From Haemophilus paraphrohaemolyticus (lineage in GTDB: Bacteria > Pseudomonadota > Gammaproteobacteria > Enterobacterales > Pasteurellaceae): a stretch of DNA of 64,000 bases. This document shows positions 1-64,000 of this stretch, piece after piece. The number at the start of each line of letters is the position of its first letter. Positions within the stretch are counted from its first letter, which is position 1. The notes beneath the pieces were generated by a model that did no database searches, was not told the DNA's origin, and saw only the letters and a list, made by a program, of their open reading frames with translations. A program made the translations under genes and the position numbers. The DNA is taken from contig NZ_MUXX01000012.1 in the NCBI RefSeq assembly GCF_002015045.1, positions 190,097-254,096 of the forward strand, read 5' to 3'.

Positions 1-20
1 GGGCTAAAGCCCTCCCTACA
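1..20 (-). repeat. REP-like hairpin fragment at window edge
   Basis: Read on the minus strand this is TGTAGGG followed by a small palindrome (GGGCT-tt-AGCCC). The same head sequence followed by a different hairpin occurs near 7901 and 11547, so I treat it as a member of one short dispersed repeat family. It is cut by the window edge and lies immediately before recQ, which leaves recQ without an obvious ribosome binding site. Confidence 0.45.
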
Positions 21-24
21 TTCA

Positions 25-1830
25 ATGCAACCATATTCCACCCCACAAACCGTACTACAAAACGTATTTGGTTATCAGCAATTTCGTCAAGGTCAGCAAG
101 AGGTGATTGAATCCACGCTTGCGGGCAAGGACACGTTTGTTATTATGACCACTGGCGGTGGAAAATCGTTATGCTATCAAGTGCCAGCCCTCTGTTTAGA
201 AGGGATTACCCTTGTGATTTCGCCGCTGATTTCATTGATGAAAGATCAAGTTGATCAGCTTCTTACAAACGGCATTGAAGCCGCTTATCTCAACTCAACC
301 CAAACGCTTGAAGAACAGCGAGCCGTTGAGCAAAAAGCCTTAAATGGGCAGCTTAAATTGCTCTATCTTTCGCCCGAAAAAGTGATGACCCAAGGTTTCT
401 ATCACTTTATTTCTCATTGCAAAATCAGCTTTATTGCGGTTGACGAAGCCCACTGTGTTTCACAATGGGGGCACGATTTCCGTCCTGAATACACTCTTTT
501 GGGCAATTTGCGAAATACTTTTCCAAATATACCGCTTATGGCACTCACCGCCACGGCAGACCCAACCACGCGTGCGGATATTTTGCACCATCTTCGCTTA
601 AACGACCCGCACACTTATTTGGGTAGTTTTGACCGTCCGAACATTCGCTACACCGTGCAAGAAAAATTCAAGCCAATGGAACAGTTAGCAAAATTTATCG
701 CAGGGCAAAAAGGCAAGAGTGGGATTGTCTATTGTAACAGCCGCAAAAAAGTGGAAGAGATTACCGAGAAACTGAGTGCCAGAAACATTTCCGTGATGGG
801 CTACCACGCGGGTATGAGCGTGCAACAGCGGGAAACGGTACAGAATGCCTTTCAACGCGACAACATTCAAGTGGTGGTAGCGACCATTGCTTTTGGAATG
901 GGGATTAACAAATCCAATGTCCGTTTCGTGGTGCATTTTGACTTGCCGAGAAGTATTGAATCTTACTATCAAGAAACGGGGCGTGCTGGACGTGATGATT
1001 TGCCTTCACAAGCGGTAATGTTTTACGACCCAGCAGATTATGCGTGGCTGCAAAAAATGCTGTTGGAAGAACCCGAAAGCGAGCAACGCGATATTAAACA
1101 ACACAAATTACAAGCCATTGGTGCATTTGCTGAATCACAAATTTGCCGTCGCTTGGTTCTGCTCAACTATTTTGGCGAATCTCGTCAAGAACCGTGCAAA
1201 AACTGCGATATTTGCCTCGATCCACCGCGTAAATATGATGGGCTAGTTGATGCACAAAAAGTGATGTCGGTGATTTATCGCACAGGGCAAGCATTCGGAA
1301 TGCACTACATTATTTCTGTGCTACGTGGCTTAAATCATCAAAAAATCCGCCAATATGGACACGACCAACTGAGCGTTTATGGGATCGGAAAAAGCCAAAG
1401 CCAAGATTATTGGGTAAGTGTGATTCGTCAGCTGATTCATTTAGGCTTAATTAAGCAAAACATTGTGAATAATTCAGCCTTGCAACTTACCGAAGAGGCA
1501 CGCCCTGTATTACGTTCAGAAGTGAAGTTGGAATTGGCAACGCCTCGTTTAACTTTCTCAGCTTCTGCATATAGCCAGAAACAAGCTACTGCCCGCTACG
1601 ACAAAGATTTATTTGCTCGCTTACGTTTCTTACGCAAACAGATTGCCGACAAAGAGAATATTCCGCCTTACGTAGTGTTCAACGATGCGACTCTCGAAGA
1701 AATGGCACAATTCACACCAACTACAAAAGCGGAGATGTTAGACATTAACGGCGTGGGTGAACGAAAATTAGAACGTTTTGGCGATGCTTTTATGAACTTA
1801 ATTCAGTCGCATTTGGCGGCTAGGCAGTAA
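25..1830 (+). CDS. recQ: ATP-dependent DNA helicase RecQ
   Basis: RecQ is a 3'-5' DNA helicase of recombination and stalled-fork repair (RecF pathway). The 601-residue length is normal for the family. Visible order: helicase core with Walker A TTGGGKS (residues 42-48) and DEAH box (140-143), the RecQ signature around [11 protein letters not shown], helicase C domain with the GRAGRDD motif, a zinc-binding cysteine cluster (C..C..C, about 370-395), winged helix, and a C-terminal HRDC domain beginning near residue 525. The ATG at 25 gives the expected N terminus, but no clear Shine-Dalgarno is seen because a repeat fragment lies just upstream. An exact uptake signal sits inside the gene at 1008-1016. 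The gene is followed by two uptake-signal arms in inverted orientation (1828-1835 and 1899-1906). Confidence 0.97.
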
Positions 1831-1929
1831 GCGGTGAAATTTTGTTACTAATTTGTGAAAAAGCGAAAGACTTTCTGGTAAATTTATTGCAAAATCTTAC
1901 CGCTTATTTTATTAAAGAAGGAAGTGAAA

Positions 1930-3015
1930 ATGACTAAAAAATTACCATTACATGCTGACACTGTTGGCTCTTATTTACGTTCTGATTCTTGGAAACAAGC
2001 TCACGCTGATTACAAGGCAGGCAAAATCTCGCTTGAAGCACGCGATGCAATTGTAGAACAAGAAGTGCGTAAATTAGTGGCAGCTCAACTTGAAGCAGGT
2101 ATTCAAGTAGTTACCGATGGCGAATATCACCGTTCTTGGTGGCACATTGATTTCTTAGAAAACTTAAATGGTATTGAAGGTTATGTGCCAGAAAAAGCCT
2201 ATGCATTCAAAGGTGTGGAAGTCCGCCCTTACAATACTCGCTGCTGTGGCAAAGTTTCTTGGAATCCAAATCACCCATTTATTGAGCATTTCAAAAAATT
2301 TAACGCAATCGTTGATGGTCGTGCGGTCGCAAAATTTACCATCCCAAGCCCTAACCAATTAATGTACCCAGTGCAATGGGATCACGGTGTGTATGCAACT
2401 CGCGAAGAATTTGCCAAAGATGTACAACAAGCTTATAAAGAAGCCATCAAAGCATTCTACGAAGCAGGTTGTCGCTACTTACAAATTGATGATGTGTATT
2501 GGGGCTCACTCTGTAACAATCACGCACAACCAACTTTTGAAGCTGATAAAGCCCAAGCAGTTGCGAACGTGCAAGCGATTCTTGCAGACAAACCTGCTGA
2601 TATGATTATTACTACTCACGTTTGCCGTGGTAACTACAAATCGTCTTACTTATTAACGGGTGCCTATGATCCAGTGGCAGATAGCTTATTTGGTCAAACT
2701 AGCTACGATGGTTATTTCTTAGAGTATGATGATGAACGTTCAGGCGGTTTTGAGCCGTTAAAACATTTTGCGAACAACAAAGGTCGCGTGGTGTTAGGTT
2801 TAATCAGTTCAAAATTCCCAGAGTTGGAAGATAAAGAAGCCATCAAAGCACGTATTCAAGAGGCGGCAAAATATGTGCCACTTGAGCAACTTTGTTTAAG
2901 CCCGCAATGTGGTTTCGCTTCAACCGAAGAAGGTAACGTGATGACTGAAGCTCAACAATGGGCAAAAGTTCGCCACGTTGAAGAGATTGCCAAAGAAGTT
3001 TGGGTCGAAGATTAA
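1930..3015 (+). CDS. MetE-like cobalamin-independent methionine synthase (C-terminal domain only)
   Basis: This 361-residue protein resembles only the catalytic C-terminal half of MetE, as in the stand-alone YxjG/YxjH-type proteins. It carries the zinc ligands expected for homocysteine activation: H230 and C232 (in THVCRGN) and C327 (in SPQCGF). It also has the HADTVGSYLR N terminus typical of the short family. Likely role: methyl transfer to homocysteine to make methionine. Whether the donor is a methyl folate or another compound cannot be told, since the folate-binding N-terminal barrel of full MetE is absent. I chose ATG 1930 over the in-frame GTG 1924 because the AAGGA-type ribosome binding site at about 1917-1922 is well spaced only for the ATG. 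It is monocistronic, ending at a strong terminator. Confidence 0.8.
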   Translation: MTKKLPLHADTVGSYLRSDSWKQAHADYKAGKISLEARDAIVEQEVRKLVAAQLEAGIQVVTDGEYHRSWWHIDFLENLNGIEGYVPEKAYAFKGVEVRPYNTRCCGKVSWNPNHPFIEHFKKFNAIVDGRAVAKFTIPSPNQLMYPVQWDHGVYATREEFAKDVQQAYKEAIKAFYEAGCRYLQIDDVYWGSLCNNHAQPTFEADKAQAVANVQAILADKPADMIITTHVCRGNYKSSYLLTGAYDPVADSLFGQTSYDGYFLEYDDERSGGFEPLKHFANNKGRVVLGLISSKFPELEDKEAIKARIQEAAKYVPLEQLCLSPQCGFASTEEGNVMTEAQQWAKVRHVEEIAKEVWVED

Positions 3016-3036
3016 TTTTCCCATTTCATAGAAAAA

Positions 3037-3070
3037 ATAACCGCTTATAGAGTATTCTATAAGCGGTTAT
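3037..3070 (+). terminator. Intrinsic terminator built from paired uptake signals
   Basis: A perfect 15-bp stem (3037-3051 with 3056-3070, loop GTAT) contains ACCGCTTA and TAAGCGGT and is followed by a T-rich tract. It ends the methyltransferase transcript. The arms are an inverted pair of the core uptake-signal sequence. Confidence 0.85.
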
Positions 3071-3110
3071 TTTTATTTGTTCTATATGTCTCTTCTTTTC
3101 AAAAATTGAG

Positions 3111-3140
3111 AAAGGCTAACAGCTCTCACTGTTAGCCTTT
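3111..3140 (-). terminator. Intrinsic terminator of dps
   Basis: A perfect 12-bp stem (3111-3122 with 3129-3140) with loop CTCTCA. Read on the minus strand it lies about 20 bases beyond the dps stop codon and is followed by CTCAATTTTTG. Confidence 0.75.
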
Positions 3141-3160
3141 GATTTATTTAATGATTAAAA

Positions 3161-3643
3161 TTAAGCGTGGCAAGTTTGGCAAGCTGCTTGGAACATCCAC
3201 ACTAATTTTTCTTGCTCTTTGATGTAGTCACTCATTTGAGAATTTGTGCCTTCATCACCTGCTTCGCCTGCAAGTTCAAGAATTTCACGTTGTTGTTCAA
3301 GTAACACTTTTAAGCCTGCTAAAGTGCCAGATAAGCACGCTTGAGCACTGTTTACCGCAATGTCTTCTTGAATACGTGACACTTTTAAGTATTGGCTATA
3401 TGCGTTATTTGGTGTGTAACCTAAAGTTAAGATACGCTCTGCGACTTCATCCACTTTCGTGATTAAATCTGTATAAATTTCTTCAAATTTAGCGTGTAAT
3501 TCAAAGAAATTCACACCTTTGATATTCCAGTGATAACCACGCACGTTAGTATAGAACACTTGATAGCTTGCTAATAAATCATTTAATTTTGAAGCTAATT
3601 CTGCTGATGCAACTTTATCTAAACCGATTGATGTTTTTGACAT
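3161..3643 (-). CDS. dps: Dps-family ferritin-like DNA-protection protein
   Basis: Dps dodecamers oxidise and store iron with hydrogen peroxide and shield DNA in stress. The 160-residue length is typical. The inter-subunit ferroxidase pattern is visible: H38 in GYHWN, H50 in ELH, then D65 and E69 in the VDEVAER segment. The C terminus ends CQTCHA, two cysteines and a histidine, which is not a usual Dps tail and could be redox-active or metal-binding (inference only). The N terminus is short, so DNA binding through a lysine-rich tail is not assured. The upstream region holds an OxyR-like element and a sigma70-like promoter, fitting peroxide induction. It is divergent from cdd. Confidence 0.93.
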   Translation of the reverse strand: MSKTSIGLDKVASAELASKLNDLLASYQVFYTNVRGYHWNIKGVNFFELHAKFEEIYTDLITKVDEVAERILTLGYTPNNAYSQYLKVSRIQEDIAVNSAQACLSGTLAGLKVLLEQQREILELAGEAGDEGTNSQMSDYIKEQEKLVWMFQAACQTCHA

Positions 3644-3722
3644 AATTTGTTCCCTCTTTATGTAATGTTAAAAAATAAATCAAGGAGCCTTTGCTCTTTG
3701 TGCTGATAAGTATATGCCTTTC

Positions 3723-3751
3723 ATTTAACAGATACAAATTACTTCACTCAA
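3723..3751 (-). promoter_or_regulatory. Predicted dps promoter
   Basis: On the minus strand, TTGAGT (3751-3746) and TTAAAT (3728-3723) are separated by 17 bases. It lies directly downstream of the OxyR-like site and about 80 bases before the dps start codon. Confidence 0.5.
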
Positions 3752-3759
3752 TAAAATAT

Positions 3760-3797
3760 ATAGATAACACCTATCTGTTAATTACTTGTTAAAGTTT
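3760..3797. promoter_or_regulatory. OxyR-like binding site before dps
   Basis: ATAGATAACACCTAT (3760-3774) matches the published OxyR half-element ATAGnTnnnAnCTAT at every fixed position. A second, weak element (about half the fixed positions) follows after 7 bases, the canonical spacing. The site sits next to the predicted dps -35 box, where OxyR activators bind. No oxyR gene is in this window. Confidence 0.5.
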
Positions 3798-3822
3798 ATG
3801 TCTATCAAACTTGTTCTTTAAA

Positions 3823-3838
3823 TGTGATCGGGTTCACA
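3823..3838. promoter_or_regulatory. CRP-type palindrome before cdd
   Basis: TGTGA-N6-TCACA is perfect in both half-sites and lies about 118 bases upstream of the cdd ATG. In enterobacteria cdd is activated by cAMP-CRP, so this is probably the cdd activator site. The 305-base gap 3644-3948 therefore holds dps and cdd control elements and no further gene. Confidence 0.7.
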
Positions 3839-3948
3839 GATTTCAAGATTGCTTGAGCGTAAAAAAGCGAACTTCTCGCAATAAAAACAAATTTCTGCTT
3901 TAATAACAATCGGTTAGATTTTAAATATTTTTACATTAGGAGAGATTT

Positions 3949-4827
3949 ATGCAAAATGCTATTGTGCAAACGTTATCGGAAAATAGACCGCTGGATCAGG
4001 CTCTTCTTCACATGTTAAGCCATCAAAATTGGGAGGGGTTCCTTTCTCATCAACAAGTTCAGCAATTATGCCAGCAATTTAAGCTAGCCCCTTTAGCTCT
4101 GTCAATGCAACTTTTACCTGTTGCTGCTTGTTATAGCCATACCGACATTTCACATTTTCATGTTGGGGCGATTGCCATTGGCGAGCATGGCGATTTTTAT
4201 TTTGGTGCGAACCAAGAATTTTCGAATGTAGAAATTCAGCAGACCATTCATGCTGAACAAAGTGCGATTAGTCATGCTTGGCTTCGAGGAGAAAAACGGA
4301 TCACTGATATGGTTGTCAATTACACACCTTGTGGTCATTGTCGTCAATTTATGAATGAACTCTACCAAGCTGAAAAGATTTCCATTCACCTACCATATAG
4401 CCAACATAACCCACTGCATCGTTATTTGCCTGATGCTTTTGGACCAAAAGATTTAGATATTCATACGTTATTACTTAATCAAGAAAATCACCAACTTGAT
4501 GAAAATCATCCTGACAATCTGGTTCAACAAGCTATCGGAGCAGCAAATCAAGCACACTGCCCTTATTCAAATAGCCCACATGGTGTTGCCATTTTGTTTA
4601 GAAATGGGACGATAATAACAGGGCGTTATGCAGAAAATGCTGCATTTAATCCGAGCCTTCCTGCCCTGCAAACAGCGCTAAATTATGCTTATCTTAATAA
4701 CTTAGATTTAGCTGAAATTGAACGCATTGTATTGGCGGAAAAATCAATAAAACTCAGTTATAAGGGAATGTCAGAACAATTATTGACAACGATTTCAGAA
4801 GTAAAATTAGAATATATCCCACTTTAG
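3949..4827 (+). CDS. cdd: Cytidine deaminase, dimeric type
   Basis: Converts cytidine and deoxycytidine to uridine and deoxyuridine in pyrimidine salvage. The 292-residue length matches the two-domain E. coli type rather than the ~130-residue tetrameric type. The zinc site is visible: H101-A-E103 (HAEQ, with E103 the proton shuttle) and C128, C131 in PCGHC. The C-terminal half is the catalytically empty pseudo-domain containing [11 protein letters not shown]. The ATG at 3949 has a good AGGAGAG ribosome binding site. It is monocistronic, preceded by a CRP-like site. Confidence 0.96.
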
Positions 4828-4934
4828 TTAATATTCTTTTTAGTTATATGAAATGATTTTTAACCACTACACTTTTATCTAAAATGGCGTATGCTTACCC
4901 CAACTTTAACCTAATTCAAAATAAGGAATTTCCC

Positions 4935-5885
4935 ATGACAATTTATGCAGACAACTCATACACCATTGGTAACACACCACTTGTTCGTTTAAAGCATTTC
5001 GGCAATAACGGCAATTTGGTAGTAAAAGTAGAATCACGTAACCCGAGCTTTAGCGTGAAATGCCGTATTGGGGCGAATATGGTATGGCAAGCGGAGAAAG
5101 ATGGCATCTTAACCAAAGGCAAAGAAATCGTAGATGCAACCAGTGGTAACACAGGAATTGCACTTGCTTATGTGGCAGCTGCGCGCGGTTATAAAATTAC
5201 TTTAACCATGCCTGAAACCATGAGCCTTGAGCGTAAGCGTTTATTACGTGGTTTAGGCGTAAATCTTGTATTAACCGAGGGGGCAAAAGGGATGAAAGGG
5301 GCGATTGCAAAAGCTGAAGAAATTGTGGCAAGCGATCCAAATCATTATGTAATGTTAAAACAGTTTGAAAATCCAGCGAATCCAGCGATTCACCAACAAA
5401 CGACAGGCCCTGAAATTTGGAATGCGACTGAAGGTAAAGTAGATGTTATCGTGGCGGGCGTCGGCACGGGCGGTACAATTACAGGGATTTCTCGCCATAT
5501 CAAACAAGATCAAGGTAAACAGATTATTTCTGTTGCTGTTGAGCCGAAAGAGAGTCCAGTAATTACGCAAACCTTAAATGGCGAAGAAGTGAAACCAGGT
5601 CCTCACAAAATTCAAGGTATCGGTGCAGGTTTCATTCCAAAAAATTTAGATTTAAGTTTAATTGATCGTGTAGAACAAGTTTCAAGCGATGAAGCGATTG
5701 CAACTGCACGTCGTTTAATGGCAGAAGAAGGGATTTTAGTCGGCATTTCATCAGGTGCTGCAGTGGCTGCTGCGAATCGCTTAGCACAACAACCAGAATT
5801 TGCGGATAAACTGATTGTCGCCATTTTACCATCTGCCTCAGAGCGTTACTTAAGTACAGCGTTATTTGAAGGTATTGAGGTTTAA
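4935..5885 (+). CDS. cysK: Cysteine synthase A (O-acetylserine sulfhydrylase)
   Basis: PLP enzyme that replaces the acetyl group of O-acetylserine with sulfide to make cysteine. K42 in FSVKCRIG is the expected PLP lysine. TSGNTG and GTGGT are the substrate and phosphate-binding loops, and SSGAA completes the cofactor pocket. Sequence is CysK-like rather than CysM. I chose ATG 4935, preceded by TAAGGAAT, giving 316 residues. An earlier in-frame ATG at 4884 would add 17 residues with no ribosome binding site and no family match. The C terminus ends GIEV, shorter than the E. coli enzyme. Confidence 0.94.
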
Positions 5886-5897
5886 ATTCATATTTAG

Positions 5898-5924
5898 GAG
5901 ATGCTAGTAAAGTATTGGCATCTC
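5898..5924 (+). terminator. Intrinsic terminator of cysK
   Basis: A 12-bp stem with two G-T pairs (5898-5909 with 5913-5924, loop AAG), core GAGATGC/GCATCTC, followed directly by TTTTTA. Confidence 0.75.
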
Positions 5925-6082
5925 TTTTTATATTTATAAGCGGTCTAAAACTAGAAAAAATTTGCAATTTCTTACTATTTGGAGTATTCTTCGCAAGTCA
6001 AATTTATAGCAGGATGCTATATCTCTCATAGTAATATGATGTCCAATCTTCTTTATTTTTAACTTATCAAATCAAAATTCCT

Positions 6083-7345
6083 ATGCATCTTACTCAGTTA
6101 AAAAATACCCCAGTTTCGGAGCTTGTCGAAATTGGTGAAAACCAAATGGGTTTAGAAAATTTAGCCCGTTTACGCAAGCAAGATATTGTTTTCGCTATTC
6201 TTAAACAACACGCAAAAAGTGGCGAAGATATTTTTGGTCAAGGCGTGTTAGAAATCTTACCAGATGGCTTCGGTTTCTTACGTTCAGCAGATAGTTCTTA
6301 CTTGGCTGGCCCTGACGATATTTATGTTTCGCCAAGCCAAATCCGCCGTTTTAACTTACAAACGGGGGACAAAATTGAAGGTAAAATTCGTCCGCCTAAA
6401 GAAGGTGAACGTTATTTTGCACTACTCAAAGTAGATCTTGTCAATGATGACAAGCCAGAAGTTTCTCGTAGCAAAATCCTTTTCGAAAACTTAACCCCCC
6501 TTCATGCTAACTCTCGTTTACGTATGGAACGTGGTAATGGCTCAACGGAAGATTTAACCGCTCGTATCTTAGATTTGGCTGCACCAATCGGTAAAGGTCA
6601 GCGTGCGTTGATCGTAGCGCCACCAAAAGCGGGTAAAACGGTCCTTCTGCAAAATATTGCACAAAGCATTACCCATAATTACCCAGAGTGTGAGTTAATC
6701 GTGTTATTGATTGACGAGCGCCCTGAAGAGGTAACAGAAATGCAACGTACCGTGCGTGGAGAAGTGATCGCTTCAACTTTTGATGAACCTGCAACCCGCC
6801 ACGTTCAAGTTGCGGAAATGGTAATTGAAAAAGCAAAACGCGCAGTTGAACACAAAAAAGATGTAGTGATTTTATTGGACTCTATCACGCGTCTTGCTCG
6901 TGCTTACAATACCGTGACACCTGTTTCAGGCAAAATCCTGTCAGGTGGTGTAGACGCTAACGCTTTACATCGTCCAAAACGTTTCTTCGGTGCAGCTCGT
7001 AATGTTGAAGAGGGGGGGAGCTTAACGATTATCGCAACAGCTCTTGTAGACACTGGCTCGAAAATGGACGAGGTTATTTTCGAAGAGTTTAAGGGAACAG
7101 GTAATATGGAACTGCATCTTTCTCGTAAAATTGCAGAACGTCGTATTTTCCCAGCAATTGAATTTAACCGTTCTGGTACACGTAAAGATGATCTATTAAT
7201 GAGCCCAGAAGAGCACCAAAAAACGTGGATGTTGCGTAAAGTGCTTAACCCTATGGGTGAAGTGGAAGCTATGGAATGGTTAATTGATAAACTAGGCGTT
7301 GCAAAAACTAACGAGGAGTTTTTCGAGATTATGAAGCGCTCATAA
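6083..7345 (+). CDS. rho: Transcription termination factor Rho
   Basis: Hexameric RNA-dependent ATPase that ends transcription at unstructured C-rich RNA. The 420 residues are standard length. Seen in order: N-terminal helix bundle, cold-shock-like RNA-binding domain with GFGFLR (about 63-67), Walker A APPKAGKT (179-186), Walker B ILLDSITR, and the secondary RNA-binding loops typical of Rho. Transcribed alone; the upstream 197 bases show no obvious attenuator. A hairpin terminator follows at 7369-7390. Confidence 0.98.
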
Positions 7346-7368
7346 CCTCTATCATTTAGAAAAAATTA

Positions 7369-7390
7369 AGGGCTGTGATTAAACAGCCCT
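7369..7390 (+). terminator. Intrinsic terminator of rho
   Basis: An 8-bp stem AGGGCTGT/ACAGCCCT with a 6-base loop, followed by TTCTT. It also lies just beyond the ribH stop codon on the other strand. Confidence 0.7.
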
Positions 7391-7405
7391 TTCTTATACC
7401 TAAAA

Positions 7406-7867
7406 TTAAAGTGCTCTTAACACATTTACCATCTCTACCGCACCTAAAGCACATTCAGCCCCTTTGTTGCCTGCTTTTGTGCCTGCACGCTCAATCGCTT
7501 GCTCAATGCTTTCAGTGGTTAATACGCCGAACATTACTGGCACGCCAGTTTGTAATGCCACTGCACCAATGCCTTTTGCCGCTTCGTTACAAACGTAGTC
7601 GTAGTGGGTAGTTGAACCACGAATAACTGTCCCTAAACAGATCACAGCATCATATTTACCACTTTCTGCCATTTTTTTTGCCACTAGTGGAATTTCAAAC
7701 GCACCTGGTACCCATACGGTGTCGATGTCTTCTTCTGCTGCACCGTGACGCACTAAAGCATCTACTGCACCGCTTAATAATTTGTCATTGATGAAATCGT
7801 TGAAACGAGCCGTTACGATACCGAATTTAATGCCCGTTGCCACTAGGTTACCTGTAATTTTTGCCAT
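7406..7867 (-). CDS. ribH: 6,7-dimethyl-8-ribityllumazine synthase
   Basis: Condenses 5-amino-6-ribitylaminouracil with dihydroxybutanone phosphate, the penultimate step to riboflavin, as an icosahedral or pentameric enzyme. The 153 residues are normal. Family motifs seen: FGIVTARFN near the N terminus, GAFEIP (about 57-62), CLGTVIRG, and the catalytic H in TTHYDYV. It is the last gene of the reverse rib cluster but is separated from ribBA by 146 bases that contain a REP-like hairpin, so it may have partly independent expression. Confidence 0.96.
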
Positions 7868-7900
7868 TTAGATGTTCCTTGTTGAAATAAAAATAAACCA

Positions 7901-7932
7901 TTTGTAGGGGGTGTGGATTGGAGATCCACGCA
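7901..7932 (+). repeat. REP-like hairpin between ribBA and ribH
   Basis: TTTGTAGGGG is followed by the palindrome GTGGAT-tggag-ATCCAC (7913-7929). The head is shared with 11547 and, on the minus strand, with 1-20, but the hairpin sequence differs in each. It sits in the rib transcript between two genes and could affect message stability. Confidence 0.5.
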
Positions 7933-8013
7933 TGCTTTGCAAAACATATAGAAAATTATACCGCTTGCGAGCATGGATTTCTCAAATTCACACACCATAC
8001 ATTTTTTCTCTTA

Positions 8014-9213
8014 TTAAAAATTAAACATATGCCCCATTTTGACTTGTTTAACTTTCAAGTAATCAATATCGTTTTTGTTGGGTTCGACTATAATCGGTTC
8101 ACGGGAAATAATGTTCATTCCTTGCTCTTTTAAGCCTTCGATTTTCGCTGGATTATTGGTTAATAAACGAATGGATTTCACGCCGAGATTTTGTAGCATT
8201 TGTGCACCAATATAGTATTCTCGCTCATCCTCTTTGAAACCTAATGCCACATTTGCTTCAACCGTGTCCATCCCTTTATCTTGCAATTCGTAAGCTCGCA
8301 GTTTGTTGATTAAGCCAATGCCACGCCCTTCTTGGCGAAGATAAAGCACCACACCTCGCCCTTCTTTTTCGATTTGGGTCATGGCTGCGGCGAATTGTTG
8401 CCCGCAATCGCAGCGTTGCGAGCCAAATGCATCGCCGGTTAAACATTCCGAGTGAATGCGGGTGAGCACGTTTTTACCATCGGCAATATCGCCTTTCACT
8501 AAGGCAACGTGTTCTTTACCCGAAATAATTTCTACAAAGCTGTGTGCCATAAATTCGCCATATTTGGTTGGCATTTTTACCACAGAAACTTGTTTGACTA
8601 AACAGTCATGTTTACGGCGATACTCTTGCAGCTGGGCAATAGTAATAAATGGCATATTGTGTTTAGTGGAGAACTTTTGCAGATCAGGCATTGTCATCAT
8701 TGTGCCATCTTCAGCCATAATTTCGCAGCATAAGCCTGCGGGTTTTAAGCCTGCAAGACGAGCTAAATCGACTGTCGCTTCAGTGTGACCATTACGCACC
8801 AACACACCGCCATCTTTCGCGATCAGAGGGAACATATGCCCTGGGCGGCGGAAATCAGTCGCTTTCGCATTGTCATCCATCATTTTTAACACGGTTAATG
8901 AACGCTCAAAGGCTGAAATGCCCGTGCTTGTATCGATGTGGTCAATCGTCACCGTGAAAGCTGTTTCGTGATTGTCGGTGTTTTTGGTCACCATCGGGTG
9001 CAAGTCTAATTTGCTGGCTAATTCTTGCGAAATTGGCGTGCAAATCAAGCCCTTACCGTGTGTTGCCATAAAATTGATATTTTCAGGTGTTGCGAACTCT
9101 GCCGCACAGATAAAATCGCCTTCATTTTCGCGATCTTCATCATCTGTTACTAAAATAATTTTACCTTCAGCAATCGCTTTGAGGGCTTCTTCTACGGTTG
9201 AAAATTGGAACAT
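8014..9213 (-). CDS. ribBA: Bifunctional DHBP synthase / GTP cyclohydrolase II
   Basis: Supplies both precursors of riboflavin: dihydroxybutanone phosphate from ribulose 5-phosphate (N-terminal RibB domain) and the pyrimidine from GTP (C-terminal RibA domain). Rib[11 protein letters not shown] acidic loop (about 21-30), the [10 protein letters not shown] segment and the GHTEAT motif. RibA: zinc cysteines in [16 protein letters not shown], and RQEGRGIGL. The 399 residues match the fused form. All expected catalytic motifs are present in both halves, so neither appears degenerate. It lies 26 bases behind a hydrolase gene with an AG-rich ribosome binding site. Confidence 0.95.
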
Positions 9214-9239
9214 AATCTTTCTCTCTTTTTAATCTAACG

Positions 9240-9782
9240 TTAAACCACGCTATCAATCAATTCTTGGGTGGATAAAATCAACGCAAATTCTTCGTTTAAC
9301 GTTGCAATGTTGATTTTATGAACTTGGTCGGCATCAATTTCCTCACCATCTGGCATTTTTAATGGGAAGGAAGCGGTCGCATTTTCAATCAGTTTTACCA
9401 AAAAGCCGTAATTGGCTGCCATTCTGGTCGTGGTAGAAACACAATGCGGTAAAGTTAACCCCGCAATCGCTAACTCCGTAATACCTTGGCTTTTCAAATA
9501 ATCTAGCAACGCTGTGCCGATAAATGCGCTATTTACCTTTTTCTGAAAAACAGGTTCATTGGCTAATGGTTCAAACCCAGCTTGAAATGCCTGCGTTTCA
9601 CCTTGATAAAACAGCGAATTTAGGTTATCTGAAACGTGCTGAATATGAATAACCTTTCGTTTTTTTACACGAAAATGTTGCAACAATCGCAACATGTTTT
9701 GCTCTGCATTCGGATTGTTCCGCTTGCCCCATTTCGGGTCGAAAAAGGCATTTTGCACATCAATCAACATCAAGGCTTGCAT
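9240..9782 (-). CDS. Isochorismatase-like cysteine hydrolase inside the rib operon
   Basis: This 180-residue protein belongs to the cysteine-hydrolase superfamily (isochorismatase, nicotinamidase and ureidoacrylate amidohydrolase relatives). The catalytic triad can be proposed: D8 in LMLIDVQNAF, a lysine in FQKKVNSAF (about 81), and the nucleophile in LTLPHCVSTTTR (about 114). The substrate is unknown. It lies 9 bases after ribE with a strong AAGGA ribosome binding site and 26 bases before ribBA, so it is co-transcribed with riboflavin genes. It is not one of the known riboflavin enzymes. A clean-up role on a pathway side product or a vitamin-related amide is possible but only inferred. Confidence 0.85.
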   Translation of the reverse strand: MQALMLIDVQNAFFDPKWGKRNNPNAEQNMLRLLQHFRVKKRKVIHIQHVSDNLNSLFYQGETQAFQAGFEPLANEPVFQKKVNSAFIGTALLDYLKSQGITELAIAGLTLPHCVSTTTRMAANYGFLVKLIENATASFPLKMPDGEEIDADQVHKINIATLNEEFALILSTQELIDSVV

Positions 9783-9791
9783 TTTGTTTCC

Positions 9792-10442
9792 TTAAAACCC
9801 TGCATTTTTCAGAAAATCAACCGTTAATTGGCTTGGTGGATTTTCAGGTTCTTTTTTCAGTAAAAACTGCTCAATATATTTTCCGACAATGTCGTTCTCT
9901 AAATTCACTAGGCTGCCGATTTTTTTCGAGCCTAAATTCGTTTCTTTGATCGTATGCGGAATAATCGACACGCGGAACGAGGTTTCATCGGTATCGACCA
10001 CCGTCAAGCTAATTCCATCAATGGTAATTGAGCCTTTTTCGATAATATAACGCATCAATTTCGGGGTGGTTTGAATGCGATACCATATAGAATTATGGGC
10101 TGGTTTAATTTCCATAACTTCGCCTGTGCCGTCAATATGCCCTGAAACGATATGCCCACCAAAACGCCCATTTGCCGCCATTGCCCGCTCTAAATTCACG
10201 GGGCTACTTGGTTTAAGTTCACCGAGAGAAGTGCGTTTTAAGGTTTCGGACATCACGTCTGCGGTGAATTGGCTTTCGTTAAATGAAGTCACGGTTAAGC
10301 ACACACCATTCACTGCAATGCTATCGCCTAAATGCACGTCTTGTAGCACTTTACTGGCTTGAATGGTTACTACCGCAAACTCACCTTGTTTGTTGATTTG
10401 CGTAATTTTTCCCACTTCTTCGATAATGCCTGTAAACATCAT
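9792..10442 (-). CDS. ribE: Riboflavin synthase alpha subunit
   Basis: Dismutates two molecules of 6,7-dimethyl-8-ribityllumazine into riboflavin and the diaminouracil, as a trimer. The protein is an internal duplication of two lumazine-binding barrels, each opening with a recognisable motif: MFTGIIEEVG at the N terminus and the GHIVSGHIDG segment at about 100. Length about 216 residues. The first ATG (10442) overlaps the ribD stop as ATGA. The next codon is also ATG and gives the commoner N terminus MFTG. Either way it is translationally coupled to ribD. Confidence 0.96.
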   Translation of the reverse strand: MMFTGIIEEVGKITQINKQGEFAVVTIQASKVLQDVHLGDSIAVNGVCLTVTSFNESQFTADVMSETLKRTSLGELKPSSPVNLERAMAANGRFGGHIVSGHIDGTGEVMEIKPAHNSIWYRIQTTPKLMRYIIEKGSITIDGISLTVVDTDETSFRVSIIPHTIKETNLGSKKIGSLVNLENDIVGKYIEQFLLKKEPENPPSQLTVDFLKNAGF

Positions 10443-11524
10443 TCCACCTCATAATCAATCAAAATATCTTCTCCAACCATTTCCACTGAAATCAGCTTCA
10501 ACTTCACGGCTTGGGATAAATCACCAATTCCCTCGCCACCAATCGGTGTTTTTGCCTGTTTGCCACCGACCAATTTCGGGGCAATGTAACAATGCACACG
10601 GTTTACCACGCCACTTTCTAAAGCACTGAAATTAAGGCTGGAACCGCCTTCAATCAAAAGGCTGTCGATCTGCATTTCGCCGAGCTTTTGCAAAAGATCG
10701 TCTAAATCCACCTGCTTGTTTTTCGCTTTACAAACCAGCACTTCTACGCCAAGCGGTCGATATTGTTCAATCTTTTGCAAATCCTCACAAACTGTCGCAA
10801 TCACCGTACGATATTCATTCGCTGTTTGCACAAGCTGGCAATCTAACGGCGTGCGTAATTGACTGTCGCACACTACGCGAACGGGCTGTCTGGCATTCGG
10901 TATTCGGGAATTCAGCATCGGGTTATCCGCTAACACGGTTTCTACACCGACCATAATCGCACTATATTGATGGCGAGTTTCCTGCACTTTAGCGCGAGCT
11001 GTTTCGCCCGTAATCCACTTCGATTCACCCGTGCTGGTCGCGATTTTGCCGTCAGCAGTCATTGCATATTTCAGCAGTACATAAGGGCGTTTGGTTTGAA
11101 TGTAGTGGAAAAAAATCGGGTTGAGTTTATCGCACTCTTCACGCATAAAATCTTCCACTACTTCCACGCCAGCTGTTCGCAACTGCTTTACTCCTTTACC
11201 AGACACTAACGGATTCGGATCGCGAGAGCCGATAAAGACTTTTTTAATTCCACGTTCAATCAATAAATTGGAACAAGGCGGTGTACGCCCGTGATGACAA
11301 CAAGGTTCTAACGTCACATATGCGGTTGCCCCGGTGATATCAGCATTGCTATTTAAAATCGCATTGCGTTCAGCGTGCCAGCCCCCGATTTTTTCGTGGT
11401 AGCCTTCGGCAACAATTTTGCCATTTTTGACAATCACACAACCGACTAATGGATTTGGACTTGTCCAACCTCTGCCACGTTCGGCAAGGTTGATAGCACG
11501 TTGCATATATTTAATATCAGTCAT
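10439..11524 (-). CDS. ribD: Bifunctional deaminase/reductase RibD
   Basis: Second and third steps of riboflavin synthesis: deamination then NADPH reduction of the pyrimidine intermediate. The N-terminal domain has the zinc deaminase motif HAERNA (H-A-E, about residue 49) and PCCHHGRTPPC (about 73-83). The C-terminal reductase domain begins near 147 (PYVLLKYAMTADGKIA) and contains LIEGGS. The 361 residues are normal. First gene of the operon, behind an FMN riboswitch and terminator. It shares a 4-base ATGA overlap with ribE. Confidence 0.96.
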   Translation of the reverse strand: MTDIKYMQRAINLAERGRGWTSPNPLVGCVIVKNGKIVAEGYHEKIGGWHAERNAILNSNADITGATAYVTLEPCCHHGRTPPCSNLLIERGIKKVFIGSRDPNPLVSGKGVKQLRTAGVEVVEDFMREECDKLNPIFFHYIQTKRPYVLLKYAMTADGKIATSTGESKWITGETARAKVQETRHQYSAIMVGVETVLADNPMLNSRIPNARQPVRVVCDSQLRTPLDCQLVQTANEYRTVIATVCEDLQKIEQYRPLGVEVLVCKAKNKQVDLDDLLQKLGEMQIDSLLIEGGSSLNFSALESGVVNRVHCYIAPKLVGGKQAKTPIGGEGIGDLSQAVKLKLISVEMVGEDILIDYEVE

Positions 11525-11546
11525 ACATTATATTTATAAAATAGAT

Positions 11547-11611
11547 TTGTAGGGGGCACATGCCCTCTTTATTCAAGGCAGGATTAGACGTGTACAACAC
11601 GCCTCTACAAT
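11547..11611. repeat. REPIN-like inverted dimer in the ribD leader
   Basis: The left end reads TTGTAGGGG with hairpin GGGCA-ca-TGCCC. The right end reads hairpin CGTGT-aca-ACACG then CCTCTACAA, the inverted copy of the head. The element lies between the riboswitch terminator and the ribD start, so it is transcribed as part of the leader. Confidence 0.5.
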
Positions 11612-11626
11612 GCTAGATAGAAATAA

Positions 11627-11656
11627 AAGCCTTGAAATCTCACGATCTCAAGGCTT
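11627..11656 (-). terminator. Riboswitch expression-platform terminator
   Basis: On the minus strand, AAGCCTTGA and TCAAGGCTT form a 9-bp stem with a 12-base loop, followed by TTATTTCT. It lies after the FMN aptamer and before ribD, where a ligand-controlled terminator is expected. Confidence 0.7.
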
Positions 11657-11703
11657 GCAAAAAAGACATAGAAAACCACCGCTTGCACGGGGTTGTTTTT
11701 ACG

Positions 11704-11825
11704 CTCTTCTTCCATCCAGACTATACTGTCGGTACTGGAGTTTCACCAGTTCCTGCCAAGTGTTTTGCTTAGCTCGCGGACTTTACCGCCGATCGGGAAT
11801 TTCACCCTGCCCTGAAGATTTATAA
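11704..11825 (-). ncRNA. FMN riboswitch (RFN element)
   Basis: Read on the minus strand it has the invariant FMN aptamer blocks in order: AGGGCAGGGTGAAATTCCC, GATCGGCGGTAAAG, TCCGCGAGC, a variable arm, CTGGTGAAACTCCAG, and CCGACAGTATAGTCTGGATG. It precedes ribD-ribE-hydrolase-ribBA-ribH. A terminator hairpin 50 bases further supports control by premature termination. This and the following terminator and repeat account for most of the 451-base gap 11525-11975. Confidence 0.95.
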
Positions 11826-11888
11826 ATTACTAAGGATTTTGCTCGTATTTAGCAAGAATGTCAAGCCGTATGTTATTCATTGCACTTA

Positions 11889-11913
11889 TTGAAAAAGTTA
11901 ATAAAATCCCCTT
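11889..11913 (+). promoter_or_regulatory. Heat-shock (sigma32-like) promoter of lon
   Basis: TTGAAA (11889-11894), a 13-base spacer, then CCCCTT (11908-11913) resemble the sigma32 consensus TTGAAA-N13-CCCCAT. It lies about 60 bases before the lon ATG. lon is a standard heat-shock gene in gammaproteobacteria. Confidence 0.5.
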
Positions 11914-11975
11914 GTTTTTCCATTTTTAAGCCTCATAATGAGAAATTATTTTGAAGTCAAAGAGAGAGCAAATTT

Positions 11976-14378
11976 ATGGCGCCAAGAAAAAAGAAAACTA
12001 TTGCATTGCCACTTTTGCCACTACGTGATGTAGTGGTGTTCCCGAATATGGTAATGCCATTATTCGTTGGGCGTGAAAAGTCGGTACTTGCACTGCGTGC
12101 TGCGATGGATGCGAACAAGCAGCTGTTTCTTGTTACCCAAAAAGATCCGCGAAATGAAAATCCGACATTAGATGATATTTATGACATTGGTGTAACGGCA
12201 AACATTATCCAGATGCTAAACCTGCCAGATGGTACGGTAAAAGTGTTAGTGGAAGGTCAAACTCGTGCAAAAATTGAGAAAGCTCACGATGATGAATCGG
12301 GTTTTTGGTCGGAATTAAGTGTGATTGAAACAACGGATAATGTTGAATCTGAAGAGTTAGATGCACTGGCGAAAACTACTTTTGCCGAGTTCGAAAATTA
12401 CGTTAAAAATAACAAAAAGATTCCTGCTGAGATTTTAGTTAAATTACAAAAAATTACCGATCAAGAACGTTTAGTTGATACGATTTCAGCCAATCTTTTA
12501 ACGCCGGTTGCGAAAAAACAAGAGCTTTTAGAAGAAAGTAGCTTGCTCAAACGTTTTGAAACCTTATTGATCGCAATGGCAACCGAACTTGATTCAATGC
12601 AGATGGATAGCCGTATTCGTGCTCGTGTAAAAGAGCAGATGGAAAAAAATCAGCGTGATTACTATCTAAACGAGCAAATCAAAGCGATCCAAAAAGAGCT
12701 AGGCAATAACGAAGATGTTGAGCAGAGCGAGCTAGATAAACTTAAAGCGAAAATTGATGAAGCTAAATTGCCTGCCGAAGTATTGGAAAAAACCGAAGCG
12801 GAATTTAAAAAGCTCAAAGTGATGCCACAAAGCTCGTCTGAAGCGGCAGTTATTCGAGGTTATATCGACTGGATTTTACAAATGCCGTGGCATAAAAAAT
12901 CGGCGGTTAAAAAGGATTTAGCGAAAGCCCAAGAGGTTTTAGATAAAGATCATTACGGCTTAGAGCGTGTGAAAGAACGCATCGTGGAATATCTTGCGGT
13001 GCAAAGCCGTTTGAACAAGTTAAAAGGCCCAATTCTCTGTTTGGTCGGTCCACCTGGGGTGGGGAAAACCTCGCTTGGTCAATCCATTGCAAATGCAACG
13101 GGGCGTAAATATGTGCGTATGGCGTTAGGTGGCGTGCGTGATGAGGCAGAAATTCGCGGGCATCGTCGTACTTACATCGGCTCAATGCCTGGCTCATTGA
13201 TGATGAAAATGGCAAAAGTAGGCGTGAAAAATCCGCTCTTCTTGCTCGATGAAATTGACAAAATGGCACAAGATATGCGTGGCGACCCTGCTTCTGCATT
13301 ATTGGAAGTGTTAGATCCAGAACAAAACAAAGCGTTCAACGATCACTATTTAGAAGTGGATTATGATTTGTCTGATGTGATGTTCGTTGCAACTTCGAAC
13401 TCAATGAACATTCCGCCTGCGTTATTAGACCGTATGGAAGTCATTCGTCTTTCAGGTTATACCGAAGATGAAAAACTACACATTGCACGTGAGCATCTAA
13501 TTGCGAAACAGCAAGAAAACAACGGCTTGAAACAAGGTGAATTGACCATTGAAGATAGTGCAATTATGAGCATTATTCGCTACTATACCCGTGAAGCGGG
13601 TGTGCGTAACCTTGAGCGTGAAATTGCTAAAATCTGCCGTAAAGCCGTGAAAGCACTGGTGTTGGATAAAAAATTAAAATCTATTACCGTGAACGAAGAT
13701 AACATTACCGATTACCTCGGCGTGAAACGTTTTGACTACGGCAAAATGGACAACCAAAACCGCATTGGTGAGGTGACAGGTTTAGCGTGGACAGAAGTGG
13801 GTGGTGATTTGTTAACGATTGAAACTGCCTCTGTACCAGGCAAAGGCAAATTCTCTTACACTGGCTCATTGGGCGATGTGATGAAAGAGTCTATCCAAGC
13901 GGCAATGATGGTAGTACGTGCGCGTGCCGATAAACTTGGCATTGCAGACGACTTCCACGAGAAACGCGATATTCACGTTCACGTTCCAGATGGTGCAACG
14001 CCGAAAGATGGTCCAAGTGCAGGTATTGCAATGTGTACTGCGTTAATTTCGAGTCTCACAGGCAACCCTGTGCGTAAAGAAGTGGCAATGACAGGTGAAA
14101 TCAGCTTGCGTGGTAAAGTGTTACCAATCGGTGGTTTAAAAGAGAAACTCTTGGCAGCACATCGTGGCGGTATTACTACCGTGATTATTCCAAAAGAGAA
14201 CGAAAAAGACTTGGAAGAGATTCCAGCAAATGCGAAAGCTGCACTTTCGATTTACCCGGTGGAAACCATTGATGAAGTCTTGGCAATCGCTCTTGAAAAT
14301 CCACCGCTTGGTATTGAAATTGTGCCGAGTAAAGCGGTAAAAGTGAAGAAAACAACGAGAGCGAAGGCGATTCAATAA
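11976..14378 (+). CDS. lon: ATP-dependent Lon protease
   Basis: Hexameric AAA+ serine protease that degrades misfolded and short-lived regulatory proteins. The 800 residues are typical for LonA. Seen in order: N-terminal substrate domain (LPLLPLRDVVVFPNMV), coiled coil with NEQIKAIQKELG (about 226-237), Walker A GPPGVGKT (about 355), Walker B LFLLDEIDK, and the protease domain with the Ser-Lys dyad (DGPSAGIAM, then the lysine in RGKVLPIGGLKEK). The start ATG follows AGAGAGAGC. It is transcribed alone behind a heat-shock-like promoter and ends at a strong hairpin. Confidence 0.98.
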   Translation: MAPRKKKTIALPLLPLRDVVVFPNMVMPLFVGREKSVLALRAAMDANKQLFLVTQKDPRNENPTLDDIYDIGVTANIIQMLNLPDGTVKVLVEGQTRAKIEKAHDDESGFWSELSVIETTDNVESEELDALAKTTFAEFENYVKNNKKIPAEILVKLQKITDQERLVDTISANLLTPVAKKQELLEESSLLKRFETLLIAMATELDSMQMDSRIRARVKEQMEKNQRDYYLNEQIKAIQKELGNNEDVEQSELDKLKAKIDEAKLPAEVLEKTEAEFKKLKVMPQSSSEAAVIRGYIDWILQMPWHKKSAVKKDLAKAQEVLDKDHYGLERVKERIVEYLAVQSRLNKLKGPILCLVGPPGVGKTSLGQSIANATGRKYVRMALGGVRDEAEIRGHRRTYIGSMPGSLMMKMAKVGVKNPLFLLDEIDKMAQDMRGDPASALLEVLDPEQNKAFNDHYLEVDYDLSDVMFVATSNSMNIPPALLDRMEVIRLSGYTEDEKLHIAREHLIAKQQENNGLKQGELTIEDSAIMSIIRYYTREAGVRNLEREIAKICRKAVKALVLDKKLKSITVNEDNITDYLGVKRFDYGKMDNQNRIGEVTGLAWTEVGGDLLTIETASVPGKGKFSYTGSLGDVMKESIQAAMMVVRARADKLGIADDFHEKRDIHVHVPDGATPKDGPSAGIAMCTALISSLTGNPVRKEVAMTGEISLRGKVLPIGGLKEKLLAAHRGGITTVIIPKENEKDLEEIPANAKAALSIYPVETIDEVLAIALENPPLGIEIVPSKAVKVKKTTRAKAIQ

Positions 14379-14388
14379 GCTCTAAAGC

Positions 14389-14424
14389 AAAATCCCTCAA
14401 TATCAGTTGATATTGAGGGATTTT
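14389..14424. terminator. Strong terminator after lon
   Basis: A 16-bp perfect stem, AAAATCCCTCAATATC with its complement, around AGTT. The A-rich left and T-rich right ends allow action in both directions, between lon and the converging uvrA. Confidence 0.85.
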
Positions 14425-14494
14425 AGGTCTCATAGGATGAGAAATGACATTGTAGAGATAAATTACTTACAATGCCATTTTTAATCTTTAAGTT

Positions 14495-17323
14495 CTATCT
14501 CTTCGCTAAAATTTCTTTTAAAAATCTTGCCGTATGCGATTTTTTATCTTTAGCGACTTGTTCTGGTGTGCCTGTGACAATAATTTGTCCACCGCCAGAA
14601 CCGCCCTCTGGGCCTAAATCGACAATCCAGTCTGCAGTTTTAATCACATCTAAATTATGCTCAATCACCACAATCGTATTGCCTTGATCGCGCAGTTTAT
14701 GCAGCACCGAAAGAAGCTGTTTAATATCAGCAAAATGTAAACCTGTAGTTGGTTCGTCCAAGATATAAAGCGTTTTGCCTGTATCGCGTTTGGAAAGCTC
14801 GGTTGCAAGTTTTACCCGCTGAGCCTCACCGCCCGAAAGCGTGGTTGAAGATTGCCCTAAACGAATGTAAGAAAGCCCTACATCCATTAAGGTTTGTAAT
14901 TTTCGTGCAATGGCAGGAATCGCATCAAAGAACTCACGGGCTTCTTCTACCGTCATATCCAACACTTGATGGATCGTTTTGCCTTTATAACGAATTTCTA
15001 GTGTTTCACGGTTGTAGCGTTTTCCTTTACAATGGTCGCAAGGCACATACACATCTGGTAAGAAGTGCATTTCCACCTTAATTACACCATCACCTTGACA
15101 CGCCTCACAGCGCCCACCACGCACATTAAAGCTGAAACGCCCAACGTTATAACCACGAGCACGAGCCTCTTGCGTGCCTGCAAACAACTCGCGAATTGGG
15201 GTGAATAAGCCTGTGTAAGTCGCAGGGTTTGAACGCGGGGTTCGTCCAATCGGGCTTTGGTCAATGTCGATGACTTTATCGAAATATGATAAGCCTTCAA
15301 TGCTATCGTAAGGGGCAACATCGCTGCGTTCAGCTCGGTTTAATGCATTTTGTGCTAGTGGGAATAAGGTGTCGTTAATCAAGGTTGATTTACCTGAGCC
15401 CGAAACTCCCGTAATACAAGTGAACAAACCAACTGGCACATCTAACTGCACACCTTTAAGGTTATTACCTCTCGCCCCTTTTAAAGTCAGTACCTTGCTT
15501 GCATCATAAGGCATACGTTTTGCAGGAATTTCAATTTTCTGTTTGCCTGATAAGAATTGCCCCGTAAGCGACTCTTCCACCTGCATAATTTCTTCTGCTG
15601 TTCCCTGTGCAATAACATTACCGCCGTGTACCCCCGCACCAGGTCCAATATCTACGATATGATCCGCCGCACGAATAGCATCTTCATCATGCTCAACCAC
15701 AATCACCGTATTGCCTAAATTACGCAGATGAATCAATGTGTTTAACAAACGTTCGTTGTCGCGTTGGTGCAAGCCTATGGAAGGCTCATCCAACACATAC
15801 ATCACACCCACTAAGCCTGCTCCAATTTGACTTGCCAAACGAATCCGTTGAGCCTCACCGCCCGAGAGCGTTTCTGCCGAACGAGAAAGCGAGAGATAAT
15901 TCAAGCCAACATTGACAAGGAAAGACAAACGCTCACGAATTTCTTTGAGAATTTTCTCTGCAATTTTGGCTCGCTGACCTGAAAGTTCAAGTGCTTCGAA
16001 GAACTCCAACGCTTCGCCAATAGATTTCTCTGCTACCATCGGCAAGTTGGTTTTCTCTAAAAAAACATAACGAGCCTCACGGCGTAAGCGTGAACCACCG
16101 CAATCCAAACACGGGCGGTTGTTGATATATTTCGTCAACTCTTCCCGTACCGCATTCGATTCAGTTTCTTTATAGCGGCGAGCCATATTGTTTAACACGC
16201 CTTCGAATGCATGCTTACGTTTAATTTTATCGCCACGATCATTCACATAAACAAACTCAATTTCCTCTTTCGAGCCATTCAAAATGATGTTTTGGAATTT
16301 CTTGCTTAACTGGCTAAACGGGGCTTCTAGATCAAAATCGTAATGATACGCCACCGATTTCAACAAGCCAAAATAGTAGAAACTTCTGCGATCCCAGCCC
16401 TTAATTGCACCGCTTGCAAGCGATACATCAGGATTTTGCACCACTTTATTGGGGTCAAAAAACTGCTCTACGCCCAAACCATCACAAGTTGGGCATGCAC
16501 CTGCTGGGTTGTTGAACGAGAACAAGCGAGGCTCTAGTTCGTGCAACGAATAACCACAATGCGGACAAGCAAATGAAGAAGAAAAAACCAACTCTTCTGC
16601 GGTTGGGGCGTCCATATCCGCAATCACTGCGGTTGAACCCGATAAATCTAATGCGGTTTCAAACGACTCTGCCAAGCGAGTTTTGATATCTTCACGTACT
16701 TTGAAGCGATCTACTACCACCTCGATAGTGTGTTTTTTCTGTAATTCTAACTTCGGCGGATCAGACAAGTCGCAAATTTCGCCATCAATACGAGCTCGAA
16801 TGTAACCATTAGCAGTTAAATTTTCTAAAAGTTTTACGTGTTCGCCTTTGCGATCTTTAACCACCGGTGCAAGCAACATTAAACGTTTGCCCTCAGGCTC
16901 TTCTAATACGCGGTCAACCATTTGTGAAATGGTTTGAGCCGTGAGCGGAATATCGTGATCTGGGCAACGTGGTTCCCCCACACGTGCAAATAATAAACGC
17001 AAATAGTCGTGAATTTCGGTTACCGTGCCCACAGTTGAACGCGGGTTGTGGGAAGTAGATTTTTGCTCAATGGAAATTGCAGGCGAAAGCCCTTCGATAT
17101 GATCCACATCAGGCTTTTCCATTAAAGAGAGGAATTGGCGAGCATAGGCAGAAAGGCTCTCCACATAGCGACGTTGCCCTTCAGCATAGAGCGTATCAAA
17201 TGCCAAAGAAGACTTACCCGAACCAGACAAGCCAGTAATCACGATAAATTTATCTCGTGGTAAAATCAGATTGATATTTTTTAGGTTATGGGTTCTCGCC
17301 CCACGAATGTCGATTTGCTTCAT
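14495..17323 (-). CDS. uvrA: Excinuclease ABC subunit A
   Basis: DNA-damage recognition ATPase of nucleotide excision repair, acting as a dimer with UvrB. The 942 residues match the family. Two ABC modules are visible: first Walker [10 protein letters not shown] (about 31-39) with signature [12 protein letters not shown], second Walker [10 protein letters not shown] (about 640) with [12 protein letters not shown]. Each is interrupted by zinc-binding cysteine pairs ([19 protein letters not shown] and [19 protein letters not shown]). It is divergent from ssb with a LexA box between them, so SOS induction is expected. Confidence 0.98.
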
Positions 17324-17378
17324 ACGATCCCTTAAAGTATAGGTGGGAATTTTTTCACATTATATACTAAAAATAACG

Positions 17379-17394
17379 CTGTACAAAATATCAG
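17379..17394. promoter_or_regulatory. LexA (SOS) box between uvrA and ssb
   Basis: CTGTACAAAATATCAG has the CTG-N10-CAG form of the gammaproteobacterial SOS box, with an A/T-rich centre. Its place in the uvrA/ssb divergent promoter region is the same as in E. coli, where LexA controls both genes. Confidence 0.75.
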
Positions 17395-17472
17395 TTTATT
17401 CTAGCTTTTTAGTTTGAAAGCGGTTAAAATGCCACTCAATTTTGTAATTCTAATTCAAGCTAAGAGGATTTT

Positions 17473-18012
17473 ATGGCTGGAGTAAATAAAGTAATTATTG
17501 TGGGCAATTTAGGCAATGATCCTGAAATGCGTACTATGCCAAATGGCGAAGCAGTGGCAAATATTAGCGTCGCAACCAGTGAAAGTTGGACTGACAAAAA
17601 TACAGGCGAACGCCGTGAAGCGACTGAATGGCACCGTATTGTATTCTATCGTCGCCAAGCAGAAGTAGCTGGTCAATACCTCCGCAAAGGCTCACAAGTG
17701 TATGTTGAAGGTCGCTTAAAAACCCGTAAATGGCAAGACCAAAATGGTCAAGACCGCTACACAACTGAAATTCAAGGTGATGTATTACAAATGTTAGGTA
17801 GCCGCAACCAAGGTGGTGAAATGGGCGGTCAAGGCGGTTGGAGCCAATCTAACAACCAAGGTGGCAACTGGAACCAAGCACCAGCATCAAATAACTACAA
17901 CCAAGGTAATAGTTACAATAACAACTATTCACAAACGGCATCCAAACCAGTGGCGAAACCAGCACAAGCTGAACCGCCAATGGATAATTTTGATGATGAT
18001 ATTCCATTTTAA
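17473..18012 (+). CDS. ssb: Single-stranded DNA-binding protein
   Basis: Tetrameric SSB that coats single-stranded DNA in replication, repair and recombination. The N-terminal OB fold (about 1-110) starts [17 protein letters not shown] and contains EWHRIVFY. It is followed by a Gly/Asn/Gln-rich disordered linker (about 113-160) and the conserved acidic tip DDDIPF that docks partner proteins. The 179 residues are normal. ATG 17473 has an AGAGGA ribosome binding site. Divergent from uvrA and probably SOS-responsive. Its terminator is shared with the converging dcd. Confidence 0.98.
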
Positions 18013-18022
18013 TTATATAAAG

Positions 18023-18046
18023 AAAACCCAGCTTAAGCTGGGTTTT
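18023..18046. terminator. Terminator between ssb and dcd
   Basis: AAAACCCAGCTT and AAGCTGGGTTTT form a 12-bp palindrome followed by TTTG. It lies just beyond the ssb stop codon. The symmetry would also allow use by the reverse dcd transcript. Confidence 0.8.
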
Positions 18047-18053
18047 TTTGTAT

Positions 18054-18635
18054 CTAGTCCTCATTAATCCGACTTGACACCGCACTTTGCTGATTTTTAT
18101 ATTTTGCATCTTTGCGAGCATTGTATGGTTTTCTAGCGTGCCCGCTTAAAACTTCAAAACTTAATGCTCCGATAGCCATATTGGGGCGAAGTGCAAGCGG
18201 TAATTTTCCTGCATTGAAAAACTCAAGCACAATACGCCCCTCCCAACCTGGATCGATGCGGTGAGCTGTCACGTGAACCATTAAGCCAAGGCGTGCTAGT
18301 GAAGAGCGACCATCTAGCCAACCAACGATGTTGGAAGGCAATTTTACTGATTCAAGAGTAACGGATAAGGCTAACTCTCCAGGATGAAGGAAAAAGGCTT
18401 CATCATCGCCGATAATAATTTCCTCACTCATTACCCGTTCAAGCTGTGCAGTTACCGCTTCACGTGGGCCACTGACATCAATATAAGGCGTTGAATGCTC
18501 GCGGAAAATACGGAATGAGTTGCCTAAACGAACATCAACGGTCGCTCCCGAAATTTTATCATTCGCTGGGCGTGGGGTAATTTCGATTAAGCCTTCATCT
18601 AAATAACGCTCAATGTCGGTATCACACAGACGCAT
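18054..18635 (-). CDS. dcd: dCTP deaminase
   Basis: Deaminates dCTP to dUTP, the main route to dTTP in many gammaproteobacteria. The 193 residues equal the usual length. Visible family features: [13 protein letters not shown] terminus, the [11 protein letters not shown] segment, the active-site [11 protein letters not shown] (about 110-120), and [15 protein letters not shown] with the catalytic glutamate. The start codon lies 1 base after the udk stop, so the two genes form a tight pyrimidine-nucleotide pair. Confidence 0.97.
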
Positions 18636-18636
18636 C

Positions 18637-19290
18637 TTATTTTTTCCCTAATAATTGTTGAATTTGGGCTTTTAAGATATTGATCGCAATGCGGTTTTTT
18701 CCACCTTTTGGCACGATAATATCGGCATATTGTTTTGATGGTTCAATGAACTGCAAGAACATTGGACGAACGGTTTTACGATATTGCTCAATTACAGACT
18801 CCATTGTTCTACCACGTTCAACCATATCGCGCTGTAAACGGCGGATAAAACAGATATCAAGAGGTGCATCAACGAAGATAGAAACATTGATTTCATCTCG
18901 GATTTCTTCGTCGGTAAGTAATAAAATACCTTCAAGGATAATAATTTTTTTTGCATCAAAGCGAGTGGTAGAGGTTTTGCGGTTGTGTTCCGCATAATCA
19001 TATTCAGGAATGTCGATAGATTTGCCTTGTTTTAATTGGCGTAAGTGTTCAACCAATAAATGGTGATCCATTGAGCTCGGATGGTCGTAGTTGGTTTTAA
19101 TACGTTCTTCCATCGTCAAATGGCTTTGATCTTTATAATAGGCATCTTCTGAAATAATTCCGATGTCGTCCGAACCTAACTCTTCTTTTAGCTCTTTATA
19201 AATGGTTGAGGCGATTAAACTTTTGCCAGAAGCGGAGGCCCCTGCAATGGCAATCACGATACACGCTTGGTTTTCACTGATTACAGACAT
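18637..19290 (-). CDS. udk: Uridine kinase
   Basis: Phosphorylates uridine and cytidine in pyrimidine salvage. P-loop GASASGKS (about 18-25), DAYYKD, the [12 protein letters not shown] substrate segment, and the lid arginines in [15 protein letters not shown] are all present. I chose ATG 19290 (217 residues, MSVISENQ), preceded by an AAGAGAAAAG ribosome binding site. An upstream TTG at 19308 in frame is not supported. It heads the udk-dcd operon and is divergent from argO across an 98-base region. Confidence 0.96.
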
Positions 19291-19388
19291 TTTCTTTTCT
19301 CTTGTCAAAATAAAATTCGGGCAATTATACCTTAATTTTGTAAAAAGTTGCGTATAATTGCCCGCTTGCTAAGTTAAATGGAGGAAAA

Positions 19389-20015
19389 ATGGAACATTTT
19401 ATTCAAGGTTTAATAGTTTGTTTTGGCTTGATTGTATCTATTGGGGCACAAAATGCCTTTTTATTAAAACAAGGTATTTTAAAACAGCACGTTTTTGCCG
19501 TCGCACTTTTATGCTTTTTAGGCGATGTGCTTTTGATGACAATCGGCATGCTAGGCTTGGGAGAATTGATTTCTCAATCGCCTCTGGTCAGTTTTTTAGT
19601 GGCGATTTTAGGTGTGGTTTTTCTGTTCACTTATGGCAGCCAATCTTTTATTAGTATGTTTAAACAGAGTGGTGCATTAAAAGAGAGTGATAGCTCGGCA
19701 ACCAGTCTAAAAAGAACATTGATGATTACGTTTGTGATTACTTTTTTAAATCCGCACGTTTATATTGATACGGTAGTGATTTTAGGCGCAATTGGTGGAA
19801 AATTGGCATTTGCTGAAAAATGGATGTTTCTGGCAGGAGCGCTAACCTGTTCTTTGATTTGGTTCTTTGGTGTGGGCTATGGAGCTGGCTTTCTCGCCCC
19901 TTATTTTGCAAAACGCCGTGTTTGGCAAATCTTGGATTTCATTACTGGCGTGATTATGTATGCGATTGCGATTAGTCTTGTTATTTTTGCAATAGGTTTG
20001 TTTGATCAACTTTAA
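19389..20015 (+). CDS. argO: LysE/ArgO-family amino acid exporter
   Basis: Inner-membrane exporter of the LysE superfamily, here most like ArgO, which exports arginine. The 208 residues and about six hydrophobic segments fit the family. The N-terminal GLIVSIGAQNAFLLKQG signature (about residues 14-30) and the TFLNPHVYID motif (about 117-126) are diagnostic of the LysE/ArgO branch. Substrate specificity (arginine or lysine) is inferred from family only. No ArgP-like regulator gene is adjacent. Good GGAGGA ribosome binding site. Confidence 0.85.
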   Translation: MEHFIQGLIVCFGLIVSIGAQNAFLLKQGILKQHVFAVALLCFLGDVLLMTIGMLGLGELISQSPLVSFLVAILGVVFLFTYGSQSFISMFKQSGALKESDSSATSLKRTLMITFVITFLNPHVYIDTVVILGAIGGKLAFAEKWMFLAGALTCSLIWFFGVGYGAGFLAPYFAKRRVWQILDFITGVIMYAIAISLVIFAIGLFDQL

Positions 20016-20147
20016 TTGATTTTTATTCCAAAAAGTAGCAAACAATAAAAATTTACTCTAATTTTTTTGATCAAATGCTATTGAAATTCCCCGAATAATT
20101 CACCAAAATGGGGCGTAATTTTCAGAAATATTTTAAGAAGTGAAATT

Positions 20148-20948
20148 ATGTGTCAATTATTAGGAATGAATTGTAATACACCGACCGATATTACTTTTTC
20201 TTTTGAAGGTTTTCGGCGACGGGCGGGGGTAACTGATCAGCATACGGACGGTTTTGGTATTGCTTTTTTTGAAGGTAAGGGTGTGCGTATCTTTCGTGAT
20301 AACCGCCCTGGTGCATCTTCTCCAATGGCAGATTTAGTCAGCCAATATCGTATTAAATCTTTTAACGTGATTTCGCATATTCGTAAGGCAACACGTGGCG
20401 ATGTGAATTTGGAAAACACCCATCCTTTTATTCGTGAACTGTGGGGCGAAAACTGGGTTTTTGCTCATAATGGCACGGTGGAAGGCGTTCGCCCTTGTGC
20501 TGATTGCCATTATCAACCGATTGGCACGACAGACTCTGAAGCGGCATTTTGTTGTATTGTATCGCGTTTGCGTGAACGTTTTGATAAAAAGCCGAGCGAA
20601 AAAGAGATTTTTGATGCTGTGGTCGAAATTACAGCAGATATTGCGACCCACGGTGTGTTTAACTTTATTATGTCGAACGGACATTGGATGATCGCACGCT
20701 GTTCAACCAGACTTTATTATGTGACACGTAAGGCACCATTTAGCAAGGCACTGCGCGATGATGATGTGGAAATTGATTTCAGCAAATACACCACCGAAAA
20801 TGATAAAGTGACCATTATTGCCACTCAGCCACTTACAAAAAATGAAAATTGGATCAAAATGAAAAACGGTGGTTATGTCTTTTTCAAAAATGGCGAGTTA
20901 GTGGAGGAGATTGAAGGCACATTGCCAGATAATCAATCGCACGTTTAG
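20148..20948 (+). CDS. Class II glutamine amidotransferase (YafJ-like)
   Basis: After removal of Met the N-terminal Cys2 (MCQLLGMNC) would be the nucleophile of an Ntn-type glutaminase domain. The motifs HTDGFGIAF, ISHIRKATRG, NTHPF and FAHNGTVEG are those of the YafJ/GAT-II group. The 266 residues form a stand-alone glutaminase domain with no synthetase partner visible in the window, so the ammonia acceptor is unknown. Monocistronic, ending before an uptake-signal hairpin. Confidence 0.85.
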   Translation: MCQLLGMNCNTPTDITFSFEGFRRRAGVTDQHTDGFGIAFFEGKGVRIFRDNRPGASSPMADLVSQYRIKSFNVISHIRKATRGDVNLENTHPFIRELWGENWVFAHNGTVEGVRPCADCHYQPIGTTDSEAAFCCIVSRLRERFDKKPSEKEIFDAVVEITADIATHGVFNFIMSNGHWMIARCSTRLYYVTRKAPFSKALRDDDVEIDFSKYTTENDKVTIIATQPLTKNENWIKMKNGGYVFFKNGELVEEIEGTLPDNQSHV

Positions 20949-20973
20949 CCATCGGCCTCATGAAAATTAAGAC

Positions 20974-21027
20974 AAGCGGTGAGATTTCGAGTAGAATTTG
21001 AAAAATTTTACAGAAATCTCACCGCTT
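20974..21027 (+). terminator. Long uptake-signal hairpin before lolB
   Basis: AAGCGGTGAGATTTC and its exact complement (20974-20988, 21013-21027) form a 15-bp stem with a 24-base loop, followed by TATTATAT. The arms are two uptake signals facing each other. The large loop makes it a weaker terminator candidate for the gene upstream. Confidence 0.5.
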
Positions 21028-21033
21028 TATTAT

Positions 21034-21681
21034 ATGTCTATGCAAAGTATGAAAAAACTTTCTCTTCTTGGCTCGTTGAGCCTTTCGCTTTTTCTTGTTG
21101 GTTGCCAATCGGTGCTGGATGCGCCTACTCAAATTGAGCAGCCTGTCGTTCAAATTCCGCATAATGATCCTCTGTGGCAAGCTCATCTAGCTCAGCTTGA
21201 AAAAATCAGCGGTTATCAAGCCAAAGGGCAGTTTGGTTATATTTCGCCTGAAGAGCGTTTTTCTTCGCATTTTGATTGGCAATATAAAAATGCCAACAAT
21301 TTTGGTTTGGAGCTTTCATCCAATCTTTCGAGTAAATCGTTGAAATTACACCGCAATGCGCGAGGTTTAACCGTTTCTGATAGCGAAGGCAATAGCCGTT
21401 CTGATCGCGATATTGATACGTTAATGCAAGAGATTATTGGCGTATCTTTCCCTATTGATCAGTTTGCGTATTGGCTCAAAGGTTTACCAGAAAAAGAGGG
21501 GAATTATATGGTCAATGAAAAACGCCAATTAGCACAATTTAGTTATCCGCTGAATGGAGTGGTGTGGAAAGTAACTTATGTTTCTTACGATGAAACGCGT
21601 CAGCCGAATTTACCGAAATTGATTGTACTCGAAAATGGTTCACAAACCCTAAAAATCCGTGTGGATAATTGGATACACTAA
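21034..21681 (+). CDS. lolB: Outer-membrane lipoprotein receptor LolB
   Basis: LolB takes lipoproteins from the periplasmic carrier LolA and inserts them in the outer membrane. The signal peptide ends in the lipobox LFLVGC, and the mature protein has the LolB pattern ([22 protein letters not shown], then SSHFDWQY). I place the start at ATG 21034 (215 residues). ATG 21040 or 21049 (MKKLSLLG) are also possible, as no clear ribosome binding site separates them. A TTG at 20998 is inside a hairpin and unlikely. The order lolB-ispE-prs is the same as in E. coli, and the stop codon is 13 bases before ispE. Confidence 0.92.
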
Positions 21682-21694
21682 TAGGAATAAGCCA

Positions 21695-22522
21695 ATGAAA
21701 TTACCAAGCCCTGCAAAATTAAACCTCTTTCTGTATATCACGGGTAAGCGGTCGGATGGTTATCATGAATTGCAAACGCTATTCCAATTCTTAGATTTTG
21801 GCGATGAATTGGAATTTGAGGTGACGGATGACGGCGAGATCGTGTTGCTTGATGAGTTGCCAGATGTGCCGAAAGATCAGAATTTGATTTATCGTGCGGC
21901 AAAACTTTTGCAAGAAAAAACCGCTTGTAAGCAAGGTGTAAAAATCCGTTTAACTAAAAATTTACCTATGGGTGGTGGCGTAGGGGGCGGCTCTTCTAAT
22001 GCGGCAACGGTATTAGTCGGGCTAAATCATTTATGGCAAACGGGGCTTTCACTTGAGCAACTTGCAGAAATAGGCTTGTCGCTTGGGGCGGATGTGCCGA
22101 TTTTTGTACGAGGTTTTGCCGCATTTGCGGAGGGAGTCGGGGAGGTTTTAACGCCTTGTGAACCTACTGAGAAATGGTATGTGGTGTTAAAGCCTGATGT
22201 ATCAATTTCAACCCCTGCTGTTTTTCGCGATCCGAACTTGCCCCGTAATACACCTAAACGGACGATGGAAGCGTTATTAAATGCAAAATGGGAAAACGAT
22301 TGCGAAAAAGTTGTTCGAGATCATTATTTCGAGGTTGAAGAATTGATGTCAAAGTTGGTAAAATATGCCACGTTCCGTTTAACGGGAACGGGGGCTTGTA
22401 TTTTTGCTGAATTTGACAGTTTTGATGAAGCCAATGCCGTTTTTGTTCAAAGACCTGATAACGTGTTTGGCTTTGTGGCAAAAGGGCAGAACCTTTCACC
22501 GTTACACCAACGTCTTTTTTAA
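21695..22522 (+). CDS. ispE: 4-diphosphocytidyl-2-C-methyl-D-erythritol kinase
   Basis: GHMP-family kinase of the non-mevalonate isoprenoid pathway. The N-terminal [23 protein letters not shown] (split motif PAKLNL then DGYHEL), the ATP loop [15 protein letters not shown] (about 90-104), and the C-terminal [11 protein letters not shown] loop are present. I use ATG 21695 (275 residues), preceded by AGGAATAAG. The upstream ATG-like start at 21659 overlaps lolB and adds no conserved sequence. Confidence 0.96.
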
Positions 22523-22549
22523 TACACTTATCCTAAAGGATCTATTCCA

Positions 22550-23500
22550 ATGCCAGATATTAAATTGTTTGCAGGTAATGCAACGCCAGAACTTGCAAAA
22601 CGTATTGCAGAACGTCTTTATATTTCTCTCGGTGATGCTACAGTGGGACGCTTCAGTGATGGTGAAATCCAAGTTCAAATCAATGAAAATGTACGTGGTT
22701 CAGATGTATTTATCGTGCAATCGACTTGTGCACCAACGAATGATAACTTAATGGAATTGATCGTCATGGTAGACGCATTACGCCGTGCTTCAGCAGGTCG
22801 TATTACCGCTGTAATTCCTTATTTTGGTTATGCGCGTCAAGACCGCCGTGTGCGTTCAGCTCGAGTGCCAATTACAGCAAAAGTCGTAGCAGATTTCCTT
22901 TCAAGTGTGGGCGTGGATCGTGTTTTAACTTGTGACCTTCACGCAGAACAAATCCAAGGTTTCTTTGATGTACCAGTAGATAACGTATTCGGTTCTCCTG
23001 TGCTTATCAATGATATTCTTCAAAAAACTAACCTAAACAATCCAATCGTTGTATCACCAGATATTGGTGGGGTGGTGCGTGCTCGTGCAATCGCAAAATT
23101 ATTAAACGATGCGGATATGGCAATCATCGACAAACGTCGTCCAAAAGCAAATGTTTCTCAGGTAATGCACATCATTGGCGATGTGGCTGGTCGTGATTGT
23201 ATCCTTGTTGATGATATGATCGACACAGGCGGTACTTTAGTGAAAGCCGCAGAAGCGTTAAAAGAACGTGGTGCAACGAAAGTGTTTGCTTATGCTACTC
23301 ACGCAGTATTATCAGGTACAGCAGCGAAAAACTTGGCAAACCCAGCGTTAGATGAAGTTGTGGTAACCGATACTATTCCTCTTTCTGATGAAATTAAAGC
23401 ACTGAACAAAGTTCGTGCATTAACCTTATCTGGTATGCTTGCAGAAGCGATTCGCCGTATCAGCAATGAAGAATCGATTTCAGCAATGTTTGATGCTTAA
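22550..23500 (+). CDS. prs: Ribose-phosphate pyrophosphokinase
   Basis: Makes PRPP from ribose 5-phosphate and ATP for nucleotide, histidine, tryptophan and NAD synthesis. The 316 residues are standard. [16 protein letters not shown] at the start, the ATP-binding [10 protein letters not shown] (about 95-104), and the PRPP loop DDMIDTGGT (about 221-229) are visible. Third gene of the lolB-ispE-prs cluster, 27 bases after ispE with an AAAGGA ribosome binding site. Confidence 0.97.
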
Positions 23501-23506
23501 TTTTTT

Positions 23507-23530
23507 AAACCCAGTCGAAAGATTGGGTTT
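23507..23530 (+). terminator. Intrinsic terminator of prs
   Basis: AAACCCAGTC-gaaa-GATTGGGTTT, a 10-bp stem with one G-T pair and a GAAA tetraloop, followed by TTTTTC. Confidence 0.85.
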
Positions 23531-23553
23531 TTTTCTATGATTTTCGGGTTTAT

Positions 23554-24561
23554 ATGTACTCTCTTATTCGCAAATTTATCTTTTCTATGCAGCCTGAAAC
23601 GGCACATAATTTCACCGTTCAATTACTCAAATTAGCAGGAAATCTGCCTTTTCCTATTTTACCTATGCCACAAAATCCAACCGAAGTAATGGGTTTAAAA
23701 TTCAAAAATCCGATTGGTTTAGCCGCGGGAGCGGATAAAAATGGCGAGGCGATTGATGGCTTTGGTAAACTTGGGTTCGGCTTCATTGAAGTGGGGACGG
23801 TAACACCACTGGCTCAAGATGGGAATCAGAAACCACGTCAGTTCCGCATTGTGGAAGCTGAGGGCATTATTAACCGTAATGGCTTTAATAATTTGGGTGT
23901 AGATGTGCTAGTTAAGAATGTCAAAAAAGCGAAATACGATGGCATTCTTGGTATCAATATCGGTAAAAATGCGATTACCCCGATAGAACGAGCGTTAGAT
24001 GACTATCAGATTTGTTTACGTAAAGTTTATGAGCATGCAGATTATATTACTGTGAACATCTCCTCGCCAAATACCAAAAACCTTCGTACTTTACAGTATG
24101 GTGAGGCGTTAGATGATTTATTAAAATCACTCAAAGCGGAACAAACTAAGCTTTCGCAAAAATTTGGCAAGTATAAACCGCTTGTGTTGAAGATTGCCCC
24201 TGATTTAAGCGAAGAAGAGATTGCATCGGTGGCGGATAGTTTGGTTCGTCATCAAATTGATGGGGTGATTGCGGGGAATACTACGCTTTTTCGCGATCCT
24301 GTGGAGGGGCTTAGAAATGCAGAGCAGCAAGGTGGCTTAAGCGGTAAGCCATTGCATGCGCTGAGCACGCGTTTAATCTGTACGCTTGCTAAGGAATTAA
24401 ATGGCGCATTGCCGATTATTGGTAGCGGCGGTATTCATTCTGTCACATCGGGTCAAGAAAAAATTGATGCGGGGGCTAAATTGTTGCAAGTTTATTCAGG
24501 GATGATTTACGCAGGACCGAAATTAATTCAAGATTTAGCAAGAGAGATTAAGCTTGGTTAA
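23554..24561 (+). CDS. pyrD: Dihydroorotate dehydrogenase (quinone), class 2
   Basis: FMN enzyme at the inner membrane that oxidises dihydroorotate to orotate with quinone as acceptor. The 335 residues and the amphipathic N-terminal helix ([20 protein letters not shown]) mark class 2. FMN and substrate motifs seen: [43 protein letters not shown] with the catalytic Ser, and IGSGGIHS. Starts only 24 bases after the prs terminator and probably has its own promoter. Confidence 0.96.
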
Positions 24562-24864
24562 ACACTCATAGGCTCAGCTTATCTTTCCCCATTGCACAGG
24601 TCAAAAAAATAGACAAAACAACCGTTTTTTGTTATCTTTATTTAAAAATTTATCTACATTTTTACAACATTTTCACAAGCATCAGAAAATCCTTGTAAAT
24701 CAAATAGATATAGATTGTGTGATAGGCTTTAACAATAATTTGTAAGGCAATTTAGTTGAGAGTGCAAGTTGTTGTTAAGGCTTATTGCATAAGCATTCAG
24801 CACACGATAGGGTTTATTTTTAGCCCTATTTCCATTCAATAATCAATACATTAAGGGAAAACCT
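24562..24864. promoter_or_regulatory. aceE upstream region
   Basis: No gene is seen in these 303 AT-rich bases. Two small palindromes near the 3' end are GCTTAT-tgc-ATAAGC (24780-24794) and ATAGGG...CCCTAT (24807-24829). They lie in the probable leader of the pyruvate dehydrogenase operon. I see no PdhR-type, CRP or FNR palindrome with confidence. Confidence 0.35.
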
Positions 24865-27522
24865 ATGTCAGAGATTTTAGTAAATGACGTAGATCCAATC
24901 GAAACTCAAGATTGGTTACAATCATTAGATTCATTAATTCGTGAAGAAGGCGTTGAGCGTGCTCAATACATCATTGAGCAAGTTATTGGTCAAGCTCGCA
25001 CAAATGGCGTTTCATTACCTACAGGCGTAACAACAGATTACGTAAACACCATCCCAGCATCTGAGCAACCTGCTTACCCAGGTGATCACGCAATTGAGCG
25101 TCGTATCCGTTCTGCGGTACGTTGGAATGCGATCGCAATGGTTTTACGTAGTCAGAAAAAAGATCTTGACTTAGGTGGTCACATCTCAACATACCAATCT
25201 GCTGCAACCATGTATGAAGTGTGCTATAACCACTTCTTCAAAGCTGCAACCGAGAAAAACGGTGGCGATTTAATTTTCTTCCAAGGTCACGCTGCACCAG
25301 GTATGTACGCACGTGCCTTCTTAGAAGGTCGTTTAACTGAAGAACAAATGGATAACTTCCGTCAAGAAGCCTTTGCAGACGGTTTATCTTCATACCCACA
25401 CCCTAAATTAATGCCTGAATTCTGGCAATTCTCAACCGTTTCAATGGGTTTAGGTCCAGTAAACGCGATCTACCAGGCTCGTTTCTTAAAATACTTAGAT
25501 AACCGTGGCTTAAAAGACACCAAAGATCAAAAAGTGTACGCATTCTTAGGCGATGGTGAGATGGATGAAATCGAGTCTAAAGGTGCATTAACTTTCGCTG
25601 CACGCGAGCACTTAGATAACTTAATCTTCACTATTAGCTGTAACTTACAACGTTTAGACGGTCCAGTTAATGGTAACGGTAAAATCGTTCAAGAATTAGA
25701 AGGTTTATTCACAGGTGCTGGCTGGGAAGTTATCAAAGTATTATGGGGCAGCGAATGGGATAAATTATTCGCCAAAGATACTTCTGGCAAATTAACTCAG
25801 TTAATGATGGAGGTAGTTGACGGTGACTATTTAACCTTCAAATCAAAAGATGGTGCTTACGTACGTGAACACTTCTTTGGTCGTTACCCAGAAACTGCAG
25901 CATTAGTAGCGGATATGACAGATGATGAAATCTGGGCATTACGTCGCGGTGCACACGATAGTGAAAAACTTTACGCAGCGTATGCGAAAGCACAAAAAGC
26001 AACTAAACCAGTTGTAATTTTAGCACACCAAGTGAAAGGTTATAAAATCCCTGAAGCGGAAAGTAAAAACACTGCTCACCAATCGAAAAAAATGTCTTAC
26101 GAAAGCCTTAAAGGTTTCCGTGACTTCTTTGAATTACCATTAACAGATGAGCAAGTAGAAAAATTAGAATACATTAAATTTGCTGAAGGCACGCCTGAGT
26201 ATGAATACTTACATGGCCATCGTAAAGCATTAAACGGCTATGTTCCTGCTCGTCGTACTAAATTTGATGTTGAATATAAAGTTCCTGCATTAGAAGAGTT
26301 TAAAGCATTATTAGAAGAACAACCGCGTGGTATTTCAACCACAATGGCGTTTACTCGTGCATTAAACATCTTATTAAAAGATAAAAACATTGGTAAAACT
26401 ATCGTTCCAATGATTGCGGATGAAGCGCGTACATTCGGTATGGAAGGTTTATTCCGTCAAGTTGGTATCTACAATCCACACGGTCAAAATTACGTACCTT
26501 CAGACCGAGACTTAGTGGCTTACTACCGTGAAGCGAAAGATGGTCAAGTATTACAAGAAGGTATCAACGAATTAGGTGCAACCGCATCTTGGTTAGCAGC
26601 AGCGAACTCATACTCTGTAAACAACCAACCGATGATTCCATTCTTCATCTATTACTCTATGTTTGGTTTCCAACGTGTAGGCGATATGATGTGGGCTGCT
26701 GGTGACCAATTAGCTCGTGGTTTCATGGTGGGTGGGACTTCAGGTCGTACAACCTTAAACGGCGAAGGCTTACAACACGAAGATGGTCACAGCCATATCC
26801 AAGCAGGTATTATCCCGAACTGTGTAACTTACGACCCATCATTCGCATTCGAAGTTGCAGTAATTATGCAAGACGGTATCAACCGTATGTACGGCGAAAA
26901 ACAAGAAGATGTGTTCTATTATATGACCACATTAAACGAAGTTATGGATCAACCAGCAATGCCTGCAGGTGCAGAAGATGGTATCCGTAAAGGTTTATAT
27001 AAATTCGAAACCGTTAAAGGTAAAGGCAAAGGTCATGTTCAACTATTAGGTTCTGGTGCGATTATGCGTCACGTTCGTGAAGCAGCACAAATCCTTGCAA
27101 ATGACTACGGTGTGACTTCAGATGTGTTCTCAGCACCTTCATTCAATGAATTAGCACGTGAAGGTCACGATGCTGCACGTTGGAACTTATTACACCCAAC
27201 AGCGGAACAACGCATACCATACGTTGCTCAAGTATTAGCAGATTTACCAACAGTGGCTTCAACGGACTATGTGAAAGCATACGCAGATCAAATCCGTGCA
27301 TTCGTACCAAGCAAACACTATCACGTGTTAGGTACTGACGGTTTTGGTCGTTCAGACAGCCGTGCAAACTTACGTGAACACTTTGAAGTAGACGCACGTT
27401 ATGTTGTGGTTGCAGCACTTTCACAATTAGCGAAGGAAGGTACAGTATCGAGCCAAGTAGTTGCAGATGCTATCGCGAAATTCGGCTTGAATGTAGATCG
27501 TATTAACCCGTTATACGCATAA
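24865..27522 (+). CDS. aceE: Pyruvate dehydrogenase E1 component, homodimeric
   Basis: Thiamine-diphosphate enzyme that decarboxylates pyruvate and acetylates the lipoyl groups of AceF. The 885 residues equal the gammaproteobacterial homodimeric type. The ThDP motif starts at FLGDGEMDE (about 228-236) and ends near NLQRLDGPV. The transketolase-like second half contains the HEDGHSHIQ segment and the C-terminal FGRSD. It is the first gene of aceE-aceF-lpdA with an AAGGGAAA ribosome binding site. Confidence 0.98.
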   Translation: MSEILVNDVDPIETQDWLQSLDSLIREEGVERAQYIIEQVIGQARTNGVSLPTGVTTDYVNTIPASEQPAYPGDHAIERRIRSAVRWNAIAMVLRSQKKDLDLGGHISTYQSAATMYEVCYNHFFKAATEKNGGDLIFFQGHAAPGMYARAFLEGRLTEEQMDNFRQEAFADGLSSYPHPKLMPEFWQFSTVSMGLGPVNAIYQARFLKYLDNRGLKDTKDQKVYAFLGDGEMDEIESKGALTFAAREHLDNLIFTISCNLQRLDGPVNGNGKIVQELEGLFTGAGWEVIKVLWGSEWDKLFAKDTSGKLTQLMMEVVDGDYLTFKSKDGAYVREHFFGRYPETAALVADMTDDEIWALRRGAHDSEKLYAAYAKAQKATKPVVILAHQVKGYKIPEAESKNTAHQSKKMSYESLKGFRDFFELPLTDEQVEKLEYIKFAEGTPEYEYLHGHRKALNGYVPARRTKFDVEYKVPALEEFKALLEEQPRGISTTMAFTRALNILLKDKNIGKTIVPMIADEARTFGMEGLFRQVGIYNPHGQNYVPSDRDLVAYYREAKDGQVLQEGINELGATASWLAAANSYSVNNQPMIPFFIYYSMFGFQRVGDMMWAAGDQLARGFMVGGTSGRTTLNGEGLQHEDGHSHIQAGIIPNCVTYDPSFAFEVAVIMQDGINRMYGEKQEDVFYYMTTLNEVMDQPAMPAGAEDGIRKGLYKFETVKGKGKGHVQLLGSGAIMRHVREAAQILANDYGVTSDVFSAPSFNELAREGHDAARWNLLHPTAEQRIPYVAQVLADLPTVASTDYVKAYADQIRAFVPSKHYHVLGTDGFGRSDSRANLREHFEVDARYVVVAALSQLAKEGTVSSQVVADAIAKFGLNVDRINPLYA

Positions 27523-27559
27523 TGCAAGCGGTCTAAATAAGTTAGAATTTTGCAAAATA

Positions 27560-27578
27560 GGGTAGGGATTCCCTACCC
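27560..27578 (+). repeat. Intercistronic hairpin aceE-aceF
   Basis: GGGTAGGG-att-CCCTACCC, an 8-bp GC-rich stem with no T-run after it. It lies within the operon between a 3' uptake-signal-like stretch (AAGCGGTC...TTTTGCAAAAT) and the aceF ribosome binding site. Likely an RNA stability or processing element rather than a terminator. Confidence 0.5.
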
Positions 27579-27602
27579 ATTTCAAAAAGAAGGATTACCA
27601 AA

Positions 27603-29498
27603 ATGTCAAAACAAATTAATGTACCAGATATCGGTAGCGATGAAGTTACCGTAACAGAAGTGATGGTAAACGTGGGTGATACCATTTCTGCTGATCAATC
27701 AATCATCAATGTTGAAGGTGATAAAGCTTCAATGGAAGTACCTGCACCAGAAGCAGGTGTTGTAAAAGAAGTCTTAGTTAAAGTGGGCGATAAAGTAACC
27801 ACAGGTTCACCAATGTTAGTATTAGAAGCAGCAGGTGTAGCACCAGCTGCTGAAGCCCCTGCAGCAGTGGCTCCAGCGCCAGTTGCAACAGCATCAGCAA
27901 TTGTTGAAGTTAATGTACCAGATATCGGTGGCGATGAAGTTAATGTGACTGAAATTATGGTGAAAGTAGGCGATTCAGTAGAAGTTGACCAATCTATCAT
28001 CAACGTTGAAGGTGACAAAGCTTCAATGGAAGTCCCAGCACCAATCGCAGGTGTAGTAAAAGAAATTTTAATCAACGTAGGTGATAAAGTTTCTACTGGT
28101 AAATTAATTATGAAATTTGAAACGGCATCTGCGGCACCAGTAGCGGAAGTTGCTCCAGCTCAAGTGGCTGCGCCTGCAGCGCCAGCAGTAGCAGCAATTA
28201 AAGATGTAAATGTACCTGATATCGGTGGCGATGAAGTAAACGTAACCGAAATTATGGTAGCGGTAGGCGATACTGTAACTGAAGAGCAGTCTTTAATTAC
28301 CGTTGAAGGCGACAAAGCATCAATGGAAGTGCCAGCACCATTTGCAGGTGTAGTGAAAGAAATTTTAGTGAAATCAGGCGATAAAGTTTCAACAGGTTCA
28401 TTAATTATGCGTTTTGAAGTGGCGGGAGCAGCGCCAGCTCCAGTTGCACAAGCAGCGGCTCCGGCTCCACAAGCTGCAGCCCCTGCTCCAGCAGCTCAAC
28501 CAGCACAAAGCGGTAACGTTGCAGGCTTAAGCCAAGAGCAAGTGGTAGCAAGTGCAGGTTACGCTCACGCAACACCAGTGATTCGTCGTTTAGCACGTGA
28601 ATTCGGTGTGAACTTAGATAAAGTGAAAGGTACAGGTCGTAAAGGTCGTATCGTTAAAGAAGACATCGAAGCTTATGTGAAAACTGCAGTGAAAGCTTAC
28701 GAAAGTGGTGCAACAGCTCAAGCAGCGGGTAACGGTGTAGCGAATGGTGCTGGCTTAGGCTTATTACCATGGCCAAAAGTAGATTTCAGTAAATTCGGTG
28801 AAGTAGAAGAAGTTGAATTAAGCCGCATCAACAAAATCTCTGGTGCGAACTTACACCGTAACTGGGTAATGATTCCACACGTGACACACTTCGATCGTAC
28901 CGACATTACAGAGTTAGAAGCATTCCGTAAAGAACAGAACAAGATTGTTGAAAAACAAAAACTTGATGTGAAAATTACACCAGTTGTGTTCATTATGAAA
29001 GCGGTTGCAAAAGCGTTAGAAGCGTTCCCACGTTTCAACAGCTCAATCTCTGAAGATGGTCAAAAATTAACAATTAAGAAATACATCAACATCGGTGTGG
29101 CGGTAGATACACCAAATGGCTTAGTCGTTCCAGTGTTCAAAAATGTGAACAAGAAAGGCATTATTGAGTTATCTCGCGAGTTGATGGAAGTCTCGAAAAA
29201 AGCACGCGAAGGCAAATTGACAGGTTCAGATATGCAAGGCGGTTGCTTCACGATTTCAAGTTTGGGCGGTATTGGTACAACCCACTTCACCCCAATCGTG
29301 AATGCACCAGAAGTGGCAATTTTAGGTGTATCTAAATCTGAAATGGCTCCTGTATGGAACGGTAAAGAGTTCGCTCCACGCTTAATGCTCCCATTATCAT
29401 TATCATTCGACCACCGTGTGATCGATGGCGCTGATGGTGCTCGTTTCTTAAGCTACATCAACGGTGTATTAGCAGATATCCGTCGCCTAGTAATGTAA
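27603..29498 (+). CDS. aceF: Dihydrolipoamide acetyltransferase (E2p), three lipoyl domains
   Basis: Core of the pyruvate dehydrogenase complex; transfers acetyl groups to CoA. Three tandem lipoyl domains carry the lipoyl lysine in [12 protein letters not shown] at K41, K139 and K238, joined by Ala/Pro-rich hinges (about 78-100, 175-198 and 272-305). Then come the E1/E3-binding domain ([15 protein letters not shown], about 324) and the catalytic domain ending with the active-site [15 protein letters not shown]. Length 631, like E. coli AceF, which also has three lipoyl domains. 80 bases after aceE. Confidence 0.98.
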
Positions 29499-29533
29499 TT
29501 AGGTCGTGTAACTTAGCAATGTAATCAATCTGT

Positions 29534-29575
29534 AAGCGGTCGGATTTGCAAGAAAATTGACAAAATCGACCGCTT
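29534..29575 (+). repeat. Inverted uptake-signal pair aceF-lpdA
   Basis: AAGCGGTCG (29534-29542) and CGACCGCTT (29567-29575) form a 9-bp stem with a 24-base loop, directly before the lpdA ribosome binding site. There is no T-run, so it is not a clear terminator. Confidence 0.55.
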
Positions 29576-29589
29576 GAAAAGGAAAAGAT

Positions 29590-31014
29590 ATGAGTAAAGA
29601 AATTAAAACCCAAGTAGTTGTACTTGGTGCAGGTCCTGCAGGTTATTCAGCTGCGTTCCGTTGTGCTGACTTAGGTTTAGAAACCGTTCTTGTAGAACGT
29701 TATTCAACTTTAGGTGGGGTATGTTTAAACGTAGGTTGTATTCCATCAAAAGCGTTATTACACGTTTCTAAAGTAATTGAAGAAGCAAAACACGCAACTA
29801 AAAACGGTATTTACTTTGGTGAACCAACTATCAATTTAGACGAAGTTCGTGCAGGTAAAGATGCTGTAGTCGCTAAATTAACAGGCGGTTTAGCAGGTAT
29901 GGCAAAAGCACGTAAAGTGACCGTGGTTGAAGGCTTAGCAGCATTTACTGATCCAAATACATTAGTGGCACGTGATCGTGATGGTAATCCAACTACTGTT
30001 AAATTTGATAATGCAATTATTGCGGCGGGTTCTCGTCCAATTCAATTACCATTCATCCCGCATGAAGACCCTCGTATTTGGGATTCAACAGATGCACTTA
30101 AATTAAAAGAAGTACCGAAAAAACTTCTTATCATGGGGGGCGGTATCATTGGTTTAGAGATGGGTACAGTTTATCACTCTCTAGGTTCAGAGATTGAAGT
30201 GGTTGAAATGTTTGACCAAGTTATCCCAGCGGCAGATAAAGATGTTGTAGCAATCTACACCAAACAAATCGAGAAAAAATTCAAGTTAATGCTTGAAACT
30301 AAAGTAACTGCAGTTGAAGCAAAAGATGATGGTATCTATGTTTCAATGGAAGGTAAAGCATGTAACGATACTAAACGTTATGATGCAGTACTTGTTGCTA
30401 TTGGTCGTACACCAAACGGTAAATTAATCGATGCAGGTAAAGCAGGTGTTGAAGTTGATGAGCGTGGTTTCATTCGTGTAGATAAACAAATGCGTACTAA
30501 CGTACCTCATATCTTCGCAATCGGTGATATCGTTGGTCAACCAATGTTAGCACATAAAGGTGTGCATGAAGGTCACGTTGCAGCAGAAGTGATTGCAGGA
30601 CAAAAACACTACTTCGATCCGAAAGTGATTCCATCAATCGCTTATACTGAGCCAGAAGTGGCATGGGTAGGTAAAACAGAGAAAGAGTGTAAGCAAGAAG
30701 GCTTAAACTACGAAGTGGCGAAATTCCCTTGGGTGGCATCAGGTCGTGCGATTGCTTCTGAATGTTCAGAAGGTATGACTAAACTTATCTTCGATAAAGA
30801 CACTCACCGCGTATTAGGTGGTGCGATTGTAGGTAGCAATGGTGGTGAATTATTAGGTGAAATCGGCTTAGCAATCGAAATGGGTTGCGATGCAGAAGAT
30901 ATTGCATTAACTATCCATGCCCACCCAACGCTTCATGAATCTGTTGGTTTAGCAGCAGAAGTGTTTGAAGGCTCAATTACAGACCTTCCAAATGCAAAAG
31001 CGAAAAAACGTTAA
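29590..31014 (+). CDS. lpdA: Dihydrolipoamide dehydrogenase (E3)
   Basis: FAD enzyme that reoxidises lipoyl groups of pyruvate and 2-oxoglutarate dehydrogenase complexes with NAD. The 474 residues are standard. FAD motif GAGPAGYSAAF (about 13-23), redox disulfide C45/C50 in GGVCLNVGCIPSK, NAD motif GGGIIGLEMG (about 183), and the active-site base in HAHPTLHESVG are visible. Last gene of the aceEF-lpdA cluster, 91 bases after aceF. Confidence 0.98.
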   Translation: MSKEIKTQVVVLGAGPAGYSAAFRCADLGLETVLVERYSTLGGVCLNVGCIPSKALLHVSKVIEEAKHATKNGIYFGEPTINLDEVRAGKDAVVAKLTGGLAGMAKARKVTVVEGLAAFTDPNTLVARDRDGNPTTVKFDNAIIAAGSRPIQLPFIPHEDPRIWDSTDALKLKEVPKKLLIMGGGIIGLEMGTVYHSLGSEIEVVEMFDQVIPAADKDVVAIYTKQIEKKFKLMLETKVTAVEAKDDGIYVSMEGKACNDTKRYDAVLVAIGRTPNGKLIDAGKAGVEVDERGFIRVDKQMRTNVPHIFAIGDIVGQPMLAHKGVHEGHVAAEVIAGQKHYFDPKVIPSIAYTEPEVAWVGKTEKECKQEGLNYEVAKFPWVASGRAIASECSEGMTKLIFDKDTHRVLGGAIVGSNGGELLGEIGLAIEMGCDAEDIALTIHAHPTLHESVGLAAEVFEGSITDLPNAKAKKR

Positions 31015-31031
31015 TTTACGTTGAGTTTTAT

Positions 31032-31051
31032 AGCCTCCTTTATTGGGGGCT
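31032..31051 (+). terminator. Intrinsic terminator of lpdA
   Basis: AGCCTCC paired with GGGGGCT (one G-T pair), followed by TTTTTTATA. Confidence 0.75.
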
Positions 31052-31302
31052 TTTTTATATTGTGTTGTCATATTTAAAAATGTGATAAGAGTAAACTCAT
31101 AAAACTTAAAAAATGCGCTAAATTGATCTATAAAATCATTATATACTCGATTCAATCTAAATAACTTTCTTAGATGTTTATAAACTGGGATAGGGAATGT
31201 GAGCATTTAAAAGCTTGTTATACCATAAATTTAATATTGAATAAGCTGATTTAAGGTAAACAAAATAACTTGTGAGTTTTGAATTAGAGGGTGCAAGAGA
31301 AT
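31052..31302. other. AT-rich gap between lpdA and pntB, no gene recognised
   Basis: About 250 bases of AT-rich sequence between two terminators. The only open frame covering it on the minus strand starts inside lpdA and resembles no family. I see no RNA gene signature or repeat. Confidence 0.5.
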
Positions 31303-31340
31303 AAAAAACCTGATTGAAATTGCTCTCAATCAGGTTTTTT
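31303..31340. terminator. Terminator of pntAB
   Basis: A 15-bp perfect stem AAAAAACCTGATTGA with its complement and an 8-base loop. It is flanked by A-runs and T-runs on both sides, so it can act in both directions. It lies 20 bases beyond the pntB stop codon. Confidence 0.85.
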
Positions 31341-31360
31341 ATTGTTATGATTTATTTAAT

Positions 31361-32809
31361 TTACGCATTCAACGCTCTTAAAATATCATCCACACGTTCT
31401 TTCGCATCACCAAATAACATTTGGGTGTTTTCTTTGAAGAAGAGTGGGTTTTGAACGCCTGCGTAGCCTACTGCCATTGAGCGTTTGAATACCACTACAT
31501 TTTGTGCTTTCCAAACTTCTAATACTGGCATACCTGCGATTGGGCTTGATGGATCGTCTAATGCTGCTGGGTTTACGGTGTCGTTTGCTCCGATAACTAA
31601 TACTACATCAGTTTCTTCGAAATCGTCGTTGATTTCATCCATTTCTAATACCACATCGTAAGGTACTTTTGCTTCTGCTAATAATACGTTCATATGACCA
31701 GGTAAGCGACCTGCAACAGGGTGAATACCAAAGCGAACATTCACGCCTTTTTCGCGTAATTTTGCGGTGATTTCTGCCACAGGGTATTGCGCTTGTGCTA
31801 CCGCCATACCGTATCCTGGAGTGATGATCACAGAGCTTGCATTTTTAAGCATTTCTGCTACTTCTTCTGCTGAAGTTTCGCGATATTCGCCTTGTTCTTC
31901 TTCGCCAGTGCTTGCTTTTACTTCTGTGCCGAAACCACCTGCGATTACGCTGATGAATGAGCGGTTCATCGCTTTACACATAATGTAAGAAAGGATTGCA
32001 CCTGAAGAACCTACTAGCGCCCCTGTTACGATTAACAAGTCGTTGCTTAGCATAAAGCCTGCTGCAGCCGCTGCCCAACCAGAGTATGAGTTAAGCATTG
32101 ACACCACCACTGGCATATCGGCACCACCGATTGATGAGACTAAGTGCCAGCCGAATGCAAGTGCGATTGCTGTCATAATTAATACAGGGAAGATATTATC
32201 TGGGCTGTTTAAGAATGACACCATTAAGAAAGCTGAAATCACTAATGCCGCAAGGTTTAATTTGTGTTTGTGCGGAAGGTTTAATGCCGCAGAGTTTACT
32301 TTGCGACCAAATAATTTACCGCTTAATTTACCAAACGCAACTAATGAACCAGAGAAGGTTACCGCACCGATGAAGATCCCTAAGAACACTTCCACGTTGT
32401 GAATGTTCGCAAGAGTTGCTTGTTCTGCGTGGAATGCAGCAAGTGCTACTTCATCTAAGTTTGCAGGTGCAACTGCTTCTACGTGTAAGCCCCAGCTGTT
32501 GAAGCCCACTAATACTGCAGCTAAACCTACAAAGCTGTGAAGAATTGCCACAAGCTCTGGCATTTCAGTCATTTCCACTTTAAGGGCTTTTTTCACACCA
32601 ATGAAACCACCAATTGCCATTGCAATTAAGATCCAAAGTGTGCCTTGTGATTGTGGGCCAAAGATGGTTGCAACTAATGCAATTGCCATACCCACGATAC
32701 CATACCAACAACCAGCTTTTGCGGTTTCGTGTCTAGAAAGTCCCGCTAGGCTCATAATAAAGAGGATAGCAGCAATAATGTACGCTGCGGTAACAAATCC
32801 AAATGACAT
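31361..32809 (-). CDS. pntB: NAD(P) transhydrogenase subunit beta
   Basis: Membrane subunit and NADP-binding domain of the proton-driven transhydrogenase, which makes NADPH from NADH. The 482 residues include about eight to nine hydrophobic segments in the first 270 residues. They are followed by the domain III nucleotide site: [11 protein letters not shown] (about 333), [18 protein letters not shown], and [15 protein letters not shown]. It lies 11 bases after pntA on the same strand. Confidence 0.97.
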
Positions 32810-32820
32810 CTTGCTTCTCC

Positions 32821-34359
32821 TTAACCTTTTCTAAACATTGCAAGCATACGTTGCGTCACTTTAAAACCACCAAAGATATTGATGCTTGCAACGAGAATCG
32901 CAATGAAAGCAAGAATATCAATGAAGAAATTACCTGTTGGTTGGCGAATTTGTAACACCGCCCCTACGATGATAATCCCTGAAACCGCATTGGTTACCGC
33001 CATTAATGGGGTGTGTAATGCGTGGCTAACGTTCCAAACTACGTAGTAACCCACTACGCAAGCAAGAACGAATACGGTAAAGTGAGATAGGAATGCTGCT
33101 GGTGCAACAGAAGCTAACCAAAGGAATAACACGCCAACACCTGCCATTACGCCATATTTCACGAGTGGATCGGTTGGTTTCTCTTCTTTTTTCTCAACTG
33201 GTGCTGCTGCCGCTTGTTTTTGCGGTTGTGCAGAAACTTGAATTGGTGGTGCTGGCCACGTTACTTCGCCTTCGCGAACAACGGTTACGCCGCGTAATAC
33301 CACATCTTCAAAGTTAATGTTGATTTCACCATCTTTGTTAGGTGCTAATAGTTTTAATAAATTCACTAAGTTAGTACCGTAAAGTTGTGAAGATTGGGTT
33401 GGTAAACGTGCTGGGAAGTCGGTGTAGCCAATCACTTTTACTTGATTGTCTGTTATCACCACTTCGCCTGCTTTGGTATATTCGCAGTTACCGCCTGTAG
33501 CTGCAGCTAAGTCTACAACGACTGAGCCTGGTTTCATTGAATCTACCATCTCTTTCGTGATTAAACGTGGTGCTGCTTTACCTGGAATTGCAGCTGTCGT
33601 GATAATAATATCCACTTCTTTCGCTTGTTCAGCGTAAAGTTCCATCGCACGACGGTTGAACTCTTCTGACATTACTTTCGCATAACCATCGCCTGAGCCG
33701 CCTTCTTCTTCGAAGTCAATTTCTAAGAAATCTGCGCCCATTGATTTTACTTGCTCTTTTACTTCAGGGCGAGAGTCAAACGCACGCACAATCGCGCCTA
33801 AGCTATTCGCTGCACCAATTGCTGCTAAACCTGCTACACCTGCACCAATTACAAGCACTTTCGCAGGCGGAACTTTACCCGCTGCCGTAATTTGACCTGT
33901 AAAGAAGCTACCAAACGCATTTGCCGCTTCAATAACTGCGCGATAACCAGAAATGTTTGCCATAGAAGAAAGAGCATCTAATGCTTGTGCACGAGAGATA
34001 CGCGGCACCGCATCCATTGCTAACACATTGATTTTCTTCGCACTTAATTTTTCCATCAATTGTGGATTTTGTGCTGGCCAAATAAAGCTCACAAGGGTTG
34101 CACCTTCTTTAATAAGGGCAATTTCCTGTTCAGTTGGGGCATTCACTTTAAAAATGATGTCTGCGTTCCAAACTTCTTGTGTTGTGCCAACAGACGCACC
34201 TGCTTTCGCAAAAGCATCATCTTCAAAACTTGCTTTAAAGCCAGCATCGTGTTCAACGATCACCTCAAAGCCGAGTTTTTTAATCTGCTCAACGGTTTTC
34301 GGTGTTGCAGCAACACGCGTTTCGCCGTCTAACAGTTCTCTTGGTACACCAATAAGCAT
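32821..34359 (-). CDS. pntA: NAD(P) transhydrogenase subunit alpha
   Basis: NAD-binding subunit of the transhydrogenase. N-terminal domain I (alanine-dehydrogenase-like) begins [20 protein letters not shown] and contains [15 protein letters not shown] (about 168-182) and the RLPTQSS loop. Three to four membrane segments follow at the C terminus (from about 400), after a Lys/Glu/Ala/Pro-rich linker. The 512 residues match E. coli PntA. First gene of pntAB, divergent from trmJ. Confidence 0.97.
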
Positions 34360-34573
34360 AAAGACTCCTGTATTGGATTGGGGTTTATATAGTTAAGCTA
34401 CTAATGTAGCCTTATGGTTTTTAAAAAATGCCATAACTCTACCATTAAAATTGTCAAATTTGTAAAAAAATTACGCCTATCAATTTAATTATTTGACGAA
34501 ATTCATAATTTCATAATGAAACCGAAATTTGATAGAATTAGCCGATATAAAAAACGCTTCAAATAAAACCAAA

Positions 34574-35332
34574 ATGAATATTTTAGATCAAATTCAAATT
34601 ATCCTTGTTGAAACCTCTCTGCCCGCTAATATTGGCTCGGCTGCACGTGCAATGAAAACTATGGGGATTTCTCATTTACGATTGGTTGCACCAAAACAAC
34701 CGCTTGATGAAGATGCTTTTGCATTATCGGCAGGGGCAAAAGATCTCCTTGAAAATGCTCAAAGTTTTGACAGCTTTGACGAAGCTATTGCCGATTGCCA
34801 GCTTGTGATTGGCACGAGTGCTCGTTTACGCCATCTACAAAATAGTTTGATTGAACCGCGCACCTGCGGAGAGTTAGTCGTAAAACGAGCCGAACAAGGC
34901 AAAGTCGCCCTCGTTTTTGGGCGTGAACGTGTTGGGCTAACCAATGAAGAATTGCTCAAATGCCATTATCATTTAAACTTTCCAACCAATCCTGAATATG
35001 GCTCACTCAACTTGGCTATGGCAGTGCAATTAGTAGCCTATGAAGTAAGAATGGCGTATCTTAGTCATCAACAAGCGGTCGAAAATTCGCAAAACTTTGC
35101 TAAAAACCAACCGCTTGCAGCAGTCGAAAAAGATTACCCGAACGCCGAAGCCTTAGAGCATTTTTACCAACACACAGAAAGGCTTTATAAAGCACTTGGC
35201 TTCATTCGCAATGATGCGGTTATGCTTAAGCTTCGCCGTCTTTATCAACGTGCTGAATTAGAAAGCAATGAATTGAATTTATTAAGAGGAATGCTAACGG
35301 CAGTTGAACGTAGCCAGAAAGCGTGTAATTAA
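34574..35332 (+). CDS. trmJ: tRNA (cytidine/uridine-2'-O)-methyltransferase TrmJ
   Basis: SPOUT-class methyltransferase that modifies the 2'-O of position 32 in the tRNA anticodon loop. MNILDQIQIILVETSLPANIGSAARAMK is the family N terminus. The knotted SAM site is seen in VALVFGRERVGLTNEEL and FPTNPEYGSLNLAMAVQ. I chose ATG 34574 (252 residues). An earlier in-frame start at 34529 adds 15 non-conserved residues. Uptake signal ACAAGCGGTC with its full A/T extension lies inside the gene. Confidence 0.94.
   Translation: MNILDQIQIILVETSLPANIGSAARAMKTMGISHLRLVAPKQPLDEDAFALSAGAKDLLENAQSFDSFDEAIADCQLVIGTSARLRHLQNSLIEPRTCGELVVKRAEQGKVALVFGRERVGLTNEELLKCHYHLNFPTNPEYGSLNLAMAVQLVAYEVRMAYLSHQQAVENSQNFAKNQPLAAVEKDYPNAEALEHFYQHTERLYKALGFIRNDAVMLKLRRLYQRAELESNELNLLRGMLTAVERSQKACN
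35071..35094 (+). repeat. Full-length Apl-type DNA uptake signal
   Basis: ACAAGCGGTCGAAAATTCGC then AAAA matches the extended Apl-type uptake signal (ACAAGCGGTC followed by A/T-rich block and GCAAA). Other exact 9-mer copies include 1008, 20972, 37470, 39784, 40072, 52440, 52957, 59749 and 63688 on plus, and 21920, 43013, 51707 and 52094 on minus. The list is by eye and may be incomplete. Confidence 0.85.
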
Positions 35333-35433
35333 AATATAAAGGTATGGGAAGTTGTAGAAATAGCCTTTCTTTTCCAATTTCTATTTAAACAGCTTTCCTG
35401 TACAATAAACCCCATTTTTGATGATATACGAAT

Positions 35434-36786
35434 ATGAGCCTTATGCTGAACGAAACTGCACAGAACGAATTGGCACACACTATTCCAGAGCTTATCCAAT
35501 GGACGAAAGAGAGTGAGTTTTCGCTTTCGCTCCCGCCTGAACGCCTTGCCTTTTTATTGGCAATTTCTATTTTTAACCAAGAACAAATTGATGGTGAACT
35601 GCTTGAGAGTGATTTAATTGATCTGTTTCGCTATGTTTCTCAAACTTTTGAACACTCAGAATTTACGCTTTCCCAGCGTGCAAATAATGCGATCAACGAT
35701 CTGGTAAAACAACGTCTTCTAAACCGTTTTTCGAGCGAATTTACCGAAGGATTGGCGATTTATCGTGTTACCCCGCTGGCAGTCGGCATTGCGAATTACT
35801 ATATTCGGCAGCGTGAGTTTTCTAGCCTGCGTCTTTCAATTCAACTATCTATTGTGGCAAGTGAAATTCAAAAAGCATCGTTAGCCGCAGAAGAGGGCGG
35901 AGATGAACGTCATTGGCGAAATAATGTGTTTGCACCATTGAAATATTCGGTAGCAGAAATTTTCGATAGCATCGATCTTTCGCAACGCATTATGGATGAA
36001 AATCAGCACCAAATTCGTGAGAGAATTGCGAATCTTTTAAGTCAAAATTGGCACGAGGCGATCACGAGTTGTGAACAATTATTAGACGAAACATCGGGTA
36101 ATCTACGAGAGTTGCAAGATACGTTAAATGCAGCGGGCGATAAATTGCAAGCACAACTGTTGCGTATTCAAAGCTGTTTAATAGGTCGTTACGATTTAGA
36201 TTTCATCGATCAGCTAGTGGTTAATCTGCAAAATAAATTAGACCGCATTATGAGCTGGGGGCAACAGGCAATCGATCTTTGGATTGGTTACGATCGTCAC
36301 GTGCATAAATTTATTCGTACCGCGATTGATATGGATAAAAACCGTGTATTTGGTCAGCGTTTGCGTCAATCTATTCAAGATTATTTTGATGCACCTTGGA
36401 TGCTTTACACCGCGAAAGCGGAGTCGCTCCTGGATTTGCGTGATGATGAAACTGAATTTAACGAAGCAGAAGCGGTTGGTGAATTACCAACCGAGTTGGA
36501 ATATCAATCCATCGGCGATGTACAAGAGCAAATCGTGGCAATGATGCAGGCTTATCTCGCACAATTTAGAGCTGAAGGTAAGCCAATCGACTTAGGTGTG
36601 GTTTTACGTGAACAATTGGCTCGCTATCCACATTCTCGCCATTTTGATGTGGCACGTATTATCGTAGATCAAGCAAGTAAATTGGGTATGGCAAGTTTAG
36701 ATAGCCAAGCTGTTTATCCAGAATGGCAAGCGATTAACGAGACAGGGGCGGAAGTGCAAGCCCACGTGATTGATCAATACCAGTAA
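35434..36786 (+). CDS. mukF: Chromosome partition protein MukF (kleisin)
   Basis: Kleisin of the MukBEF condensin that organises and segregates the chromosome. It bridges MukB heads and binds MukE. The 450 residues are close to the E. coli length. The N-terminal winged-helix dimerisation domain ([27 protein letters not shown]), central helical region (about 170-330) and C-terminal winged helix are consistent with the family. It starts the operon mukF-mukE-(two-gene insert)-mukB; mukE begins 21 bases later. Confidence 0.95.
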
Positions 36787-36807
36787 TCAAGCAAAAAGAG
36801 AAAAATT

Positions 36808-37515
36808 ATGACAGAAAATATTCAAGATGTGATTTCAACTAAATTAGCGGTGGCGATTGCAAACCCTATTTTTCCAAGCCTTGATAGCCAATTGCGTGCA
36901 GGTCGTCATATTAGTATTGATTTGCTTGATGAACACGCATTTTTGATGGATTTCCAAGCAGAACTTGAACAGTTTTACAACCGCTATCACGTGGATCTTA
37001 TCCGTGCACCAGAAGGATTTTTCTACCTTCGCCCACGTGCTTCAACCTTGATTAACCGCGCTGCTATGTCTGAAATGGAGATGTTGGTGGGTAAAGTATT
37101 ATGCTACCTCTATTTGAGTCCAGAGCGCTTGGCACAACAAGGCGTGTTTAGCTATGATGATGTTTATGAAGAGTTGTTGAACCTTGCCGATGAACAAAAA
37201 TTGTTAAAAGCGGTAAATCCACGTTCTACAGGTTCAGATTTAGATAAGGCTAAATTGGTCGAAAAAGTGAGTGGAGCCTTGCGTCGCTTGGCTCGTATCG
37301 GAATGATTACCCGTATTGGCGATCAAAACAGCAAGAAATTTGTAATTTCCGTTTCCGTTTTCCGTTTTGGTGCGGACGTTCGCGCAGGAGATGATTACCG
37401 CGAAGCGCAATTACGCTTGATTCGTGATGGCGAGGCAACAGCCCCAAATCCTACAGCTGATACAGAAGAACAAGCGGTAGAAAACGAGGAAGATTTTGCA
37501 GAGGGTGAGGAATAA
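36808..37515 (+). CDS. mukE: Chromosome partition protein MukE
   Basis: Winged-helix protein (KITE-type) that binds MukF and modulates MukB ATPase. The 235 residues and the N-terminal [26 protein letters not shown] are characteristic, with an acidic C-terminal tail. Its stop codon TAA overlaps the ATG of the next small gene (TAATG at 37513-37517). That arrangement couples translation of MukE to the inserted gene pair instead of directly to mukB as in other gammaproteobacteria. Confidence 0.95.
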
Positions 37516-37736
37516 TGTGTACGTTAATGCAAAAAGATGTGTTGATTGAGTTAATCGCAAGCACTCAAGCAGATTTAAGTAAAATTTTAGAATTACCACT
37601 CAATGAAGATCAACTTTTTCTTAGCTGTTTAAGAGGGCAAGTATATCGTACCGAACCTGAGGAGATCGACTTCGAGTTGCTCTCAAGCCAAGTGAAAGAG
37701 ATTGGTGCTAAATACCATTCATCACGAGCAATTTAG
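37515..37736 (+). CDS. Small protein, candidate antitoxin of the zeta-like kinase
   Basis: 73 residues, acidic overall, predicted mostly helical, no family recognised. Its ATG overlaps the mukE stop by one base. A second ATG in frame at 37527 would give 69 residues. Its stop codon TAG overlaps the AGAGG ribosome binding site of the zeta-like gene, which starts 7 bases later. Small acidic protein, upstream position and translational coupling are classic for the antitoxin of an epsilon/zeta-type pair, but the sequence is not clearly epsilon or PezA. The function is inferred from context only. Confidence 0.6.
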   Translation: MCTLMQKDVLIELIASTQADLSKILELPLNEDQLFLSCLRGQVYRTEPEEIDFELLSSQVKEIGAKYHSSRAI

Positions 37737-37743
37737 AGGTTTT

Positions 37744-38451
37744 ATGCAAAACTTTGATATCAATGCTTATGATGTTGAGGCTGATGTTGAGCGAAATTTC
37801 CCTAAAATTTGGGCAAATTTGCTAGCTGAAAATCTGGTTACCCCACAAGAGTACCCTGTTGCTATTTTACTGGGTGGACAACCTGGTGCTGGAAAATCCT
37901 TCGGTTCTCTTGCAATGGGTAAGCGTTTAGATTTCAATTTGCTGATAATTAACGGAGATGAATTTCGCCCTTACCATCAGTATTACCATGAAATTTATCA
38001 GCAATATGGTAAAGAGGCTTCGAAATATACAGGCGAATTTACAGGTAAAATGGTGCAACGTATTCGAGATGAAGCTGTAGCACATCGTTTTAATTTATTG
38101 ATTGAAGGGACTTTTCGCACCGCTGATGTGCCTCTTAAAGAACTTGCAAATTTTAAGCATTATGGTTACCAAACCAATGTGTTAATTTGTACTTGCCCTA
38201 AAGAGCAGAGTTGGAACAGCACACTAAAAAGAGCAAAGGAACAAGCACTTCAAGGTATGCAACCTCGTTATGTACCAAGAGAACATTTCGACTTTGTGAT
38301 TGCTAATTTAGCAAATAATGCAGAACGCGTTTTGCAAGAGGCAAAACCGGATGGCTTTGAAGTATATTCTCGATCTCAGAAATTATTTGATATTAAAGAT
38401 ACACCAGCAGATCAATTAACCGCTACTATCAATACAGAATTAAATAGATAA
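37744..38451 (+). CDS. Zeta-toxin-like P-loop kinase
   Basis: 235 residues from ATG 37744 (a GTG at 37702 overlaps the small gene and is rejected). Family features of zeta/PezT UDP-N-acetylglucosamine kinases are visible: Walker [10 protein letters not shown] (44-52), the acidic substrate motif [10 protein letters not shown] (69-78, with D72 as the likely base), and [11 protein letters not shown] (120-130), where R125 is the expected catalytic arginine. Members phosphorylate a cell-wall precursor and block peptidoglycan synthesis unless held by an antitoxin. The gene lies between mukE and mukB, 13 bases before mukB. All core residues appear intact, so it is probably active; the true substrate is unknown. 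Confidence 0.82.
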
Positions 38452-38464
38452 AGGAAAAATCCTA

Positions 38465-41400
38465 ATGAGTAACACGGATTTAATTTTAGAAGAGAACGCA
38501 CAAGAGACAATGATTGTGCAACCGACAATTCAGCCACAACAGATTGAACGCGGCAAATTCCGCTCCTTAACACTGATTAACTGGAACGGTTTTTTTGCTC
38601 GTACTTTTGATTTAGATGAATTGGTCACCACGCTTTCGGGCGGTAATGGTGCGGGTAAATCCACCACGATGGCAGGTTTTGTGACTGCCTTAATTCCTGA
38701 TTTAACGCTTTTAAACTTCCGTAATACCACTGAAGCAGGTTCAACTTCGAGTTCTCGCGATAAAGGGTTATACGGTAAATTAAAAGCGGGTGTTTGTTAT
38801 GCGGTGTTGGAAAGCGTGAACTCTCGTGGTCAGCGTGTTATCACAGGCGTGCGCTTGCAACAGATTGCTGGGCGAGACAAAAAAGTGGATATTCGTCCAT
38901 TTTCATTACAAAACGTACCCTTTGATCAGCAGATTATCTATGTTCTGACTGAACAAATGGGCGTTAAAGCACGCGTGCTGGCATTGAATGAAGTAAAAGA
39001 AAAGTTTGAGCAATCGGACGTTCAATTCAAGCAATATCAATCCATTACCGATTACCACAGCTTTATGTTTGATGTGGGCGTATTGCCGAAACGTTTACGT
39101 TCCGCAAGCGATCGTAGTAAGTTCTACAAATTGATCGAAGCATCGCTTTACGGCGGTATTTCAAGTGTGATTACCAAGTCGCTACGTGATTACTTATTGC
39201 CAGAAAATACGGGCGTTCGCCAAGCATTCCAAGATATGGAATCGGCATTGCGTGAAAACCGTATGACGCTTGAAGCGATCAAAGTTACGCAGTCAGATCG
39301 CGATATGTTTAAGCAGTTGATTACCCACTCAACCGATTATGTCTCGGCGGACTATATGCGTCATGCAAACGAGCGTTTAGGAAATATTCAACAGGCGTTG
39401 GGTTTCCGTCAAGCGTGGGCGAATTTAAAATCGAAGCGTGAGCTTGAGCAACATCGTTTAGTAGAATTTAGCCGTGAATCGGCGGAAATTGAGGCGACTG
39501 AACAAGGACTAGAGGCAGAATTTAATTCTGCGAACGATCATTTAAACTTGGTGCAAAATGCGTTACGCCATCAAGAGAAAGTAGAACGTTATCAAGATGA
39601 CGTTGAAGAGCTCAACGAGAAGCTTGAAGAGCAACAGATGGTGATTGAGGAAGTTTCTGAAGCGGTGGAAATGGCTCAACACCAAGCTGATGATGCGGAA
39701 GCACACGTGGAAGATTTGCGTGCTCAGCTTGCGGATTATCAGCAAGCATTAGATGCTCAACAAACACGTGCTTTGCAATATCAACAAGCGGTTGCTGCCC
39801 TTGAAAAAGCAAAACAGCTTTCAGGTTTGGCGAATTTAGACTTACACAATATTGAAGATTATCACTCAGAATTTTCAGCCCAAGCCGATGAAATTACCGA
39901 CCAAGTGTTCGACTTAGAACAGCGCTTATCTGTTTCAGATATGGCGAAAGAGCAGTTTGAAAAAGCCTATGAATTAGTTTGCAAAATTGTGGGCGAAACA
40001 GACCGCTTGCGAGCGTTTGAGGAAGCTAAATCACTGCTTAATGCTTTCCCAGAACAAAAAATGCGTGCGACACAAGCGGTCGGATTACGCCAGAAATTGC
40101 ACGAGCTTGAACAACGCTTGCAACAACAACAGCAAGCAAAGCGCTTGTTGGCAGAGCTTAATCAAAGAACGCAAAGTGAGTTTAGCCACGCAGACGAGCT
40201 TGAAAATCACTTTGAAGAGCAACAGGCAAAACGCGAAGATTTAGAAACGGAACTTGCCGAGCTTGTTGAAGTTCGTTCAAGCCAACGCCAACAGCTACAA
40301 CAGCTCCAAAATCAATATAACCAATTGGCAAAAAATGCTCCTGCGTGGCACACTGCTCAATCTGCTTTAACCCGTTTGGAAGAGCAGTGTGGCGAAACAT
40401 TTGAAGTAAGCCAAGCGGTGCTGCAATTTATGCAAAATATGCTGGCAAAAGAGCGTGAAGCAACGCTTGCTCGTGATGCGTTGGCACGCAAAGAACAGCA
40501 ATTAAGTGATGAGATTTCACAACTGAGCCAGCCAGATGGTTCGGAAGATCCGCGTTTAAATCAGCTGGCAGAACGCTTTGGTGGCGTGTTGCTTTCTGAG
40601 CTTTATGATGATGTATCACTTGAAGATGCCCCTTATTTCTCGGCATTATATGGCGAGGCTCGTCACGCGATTGTGGTACGCGATTTAGAGACCGTAAAAG
40701 CACAGCTCGAAACCTTAGATGATTGCCCAGACGATCTCTATTTAATCGAAGGCGATCCAACTGCCTTTGATGACGCTGTCTTTAGTGCTGATGAGTTGAA
40801 TGAGGGCGTAGTAGTAAAAGTTTCAGAGCGTCAATGGCGTTATTCGAAATTCCCTGCTGTGCCGTTGTTTGGTCGTGCCGCTCGTGAAAAACATGTTGAA
40901 GTATTGAAAGCTGAACGCGATGAAGTGGCGGAAAAACATGCAGAACTTTCGTTTGATGTGCAAAAATGCCAACGCTTGCATCAACATTTAAGCCAATTTG
41001 TTGGCACGCATTTAAATATTGCGTTCCAAGAAAACCCAGAAGAGGCGATGCAAGCGGTTGTGGCAGAGCGTAGCGAAATTGAGCGTGAGCTTAATCAAGC
41101 GGTCGGAAATGAACAGCAACTTCGCAATCAATTGGATGCGGTCAAAATACAATTGCAATTGTTAAGCAAAATTTTACCGCTTGCCGATTTACTTGATGAC
41201 GATGTGTTAATTGAGCGTGCAGAAATTTGCCGTGAACAATTGGCGGAAGCGGAAGATGATGAGCAATTTGTGCGTCAATATGGCAACTATATCGCTCAGC
41301 TTGAGCCAATTGCCAGCTCACTTCGTAACGATCCAATCCGTTTTGAAGAGCTGGAAACGGAATACAATCAGGCGAAACAGACCCAAAAAGCATTGCAACA

Positions 41401-42937
41401 AAAGGTGTTTGCGCTTTCAGATGTAATGCAACGCCGTGTACATTTCAGTTATGAAGATGCGGTGGGAGCGGAAGGTTCTCGCTTAACCGAACAGCTACGA
41501 GCGGAGTTGGAACAGGCTCAACAAATGCGAGAGCAGGCTCGTCATCAATTGCGTCAAGCACAATCGCAATACAGCCAATACCATCAAACCTTAACCGGGT
41601 TACGCAGTGCCTATGAGGTGAAAAATCAGATGTTGGCAGAGCTTATCCGTGAGATGGATATGCTGGGGGTACGTGGTGATGCACAGGCGGAAGAGCGTGC
41701 TATTGAGCGGCGTGAAGAGTTACATCAACGCTTAAGCCAACAACGTGCGCGCAAAACGTTCCTTGATAAACAGTTGGGCAGTATTGAAGCAGAAATTGAG
41801 AACCTTAGCCGCGAATTGCGTAAAGTTGAACGTGATTATAAAAATCAACGTGCCACTGTGGTAGCAGCGAAAGCTAGCTGGTGCTTGGTGTTACAACTTT
41901 CTCGCAACAGCGATGTAGAAAAACGCTTGAACCGCCGTGAATTGGCGTATCATTCATCGGATGAATTGCGTTCGATTTCGGATAAAGCGTTGGGTGCATT
42001 ACGTACCGCTGTGGCGAATAACGAATACTTACGTGATAGCTTGCGAGCATCTGAAGATAGCCGTAAACCAGAAACGAAAGTAGCATTCTTTATTGAAGTT
42101 TATCGCCATTTACGTGAGCGTATTCGCCAAGATATTATCAAAACAGATGACCCAATTGATGCGATTGAGCAGATGGAAATTGAGCTTTCTCGCTTAACCA
42201 GTGAACTGACGAATCGTGAGAAAAAATTGGCGATCAGTGCAGAAAGTGTGGCAAATATTTTACGTAAAACCATTCAGCGTGAGCAAAATCGTATTCTTCA
42301 ATTGAACCAAGGTTTACAAAATATCGCTTTCGGTCAAGTAAAAGGGGTGCGTTTAGATGTGAAAATTCGCGATACACACGCGATGTTGTTGAATGCATTG
42401 AGTCAAGATCGCGAACAGCACAAAGATCTGTTTGAGAGCGAAAAACTCAGCTTCTCAGAAGCACTTGCGATGTTGCATAAACGTGTGAACCCTCATATTG
42501 ATATGGGACAACGTACACCGCAAACCATTGGCGAAGAGTTGTTAGATTACCGCAATTACCTCGATCTAGAAGTCGAAACCGACCGTGGTGCAGATGGCTG
42601 GCAACGTGCGGAAAGTAGTGCACTTTCAACGGGTGAGGCGATCGGTACGGGGATGTCTATCCTGTTAATGGTCGTGCAAAGCTGGGAAGAAGAATCTCGT
42701 CGCCTACGAGCGAAAGATATTCTCCCTTGTCGCTTGCTATTCTTGGATGAAGCTGCGCGACTTGATGCGATGTCTATCAATACGCTCTTCGAGCTTTGCG
42801 GGCGCTTGGATATGCAGCTGCTAATTGCTGCTCCAGAAAATATCAGCCCAGAACGCGGTACGACTTATAAGTTAGTGCGTAAGATCACCAATAACCAAGA
42901 GTTGGTTGAAGTGGTTGGATTGAAAGGGTTTGCGTAA
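38465..42937 (+). CDS. mukB: Chromosome partition protein MukB
   Basis: SMC-like ATPase of the MukBEF condensin. The 1490 residues are typical. Walker [10 protein letters not shown] at 59-67; long Gln/Glu-rich coiled coils (about 300-650 and 800-1200) flank the hinge near residues 650-790. At the C terminus are the ABC signature [11 protein letters not shown] and Walker [12 protein letters not shown]. It follows the zeta-like gene by 13 bases with an AAAGGA ribosome binding site, so its mRNA must pass through the inserted pair unless an internal promoter exists. Exact uptake signals occur inside the coiled-coil coding region. Confidence 0.98.
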
Positions 42938-42954
42938 AATCTAAATGTATTAAG

Positions 42955-42987
42955 GCCTTTATAGCGAAAAGCGATAAAGGCTTTTTT
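42955..42987 (+). terminator. Terminator of the muk operon
   Basis: GCCTTTAT and ATAAAGGC pair around a smaller GC/GC stem with loop GAAAA, followed by TTTTTTG. Confidence 0.75.
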
Positions 42988-43152
42988 GTTTGTAAAACAC
43001 GAATAAAAATTTACCGCTTGTTGAATATTTATATTTCAAGAGAAAAGTCATTGTGAAAGACCGAGTTTGAGATAGCAGAATGAGCTAGTTTATCGAGCAG
43101 TTTTATTTTATAATACTGCGATTTTTGTTTTCACTTCACAGAGGCAATTAAA

Positions 43153-43866
43153 ATGAGCAAACCGATTTATAAACGCATTTTGTTAAAATTAAGTGGCGAA
43201 GCTTTACAAGGTGATGAGGGCTTTGGTATTGACCCATCGATTTTGGATCGTATGGCACTTGAGATTAAAGAGTTAATTGAAATGGGCGTGGAAGTTGGCG
43301 TCGTAATCGGTGGCGGTAACTTATTTCGTGGGGCGAAATTAGCGAAAGCGGGGATGAACCGTGTTGTAGGCGACCATATGGGGATGCTTGCAACCGTGAT
43401 GAACGGTTTGGCGATGCGTGATGCGTTGCACCGTGCGGATGTTAATGCGAAGTTGATGTCTGCATTCCAATTAAACGGGATTTGCGATACTTACAACTGG
43501 TCTGAAGCGATTAAAATGTTGCGTGAAGGTCGTGTGGTGATTTTCTCAGCGGGAACAGGTAGCCCATTCTTTACCACAGACTCAGCGGCTTGCTTACGTG
43601 GTATTGAAATTGAAGCGGATGTAGTGTTAAAAGCGACAAAAGTGGATGGCGTGTATGATAAAGATCCTGCAAAATTTGCTGATGCAGTGTTATATAATCA
43701 ATTGACTTATGCTGAAGTGATCGACAAAGAGTTACAAGTAATGGACTTAGCAGCATTCACCCTTGCACGTGACCACGGTATGCCAATTCGAGTGTTTAAT
43801 ATGGGTAAAGCGGGTGCATTACGCGAAGTGATTACGGGAACCACTGAAGGTACAACCATTTCTTAA
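43153..43866 (+). CDS. pyrH: Uridylate kinase
   Basis: Hexameric amino-acid-kinase-family UMP kinase, making UDP from UMP. Starts [14 protein letters not shown] with the ATP lysine. [10 protein letters not shown] (about 55-64) and [13 protein letters not shown] (about 135-147) are diagnostic. The 237 residues are normal. It precedes frr by 39 bases, the usual pyrH-frr order. A TATAAT-like -10 lies at 43109-43114. Confidence 0.97.
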
Positions 43867-43905
43867 TTTAGCTGTTCTAAATTTATTCAATCAAAGGAAA
43901 AATAG

Positions 43906-44463
43906 ATGATTAACGAAATCAAAAAAGATACGCAACAGCGTATGGAAAAAAGCTTAGAAGCGTTAAAAAGCCACATTTCTAAAATCCGCACAGGCCGTGC
44001 ACAACCGAGCCTTTTAGATGGTATTCAAGTGGAATATTACGGTGCAGCAACACCACTTCGTCAATTAGCAAACGTGGTAGCAGAAGATGCACGTACTTTA
44101 GCGGTAAACGTTTTCGACCGTTCTTTAATCTCTGCGGTAGAAAAAGCGATTTTAACCTCTGACTTAGGTTTAAACCCATCTTCAGCGGGTACAACAATCC
44201 GTGTTCCGCTTCCACCATTAACAGAAGAGCGTCGTCGCGATTTAATCAAAATCGTAAAAGGTGAAGGCGAGCAAGGTAAAATTGCGATCCGTAACGTGCG
44301 TCGTGATGCGAACGATCAAATCAAAGCGTTGTTAAAAGACAAAGAAATCAGCGAAGATGAAGAGCGTAAAGCACAAGATGAGATCCAAAAAATCACTGAT
44401 GGTTTCATCAAGAAAGTAGATGAAGTGCTTGGTGATAAAGAGAAAGAATTGTTAGATTTCTAA
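43906..44463 (+). CDS. frr: Ribosome recycling factor
   Basis: With EF-G splits the post-termination ribosome. The 185 residues are the standard tRNA-shaped two-domain protein: long helical bundle with [15 protein letters not shown] (about 27-41), the small domain around [14 protein letters not shown], and the returning helices with RNVRRDAND. Strong AAAGGAAA ribosome binding site. Likely co-transcribed with pyrH. Confidence 0.98.
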
Positions 44464-44479
44464 TTAAAAGCAAGCGAAG

Positions 44480-44504
44480 AAAAGTGGGTTTAACGCCCAC
44501 TTTT
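44480..44504 (+). terminator. Intrinsic terminator of frr
   Basis: AAAAGTGGG paired with CCCACTTTT around TTTAACG, followed by TTAT. Confidence 0.8.
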
Positions 44505-44531
44505 TTATTTTAACTTTATGTTATTTTAACG

Positions 44532-45425
44532 ATGGAAAAACAATACGCAGAATTAGTAAGACGCGCTGCTATGTTTGCGATTGCGGTGGCGTGTTTTCTT
44601 ATTTTATTAAAAGCCTTTGTTTGGTGGAAAACTGGTTCAATCACGATGTTGGCAGCGATGACCGACTCGGTGCTAGACTTATTCGCCTCACTGGTGAGTA
44701 TGTTCGTGCTCAAATTTGCCTTGCAACCTGCCGATGAAAATCACGCATTCGGGCACGGCAAGGCAGAATCGCTTGCGGCGATTGCTCAAAGCGCGTTTAT
44801 CAGTGGTTCAGCGATTTTCATTTTACTGCAAGGCTTCCATAAACTGACAAATCCGCAATTGATTGAAGATTCGCAACTGGGGATTTTGGTGAGTATCATC
44901 TCCATTATTGTGACCGCAGTGTTGGTTATTTATCAGAAAAAAGTGGTAAAGCTAACGCAAAGTCCTGCTATTCAAGCGGATTCTCTGCATTATCAAACCG
45001 ACTTATTGATGAACGTAGCAATTCTGATTGCGATGGTGCTCAACTTATTTGGCTTGATTTATGCTGATGCGATTTTCGCGATTTTAATCGCTCTTTATAT
45101 TGCCTTTAATGCATTGAAAATGCTTTGGGAAGCGGTCAATATTCTGCTAGATATTGCATTGCCACCTGAAGAGATCGATCAAATTGTGATGATGGCGACC
45201 AAACACCCGAATATCATTGGCGTACACGATATTCTTACTCGTCGCTCAGGCGCAGTACGTTTTATTCAGATGCATTTGGAATTGGCAGATCATCTCACGC
45301 TGTTAGAAGCACATGATATTGCTGATAGCCTTGAGCAGAAAATTTTGGCAGCATTTCCGATGTCGGAGGTTATCATCCATCAAGAGCCGACTTCAGTGGT
45401 GCAACAAGAGAGGAAAAAAGCCTAA
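44532..45425 (+). CDS. fieF: Cation-diffusion-facilitator metal exporter FieF-like
   Basis: Inner-membrane divalent-cation/proton antiporter (iron, zinc and related metals). The 297 residues contain about six membrane segments and a cytosolic C-terminal domain (from about 210). Metal-site motifs are TDSVLDLFASL in segment 2, the HAFGHGKAESLAA loop, and the second aspartate motif ADSLHYQTDLLMN in segment 5. Its stop overlaps the next start as TAATG, so it is coupled to a zinc-ribbon protein gene. Confidence 0.92.
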   Translation: MEKQYAELVRRAAMFAIAVACFLILLKAFVWWKTGSITMLAAMTDSVLDLFASLVSMFVLKFALQPADENHAFGHGKAESLAAIAQSAFISGSAIFILLQGFHKLTNPQLIEDSQLGILVSIISIIVTAVLVIYQKKVVKLTQSPAIQADSLHYQTDLLMNVAILIAMVLNLFGLIYADAIFAILIALYIAFNALKMLWEAVNILLDIALPPEEIDQIVMMATKHPNIIGVHDILTRRSGAVRFIQMHLELADHLTLLEAHDIADSLEQKILAAFPMSEVIIHQEPTSVVQQERKKA

Positions 45426-46186
45426 TGTATCAAGCCGTAGCGTATTTTAATTATGCGAATTTTGAAACCGATCCTGTCACTGCCATTTCGCAAATTATCA
45501 ATCAATGGCGTTACAACGGGCAGATTATTGGGCGTGAGTTTGGTGTAACTTATCATCAAGATCATTTTGAAGCGAGAGTGTCAATTCCCGAACAAGAAAG
45601 TCTATTGCCGAAATGGAACAATGAATGGGTCAATGAGGCGTTCCAACAAGCGGGCGAAATTGGCATAGAATTTGCAGGTTTTGAAATTATCGGGCAAGAT
45701 TATCAGGCAGACGAAACCAGCCGTGATGAACAGCCAGAATTTCTGATGCTTTACACTACCTATTTGGATAGCTGTTCGCCGATTAAATCGGGCAATAGCT
45801 TAAAACCTGTGCCACTTTACCAACTTTTACGACAAAATCCACCGCTTGCGGAAGCGGTAATCAAATGGCAAGAGAGTTGGCAAGCATGCGATCAGCTGCA
45901 GATGAACGGCGGTGCATTAGAACAAACGGCTCTTGCTGAAATTAGCGAATATCAGAGCGAACTGAGCCAACAAGGTATGGCACTTGCTCGTCAGATTGAA
46001 CAAGAAGTGGGTGTACCTGTCTATTATTATCTCTACCGTTTAGGCAATGATGAACAAGTCGAACATCATCGCACCTGCCCTTGTTGTGGTGGGGATTGGA
46101 AATTAGCTAAGCCATTGCACGAGATGTTCTATTTTCAATGTAAGCCGTGTCATTTAGTATCTAATTTGAGTTGGGCGTTGTTGTAA
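45425..46186 (+). CDS. Zinc-ribbon protein of unknown function (DUF2310-like)
   Basis: 253 residues, soluble, no signal peptide. The C terminus holds a zinc ribbon made of TCPCCGGDW (about 217-225) and CKPCH (about 241-245). The N-terminal part is of a family I recognise only as a Pasteurellaceae-type domain of unknown function. It starts on the last base of the fieF stop codon, so the two proteins are probably made together. A role in metal handling is possible from this coupling but not shown. Downstream lies a structured repeat. Confidence 0.7.
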   Translation: MYQAVAYFNYANFETDPVTAISQIINQWRYNGQIIGREFGVTYHQDHFEARVSIPEQESLLPKWNNEWVNEAFQQAGEIGIEFAGFEIIGQDYQADETSRDEQPEFLMLYTTYLDSCSPIKSGNSLKPVPLYQLLRQNPPLAEAVIKWQESWQACDQLQMNGGALEQTALAEISEYQSELSQQGMALARQIEQEVGVPVYYYLYRLGNDEQVEHHRTCPCCGGDWKLAKPLHEMFYFQCKPCHLVSNLSWALL

Positions 46187-46187
46187 A

Positions 46188-46308
46188 GAGTCCTATGGCT
46201 ACAAGCCATAGGTTACTTATAAATCAGCCTCTACGAGGCTGGGAAGTTATGAAGAAGTGGAGCCCTATAAGGACTCATTTATACGTAACCTAGGGAGAGA
46301 GCCCTAGG
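46188..46308. repeat. REPIN-like inverted dimer between the zinc-ribbon gene and mepA
   Basis: Two end units face each other: hairpin CCTATGGCT-aca-AGCCATAGG (46192-46212) running into AGGTTACTTATAAAT, and its inverted near-copy AGGTTACGTATAAAT (minus strand, about 46277-46291) running into hairpin CCTAGGG-agagag-CCCTAGG (46289-46308). A third hairpin CAGCCTC-tac-GAGGCTG (46225-46241) and the pair GAGTCC/GGACTC lie between. The whole 121-base region is non-coding and densely structured. Confidence 0.7.
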
Positions 46309-46323
46309 CATATAGGAAACAAA

Positions 46324-47151
46324 ATGAAATTAATAAGAACTGTTTTAGTATCAAGCTTAGCACTATTTTCTGCAACTACTGTTGCCACCCAATGGGAAAA
46401 GATCCGTACACCTATTTCAGGACAGCCACAATCTATCGGTGGATATAGCAATGGCTGTATTATCGGTGCTAAGCCGCTTGCCTTAAAAGGCGAAGGTTAC
46501 CAAGTGATTCGTTCGGTGAAAAACCGTTATTACGGGCACCCACAGTTGCTCGATTACCTCACGAAATTAGGTCAACGCAGTAAAGCAGCTGGCTTGCCAC
46601 CGATTTTAATTGGCGATATGGGAATGCCAGCAGGTGGGCGCTTCTCTTCAGGACACGCCAGCCATCAAACAGGATTGGATGCAGATATTTGGTTGCGTTT
46701 CGGGCCAATGGATGATGAAACAGCACGTAATCCTGCAGGGTTAGCGACATTGATGGTCGATCGCGATAGACAGATTGTCGATGAGCGGGTGTGGACGCCG
46801 AACCAGTTCAATTTAATTAAATTAGCCGCACAAGATAGCCGTGTGAACCGCATTTTTGTGAACCCTGCGATTAAAGTGAAATTGTGCAACAGCGAGAAAG
46901 CAGATCGTAATTGGTTACAAAAAATCCGCCCCTGGTATGGACACGATTCACACATTCACGTGCGTTTAAGCTGCCCGCAAGATGCAAAAAATTGTGAAAA
47001 TCAAGCCGTTTTACCTGCAGGTGATGGCTGTGGGGCTGAATTGTATTCGTGGTTCGAACCAGCACCAAAATCAAGCACACCCAAATCAAAAGTATTACCT
47101 GCCACACCTTATCAGTGCCAGATGATTCTTTCTTCGCAGGGGTTAGAGTAG
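46324..47151 (+). CDS. mepA: Penicillin-insensitive murein endopeptidase
   Basis: Periplasmic LAS-type zinc endopeptidase that cuts D-alanyl-meso-diaminopimelyl crosslinks. A signal peptide is evident (MKLIRTVLVSSLALFSATTVAT). Zinc and catalytic motifs are GHASHQTGLDADIW (about 117-130) and the C-terminal HDSHIHVRLSCP (about 206-217). The 275 residues match the family. The start at 46324 lies just after the REPIN-like element, with a GGAAACAAA leader. Confidence 0.93.
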   Translation: MKLIRTVLVSSLALFSATTVATQWEKIRTPISGQPQSIGGYSNGCIIGAKPLALKGEGYQVIRSVKNRYYGHPQLLDYLTKLGQRSKAAGLPPILIGDMGMPAGGRFSSGHASHQTGLDADIWLRFGPMDDETARNPAGLATLMVDRDRQIVDERVWTPNQFNLIKLAAQDSRVNRIFVNPAIKVKLCNSEKADRNWLQKIRPWYGHDSHIHVRLSCPQDAKNCENQAVLPAGDGCGAELYSWFEPAPKSSTPKSKVLPATPYQCQMILSSQGLE

Positions 47152-47180
47152 TAAACGGTTAAATTTCTTTATAAATTGAC

Positions 47181-47213
47181 AAAGAGCGTTTTAATTGTCT
47201 TAAAACGCTCTTT
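47181..47213. terminator. Terminator between mepA and priC
   Basis: A 14-bp perfect stem AAAGAGCGTTTTAA with its complement and loop TTGTC, followed by TTATTTT. Its place just after mepA and before the converging priC end suggests shared use. Confidence 0.85.
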
Positions 47214-47225
47214 TTATTTTAGCGA

Positions 47226-47726
47226 TCAGTGTTCTTCTAATATCTCAATCGCTGCCAAACATTTTTCTCTTCTAAATTCGGTTTCTTGGATTTGTTGCTG
47301 GTAGTGGATTCTTTCAGCATCATTTTGAGCGTGATATTGCTTATCAAGTAACCAGCTGATTTTGTCATTGAGTATCCTTAATGCTTTTCTGTATTCAATT
47401 AAGCGTTTTTCTACAGGTAAGGCGTGGACGTTTTTGGGGAAACGGTAGTTGGAAGAAAAAGAGGCCAATTTGCTTTTTTTCTGAATAGATTTTACCGCTT
47501 TTTGTAAAGCGTCAACCTGTTCGAGCAATTTTTTAGCATAAATTTCAGCATAAGCAACCTCATTTTGCTGGCTTAATATTGCTGCGGTATGTCGAATTTC
47601 ACCAATAAAAAATGAAATTTTGGCTTCATTTTTAGCAAAATAATTGCCGAAAACGGCCGCTTGTTCGTCTTCAAATGGGGTAAATTGTGCAAGATTTTCT
47701 TCAACTTTTTCGATAAAAGCATTCAT
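47226..47726 (-). CDS. priC: Primosomal replication protein PriC-like
   Basis: PriC helps reload the replicative helicase at stalled forks. This 166-residue, all-helical, basic protein carries the PriC pattern FPKNVHALPVEKRLIEYRKAL followed by LNDKISWL (about residues 97-126). The family is poorly conserved, so I call it with moderate confidence. A promoter is visible upstream (TTGAAA, 16-base spacer, TATAAT at 47795-47768 on the minus strand). Confidence 0.75.
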   Translation of the reverse strand: MNAFIEKVEENLAQFTPFEDEQAAVFGNYFAKNEAKISFFIGEIRHTAAILSQQNEVAYAEIYAKKLLEQVDALQKAVKSIQKKSKLASFSSNYRFPKNVHALPVEKRLIEYRKALRILNDKISWLLDKQYHAQNDAERIHYQQQIQETEFRREKCLAAIEILEEH

Positions 47727-47767
47727 ATATTGGCACTCATTATTCGTTTTAACTTGGTCTTGAAATC

Positions 47768-47795
47768 ATTATACCTGAGCTTTTTTAGGTTTCAA
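47768..47795 (-). promoter_or_regulatory. Predicted priC promoter
   Basis: On the minus strand, TTGAAA (47795-47790), 16 bases, then a perfect TATAAT (47773-47768), about 40 bases before the priC start. Confidence 0.6.
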
Positions 47796-47846
47796 TGTGT
47801 AGGGTTTGTTGAAAAAATAGACATTTTTCTAATTAAATATCAAAAA

Positions 47847-47862
47847 TGTGATCTAAGTCACA
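47847..47862. promoter_or_regulatory. CRP-type palindrome upstream of the porin
   Basis: TGTGA-N6-TCACA with flanking AAA/AAA is a near-ideal CRP site. It is about 93 bases upstream of the predicted priC transcription start, an unusual distance. I therefore assign it tentatively to the porin transcript reading the other way, about 360 bases before the porin ATG. Confidence 0.55.
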
Positions 47863-48062
47863 AAATATTTTTTATTTTTGTCTGAACTTTATTTCTAAAA
47901 GAAAAATGAAATAAAACTCTTTTAAAATCAAAGGTTTAGTTTTGATTTGTTTTGTGAAGTGGAATGCAAAATAAATTTATTTTTAGCTCCATTTTTTATA
48001 ATTGATTTGTAACATATTGATTTTAAAGCATAATTTTATGAGTGCAGCTTTTCGCCAAACTA

Positions 48063-48145
48063 TTGACACCGTATTCGCTTTTTGCCATTATTCGCTTGCA
48101 CAAACATCTAGCCAAATGTAAAGGATTAGATGTTCGCAAGTTTTT
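48063..48145 (+). promoter_or_regulatory. Porin promoter and structured leader
   Basis: A perfect -35 TTGACA (48063-48068), 17 bases, then CATTAT. An alternative is TTGTAA-N16-CATAAT at 48007-48034. After it, CTTGC...ACATCTA (48095-48110) pairs with TAGATGT...GCAAG (48127-48140) and is followed by TTTTT. Depending on the promoter used, this is either a 5' stabilising stem or a terminator-like attenuator. The rest of the 482-base gap 47727-48208 is AT-rich with no gene seen. Confidence 0.45.
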
Positions 48146-48208
48146 AAGATGGTTCTTTAGTTTTAAAGGACGTATTACTAAAACAAACCTTATAGATAGG
48201 TGGTCATT

Positions 48209-49372
48209 ATGAAAAAAACATTAGTTGCATTAACAGTAGCAGCATTAGCAGCAGCTTCAGCACAAGCGGTAACCGTAGTAGACGCAGATGGTACAAAAGT
48301 TGATTTCGACGGTTCATTACGTTTAATTGCTGAAAAGGGTAGCGTAAAAACTAATTATCATCAAGGTAAATGGGTTGATGGCACTCGCTATCAAGCAGGT
48401 TCAACAGGTAAAGTATCAAGCTCAGCATTACGTAACGCAGGCACACGTTTTGGTGTAACGGCTAAACACCAATTAGGTGAAGACTTCTATGCATTAGGTC
48501 GTTTAGAATTCCGTTTTGATAATACGGAATCACGCGACCAATTCGGTAGTTTATATGCTAAACGTGCGTACGTTGGTTTGGGTAGCAAAGCATATGGTAA
48601 CATCACTTTTGGTCGTCAAGTAACTATCGCAGATGACTTAAGCCAAACTAACGATTATGAATACGGTTTAATTCCAAAAGGTGGCTATATCCCAACTTCT
48701 GGTACTGGTGTAATCCGTTATGACTATAAAGGTATCGAAGGTTTACATGCTAGTGCAAACTACAACTTTGGTCAAAAACATAATGACAAAGGTAACCCTT
48801 TAAAAACAATTAAAGATGCACAAGGTAACGATACTGGTGTAGCAGATATTACTGGTAATATCAAAAATGCATACGGTGCAGGTGTTTTATTTGCACAAGA
48901 TAACTATGATGTTCGTTTCGCTTATGGTCACACAAACTATGAAACAGGTGTAGATAACAAAACTACCCGTAAAGATGGCTACTTAGCATCTGCAAGCTAT
49001 ACTTTAGGTGATTTCACTTTAATTGGTGACTTCGGTTATGCACACCAAAAAGCTGAAACAACAGCAGTGAAAACTAATAAATTCTATGTATCACCTGGTT
49101 TCGAATATCAAGTAATTCCAGCATCTAAAGTATATGGTAACTACTTATACGAACGTTCTAAATCAGAACAAAACTCTGTTGATACAGCAAAAAATATCAA
49201 ACACGGTTTTTTACTTGGCGTTGACTACAAATTCCACAAACAAGTGGTTGCATTCGTAGAAGGTAAATACGTTCGTACTAAAGACTACAATGTAAATGCT
49301 ACTGGTGGTTATGCTTTAAAAACTAAAGAAGCTGACAAAGCTATCGGTGTAGGTATGCGTGTATTCTGGTAA
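48209..49372 (+). CDS. Outer-membrane general porin (OmpP2-like)
   Basis: A 16-strand trimeric-type porin for passive diffusion of small solutes. A classic signal peptide (MKKTLVALTVAALAAASAQA) precedes a mature protein opening VTVVDADGTKVDFDGSLRL. Alternating beta-strand residues run throughout, and the C terminus is VGMRVFW, an outer-membrane insertion signal ending in Trp rather than the commoner Phe. I chose ATG 48209 (387 residues), with ribosome binding site AGGTGG, over the GTG at 48200. Upstream are a CRP-type site and a structured leader. Confidence 0.92.
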   Translation: MKKTLVALTVAALAAASAQAVTVVDADGTKVDFDGSLRLIAEKGSVKTNYHQGKWVDGTRYQAGSTGKVSSSALRNAGTRFGVTAKHQLGEDFYALGRLEFRFDNTESRDQFGSLYAKRAYVGLGSKAYGNITFGRQVTIADDLSQTNDYEYGLIPKGGYIPTSGTGVIRYDYKGIEGLHASANYNFGQKHNDKGNPLKTIKDAQGNDTGVADITGNIKNAYGAGVLFAQDNYDVRFAYGHTNYETGVDNKTTRKDGYLASASYTLGDFTLIGDFGYAHQKAETTAVKTNKFYVSPGFEYQVIPASKVYGNYLYERSKSEQNSVDTAKNIKHGFLLGVDYKFHKQVVAFVEGKYVRTKDYNVNATGGYALKTKEADKAIGVGMRVFW

Positions 49373-49401
49373 TCTCTGATTGCTTAGATTAAGTTAAAAA
49401 T

Positions 49402-49429
49402 AACCCCCGATCAGAAATGGTTGGGGGTT
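49402..49429. terminator. Terminator between porin and cmoA
   Basis: AACCCCCGA paired with TTGGGGGTT (one G-T pair), followed by TTGTTAT; the plus side ends the porin gene. Confidence 0.75.
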
Positions 49430-49451
49430 TTGTTATAGTATGATTGATGGG

Positions 49452-50977
<1,526 letters not shown>

Positions 50978-51091
50978 AAGTTATTCTTTTCACTAAAATT
51001 GAGTGATTTTTATCTACAAAAAGATCCTGAACTTGATTATAATGCCAAGCTATATTCGCTCAGTAAAATTCAAGTAAATTAAGGGGATAAG

Positions 51092-51676
51092 ATGAAAAAT
51101 ATCGAAATCGATGATGAATTATATCATTACATTGCGAGCAGAACACAATCAATTGGCGAAAGTGCCTCTGATATTTTGCGTCGTCTATTACGTTTACCTT
51201 CATCACCTCAGCCATTTGCACTGGTTCAGCAAAATGTGATTGATGAGCTCAAAGAAATGGCAAAACCAAAAGAGAAAAAACATTCGCACTACCATGAACC
51301 TTCTGTTAAGTTAGAAGTTAAGCGATCTTCTAATGAGCAGTTGGAGAAAGTGCTGAACTCAGCGTTATTTACTGAACCAGCAAAAGGCGTAGTGCGTTTT
51401 CTGAGATTGCTTGAGGCTTTATATAAACATAATCCTGATGCATTTGCAAAAGCAACAGAAATGGTAACGGGCAATTCAAGAACTTATTTTGCTAAAGATG
51501 AAGCTTCATTATTAAAGCACGGCAATAGCGTAAAAGCGAAACAAATTCCAAGCTCGCCATTTTGGGTGGTAACCAATAACAATACTAACCGTAAAGGTTT
51601 GATTGTCACTAATGTGATGAGTGAAATGGGGTTGCCTGAAAAATTGATTAAACGCGTGCAAGGTTTATTTGTTTAA
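51092..51676 (+). CDS. seqA: Replication initiation negative regulator SeqA
   Basis: Binds hemimethylated GATC sites behind the fork and sequesters the origin. The N-terminal oligomerisation domain (MKNIEIDDELYHYIASRTQSIGESASDILRRLL in overlapping pieces, residues 1-35) and the DNA-binding C terminus (FWVVTNNNTNRKG, GLPEKLIKRVQGLF) are present. The 194 residues are slightly longer than in E. coli. A TATAAT at 51038-51043 is the likely -10. It is 6 bases before menE. Its presence with mukBEF fits the known co-occurrence of SeqA, Dam and MukBEF. Confidence 0.96.
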   Translation: MKNIEIDDELYHYIASRTQSIGESASDILRRLLRLPSSPQPFALVQQNVIDELKEMAKPKEKKHSHYHEPSVKLEVKRSSNEQLEKVLNSALFTEPAKGVVRFLRLLEALYKHNPDAFAKATEMVTGNSRTYFAKDEASLLKHGNSVKAKQIPSSPFWVVTNNNTNRKGLIVTNVMSEMGLPEKLIKRVQGLFV

Positions 51677-51682
51677 ATTGCT

Positions 51683-53134
51683 ATGCTGAAATCTTCGCAT
51701 TTTTTTACCGCTTGTTGGGGAAATAAAGCAGGCGGGCAAGCAAGTGATAAGGCGAATGTTGAACGCATCGCTATTGTTTGGGAAAAAGGGAAAAGTGGCT
51801 TTTTCCCTTTTTTGCCTGAGCAAATTTGCTGGCAAGATTTTCACCATCTCATTGCTCAAACGGCGACTTTTCTCTCTTCTCAGCCCTCCTTTTTACAGGC
51901 TCAATTAATTGGCTATCAAGGCTCGCATCGCTTAATTGGGTTGCTCTGTTATTGTACGGTAATTGCTTTAAATAAGCAGATCTTAATGCTTAATCCTGCA
52001 TTTTCATCAGAACAAACAACGCAACTTTGCGAGCAATATGGCATTCAGTTTTTGATTACCGATCAGCTTTTTACAAATTTTGATGAAAATCTTACCGCTT
52101 GTGAATTGCCTGCTTTAGATTATGCCTCTCCTGCTACTTTAACGCTCACTTCTGGCTCATCAGGTTCGCCAAAAGCCGTGGTGCATAGCATCAAAAACCA
52201 TCTAGCGAATGCGGAAGGTGTGTGTAAATTACTCGATTTTAAACAAAGCGATAGCTGGCTACTGAGTTTGCCGTTGTTTCACGTTTCAGGGCAGGGGATT
52301 GTGTGGCGTTGGCTTTCACAAGGGGCAACGCTCTATGTGAATGAAGATAAAGCAGATTTTTTTAAGCTACTTTCTCAAGTTTCGCACGCCTCCCTTGTGC
52401 CCACCCAAATGCAACGTTATTTGGCATCAGCGGAACTTCACAAGCGGTCGAAAAAGCAAACTGTTTTGCTTGGTGGAGCTGCTATTCCTGCGGAATTAGT
52501 TCAACAAGCGAAAGTGCAGGGAATAACTACTTTTTCGGGGTATGGTATGACCGAAATGGCTTCGACGATTTGTGCTGTAAAAAATGAGTTAGGCAATGTG
52601 GGTAAGCCATTGAAAAGGCGGGAAGTCTGTTTGGTTGATAATGAAATCTGGGTAAAAGGCGATTGTTTAGCACTGGGTTATTGGCAAAAAAATGCCGAGA
52701 TTCGACCGCTTACCAATGCTCAAGGTTGGCTGCAAACGAAAGATCTTGGGCAGTGGAATGAGCAAGGTCATTTGATTGTTAAAGGTCGATTGGATAATAT
52801 GTTTATTTCGGGTGGGGAGAATATTCAGCCCGAAGAGGTAGAAAAAGTGTTGTTCGCTTCAGATTTACTCAGGCAGATTTTTATTGTACCGATTGCAGAT
52901 GTTGAGTTTGGAGAACGCCCTGTGGCGGTGGTGGATTTGCTCGAACCATTCTCAACACAAGCGGTCGAAAAACTACAAAAGTTTGCGACACAGCATTTAG
53001 AAAGATTTAAACACCCGATTTGCTACTTGCCGTTAGATGAAAATTTACAACAAGGTGGCATTAAAATTTCCAGACAACAACTAAAATCTGAGGTTGCCGT
53101 TAAACTAAGGCTCACCCGTAAGGATAATTTATGA
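51683..53134 (+). CDS. menE: o-Succinylbenzoate-CoA ligase
   Basis: AMP-forming ligase of menaquinone synthesis. The core motifs are LTLTSGSSGSPKAVVHS (about 149-165), the YGMTEMAS adenylation motif (about 288-295), and GRLDNMFISGGENIQPEEVE (about 370-389). Length 483. No other men gene is in the window; the family is scattered. It overlaps the next gene by 4 bases (ATGA) and contains two exact uptake signals and two inverted ones. Confidence 0.92.
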   Translation: MLKSSHFFTACWGNKAGGQASDKANVERIAIVWEKGKSGFFPFLPEQICWQDFHHLIAQTATFLSSQPSFLQAQLIGYQGSHRLIGLLCYCTVIALNKQILMLNPAFSSEQTTQLCEQYGIQFLITDQLFTNFDENLTACELPALDYASPATLTLTSGSSGSPKAVVHSIKNHLANAEGVCKLLDFKQSDSWLLSLPLFHVSGQGIVWRWLSQGATLYVNEDKADFFKLLSQVSHASLVPTQMQRYLASAELHKRSKKQTVLLGGAAIPAELVQQAKVQGITTFSGYGMTEMASTICAVKNELGNVGKPLKRREVCLVDNEIWVKGDCLALGYWQKNAEIRPLTNAQGWLQTKDLGQWNEQGHLIVKGRLDNMFISGGENIQPEEVEKVLFASDLLRQIFIVPIADVEFGERPVAVVDLLEPFSTQAVEKLQKFATQHLERFKHPICYLPLDENLQQGGIKISRQQLKSEVAVKLRLTRKDNL

Positions 53135-56100
53135 TGAAGAAATATTTTTTCGTTTTTGCTACGATGATTTTTGGTATTTCACTCGCACAAGCCGATTTAC
53201 CGAGTGAAAAAGCATTGCAGGCACAGATTGCAACGTTGCAAAAAGCGGAGCAAACCGATGCAACGAAAGCAACATTAAAAACCTTGCAAGATACTCAATC
53301 GTTGTTGGCTCAAATTGCGAAGCAGAAAGCGGATAATGAAGCGTTAAATAGTGAAATTGAACATTCCAAAGCGAGTTTAAAAAAGAGCCAAGACAATCTT
53401 ACCAAATTAAAAAATAGTACGGTGACAGTGCCGTCATTTGAACATATTTCGTTAGATGATTTGCAGGGGTTGCTTTCAGCTAAGCAAGATGCATTGAATA
53501 ATTTACAAACAGAAATGGCATCGCTAAATGGAAAATTAGTCATCCAAAATGCAGTGCCTGATAAAGCACAAACTGCTTTGAGTAACAATGTCACGCATAA
53601 GCAAGCAATTAATTCTGCTTTGTTAGGGGCAAACGTCAGTGATGAGCAAAAAGTGAATTTTACCACAGAATTGGCGTTGTTAGATTTACAAAATAGCTAC
53701 AACCAAACATTATTGCGAGGCAACGAAGATCTTTCGGCACTCTATAATAGTCAGCTGGAAGAGAAAAAATTACAACAGCAACAATTGCAAAATGAACTTG
53801 CTGCAATTCAGCAAGCGATTAGCGAAAAATTGATGCAGGCATCTAAAGTCAAAGTAGAGCAAGCAACGGAAACGCTTGAAAAAAATGTGAATGCGGAGAG
53901 CAATCCTGTGATTGTTCGAGCATTGGATTTTAATGCCAAAATGTCACAAGAATTGCTTGATCAAACCACCAAAATGAATGAGCTTTCGCAAGAAAATTTG
54001 CGTATTAAAGGTGTGTTGGATAACTTAGAGCAAACTCAACGTAACTTGGATGAGCAGATTAGTTCTTTGCAAGGCTCGCTTGTGCTTTCGCGTATTATCA
54101 ATAAGCAGCGTGCGGCTTTGCCACAAGATGAGATGATCAAAGGTTTGGCAGAACGTATTAATGAACTCCGTGTGAATATTTTTGATATGACTGAGTTCAA
54201 AGATAAAATTGCGGATCCTAAAAGTTATATTGCGAAGCTTGAAAAAGAGGAGAAAAACACTTTTACAGATGCTGAAAAGAAACAGCTAACGGAGATTTTA
54301 TCAGCTCGTACGAAAACTTTTGTGGAATTGATTAAATCGATGAATGCTCAGTTGAACTTGGCGATCAACATTGAACTGACACAGAAACAGGTTCAAACCA
54401 TCAGCGATGAGTTGCAACAAAAATTGCAACAGCAAAGCTTTTGGGTAAAAAGTAATAATGCGATTGATTTTGCGTGGTTTACGAAACTAGGCCCAACACT
54501 TGGATTTCAGTTAGAAGAGATTGGCAAACAGTTCGATTTTTCAAATTGGCGTGACAATGTGATTCCTGCCACATTCTTAATTGGTAGTTTATTATTGCTA
54601 ATTGGCTTGATTTTGCGTCAAAAAGAGAACATTAAACGCCAATTAACCGAGATCAATAACAGAATGAAATCGGTAGAAACCGATAGCCAATGGAATACAC
54701 CTAAAGCGATTCTTTTAACCACGATTTTATGCTTGCCAAGCACCTTTATGTTTTTAACGGTGTTTATTTTGGTGACTTACATCTGTTTCCAAGATCCACT
54801 TCCGATCTGGCCGTGGGGCTTAAAAATGGCGGGTTATTGGTTCTGCTTTGCCTTTATGATGGCAATTCTTCGTCCCCATGGCATTGGTTATCAGCATTTT
54901 GATATGCCACAAAAAAGTAATGAGTTGTTCTATAACATTCTAAAACGCTCAGTTTGGGTGATTGGTTTATTGTTGAATACCTCTATTTTTGCCAATGTGG
55001 AAACGGGCATTACGTATGATGTATTGGGCGAAATTATGACCATTACTGTTTTGGCAATGACAGTCTTTATTATCGCCCCTGGGTTTAGAAAAGCAATTTC
55101 AACGTATCAAAACACAGCAGAGGATATTCACGCACCCAAAGGAGCATTAAGTTTTGTGCGTTTGGTCTTGTTGCTGGCACCGATTGCGTTGATCGTGTTG
55201 ATTGTGATGGGGTATTACTACACATCATTAGTCATCATTGAACATCTGATTTCAACTTATTTTGCGGTAACTACTTGGATTATCGTGCGAAATGTATGTT
55301 ATCGTGGCTTTACGGTTTCTTCCCGCCGTTTAGCACATCGCCGTTTGCTTGAGAAAAAAGAGTCTTTAGCGAAACAGGCAAGCAATGAACAAGCGCATAA
55401 CTTCGGCGAAGAGGATGTACCATTCGAAATCAAAGCAGATGAAATGGCTGTGAGTGAAATCAAAAATCAGATGCTGAAAGTAACTGATTTTGTGCTCTGG
55501 GTTGGCTTATTTGCAGCGCTTTATTGGGTTTGGTCTGATCTTATTACCGTTGCATATTACTTAAAAGGCGTAACACTCTGGCAACAAAGTGTGACGACTG
55601 ACACGGGCGTGGTGATGGAATCGATTACCTTGCTTAATCTATTGGTTGCTCTAGTGATTATTGTGGTGACCTATGTGTTGATTAAGAACTTAAGTGGTTT
55701 ACTGGAAACGTTTGTTTTCCCGCATCTTTCGCTTTCTCAAGGTACGCCTTATACCATCAGTACCTTATTAACCTATTTATTAGTGGTGTTAGGGGCAGCT
55801 TTTGCCTTCTCAACCTTGGGAATGTCGTGGTCTAAGCTACAATGGCTCTTTACGGCATTATCGGTTGGTTTGGGTTTCGGTATGCAGGAAATTTTTGGGA
55901 ACTTTGTTTCAGGCATTATTATTTTATTTGAACGTCCTATTCGTGTTGGCGATATGATCACCATCGGTTCATTTAATGGAACAGTGTCGAAAATCCGTAT
56001 TCGAGCAACTACTTTAATCGACAATGACAAAAAAGAAGTGATTGTGCCAAACAAAGCTTTTATTACTGAACGCGTGGTGAACTGGGCATTAACCAATTCA

Positions 56101-56451
56101 ATGACTCGTTTAGTGATTAGTATCGGTGTAGCATATGGCTCAGATTTAGAGTTAGTGAAGAAATTATTGCTTCAAGCTGCCGAAGAAACTACTACAGTAG
56201 TTAAAGATCCTGCACCTATGGCATATTTCCTCTCCTTTGGGGCAAGCACATTAGATCACGAGTTGCGTGTTTATGTGGGGCAATTAAGCGAACGTATTCG
56301 CACCATTGACCAACTAAACCGCCGTATTAACGAACTTTTCGAACAGCACGGAATTGAAATTGCCTTTAATCAGTTGGATGTTTTTATCAAAAATCAAAAC
56401 ACCAATGAAGAAGTGAAATGGGCAACTGAAGATTTAACTGCAAGAAATTAG
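53131..56451 (+). CDS. MscS-family giant mechanosensitive channel, copy 1
   Basis: 1106 residues: signal peptide (ending about SLAQA, 22), a periplasmic coiled-coil domain (about 23-480), a run of about ten membrane segments (about 485-870), and a C-terminal MscS core. The core has the pore helix GLGFGMQEIFGNFVSG and the following ERPIRVGDMITIGSFNGTV beta domain. It resembles MscK/KefA and MscM (YjeP) of E. coli, which open under membrane tension in osmotic downshock. I cannot tell which subfamily from sequence alone. It overlaps menE by 4 bases and is followed 7 bases later by a paralogue. Confidence 0.92.
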   Translation: MMKKYFFVFATMIFGISLAQADLPSEKALQAQIATLQKAEQTDATKATLKTLQDTQSLLAQIAKQKADNEALNSEIEHSKASLKKSQDNLTKLKNSTVTVPSFEHISLDDLQGLLSAKQDALNNLQTEMASLNGKLVIQNAVPDKAQTALSNNVTHKQAINSALLGANVSDEQKVNFTTELALLDLQNSYNQTLLRGNEDLSALYNSQLEEKKLQQQQLQNELAAIQQAISEKLMQASKVKVEQATETLEKNVNAESNPVIVRALDFNAKMSQELLDQTTKMNELSQENLRIKGVLDNLEQTQRNLDEQISSLQGSLVLSRIINKQRAALPQDEMIKGLAERINELRVNIFDMTEFKDKIADPKSYIAKLEKEEKNTFTDAEKKQLTEILSARTKTFVELIKSMNAQLNLAINIELTQKQVQTISDELQQKLQQQSFWVKSNNAIDFAWFTKLGPTLGFQLEEIGKQFDFSNWRDNVIPATFLIGSLLLLIGLILRQKENIKRQLTEINNRMKSVETDSQWNTPKAILLTTILCLPSTFMFLTVFILVTYICFQDPLPIWPWGLKMAGYWFCFAFMMAILRPHGIGYQHFDMPQKSNELFYNILKRSVWVIGLLLNTSIFANVETGITYDVLGEIMTITVLAMTVFIIAPGFRKAISTYQNTAEDIHAPKGALSFVRLVLLLAPIALIVLIVMGYYYTSLVIIEHLISTYFAVTTWIIVRNVCYRGFTVSSRRLAHRRLLEKKESLAKQASNEQAHNFGEEDVPFEIKADEMAVSEIKNQMLKVTDFVLWVGLFAALYWVWSDLITVAYYLKGVTLWQQSVTTDTGVVMESITLLNLLVALVIIVVTYVLIKNLSGLLETFVFPHLSLSQGTPYTISTLLTYLLVVLGAAFAFSTLGMSWSKLQWLFTALSVGLGFGMQEIFGNFVSGIIILFERPIRVGDMITIGSFNGTVSKIRIRATTLIDNDKKEVIVPNKAFITERVVNWALTNSMTRLVISIGVAYGSDLELVKKLLLQAAEETTTVVKDPAPMAYFLSFGASTLDHELRVYVGQLSERIRTIDQLNRRINELFEQHGIEIAFNQLDVFIKNQNTNEEVKWATEDLTARN

Positions 56452-56458
56452 AATAAGC

Positions 56459-59400
56459 ATGTTTAAGAAAACCGCCATCATACTTTTTTTCTGTTTAGTT
56501 AGCCTCTCGCTTTTCTCCCATAAGGCTTGGGCAGAAGCGTCTCAAAACCGAGCGGAAGAGAGCGTAAGGCAGCAGATTAGTGCATTAAGATCGGGCACGT
56601 TAGAGACAGCGGAAACGAGTGCTCAAGATCAAAACTTGGAGTTAACCAAGCGTTTTAATGATCAAACCTTAAAGCAAAAGGCAGATATTGCGGCATTAGA
56701 AAAGCAGTTGCAAACCTTGCCTCAAGATCTCGCACAGGTGCAAAAACGGACAGAAGAGAATAAAAAAGAGACGAATGTGGTTTCAGCAAATAGCTTTAAT
56801 GTGCTTTCATTAGCCGATCTTATTAAGCAACAAGAGAGCATTGAAGCAGATTTGCAGAGTGTGCAGTCTCAGCTTTTAGCACTAGATGCCCAAATTTCGA
56901 ACGATCGTAACCTGCTTAAAAATAACCAACGTTTATTGGATGAAAATAGTGCACGGTTGCAAGAGATTAACCGTGTAAAAAGCTTGCCTCCACAGAGCCA
57001 TTTACCGAATGCAATGGAGCGCTGGGATGCTGAAATCCGTTTTATTGAAGAGAGCAATCGTTATAACAATTTACTCAGCAATAATGCAGAGCGATTGATT
57101 GCTTTTGATGAAGCAAAACGAAGCGAGGCGGCAGCACGTCAAGCGTTAATGCAAAAGCAGTTATCGGTGTTGCAAGAGGTGCTTAATACTAAGCGTTTAG
57201 AAGATTCCGAGCAAAAGGCAAAAGATGTCGCTAGTCAACGCATAGCAAGTAGCATTGAGAATTTCTTAATTACAGATGAGCTAGATCATAACAAAGAATT
57301 AAGCCAATTTTTGGTGCAACAAACTAAGAAATTAAACACGCTTTCGCATGACGATTTACGGATGCGAAATGTGTTGGAAAGCCTTACTCAAACGCAACGC
57401 AATATTGATGAGCAAATTAGCGCATTGCAAGGCACGCTTGTGCTTTCCAAGGTGATTAATAAGCAGAAACAAACGTTGCCTACCGAAAAAATCAACAACG
57501 ATTTAGCGAAATCGATTTCAAATGTGCGGGTTAATCTGTTTGAATATTCGCAACAACGCGATGAGCTTTATAACATTGACGATTATGTTCGAAACCTAAC
57601 GCATAATTTGGAGGAGCCTTTAACGAGTGAGGAAAATAGTGCGTTAAATAATATTCTCAAAGAGCGTCAAAAACTGCTCGATGAGATTATTAAGTCGTTA
57701 AATAGCCAGCTCAATCTTTCGATTACGATTGAAAATAACCAACGCCAAGCCTTGGCGATTGGCGATGCCCTGCAACGTAAACTACAACAGCAAAGTTTCT
57801 GGGTAAACAGCAATAATCCGATGGATTTTGCGTGGCTTAAGGCTTTTCCTGCGTTAGCATTTGCAGAAGTAGGTGTTTTGACCGATTATGTTGGGATTGA
57901 AAACGTACAGCCGAATTTATTATCTACGGTGTTGTTTACTTCTATTTTCTTGTTGATTGCATTACTTATCAATTGGAAAAAATCGGTAATAAAAGACCGC
58001 TTGGCAAGCCTTGCTTCACGAGTAAACACCCTGACTAACGATAGTCATTGGTTGACGCCAGAAGCGATGTTTTGGACAGTATTGTTGGCTTTACCAAGTA
58101 CGCTGATGTTTTTCACCGCTTATAATGCGATAGGTTTTCTTTTCTTTAACGACCCGATTGCAATTGGGCGTTGGGGTATGCGAGTAACGCTTTATTGGTG
58201 GTTCTTTGCGACGGTACTTTCATTACTTCGCCCAAATGGTTTAGCATTCCGTCATTTTGGCATGCCGCAAGAGAGTAACCGTATTTTCCAACGTATTATC
58301 AAGCAATCAATTTGGATTGTTGGTTTATTATTGGTGTCGTCTATTCCATCGCAAATTGATGAGATCGGTTATCTCAATGATGCCATTGGGCAGGTAATGT
58401 CGATTATTGCTTTGGCGCTTTGCCTTTTAGTGGTTCGTCCACTGCTAAACCGCGCGATTCGAGAATACCAAAAAGCGAAGAAAGAAGAGGGTGCAACGAA
58501 TACGAGTATCGGCTTGTTCCGACTATTACGCCTGATTTTAGTAATTGTGCCTATCTCATTGATTATTCTCATTATTTTAGGCTATTACTATACGGCGGTT
58601 TACCTCATTACGCACTTGCTTAATAGTTACTTTGTGATTTTGCTTTGGGTTTTTGGGCGTTATTTTGCGTATCGTTTTGTGGCAATTTCTGCCCGCCGTT
58701 TGGCATATCGTCGTTTGCAAGAAAAACGTCGTAAATTGCGCGAACAGGTATTAGAAAATAGCACTAAAGAAGAGACAAAAGAGGACGAAACGATCAAACT
58801 TTCGGTAGTGAACCAACAGATTTATCGTGTCACCGATTTGATTGGCTGGGTGGTGTTGTTTGCATCGCTTTATGTGATTTGGTCGGATCTGATTAGTGTT
58901 GCCTACTACCTTGATGGTGTGATTTTATGGGAAAGTAATGAGGGCAGTCAGGTTGAGTCAGTAACACTGCTTAACTTAATGCGTGCCTCGCTTTATGTAG
59001 TTGTTACCTATGTGTTGATTAAAAACATTGCGGGTATTTTGGAAGTGACGGTTTTCTCAAAAATGCACCTCTCCAAAGGCACACCTCAGACGATAATTAC
59101 TTTCTTAACCTACATTATTGTGATCTTCGGTAGCGTATCGGCATTTTCGGCATTGGGAATTTCGTGGACCAAAATTCAATGGATCTTTACCGCCCTTTCA
59201 GTTGGTTTGGGCTTCGGAGTGCGAGAGATTTTTGGTAGTTTCGTATCGGGCTCTATCTTGCTATTTGAACGCCCAATTCGCGTAGGCGATAAGGTAACAG
59301 TGGGGCAGTATACGGGGATTATCACGAAGATTCGCTTGCGTTCAACCACCTTGCTGAATTCGGAACATATGGAAGTGGTGTTACCAAACCAAGCGTTCGT

Positions 59401-59770
59401 GACTGATCGTTTTATTAACTGGACGTTGAATAATACTATCACTCGCTTACAAATTTTCTTTAAAGTGAGTTATGATACCGACCTTGACTTAATGCAACGA
59501 TTACTTCTTCAAGCAGTGAGCGAAGCACCGAAAGTGTTGAATGAGCCAAAAGTGGAAATCAATATGCTTCATTTTGGCGATAATGCATTAGAACATGAGT
59601 TGCTCGTGTTTGTGGGCGAATTGGGTGATCGCATAGAGACAATGAACTTCTTGCAATATCGCATCAATCAGCTATTTAGAGAAAATGACATCCGTTTGGC
59701 ACTCAATCAGCTTGATGTTCACTTGCATTCTGAAGATAATCAGACGACACAAGCGGTTAAAGTCTCATAG
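56459..59770 (+). CDS. MscS-family giant mechanosensitive channel, copy 2
   Basis: 1103 residues with the same architecture as copy 1: signal peptide (about 1-26), periplasmic coiled coil, membrane block, and MscS core (GLGFGVREIFGSFVSG, then ERPIRVGDKVTVGQYTGII). Shared blocks run through the whole length (for example NLDEQISSLQGSLVLS in copy 1 and NIDEQISALQGTLVLS in copy 2; KLQQQSFWV in both). They are tandem paralogues, clearly diverged. The 7-base gap and weak ribosome binding site suggest translational coupling. A uptake signal lies near the 3' end. Confidence 0.92.
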   Translation: MFKKTAIILFFCLVSLSLFSHKAWAEASQNRAEESVRQQISALRSGTLETAETSAQDQNLELTKRFNDQTLKQKADIAALEKQLQTLPQDLAQVQKRTEENKKETNVVSANSFNVLSLADLIKQQESIEADLQSVQSQLLALDAQISNDRNLLKNNQRLLDENSARLQEINRVKSLPPQSHLPNAMERWDAEIRFIEESNRYNNLLSNNAERLIAFDEAKRSEAAARQALMQKQLSVLQEVLNTKRLEDSEQKAKDVASQRIASSIENFLITDELDHNKELSQFLVQQTKKLNTLSHDDLRMRNVLESLTQTQRNIDEQISALQGTLVLSKVINKQKQTLPTEKINNDLAKSISNVRVNLFEYSQQRDELYNIDDYVRNLTHNLEEPLTSEENSALNNILKERQKLLDEIIKSLNSQLNLSITIENNQRQALAIGDALQRKLQQQSFWVNSNNPMDFAWLKAFPALAFAEVGVLTDYVGIENVQPNLLSTVLFTSIFLLIALLINWKKSVIKDRLASLASRVNTLTNDSHWLTPEAMFWTVLLALPSTLMFFTAYNAIGFLFFNDPIAIGRWGMRVTLYWWFFATVLSLLRPNGLAFRHFGMPQESNRIFQRIIKQSIWIVGLLLVSSIPSQIDEIGYLNDAIGQVMSIIALALCLLVVRPLLNRAIREYQKAKKEEGATNTSIGLFRLLRLILVIVPISLIILIILGYYYTAVYLITHLLNSYFVILLWVFGRYFAYRFVAISARRLAYRRLQEKRRKLREQVLENSTKEETKEDETIKLSVVNQQIYRVTDLIGWVVLFASLYVIWSDLISVAYYLDGVILWESNEGSQVESVTLLNLMRASLYVVVTYVLIKNIAGILEVTVFSKMHLSKGTPQTIITFLTYIIVIFGSVSAFSALGISWTKIQWIFTALSVGLGFGVREIFGSFVSGSILLFERPIRVGDKVTVGQYTGIITKIRLRSTTLLNSEHMEVVLPNQAFVTDRFINWTLNNTITRLQIFFKVSYDTDLDLMQRLLLQAVSEAPKVLNEPKVEINMLHFGDNALEHELLVFVGELGDRIETMNFLQYRINQLFRENDIRLALNQLDVHLHSEDNQTTQAVKVS

Positions 59771-59802
59771 AATTTTGCAAATAACAATAAAAGGAAAGCA
59801 AT

Positions 59803-60885
59803 ATGGCAGGCAACAGCATTGGACAATTATTTAAGGTAACCACTTTTGGCGAATCGCACGGGATTGCACTAGGTTGTATTGTGGATGGCGTACCACCGAA
59901 TATGGCATTGAGCGAGGCGGATTTGCAACCCGATTTAGACCGCCGTAAACCTGGGACATCCCGTTATACTACCCCTCGTCGTGAAGATGATGAAGTACAG
60001 ATTTTATCGGGCGTATTTGAAGGGAAAACCACGGGTACGAGTATCGGGTTAATTATCAAAAATGGTGACCAGCGCTCCAAAGATTACGGCGATATTATGG
60101 ACAAATTCCGCCCTGGTCACGCGGATTACACTTACCAACAAAAATATGGTATCCGTGACTATCGCGGTGGCGGTCGCTCTTCTGCGCGTGAAACTGCAAT
60201 GCGTGTGGCTGCAGGGGCGATTGCAAAAAAATATCTGCGTGAACAATTTGGTATTGAAGTACGAGGCTATTTATCGCAAATTGGCTCGGTTAAAATTGAT
60301 CCTGCAAAAGTGGCAGATATCAGTAAAATTGATTGGAATGAAGTGAATAGCAATCCGTTTTTCTGCCCTGACCCTGTGGCGGTAGAGCAGTTTGAAGAAC
60401 TTATTCGTGAGCTGAAAAAAGAGGGCGACTCTATCGGAGCGAAACTCTCAGTGATAGCTGAAAATGTACCTGTTGGTTTAGGCGAACCTGTTTTTGATCG
60501 CCTAGATGCGGATTTAGCCCACGCATTGATGTCTATTAATGCTGTGAAAGCGGTCGAAATTGGCGATGGTTTTGCAGTGGTTGAACAAAAAGGCAGCCAA
60601 CACCGCGATGAAATGACCCCAGAAGGCTTTTTATCGAACCACGCAGGTGGCATTTTAGGTGGTATTAGTTCGGGGCAGCCAATTATTGCCAATATTGCGT
60701 TAAAACCAACTTCAAGCATTACCGTGCCAGGTCAAAGCGTAAACTCAAATAACGAACCTGTGGAAGTGGTAACTAAAGGCAGACACGACCCTTGCGTTGG
60801 CATCCGAGCCGTGCCAATTGCTGAAGCAATGATGGCGATTGTGTTACTCGATCATCTCCTTCGTTTTAAAGCGCAGTGTCGATAA
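59803..60885 (+). CDS. aroC: Chorismate synthase
   Basis: Last step of the shikimate pathway: anti-1,4-elimination of phosphate from EPSP, using reduced FMN. The 360 residues are standard. [17 protein letters not shown] at the N terminus, the [14 protein letters not shown] loop, [21 protein letters not shown] split motif (about 126-146), and the C-terminal [17 protein letters not shown] are all present. 32 bases after the channel genes with an AAAGGAAA ribosome binding site; ends at a hairpin. Confidence 0.97.
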
Positions 60886-60898
60886 AACATATCATAAT

Positions 60899-60921
60899 AA
60901 ACCCAGTCTTAGGCTGGGTTT
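60899..60921 (+). terminator. Intrinsic terminator of aroC
   Basis: AAACCCAGTC-tta-GGCTGGGTTT, 10-bp stem with one G-T pair, followed by TCTTTAT. Confidence 0.8.
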
Positions 60922-60937
60922 TCTTTATCAAATTATT

Positions 60938-61250
60938 TTATTGCTTTTTAAATAAACCGGAAGAGCCTTCGGAATAATCTCGAGGTTGGTCTTCTTTAGT
61001 TGTAAGTTTAAAAAATTCGGTTTGATGCTCTTCTGGTAAAAGCTCTGCAGAGCCGTTAGCTAAATGGTCGTAGAGCTTTTTATAATCCGTTGCGAGAGTT
61101 GCTAATAATTCAGCAGACTAAATCAGCTTCCAGTTGTAGTTGTTTTTGCACGTTACGGCTTGCCATGCGGGTTACAAGTACTCCGATGAAAATACCTACA
61201 ATAAATGCTGCGCCTAAAGCACCCCAAACGGCAATAGTCCATTCTGTCAT
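60938..61250 (-). pseudogene. yhcB: yhcB (ZapG/DUF1043) broken by an internal deletion
   Basis: From ATG 61250 the first frame reads an N-terminal membrane anchor and start of coiled coil (MTEWTIAVWGALGAAFIVGI then RMASRNVQKQLQLEADLV), and stops at 61112-61110 after 46 residues. A second frame beginning near 61117 continues SAELLATLATDYKKLYDHLA and ends with the family C terminus RDYSEGSSGLFKKQ at 60938. The two pieces total about 105 residues, whereas intact YhcB is about 130. The lost part is the coiled-coil segment before SAELL. This fits a deletion whose length is not a multiple of three. Intact YhcB is an inner-membrane protein that coordinates envelope growth and division. Confidence 0.75.
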
Positions 61251-61376
61251 AAAAAATCTCTTATTTGCTGGGTAATAAATATGTAACGAGTTGTAACATT
61301 TTCCGAGTGAGAAAGGAATAGCCAAGTAGTTAAAAATTCAGTTTTACTGACTAAACGCAAAAAATTGGTGAAAGTA

Positions 61377-61405
61377 TTAGATTTTTAATACAAAATCTGT
61401 ATAAT
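61377..61405 (+). promoter_or_regulatory. rplM promoter
   Basis: A perfect TATAAT at 61400-61405. The -35 region at about 61377-61382 is poor. It lies about 145 bases before the rplM start, leaving a long leader. Confidence 0.5.
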
Positions 61406-61420
61406 ACGCACACCCTGTTT

Positions 61421-61516
61421 TTGTTTGGACTTTCCCGCCAAACAAGTTGGTCTAAATAAGACTCGAAGGGGTCGGATTTAGCCGAAAAATTAATAGGTAA
61501 TATCCACTAGGATATT
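61421..61516 (+). promoter_or_regulatory. Structured rplM leader
   Basis: Three hairpins in the untranslated leader: TTGTTTGG/CCAAACAA (61421-61445), TCGG/CCGA (61472-61485) and AATATCC/GGATATT (61499-61516). In gammaproteobacteria L13 represses its own operon through the rplM leader, so these are candidate target structures. Confidence 0.5.
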
Positions 61517-61545
61517 GGGTTTAAACTTTAAATTTTGGTATTTAA

Positions 61546-61977
<432 letters not shown>

Positions 61978-61992
61978 TCACGGAGCATCAAA

Positions 61993-62388
61993 ATGACAGC
62001 AGCAAATCAAAACTACGGCACAGGTCGCCGCAAAAGCTCTTCAGCTCGTGTATTTATCAAACCGGGCAGCGGTAACATCACTATTAACCAACGTTCTTTA
62101 GACGTATACTTCGGTCGTGAAACTTCACGTATGATCGTGCGTCAGCCATTAGAATTAGTTGAATTATTAGATAAATTAGATTTATACATTACTGTTAAAG
62201 GTGGTGGTATCTCTGGTCAAGCAGGTGCAATCCGTCACGGTATTACACGTGCATTGATCGAATACGACGAAACTTTACGCCCAGCACTTCGTGCAGCTGG
62301 CTTCGTTACTCGTGACGCACGTCGCGTTGAACGTAAAAAAGTGGGTTTACACAAAGCACGTCGTCGTCCACAATACTCAAAACGTTAA
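61993..62388 (+). CDS. rpsI: 30S ribosomal protein S9
   Basis: 131 residues with the [14 protein letters not shown]-terminal motif, central [15 protein letters not shown], and the C-terminal RRPQYSKR that reaches toward the P-site tRNA. Ribosome binding site CGGAGC. Ends at a strong hairpin terminator. Confidence 0.98.
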
Positions 62389-62418
62389 TTTCGAGTATCT
62401 ATACGAAAGTATTATCGC

Positions 62419-62443
62419 AAAAGGCAGGTTTTTCCTGCCTTTT
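62419..62443 (+). terminator. Intrinsic terminator of rplM-rpsI
   Basis: AAAAGGCAGG-ttttt-CCTGCCTTTT, a 10-bp stem followed by TTG. Confidence 0.85.
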
Positions 62444-62472
62444 TTGTATTTCATTTTTGAAAGGAATTACCT

Positions 62473-63246
62473 ATGCTTGCCATTATCTCCCCTGCGAAAA
62501 CCCTCGATTTTGAAACACCCGTGCCTCAATTTGTATTTTCTCAACCAAATTTGACCGCTTACAGTCAAGAATTGATTGAAATTTGTCAGCAATTTAGCCC
62601 AGCGGAATTAGGATCGTTAATGTCGATTAGCGATAAATTGGCGAGTTTAAATGTAGCACGTTTTGCTGAATGGCAGCTTGACCATAATGAGACAAATGCC
62701 AAAGCTGCACTTTTTGCGTTTAAAGGAGATGTTTACATAGGGCTTGAAGCGGAAACGCTAAGCCGTGAGCAGGTCGAATATGCACAGAAGCACTTGCGTA
62801 TGCTTTCAGGCTTATATGGCTTGCTAAAACCGCTTGATTTGATGCAGCCTTATCGTTTGGAAATGGGCACGAAATTGACTAATCCTAAAGGCAAAGATCT
62901 GTACGCATTTTGGGGCAATACTATAACCGAGTATTTGCAACAGGCGATTGATGAACAGGGCGATAGCGTGTTGGTGAATCTTGCTTCAGATGAATATTAT
63001 AATGTAGTAAAACCGAAAAATCTGAATGCGACCATTGTAAAACCTGTTTTCTTAGATGAGAAAAATGGCAAGTTTAAACAGATTTCATTCTATGCCAAAA
63101 AAGCTCGAGGAATGATGGTGCGTTTTATTTTAACTGAGCAACCAACTGAAATTGAACAACTTAAAACCTTTAACTATGGCGGTTATTGGTTTGATGAGGA
63201 GAGCTCAACGGCAACTGAATTGGTTTTTAAACGCGAGGAGCAGTAA
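62473..63246 (+). CDS. yaaA: Peroxide-stress protein YaaA (DUF328 family)
   Basis: 257 residues. The N terminus [14 protein letters not shown] and the [18 protein letters not shown] segment are highly conserved in the family, as is the C-terminal [10 protein letters not shown]. In E. coli YaaA lowers free iron under peroxide stress and has a DNA-binding fold. The mechanism is not settled. Its last base overlaps the ATG of the lipoprotein gene. Confidence 0.92.
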
Positions 63247-63800
63247 TGAATATTTTTCGTTGGGGTAGCTTTGCACTTTTTTCCTTATTTTTGACCGCTT
63301 GCCAGTTTAAAACGGGCGGTTTTGATCTGCCTGATGCAGTAACATTCCAGAAACAGCGTTTTGAAAAGGTAACGCAAAGTCAGATTGATGAGATGCAACA
63401 ACTGCTTTATTTGCCTGCTGAAGGTACAAAAAATCCCGAGAATTGGCAGAAAGGTATTTTGATTTTTGTAGATAAAAATAGCAAAAGGATGAGTTTAGCT
63501 GATCGTGCATCATTGCGTCAAAATGCGTTTGCTCATCAGGAGGATACGCAAGCGAAAGTTGAAGTGGTGCAAAATGAACTGCGTAGTGAGGTGCTTTATC
63601 CGCCAACGGAGCGTTTTAATGATGTGCAGTTAGAGGTTTCGCGCGGGCGAGATTTGCAATGTGGTTATGCACAGATGCAGTTTTCTGACAAGCGGTCCGC
63701 TTTTGCAAAAAAATCGCAAAATTTAACCGCTTACCAACAGGTATTAAGCGAGCTTGCAATTGAGTTTAGCCGATTAGCTTGGCAGGTGAATTGTAAATAG
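63246..63800 (+). CDS. Unknown lipoprotein coupled to yaaA
   Basis: 184 residues with a signal peptide ending in lipobox FLTAC (C19). Mature part is mostly polar and helical, with a second cysteine pair (C139 region and C183 near the C terminus). No family recognised. It starts on the last base of yaaA (TAATG). Part of its C-terminal coding sequence (DKRSAFAKKSQNLTA) consists of two uptake signals in inverted orientation (63688-63732). The function is unknown. Confidence 0.75.
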   Translation: MNIFRWGSFALFSLFLTACQFKTGGFDLPDAVTFQKQRFEKVTQSQIDEMQQLLYLPAEGTKNPENWQKGILIFVDKNSKRMSLADRASLRQNAFAHQEDTQAKVEVVQNELRSEVLYPPTERFNDVQLEVSRGRDLQCGYAQMQFSDKRSAFAKKSQNLTAYQQVLSELAIEFSRLAWQVNCK

Positions 63801-63821
63801 CACAATAGAGCATTTCCTTTG

Positions 63822-63860
63822 AAATAACCGTGAAATTCAAGTAGAATTGCACGGTTATTT
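63822..63860 (+). terminator. Terminator after the lipoprotein gene
   Basis: AAATAACCGTG and CACGGTTATTT form an 11-bp stem with a 17-base loop, followed by TTCCC. It lies just before lepA. Confidence 0.65.
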
Positions 63861-63897
63861 TTCCCTAAATTTTTAAAAACAGGACATTTATTGCCCG

Positions 63898-64000
63898 ATG
63901 AATATGAAGAACATTCGTAACTTTTCGATTATTGCCCACATTGATCACGGAAAATCCACGCTTTCTGACCGCTTGATTCAAACCTGTGGCGGTTTGTCTG
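63898..64000 (+). CDS. lepA: Elongation factor 4 (LepA), 5' part only
   Basis: The first 34 codons: [20 protein letters not shown] then [14 protein letters not shown]. The G1 motif HIDHGKST is that of a translational GTPase, and the sequence is LepA-like. The start may be ATG 63898 or 63904; the latter gives the commoner N terminus MKNIRNF. The gene continues beyond the window edge. Confidence 0.93.

Follow-up and report, generated by a model that had tools for sequence, protein, structure and literature searches.

Why should a gene for a putative toxin lie inside the operon of a chromosome condensin? In the 64,000 nucleotides of Haemophilus paraphrohaemolyticus DNA analysed here (the window), a small open reading frame and a zeta-type kinase gene are found between mukE and mukB. 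The first-pass annotation, made from the sequence, proposed either an addiction module or a regulator that links wall growth to chromosome segregation. I consider it probable that the pair is a mobile, split (trans-acting) relative of EzeT, belonging to the epsilon/zeta-PezAT superfamily, that travels as co-directional cargo of mukFEB and serves as a sheltered addiction or defence unit.

Arrangement of the mukFEB genes

All features described here are on the + strand. The 450-residue product of mukF (35434..36786) contains the Pfam domains KicB, MukF_M and MukF_C and scores 739 bits with the NCBIfam MukF model (cut-off 407), that of mukE (36808..37515, 235 aa) matches Pfam MukE (E 1.5e-109), and that of mukB (38465..42937, 1490 aa) matches Pfam MukB (E 2.2e-106) and NCBIfam MukB (2246.8 bits). 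All three genes are intact, with scores far over the curated Pfam and NCBIfam cut-offs, and an insertion within the operon, as first suggested, is supported. The inserted genes are a 73-residue small ORF (37515..37736), which homology and gene context point to as a trans-acting antitoxin, the split counterpart of an EzeT-type antitoxin domain, and a Zeta/PezT-type kinase of 235 aa (37744..38451), the proposed toxin.

Their coordinates and tight joins are just as initially described. The mukE stop TAA (37513-37515) has one base in common with the ATG of the small ORF at 37515, whose own stop (37734-37736) overlaps AGAGG (37735-37739), read from the sequence as the ribosome-binding-like site of the kinase; the kinase ATG at 37744 follows 4 bases further on, and its stop (38449-38451) is separated by 13 bases from the mukB ATG at 38465. 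The ORF listing also allows an upstream TTG start for the kinase at 37702, giving 249 aa, but the ATG is preferred because close relatives measure 230-237 aa. A consensus scan of 36700-38700 returned 4 promoter-like sites against 4.0 expected, and no terminator where 1.6 were expected. Since a promoter-like site on the + strand (37129-37158, 10/12 matches) lies within mukE, there is room for an internal promoter.

The kinase and its small partner

The kinase matches Zeta_toxin (PF06414) with 157.8 bits (Pfam cut-off 22.3, E 3.1e-46) and aligns to PezT (2p5t) over residues 35-220 (E 4.6e-37) and to zeta (1gvn) over residues 35-235 (E 9.2e-28); it misses the NCBIfam PezT equivalog NF041574 (131.5 bits, cut-off 470). 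In the 1gvn alignment K51, D72, T123 and T126 fall on zeta K46, D67, T118 and T121, of which K46 is the Walker lysine. Across 25 aligned sequences, the window included, K51, D72 and T123 are invariant and T126 nearly so. According to PMC3062530, Asp67/Asp66 is the catalytic base of zeta, Thr118 contacts the substrate and Thr121 is conserved. An intact zeta/PezT-like kinase, as originally recognised, is thus present, and because its catalytic and substrate residues align and are conserved, it is expected to act as a UDP-GlcNAc kinase that yields UDP-GlcNAc-3-phosphate. Searched with this one sequence, the named genomes gave no match; searched with a kinase alignment, they gave 8 loci.

A phage origin was considered and rejected. 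The kinase protein matches 6 phage records, the 5 listed being 22-39% identical, and a DNA search of the phage collection returned one record, OR845762.1, which is unannotated and 1,655 bases long. This record, named as an Escherichia phage, aligns to the muk stretch of the window with 36% of the query covered at 68% identity, and may be host DNA.

The small ORF has three predicted helices and shows no recognisable DNA-binding domain, and no match was found in Pfam, NCBIfam or PDB sequences. It is not a chance frame, as there are 18 relatives in the database and an alignment of 17 sequences has 30 invariant positions out of the 73. Members of the family lie directly upstream of zeta genes in Actinobacillus minor, Gallibacterium, Neisseria and two Pasteurellaceae plasmids, with the small partner upstream of the kinase in one orientation in the window and in six other loci (L001, L039, L005, L006, L078, L079), and in 11 of 138 protein records the family forms the N-terminus of a natural zeta fusion. 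Both the pairing and the fusions support the earlier view of the small ORF as the partner gene of the kinase. That the kinase is instead inactive or has another substrate, the small ORF not being its antitoxin, I regard as improbable in the extreme: zeta-like folds do include other kinases, but the Walker lysine, the catalytic aspartate and the substrate-contact threonine are invariant, and the fusions and conserved gene pairing tie the two proteins together.

The small ORF also matches the N-terminus of a zeta fusion from E. coli (L077): with an iterated profile, residues 3-78 of the fusion are aligned (envelope to 82, E 1.5e-9), the best of 2200 shuffles reaching E 0.021; before iteration the same match had an E of only 0.004, against 0.075 for the best shuffle. 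I infer that L077, for which the annotation says no more than zeta toxin family protein, is EzeT. In the parts of PMC4826407 and PMC4803016 used here, EzeT is a single self-inhibiting polypeptide (Rocker and Meinhart 2015), and the latter reports its first 82 residues as an antitoxin active in trans; once stripped of this domain, EzeT was toxic only below 30 C. EzeT and the window pair thus have in common a zeta-type kinase domain and a homologous N-terminal antitoxin region, but toxin and antitoxin make up one polypeptide in EzeT and two separate ORFs in the window.

The gene order of the window recurs in plasmid pairs from Pasteurella multocida (NZ_CP143491) and H. parainfluenzae (NZ_CP063114), in which the small ORF is 49-51% and the kinase 50-56% identical to those of the window; these pairs, however, follow ssb and a helix-turn-helix gene and have longer kinases. 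PezA, of the PezAT system of Streptococcus pneumoniae, has a helix-turn-helix, whereas the small ORF has none and no sequence match to PezA, and epsilon of the epsilon/zeta system (pSM19035) likewise lacks a sequence match to it. A zeta-like kinase with a small partner gene is also described for ng_epsilon1/ng_zeta1 of Neisseria gonorrhoeae, in the part of PMC5923241 dealing with that system. Membership of the ng_zeta1 subclass was rejected, as that section places the P-loop far from the N-terminus (Lys115), whereas the P-loop lysine of the window kinase is residue 51.

A plasmid search with the small ORF matched 53 plasmid records, nearly all from Pasteurellaceae. Some relatives (L020, L024, L025, L031, L080) have no adjoining zeta gene; they are carried by small plasmids, next to genes for replication or mobilisation, and the one in L080 overlaps an annotated antitoxin gene of the VbhA family. 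These might be orphan antitoxins that guard against zeta-bearing plasmids. A borderline profile match (E 0.004-0.006) is an ORF of 94 aa that precedes a distant zeta-like gene in genome G038 (L015, 2119-2403).

Probable gain and loss at the mukE-mukB junction

Both mukE and mukB are present in 139 of 140 Pasteurellaceae genomes and adjacent on one strand in 138. Gaps between genes (mukF-mukE, mukE-mukB and ruvA-ruvB) were scripted from match coordinates, domain match to domain match, and by this measure mukE and mukB are more than 400 bp apart in only three of the 138, namely A. minor (G001), G010 and G086. The other 135 have no insert above that size. In an E. coli record mukE overlaps mukB by one base; the mukF-mukE-mukB stretch is matched in 5374 of 5426 E. 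coli genomes, and 60 evenly sampled matches all cross it as a single unbroken piece, although inserts smaller than about 1.15 kb outside these 60 genomes would escape notice.

The three exceptions differ. A. minor, the MukB of which is 82% identical to that of the window, has the same pair at the site (small ORF 72% over 69 residues, kinase 75% over 227), G010 has a YhcG/DUF1016 nuclease in place of the pair, and G086 retains a relic, with small-ORF pieces 1-15 and 42-53 and kinase pieces 19-54 and 201-235. Relative to A. minor, the kinase has a dN of 0.19 with a nearly saturated dS of 1.74, and the small ORF a dN of 0.18 (its dS could not be computed), against 0.12-0.13 for mukE and mukB; on these values both inserted genes look maintained, under purifying selection. 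On the same comparison a decaying pair was rejected for the window, a description that holds for G086. The GC content of the two genes (0.37-0.38) is lower than that of mukE and mukB (0.44-0.45).

A tree built from MukE+MukB of the window and 42 genomes scatters the insert bearers and places the window on a long branch of its own. Neither the sister of A. minor, G071 (support 0.999), nor the neighbours of G086 (G138, G051 and G052, support 0.59) have a mukE-mukB insert. The first 25 or so mukB codons of A. minor agree with those of G071 at 51/100 bases, against 82-99/100 in the other blocks (the ragged last block excepted); they are similar to the corresponding codons of the window, G053 and G054. 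At the window junction (38453..38481) the kinase end, ribosome site and mukB start read GGAAAAATCCTNATGNNNAACACGGATTT, a pattern that occurs without mismatch in three of the 140 Pasteurellaceae genomes (A. minor, G053 and G054), at mukB. In local alignments to the kinase end and junction of the window, G053 scores 77, G054 64 and G086 41, with a shuffle maximum of 29 each, while nine other mukB junctions score 18-24, none of them over its own shuffle maximum. As the G053 match includes a stretch like the kinase tail, this genome apparently bears the scar of a former module; the G054 match covers the ribosome site and mukB start only and is therefore by itself no proof of a former kinase.

The simplest reading of these patterns is that the module was repeatedly gained and lost between mukE and mukB, and it seems to have moved together with the 5' end of mukB (about 25 codons) via recombination in the flanks. 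Read by eye, the small ORF of A. minor is one residue off two records named as G. parasuis (P0126 and P0130), which suggests recent transfer.

A domesticated regulator, with a kinase that would adjust the flow of UDP-N-acetylglucosamine and so keep wall growth in step with condensin expression and segregation, could explain the tight packing with mukE and mukB and why the window and A. minor have both genes in conserved form. However, the pair is missing in G071 and in nearly all other Pasteurellaceae, its relatives occur on plasmids, a relic and a scar are left elsewhere, and the muk operon takes up unrelated cargo. This patchy, mobile distribution removes the regulator as a lead reading and leaves that half of the earlier proposal without support and very improbable, whereas the addiction module, its other half, fits better.

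Cargo in and around the muk operon

Between mukF and mukE, 25 of the 138 Pasteurellaceae genomes have an insert of more than 400 bp (the smallest 697), and the long cargo ORFs run in the direction of the muk genes. Defence-type genes occur in 11 of the 25: restriction-modification genes of HaeII (G066, G067), EcoRII-C-like (G030), HinP1I (G104) and, with a specificity subunit, type IIG (G052, G086) kind, Septu PtuAB (A. minor, G060), YhcG/PDC-S02 (G058, G004 and also G086) and AbiEi/AbiEii (G114). In 9 of these 11 at least one cargo protein was scanned for families; G060, G067 and the type IIG genes of G086 were assigned from near-identical ORFs. HaeII genes may already have been reported next to muk genes. 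The remaining 14 genomes have Aas-like (7), SLAC1 (3), DUF2853 (2), AlkD (1) and SIMPL (1) cargo, as scanned in G020, G051, G087, G112, G113 and G115 (a protease-like ORF) and otherwise judged by ORF similarity.

As a control, ruvA-ruvB has an insert in none of the 135 genomes in which both genes adjoin (25/138 versus 0/135, Fisher p 1.9e-8, a value that ignores kinship, some inserts being inherited jointly); in G112-G116, unlike these 135, ruvA and ruvB are not neighbours. A second control, ftsA-ftsZ, has by eye about 730 extra bases in 5 of 140 genomes and about 200 in one more, so insertion events are not unique to muk. In these five (G027, G028, G029, G031 and G033, which have consecutive handles) the added stretch lies between the domain matches of FtsA and FtsZ. 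The muk operon, in which the mukE-mukB junction is one of two such sites, is favoured for insertion, but for more than defence genes.

Close zeta relatives were found in 6 Pasteurellaceae genomes, in one of them within muk and in two near it: in Gallibacterium (G003) about 1.3 kb from mukF, and in G017 as a fused small-ORF/zeta gene about 2.8 kb after mukB. The G017 fusion is accompanied after mukB (L040, 8170-11825) by a type IV restriction gene and, on the opposite strand, a retron/DRT-like reverse transcriptase, which together make up a small defence cluster beside muk. In G010 (L035, 9070-10501) a PtuA-like ATPase gene and the start of an HNH-like gene come directly after mukB, and cargo therefore gathers downstream of the operon too.

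The variety of this cargo, with 14 of the 25 mukF-mukE inserts not being defence genes, and the repeated loss of the module would agree with a neutral passenger that landed by chance in a tolerated junction and is expressed by read-through, the position in muk benefiting neither partner. Against this stand the conserved sequence, the fact that this module turns up at one and the same junction in lineages that are not sisters, and the lack of inserts in ruvA-ruvB (0/135), and I hold such a passenger to be unlikely. Even less credit can be given to an anti-phage or anti-plasmid unit acting with the MukBEF complex, for instance by using it to detect foreign DNA. The Wadjet-type defence condensins are relatives of MukBEF, and the neighbouring cargo of relatives includes Septu, AbiE, restriction-modification and YhcG/PDC-S02 systems; however, nothing in the analysis shows contact with Muk proteins, plasmids and other loci have the pair without muk, and PADLOC gives the kinase only a weak LmuB match (E 0.009).

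The split EzeT relative thus appears to be cargo rather than a built-in regulator, since in related bacteria passenger genes have come and gone repeatedly within the operon. From the spacing of the genes, muk transcription would run through the pair, and as the antitoxin has no recognisable DNA-binding domain, its expression is probably set by the host operon. The 73-residue helical protein, made just before the kinase, would bind and silence it, as its homology to the EzeT antitoxin domain suggests. Were the antitoxin lost or degraded, the kinase, judged by its catalytic residues and by PezT/zeta biochemistry, would phosphorylate UDP-N-acetylglucosamine and wall synthesis would stop, so that losing or silencing the segment would penalise cells; growth arrest under phage or stress might be another outcome. 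I advance more tentatively, as a possibility that I would not yet favour, that mukFEB, an operon not easily lost or silenced, offers a privileged shelter in the Pasteurellaceae and repeatedly captures self-contained, co-oriented defence and addiction genes, which spread by homologous recombination via the muk flanks, probably in the course of natural transformation, with the split EzeT-like pair as the extreme case. If so, the condensin operon could not be lost or silenced without damage to the wall.

In the open literature, the scope of the search (subscription papers lay outside it), I found no report of a toxin-antitoxin pair in a condensin operon. The part of PMC6211672 that lists pezT genes of G. 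parasuis does so without mention of muk, and the relevant passage of PMC4996451 mentions MukFEB only as Dam-associated. The parts of the module are of a known kind; within the literature searched, novelty lies in the split EzeT-like arrangement, in an antitoxin family so far without a model and in its setting within a condensin operon. These observations suggest that a family of small proteins, called hypothetical in the named records examined and matched by no Pfam or NCBIfam model, probably acts as an antitoxin. They also link EzeT, a fusion that inhibits itself, to a form made of two genes, and indicate the condensin operon as a recurrent home of defence and other cargo. If co-expression holds, they could also give rise to a direct test of whether an embedded toxin-antitoxin pair stabilises a core operon. 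In one genome, G116 (L037, L038), the operon itself is split, with mukF-mukE about 0.47 Mb from mukB and a transposase-like ORF after mukE.
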